Shown here piece by piece: positions 1 through 6,480 of a stretch of 6,480 bases of DNA; positions within the stretch are counted from its first letter, which is position 1; each line of letters opens with the position of its first letter. The notes beneath the pieces are model-generated. The model did not search any database, was not told the DNA's origin, and saw only the letters and a program-made list of their open reading frames with translations. This DNA is from a bacterium (GTDB lineage: Bacteria; CSSED10-310; JAJRTK01). A program made the translations under genes and the position numbers. The DNA is taken from the NCBI GenBank assembly GCA_024278345.1, contig JAJRTK010000037.1, positions 1 through 6,480 on the forward strand, given 5' to 3'.

Positions 1-76
1 CCCGGCGGAGGCTCTGCCTCCGGACCTCCGCTGGGAGCGCCGCTCCCAGACCCACGCCAGGGAGCCAGCTCCCTGG
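1..76. repeat. Cluster of three tandem hairpins (REP-like)
   Basis: Three perfect stem-loops follow one another. The first is CGGAGGC-TCT-GCCTCCG (6-22), the second CTGGGAGC-GCC-GCTCCCAG (31-49), and the third CCAGGGAGC-CA-GCTCCCTGG (57-76). They lie just past the 3' end of the minus-strand operon that stops at 140. They have no adjacent U-run in that direction, so they look like extragenic palindromic repeats that could stabilise or end the transcript rather than a classical terminator. The unit around 48-65 resembles 6381-6398, so this is probably a dispersed family. The left edge is cut by the window. Confidence 0.7.
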
Positions 77-90
77 ACCCACATCTTTGT

Positions 91-107
91 GCGCTGCGCG
101 CTTTTTT
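91..107 (+). terminator. Possible weak Rho-independent terminator on the plus strand
   Basis: A short stem GCGC-TGC-GCGC (91-101) is followed directly by six T residues (102-107). Read on the plus strand this has the layout of an intrinsic terminator. It would stop transcription arriving from the left of the window before it ran into the convergent operon. The stem has only 4 bp, so this is tentative. Confidence 0.25.
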
Positions 108-139
108 CGGGTGGCCGGTACCATGACCGAGGCCAAAAA

Positions 140-1243
140 CTAGTCGCACGGCTGCCCCGGATCGCAGCCCCACGGCTCGACCCAGACATCCTGGCGGCTA
201 TTTCCCGCAATCTGGTTCCCGGAACGCCGGATAATCGACTCGTCAGGCCAATCGGTGGTGCCGAAGTTCCAGATATAAATGCCGTAATAGTTCCCCGTAC
301 TGACGTTGTTTTCCAGCAGGTAGCCCGTGGGATTCTGGACGCCCTCGTCACTGATCTCGATGCCCGGGCCCAGGTTATCCCGGAACAGGTTGTTCCGAAC
401 CGTGATCTCCCGCCCGCCATCGATCCAAAGCCCGCCGTCCCACCAATCGTCGGAGCTGGCATCGAGATCGTTCTCGTAGGCCTCATTATTCTCGAACAAT
501 ACGTCCACCGAATCCTCAATGAGGAATCCACCGCCGATGTTGCGGTAGGAACGATTCTCCCGGATCACGGCTCGGGTCAGGTGAAAAGTGTTGATGCCCG
601 TGCCCATGAGGTAGTCGGGAAACACCTGCGGATTTGGGCCGTTCTGGTAGACCTCATTCCCTTCGATGAGAATGTCCGTGGAATCCTCCACGTGGAGGCC
701 GTACCCCTCGATCTCCCAGCTCTTGACCTGAACCGCGGTGCCGTTTTCATGGATCACCAGGTCGCGAAAGATGAGATCGGAGCTGGCCGACCCCGCGATG
801 CCAATGTCAGTGAAGCCTTTGATTTCAAGGTTTTCGAACAACATATTCAGACAATGGTCGCAAAAGATACCCAGCGGCTCCTTGCCCTGGCCATCGAGGA
901 CGGGGCGGCCCTTCAACCCCTTGATGACCGTCCGGGCCGTGGCTCCGCCACAGGTGAGGATCCCAACCGGCACCGTGTAGGCGCCAGGCAAAACGAAAAG
1001 GGTATCTCCGGGGCCAATCTGCTCCAAGGCCGCGCTCAGCGTCCGAAGAGCCTCAGTTTCCGAGCTGCCGCTTGCACCATCATCACCGTTCGGTGACACG
1101 TAGAGCGACTTCCCAGTCCCCGTGGAAGAACAGGTGACACCGGGAAGATTGTCGTCATCACCTCCACCACAACCAGCCCCCGAAAGGACCAGTAGAACCC
1201 CAAAACAGAACGCTGCCGTCGCTCTCTTGCCATTTCTCATCAT
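140..1243 (-). CDS. Parallel beta-helix repeat lipoprotein
   Basis: The product has 367 residues and is a predicted surface or outer-membrane lipoprotein of unknown substrate. Its N-terminus is basic (KR at 6-7), followed by a hydrophobic stretch and a lipobox-like SGAGC with Cys25. The residue at -3 is Gly, which is acceptable but not ideal. A GGGDDD tether follows. Residues about 47-90 (LYVSPNGDDG, then a conserved PGDTLFVLPGAY) match the DUF1565-type leader of right-handed beta-helix proteins. From about 95 to 350 there are repeated beta-helix coils rich in N and G, such as LIFRDLVIHENGTAV and VLFENNEAYEND. The fold is shared with polysaccharide lyases and epimerases, but I see no catalytic signature. 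Several Cys residues (38, 98, 128, 131, 360, 366) could form disulphides. The ATG has GGAG six bases upstream, and a second ATG follows at once. It lies 68 bp after the amine oxidase and is probably the last gene of the operon. Confidence 0.85.
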   Translation of the reverse strand: MMRNGKRATAAFCFGVLLVLSGAGCGGGDDDNLPGVTCSSTGTGKSLYVSPNGDDGASGSSETEALRTLSAALEQIGPGDTLFVLPGAYTVPVGILTCGGATARTVIKGLKGRPVLDGQGKEPLGIFCDHCLNMLFENLEIKGFTDIGIAGSASSDLIFRDLVIHENGTAVQVKSWEIEGYGLHVEDSTDILIEGNEVYQNGPNPQVFPDYLMGTGINTFHLTRAVIRENRSYRNIGGGFLIEDSVDVLFENNEAYENDLDASSDDWWDGGLWIDGGREITVRNNLFRDNLGPGIEISDEGVQNPTGYLLENNVSTGNYYGIYIWNFGTTDWPDESIIRRSGNQIAGNSRQDVWVEPWGCDPGQPCD

Positions 1244-1311
1244 TCGCTCCCATTTCGCTCATGCTCTTCGCTGAGGGCTTGGATCGAGGAGAAGGCATCC
1301 TCAAGGCCGGC

Positions 1312-2784
1312 TCAACCGATGACGGCGCGAATCTCTTCCGCCGCTCGCACACCCGACAAGTAAGCCCCGTGCGCCGTCCCCATGTATTCCGAGTCCGTGG
1401 CATCCCCGGCAAAGAAAACCCGATCACCCACGGGCATGGCCAGAATGTCGCACTCCGACAAACTCGCCCCCGGCGGCACGTGAGGATAGGAACCAAGAGC
1501 AAACAAATCGGTGTGCCAACCGCTCCTGACAAATGCCGCCGGCGCGGGAATCCCGCCGCCGAACATCGTCCGGAGATCCCCCATCACCAGCTCCACCGCC
1601 TTCTGATCATTCCATACATTGGCATTCCTTGCCTGATCCCCCACCATGAAGGCCACCAAGGTCTTCTCCACCCCGTCGGGCTCCATGTTCCAAAGCTCCA
1701 TCGCCTGGGAACTCTCTTCCTTGGCCAGGGCAAAAAAGCTTGTCTCCCGCGGCCAAAAAGTCTCATGGAAGCGGAGGATCACCTTGTTCATCGTCCCCAC
1801 GCCCAACCGCTCGATGGCGATCCGCTTGCTCCTTGGCAACTCCGGCTGGAAACGAACCATCCCAGTCTTCAAGACGCCCAAGGGAAGGGTCACCACCACG
1901 CGATCCGCCCGGATCACGTTTTCGTAGACCGGCGGTTGGGCTCCACTTCCGTGACAACCGCCGCAGGCCAGGTTCGGGACAAGAGATTCCGCTGGAGCCG
2001 CACGCAGAACCACACCCTTGCCATCGTAATGAATCTCGGAGACAAAGGTGTCGAACCGGATCTTCAGCCCCTCCGAAAGGCTCTCCGCGAGCTGGCCCAG
2101 GCCGCCAGACACGATCTCGTTGGCCCCCGGAAAGGCGCTCTCCCAATTCGCCATTCCCGCCGCCACCTCCCAGGCATCCACCGCCTCGGGGATCTCCACG
2201 AAAATCCGCGCCGCCAGCCAAAAAAAACGGCGCATCGGCCCGCTCAACCCAAGTTCTCCGTCAAACTTCTCCAAAAGCCGCTGCAACGAGCCGTCCGGCT
2301 CCAGCGCCGCGCGCTCGTAAAACCGCTCCATCCAGCCTTCCACCCGCGCCCATTGGGCATCGGAAAACTCCACACCGTCCACGTCGAACGCCGATTCACT
2401 GTCGTAATCCGTCGCCACGGTCTCCAACCCGAGCCGCTGAGCCATGGCGTAGAGAGGATTCCCCTGAATCCCGTGTATCCACGATGCTCCAAGCTCCACC
2501 CTGGAATCTCCAAGGTCCGTGGAATAAATTCGGCCGCCGACCCTGGAACGAGCCTCGAGCAGAACGACCTCGTGACCCAACGCCTTCAAGCTCGATGCCG
2601 CACCCAAGCCGGCCATTCCGGCACCCACCACCACGATCTTCTCCGAGATCCCCCCACAACCAAACTGCCCCGCAAACAAGGCGCCGGCCATTCCCGCCAA
2701 GCTGCTCCGTAGAAACTGCCGGCGACTGCACTGCCCGGAAAAACGCCGAAATAGCCCACTTCGCTCCACCGCTTCATTCCCCAA
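1312..2784 (-). CDS. Tat-exported FAD-dependent amine oxidase with a CXXCH insertion
   Basis: The product has 490 residues and is a flavin amine oxidase of the polyamine oxidase/LSD1 type, expected to oxidise a C-N bond of an amine with FAD. A twin-arginine motif SRRQFL (20-25) precedes a hydrophobic stretch, so it should be exported folded. Cys43 (QFGCGG) might be an atypical lipidation site. The FAD-binding GxGxxG is at 54-59, the ribose-binding Glu at 77, and RVGGRI and ELGASWIHG lie at 81-86 and 97-105. PLGVLK is at 301-306, and NKV (Lys334) aligns with the flavin-contacting Lys661 of LSD1. The C-terminal FAD motif [20 protein letters not shown] spans 456-475. An insertion at about 262-289 carries CGGCH (274-278), a c-type haem motif not usual in the family. 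The TTG start used here overlaps yjbQ by 11 bp. A GTG at 2769, four bases past the yjbQ stop and with GGGGA eight bases upstream, is an equally good start. The substrate is unknown. Confidence 0.88.
1951..1965 (-). other. CXXCH motif within the amine oxidase gene
   Basis: These codons read Cys-Gly-Gly-Cys-His (residues 274-278). They lie in an extra loop between the strand ending GVVLRAAP and the family-typical [14 protein letters not shown]. In proteins exported to the periplasm CXXCH is the site of covalent haem c attachment. Its presence is read directly from the sequence; haem binding is inferred. A metal site or a disulphide is the alternative. Confidence 0.6.
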
Positions 2785-3196
2785 TGATTTTGATCAAAAC
2801 ACGCTTGCTACGGCGGCCATCGAATTCACCATAGAAGATCCGCTCCCAGGGACCGAAGTCCAACCGACCCGCCGTCACGGCGACCACGACCTCGCGCCCC
2901 ATGATCTGGCGCTTGTGGTGGGCATCTCCATTATCTTCCCCCGTCCGGTTATGGTGGTACTTTTCCGGACTGGGGTCGAACGGAGCCAGTTTTTCCAGCC
3001 ACCTCTCGTAGTCCTCGTGAAGACCCGGCTCATCATCATTGATGAAAACGCTCGCCGTAATGTGCATGGCATTCACCAAACAGAGCCCCTCCCGAACACC
3101 GCTCTCCCGAACCGCTTTTTCCACCTCCGGGGTGATGTTCAAAAAACCCATGCGCCGGGGAACCTTGAACGTCAGGTAACGAGTCGTAGACTTCAC
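2774..3196 (-). CDS. yjbQ: YjbQ/UPF0047 family protein
   Basis: From the chosen GTG the product has 140 residues, close to the usual length of this small cytoplasmic family. Family members such as E. coli YjbQ have been reported to have weak thiamine phosphate synthase activity, and their true role is unsettled. Diagnostic features are [13 protein letters not shown] (42-54, with His45), [15 protein letters not shown] with His60, [20 protein letters not shown] (81-100, with His93/94) and the C-terminal [20 protein letters not shown]. An upstream ATG at 3247 would add 17 residues that do not resemble the family. The GTG at 3196 has a full GGAGG six bases upstream and begins with the family-like [10 protein letters not shown]. 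It is the first gene of the apparent operon, and its stop overlaps or nearly abuts the amine oxidase start. No part appears degraded. Confidence 0.88.
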
Positions 3197-3200
3197 AAAA

Positions 3201-3207
3201 CACCTCC
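3201..3207 (-). promoter_or_regulatory. Shine-Dalgarno site of yjbQ
   Basis: On the minus strand GGAGGTG lies with six bases between GGAGG and the GTG at 3196. This strong site fixes the GTG as the start in place of the ATG 51 bases further upstream. Confidence 0.8.
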
Positions 3208-3257
3208 AAACTTCACCATCAAGGGGTATCCACGCAAGACGGGACATTCGATTGTGC

Positions 3258-3411
3258 GGGACCTATCAAATCCCCGTGTTTTTGCTTTACACTCCGCGGC
3301 AACGCCCTGGTGGCACCGGCATCTTGCCGGTGGCGGGCTGGACGGGATTCGCGGAATTGAACGGTGGGTTCCTTTCGTGCGTGGACTTGTCAACCGGATC
3401 TGATAGGTCCC
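3258..3411. mobile_element. MITE-like element with terminal inverted repeats and 8-bp target duplication
   Basis: The 154-bp element begins with GGGACCTATCAAATCC and ends with the inverse complement of GGGACCTATCAGATCC, giving 16-bp terminal inverted repeats with one mismatch. Immediately outside both ends is the perfect 8-bp direct repeat GATTGTGC (3250-3257 and 3412-3419), as expected for a target-site duplication. It encodes no transposase and would need one supplied in trans. Eight-base duplications occur in several IS families, including IS6, IS66, ISL3, IS1595 and IS256, and I cannot assign one. It sits in the leader of the yjbQ operon. Its first 57 bp recur at 6424-6480. Confidence 0.7.
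3314..3332. repeat. Internal hairpin of the MITE-like element
   Basis: CACCGGCA-TCT-TGCCGGTG forms a perfect 8-bp stem with a 3-base loop. Read on the plus strand the surrounding frame gives GTGILPVAG. From memory this is a common chance translation of dispersed repeats in Verrucomicrobiota, Planctomycetota and other genomes. This points to a widely spread repeat rather than coding sequence. Confidence 0.55.
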
Positions 3412-3429
3412 GATTGTGCTCTTCGACTA

Positions 3430-3502
3430 GGGCTAGGATCCCGGTAATCCCTTTGTTTTTTTGCGTTACGTTCCGCTCACATCGGTGGCCATCCGGCCCC
3501 GC
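3430..3502 (+). repeat. Degenerate second copy of the element's left portion
   Basis: The stretch from GGGCTAGG through TAATCCC, a run of T, GCGTTAC, TTCCGC and GGTGGCC follows the same order as the left 60 bp of the element at 3258 (GGGACC, AAATCCCC, T-run, GCTTTAC, CTCCGC, GGTGGC), with many substitutions and small indels. It looks like an older, decayed copy in direct orientation. I aligned it by eye, so its edges are approximate. Confidence 0.4.
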
Positions 3503-3570
3503 TGCTCGCCATTGCCGCCGCTTTCGATCCACTGCCCTAAGGCTGGAGCACCACCGGACATTCCCGGGAC

Positions 3571-3585
3571 GGGACCTATCAAATC
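3571..3585 (+). repeat. Isolated copy of the 15-bp terminal repeat
   Basis: GGGACCTATCAAATC is identical to the left terminus of the element at 3258, but the sequence after it diverges at once. Upstream, GACATTC lies 7 bases before this copy and 8 bases before the one at 3258. That suggests a shared flank or a remnant of a related insertion. Confidence 0.65.
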
Positions 3586-3591
3586 GTCGTT

Positions 3592-3617
3592 GGGTGCAGG
3601 CCTTCCGGCCGGCACCC
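3592..3617. repeat. Hairpin downstream of the NlpC/P60 gene
   Basis: GGGTGC pairs with GCACCC, and an inner GGCC-TTCC-GGCC closes the apex with one A/G mismatch between the two helices. It lies 41 bp past the stop of the minus-strand gene at 3658 and has no U-run. It may protect or end that transcript. Its GGCC-N4-GGCC apex matches the hairpins at 6129 and 6342. Confidence 0.6.
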
Positions 3618-3657
3618 GCTTCAGAGAACAAAGCCATTGAGAATCAGGCGGATCTAG

Positions 3658-5694
3658 CTACCGTCCCAAAAGCAAGTTGGCCACCGGTTTCCCGCTCCAT
3701 ACGGCCACCGCGCCAAACGGCTCCACCTGAACCGTGATCTGATAGGGTCCCACAAGCTGCTGGCCGGACGAGTTGACCCAGGTGTCGGCGGCAATGTAGT
3801 AACTTCCGCTACTCACGCCAGGAACGGTGAAAGATGTGTCGTTGCGGGCCAGGCAGGCCTGGTTGTCCAGTCCATCCAGCAGGTGGGGATCGATGTCCAC
3901 TCCGTAACCATCGGAGACGGAGACGGTGACGGTTGCCGCTTGGGAAAGCTCCAGCAAATAAAAGACCTCAGGGCCGGATTCGTCGGTGCTCGGGGCGCAA
4001 GAATAGGAATCGAAGATGTCGCTTGGACCCCCGACCGTATTGTTGGAATCCGTGAAAAGAGCACTGGTGACCAAAATCGGGTCGTCCGCCGAACCGGGCC
4101 GGGGACCGGAATCATCGACGATATTCACGTAGCGGCGCGGCGTATAGCTGGAAAGCTGCGAATAGCTTCTCACCGTGTAACCCACTCGCCAGTAGTTGGA
4201 CCCGGCGTAGGATTCCACCATGTTCAAAGTCCCGTTGCCATTCTCCGCTACCACCATCCGGACATGAGAACCCGCCTTGTTGAAAATGTCCGCCGGCTGG
4301 ATATCATTGACGGAAATCTCATACGAAACCTGGTGCAACGTCGCCGTTCCATATTTGCTCGTCGTGTTCCACGCCCTGGAGACGAAACCGGAACAGTCTA
4401 CTCCCACGGCGCAGGAAACCACCGAAGAGGTATCCTTGTCCCCAGCCAGCTTGCAGGAGGAAAGTCCCGAGTCGAATTCCGACAACGATGAAAAGCCACC
4501 CCACTTGTAGGGAACATGGCTCTGCGTCCCCGTGGTCACCCAACTGGGTGTGGTGGCGCTCCCGCCGCTACAACTCCGGGTACCAACGTTGCAGCTCGAT
4601 ACCGAAAAACTATGCTGCACGTAGCTATCGGCGATGACCAACACCTCGCTCCGGGTCATGGGCGGCCCGGCCGCCCGGCCCGTGGGGGAATCCTTTGCCG
4701 AAGGATCCTCGGGAAATGCAAGGGGCATCGGCCCTACCCAAAGCCGGCGGGGCAGTTCCAGTGTAGCCCCAAGCATACCAGGTTCTGGCAGAAGCCAACG
4801 CACCAGATGAACGCCGTCCAGCGCGGAGGCCATGAGAATCAGATAGCGGCCCCGATCCAGGACGACATCCCGAACCGACTCCGCATATGGCGAGCCAGGG
4901 AGCTCCAATGACCATTCCACGGCGCCATCCACGGCCACCCCGATCAACGTGCGCCTTACCCCGATGGGAGCCGTGGAGACAAACCGCTCCACCTCCAAAA
5001 CCAACCGACCCCACGCGTCTTCATCAAGGATTCGTACCGAGGCCAGGTCACCTTCTCCCAGCCTCAGGCGAACCACTTGCTCCACTTCACCATTGGCGGA
5101 AAAAGACATGAGCCGCGCTGCTGAGCGGTCCTCCAACTCGGCGGTCCATGAACTCCCACCACGAACCACTCCAAGGCGCATCCCCGCCACGGACAACCGG
5201 CCACCGGAAGCCTGGGCTCGCAATTCCCAAGTGCGGGAATCTCCCTCCTCCAGCACCAACGAACCATCAGCGACGAATCCCATGCCCGAAATGAAACGGA
5301 CCTCCGAGGGAAGCCCCCAACGACCGGCAAGCAGGCCATCCGCACCATATTCCATCACCTCTTCAGGATGGCGAACCGCGAAGCCACAGTCTTCCCGCAC
5401 AGCCAAATCGAGGCCATGGGCCTCAACCAGAACCTCGGCAACTAGGCTGAGACTCTCGTTGAGCCGAAGCACCCGCCCCCGCGCTCCATCCAGGATCAGA
5501 ATCTCGCCGGCTCCGCACGCGGCCAGAGCTTGGGGCCCATAACGCCCATCGGGCACTTCCGTCAACGCAAGCTGCCCAAACCCGTTCCCCCATTCCAGGT
5601 TTACCTCCGCCGGTGTGGCCCACACCCAAGATCCTCCCAACAGCGCCGTCCAAATCAAGATCCCTTTGATAGCGCGACTCATCGACAACCTCAT
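3658..5694 (-). CDS. Secreted protein with propeller-like, NlpC/P60-type and PPC-like domains
   Basis: The product has 678 residues. A signal peptide (basic MRLSMSRAIK, a hydrophobic core, cleavage near ATPA at about 26-29) directs it outside the cytoplasm. Residues about 30-325 show repeated beta-rich blocks (ILILDGARGRVLRLNE, ADGSLVLEEGDSR, GRLVLEVERF) like a beta-propeller or NHL-type region. Residues about 350-525 form an NlpC/P60-type cysteine hydrolase domain: YKWGG at 396-400, GVDCSGFVSRAW with the presumed nucleophile Cys434, and AGSHVRMVV with the presumed His477. Glu494 is a candidate third residue. Such enzymes usually cut peptidoglycan peptides. A loop of about 30 residues between WGG and DCSG carries Cys414 and Cys428, and Cys368 and Cys375 lie just before, so disulphides are likely. 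Residues about 536-655 resemble a bacterial PPC (pre-peptidase C-terminal) beta-sandwich. The ATG has GGAG eight bases upstream. It appears to be a single gene, separated from the next by the repeat mosaic. Confidence 0.82.
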   Translation of the reverse strand: MRLSMSRAIKGILIWTALLGGSWVWATPAEVNLEWGNGFGQLALTEVPDGRYGPQALAACGAGEILILDGARGRVLRLNESLSLVAEVLVEAHGLDLAVREDCGFAVRHPEEVMEYGADGLLAGRWGLPSEVRFISGMGFVADGSLVLEEGDSRTWELRAQASGGRLSVAGMRLGVVRGGSSWTAELEDRSAARLMSFSANGEVEQVVRLRLGEGDLASVRILDEDAWGRLVLEVERFVSTAPIGVRRTLIGVAVDGAVEWSLELPGSPYAESVRDVVLDRGRYLILMASALDGVHLVRWLLPEPGMLGATLELPRRLWVGPMPLAFPEDPSAKDSPTGRAAGPPMTRSEVLVIADSYVQHSFSVSSCNVGTRSCSGGSATTPSWVTTGTQSHVPYKWGGFSSLSEFDSGLSSCKLAGDKDTSSVVSCAVGVDCSGFVSRAWNTTSKYGTATLHQVSYEISVNDIQPADIFNKAGSHVRMVVAENGNGTLNMVESYAGSNYWRVGYTVRSYSQLSSYTPRRYVNIVDDSGPRPGSADDPILVTSALFTDSNNTVGGPSDIFDSYSCAPSTDESGPEVFYLLELSQAATVTVSVSDGYGVDIDPHLLDGLDNQACLARNDTSFTVPGVSSGSYYIAADTWVNSSGQQLVGPYQITVQVEPFGAVAVWSGKPVANLLLGR

Positions 5695-5922
5695 GACCCA
5701 AACTCCGGCAAAAGAAACCCCATCATCTTGTGTTCCTTAAAACTGCAAGTCTAGTGCCACTAAGAAGAGCCCCGAGGATGCTTGCTACAAAGAAAATGTT
5801 ACGCGATGGTTCTACTACAAGATCGAGGAAATAAGGGGCGGCAGCGGCGCCGCAACCAAACTTTCCATCTCTTCCCCAACCACACCGTAAAGATCCATTC
5901 ACGGATTGCAACCCAAAATAAC

Positions 5923-5935
5923 ATCACACTGTGAT
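5923..5935. promoter_or_regulatory. Short perfect palindrome, possible operator
   Basis: ATCACA-C-TGTGAT is a perfect 13-base palindrome in otherwise AT-richer DNA about 230 bp upstream of the minus-strand gene starting at 5694. It has the size of a dimeric regulator half-site pair. No regulator can be named, and chance is possible. Confidence 0.2.
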
Positions 5936-6074
5936 ACCAACTCGACTGACGCCCACGGCGATCCCCACCACGATGCTCTATCCCGAAGCTCTCATCACGG
6001 ATCGTCACGAGGCCGTCCAAGGAGCGTTTTCCATCAAGGACGAGGAGAGCCGGGCACCGGAGGCATGGTACTTA

Positions 6075-6126
6075 CCGTCGAAAGTACACGCAAAGCAGAC
6101 ATCTGTCTTGCCGTGAAAGTACACGC
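6075..6126 (+). repeat. Direct repeat pair flanking a short palindrome
   Basis: CCGTCGAAAGTACACGC (6075-6091) recurs as CCGTGAAAGTACACGC (6111-6126), differing by one missing C. Between them lies AGACA-TC-TGTCT (6097-6108), a small inverted repeat. The two copies start 36 bp apart. Confidence 0.6.
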
Positions 6127-6128
6127 CA

Positions 6129-6154
6129 GCATGGAGGCCGGAAGGCCTCCATGC
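6129..6154. repeat. Perfect 11-bp stem hairpin
   Basis: GCATGGAGGCC-GGAA-GGCCTCCATGC is a perfect stem-loop with a 4-base loop. It shares the frame GCATG-NN-GGCC with the hairpin at 6342, with paired changes at the two variable stem positions. No U-run follows on the plus strand; AAAA follows (6156-6159). Confidence 0.75.
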
Positions 6155-6191
6155 GAAAAGATTGGGGGCCTAAAACATCGGAAGCCGCAGC

Positions 6192-6268
6192 GTCCCGCCT
6201 TTCATGCTTTCGGGGTTGTCCGATTGGTCTCCATGAGTGTTAGGAGGGCCATCCGCGTAAGGCGGGAC
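6192..6268. repeat. 10-bp inverted repeat enclosing 57 bp
   Basis: GTCCCGCCTT (6192-6201) is the exact inverse complement of AAGGCGGGAC (6259-6268). The arms could be the ends of a small repeat unit or of a long stem-loop. The right arm runs into CGGGACATTTCGAGGATTG, which resembles the sequence left of the MITE-like element at 3240-3257. Confidence 0.45.
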
Positions 6269-6297
6269 ATTTCGAGGATTGCGGGATTGCGAGCGTC

Positions 6298-6332
6298 CGG
6301 ACAACGCCTCGCTTTCGCTCGGCGGTCGTCCG
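6298..6332. repeat. Imperfect stem-loop
   Basis: CGGAC (6298-6302) pairs with GTCCG (6328-6332), and CGCC (6305-6308) with GGCG (6321-6324). They enclose TCGCTTTCGCTC, with a small internal loop of AA opposite GTC. It belongs to the hairpin-rich block on the right side of the window. Confidence 0.4.
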
Positions 6333-6341
6333 AAAATTGTA

Positions 6342-6410
6342 GCATGCGGGCCTCCCGGCCCGCATGCATCGGGCTTTGCCCTGCACCCACCAGGGAGCGC
6401 GCTCACTTCC
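6342..6410. repeat. Cluster of three hairpins (REP-like)
   Basis: The cluster holds GCATGCGGGCC-TCCC-GGCCCGCATGC (6342-6367, perfect 11-bp stem), GGGC-TTT-GCCC (6371-6381), and the palindrome GAGCGCGCTC (6395-6404) inside an imperfect CAGGGAGC unit. The segment ACCCACCAGGGAGC resembles ACCCACGCCAGGGAGC at 50-65. The cluster ends about 14 bp before the second MITE-like element. Confidence 0.65.
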
Positions 6411-6423
6411 CGTTGCAACTTTC

Positions 6424-6480
6424 GGGACCTATCAAATCCCCGCGTTTTTGCTTTACACTCCGCGGCGCCGCCCTGGTGGC
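6424..6480 (+). mobile_element. Second copy of the MITE-like element, cut by the window end
   Basis: These 57 bases match the left end of the element at 3258-3314 at 54 positions, in the same orientation, starting with GGGACCTATCAAATC. The differences are one C for T and two changes near the middle of the right half. The right end and any target duplication lie beyond the window. Confidence 0.75.

Follow-up and report, generated by a model that had tools for sequence, protein, structure and literature searches.

Does a CXXCH motif within an exported flavin enzyme mark a site of haem attachment, and if so, does the haem take part in catalysis? The question is raised by a flavin amine oxidoreductase, referred to below as the oxidase, that is encoded in the 6,480-base contig analysed here (the window) and carries the sequence CGGCH within its FAD domain. 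The initial annotation proposed that a haem c on this motif, located in the periplasm, takes electrons from the flavin, so that the enzyme would be a dehydrogenase with a built-in acceptor. This proposal is examined below against the sequence and modelled structure of the oxidase, its homologues, and the haem-attachment capacity of its genome.

The oxidase and its probable export

The oxidase gene (1312..2784, minus strand) has a TTG start and encodes a protein of 490 aa, residues 57-485 of which match positions 1-442 of the 443-position PF01593 profile at 244.3 bits (cut-off 19.8). The FAD dinucleotide-binding motif GAGMAGL (residues 54-60; 2605..2625, minus strand) is invariant or nearly so in homologues. 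Lys334 (1783..1785, minus strand) is a conserved lysine that would be expected close to N5 of the flavin, a role taken from the published work on this superfamily (PMC12224317), and is Lys in 64 of 66 homologues. These two features and the twin-arginine motif described below had been noted in the initial annotation, and all were found again here. The active-site signature is intact apart from residue 461 (1402-1404), which is Asp in the oxidase (FAGDAT) and Glu (FAGEAT) in all 66 aligned homologues. In a quick tree the oxidase forms a long branch (1.96, versus a median of 0.53) whose placement is unsure.

An AlphaFold2 model of the oxidase was built from 67 sequences, with three plasmid rows left out of the alignment, and has a mean pLDDT of 89.9 and a pTM of 0.88. 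Foldseek and VIA-align matched the model to LSD1 (Z 45-49), to LSD2 and polyamine oxidases (Z 40-47), and to FMS1 (within Z 40-49), and the fold is confidently predicted to be of the LSD1/polyamine-oxidase type. The oxidase shares this fold nearly throughout (rmsd ~2-3 A) with LSD1/KDM1A, LSD2 and the polyamine and spermine oxidases, along with the flavin Lys and the FAD motifs; however, these proteins are only about 23-31% identical to it, lack the CGGCH loop, and are eukaryotic and not Tat-exported.

A twin-arginine motif, SRRQFLR, is located at residues 20-26 (2707..2727, minus strand) and was recognised by eye in the sequence SRRQFLRSS. The Pfam TAT_signal profile scores the oxidase at 19.3 bits, just short of its 22.7 cut-off, and TatC is encoded in the same genome; judged from its sequence, the oxidase is probably exported by the Tat pathway. 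Cys43 is a candidate lipoprotein site and might be lipidated, although the QFGC that leads up to it is a poor lipobox. Apart from its loop, the oxidase looks like an ordinary amine oxidoreductase with a probable location in the periplasm.

The oxidase gene may form one operon with both of its neighbours, as suggested by the spacing of the three genes. The upstream gene, of the YjbQ/UPF0047 family (2774..3247, minus strand; PF01894, 128.6 bits; TIGR00149, 107.4 bits), overlaps the oxidase start by 11 bases, and the downstream gene, encoding a probable exported beta-helix protein (140..1243, minus strand; PF13229, 84.5 bits), begins 68 bases past the oxidase stop. The window also encodes a probable exported protein of 678 aa (3658-5694, minus strand) with no Pfam or NCBIfam match at 1e-3, the middle of which contains VDCSGFVSRAW, resembling by eye an NlpC/P60-type motif.

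The CGGCH motif and its insertion

Reading of the ORF on the minus strand places CGGCH at residues 274-278 (1951..1965; codons TGC GGC GGT TGT CAC), as the initial annotation had it. The insertion of about 28 residues reported to surround it is also real, its length being corrected to 24 residues by alignment: P264-Y287 (1924..1995, minus strand), with boundaries accurate to +/- ~2 residues. The first residue of the motif lies 22 residues before V296 of a conserved strand, and alignments with five and with 87 homologues place the insertion between two strands of the FAD domain that are joined by a short turn in the homologues. At 67%, the GC content of the insertion differs little from the 62% of the whole gene, and the GC3 of the insertion is lower.

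Nothing in the insertion itself resembles a cytochrome. In the model, a short helix is predicted at residues 265-272 and residues 274-278 have pLDDT values below 50, from which the insertion is taken to be modelled as a floppy loop without a cytochrome domain. No folded cytochrome c domain was detected in the oxidase chain by Pfam, and the insertion amounts to only 24 residues. Inspection of these residues showed the loop to lack an obvious second haem ligand, as there is no Met and no His besides H278, and C445 is the sole further cysteine in the folded domain beyond the loop pair. Searched alone, the insertion had no match in Pfam, nothing significant among cytochromes and other solved structures (the best match being DnaJ, E = 0.79), and only weak matches (E >0.1) in its own genome. 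Strand order suggests that the loop may sit at the nucleotide side of the FAD domain, where the adenine would probably be closer to it than the flavin ring, a placement that the length of the loop makes indecisive as to its distance from the flavin.

The insertion is private to the oxidase within the sequences compared. Neither it nor any CXXCH is present in 91 homologues, comprising the 87 that were aligned and four more from a protein search in the phylum of genome G378; all are among the matches listed and are less than 40% identical to the oxidase, the closest included. They span Chloroflexota, Cyanobacteriota, Pseudomonadota, Actinomycetota, Planctomycetota, Bacteroidota and other groups, and one from the oxidase's own phylum (L009) likewise lacks both insertion and CXXCH. 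The alignment-guided scan covered the best 80 loci, and closer relatives may exist; single-protein scans of genome contigs and viral contigs yielded no close relatives. In the genome set searched, the phylum is represented by eight genomes, and the family and order by the oxidase's genome alone. A DNA pattern specifying CXXCH followed by T-x-P-x-G at the spacing found in the oxidase was also scanned against 386 + 400 genomes (786); it matched the oxidase and two sites whose translations lack this arrangement. Within the sequences and genomes searched, the CGGCH loop arrangement is unique to this oxidase.

The frequency with which CXXCH arises by chance was estimated from 154 ORFs of the oxidase's genome (61,478 aa; Cys 1.2%, His 2.1%). 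At this composition about 0.0015 occurrences are expected per 490-aa protein, and a chance CXXCH is unlikely in any single protein. Across the sample 0.19 were expected versus four seen; by eye, of the three besides CGGCH, two have the look of cytosolic metal sites and the third that of a haem sensor. Scaled up, this composition would give a genome an estimated five or so proteins with a chance CXXCH, of which perhaps one or two would be exported, so that the CGGCH motif, although real, falls within what chance would supply at the scale of a genome.

Capacity for haem attachment and cytochrome-using relatives

The cytochrome c maturation genes for which the initial annotation suggested a search are present: contig C311 carries a System I locus encoding CcmE, CcmF, CcmB, a CcmC-like assembly protein, and an ABC ATPase in the CcmA position. 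The genome contains four matches to PF01578 and twenty to PF00034. A larger ORF sample, deliberately enriched in contigs with previously recognised cytochromes, contained 23 ORFs with CXXCH, most of which are plainly multi-haem or single-haem cytochromes, indicating that the organism makes many c-type cytochromes. Proteins with 10 to 21 CXXCH each are encoded at L168:1132-3039, L161:5913-8666 and L151:7631-9202. The histidine-kinase-like protein encoded at L128:1259-3346 has one such motif, CLTCHGSQG, in what is probably its sensor part, and resembles a haem c sensor. By eye, the other exported CXXCH proteins of the sampled genome resemble cytochromes or haem sensors.

Given the SRRQFLR motif, TatC, the Ccm System I locus and the many c-type cytochromes, attachment of haem to CGGCH is possible. 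The recognition requirements of the machinery are also slight. System I needs little beyond CXXCH, and has attached haem to peptides of 12 residues (PMC3601427); in a non-haem shell protein given CXXCH at five sites by engineering, including one as a loop insertion, haem reached high occupancy at four of the sites (PMC6962350). Bacterial CcsBA similarly requires CXXCH only (PMC8112865). Accidental haem modification of the loop is therefore conceivable, as System I accepts short and engineered CXXCH sequences and the other exported CXXCH proteins of this genome are cytochrome-like.

The flavin amine dehydrogenases already published include users of cytochrome c, fused forms among them. NicA2 and Pnao belong to the same superfamily as the oxidase and are Tat-exported enzymes that use a separate cytochrome c (PMC9396064, PMC12224317); their Tat signal has a probable counterpart in the oxidase, a motif recognised by eye that scores below the Pfam cut-off. 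Their CytC is encoded in the operon, whereas examination of ORFs, Pfam and NCBIfam matches within the 6,480-base contig found no c-type cytochrome ORF. The cytochrome docking site of NicA2 and Pnao includes a Trp at the edge of the flavin with a surface Tyr next to it (PMC9396064). Judging from motif spacing, the Trp would correspond to the invariant W423 of the oxidase and the Tyr to S421, and with Ser in place of Tyr at this mapped position a NicA2-type wire is not evident. A 2025 survey listed more than 100 candidate cytochrome c-using members and one subclade with a fused cytochrome; of the Tat-exported members tested that have no cytochrome gene nearby, most react rapidly with O2 (PMC12224317). 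The FAO-CytC fusions of this subclade, 3F, would resemble the oxidase in having CXXCH within the amine oxidoreductase chain, but they consist of an FAO gene fused to a CytC gene, while the oxidase has a 24-residue loop only (PMC12224317). Among the genes flanking the homologues of the oxidase, one plausible cytochrome-like ORF was identified, beside a Chloroflexota homologue (L086:4398-5507, minus strand); it encodes NSCSVCHTS after a hydrophobic N-terminus and is possibly a cytochrome.

Readings of the loop

The reading preferred here, with a probability of roughly 0.6, is that the oxidase is an amine oxidoreductase of the LSD1/polyamine-oxidase branch of PF01593, probably Tat-exported, with CGGCH in a flexible private loop at the protein surface, outside any flavin-to-haem relay. 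Such a protein would fold with its FAD in the cytoplasm and then probably leave through Tat, and it may be a lipoprotein. Once exported it would oxidise an amine and pass the electrons to O2 or, presumably, to an external acceptor, and the loop cysteines in the periplasm would most likely form a putative disulfide or have no special role. Attachment of haem to CGGCH, under whatever reading, is considered unlikely, and within this the working flavin-to-haem relay proposed in the initial annotation is a minority reading that is very unlikely. The relay gains from the co-occurrence of CXXCH and a Tat motif in one protein, from a cytochrome-rich genome that encodes TatC and Ccm System I, and from the known relatives with separate or fused cytochromes; it is opposed by a loop that has neither cytochrome fold nor distal ligand, by the uniqueness of the insertion among the 91 homologues and in the 786-genome pattern scan, by a mapped docking site (about W423/S421, from motif spacing) that would lie away from the loop, and by the contig's lack of a cytochrome gene, most tested Tat-exported relatives of that kind being fast in their reaction with O2. 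In its most specific form, that the 24-residue loop is a minimal haem c site without a cytochrome fold and serves as the built-in one-electron acceptor of the exported oxidase, the proposal is slightly less probable still. The mode of export also argues against a relay. Tat substrates cross the membrane already folded. The substrates of System I, however, are normally delivered unfolded via Sec (PMC3601427).

If haem were attached, it could instead be placed incidentally or structurally by a promiscuous Ccm system, with no flavin relay, since System I recognition barely exceeds CXXCH (PMC3601427, PMC6962350) and the Ccm genes are present; the folded state of a Tat substrate, the possible prior oxidation of the cysteines to a disulfide, and the absence of visible selection leave this quite unlikely as well. 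The stretch CGGCHGSGA might alternatively be a zinc or other metal knuckle resembling one CxxCxGxG repeat of DnaJ, which is improbable: the match of the insertion to the DnaJ Cys-rich domain, made via CDVCHGSGAKPG, includes a similar CHGSGA stretch but is non-significant. The zinc site of DnaJ requires two CxxCxGxG repeats, and the oxidase has a single repeat, with C445 as the only further cysteine in its folded domain. Finally, the insertion could be an artefact of assembly or binning, as it is known from one draft genome only, which is metagenome-like (550 contigs, 87.9% complete) and has no second copy; but the reading frame is open across the insertion, both flanks align with homologues, and its GC content is close to that of the gene, and the probability of an artefact is judged to be remote.

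Should the loop prove to bind haem, a flavin enzyme would have gained a haem relay by means of a short loop, with no whole cytochrome domain needed, which would add a further route to the oxidase/dehydrogenase switches published for this superfamily. If haem is absent, the oxidase would stand as a useful caution that a single protein's CXXCH is not grounds enough for calling it a cytochrome, even when the protein is exported.
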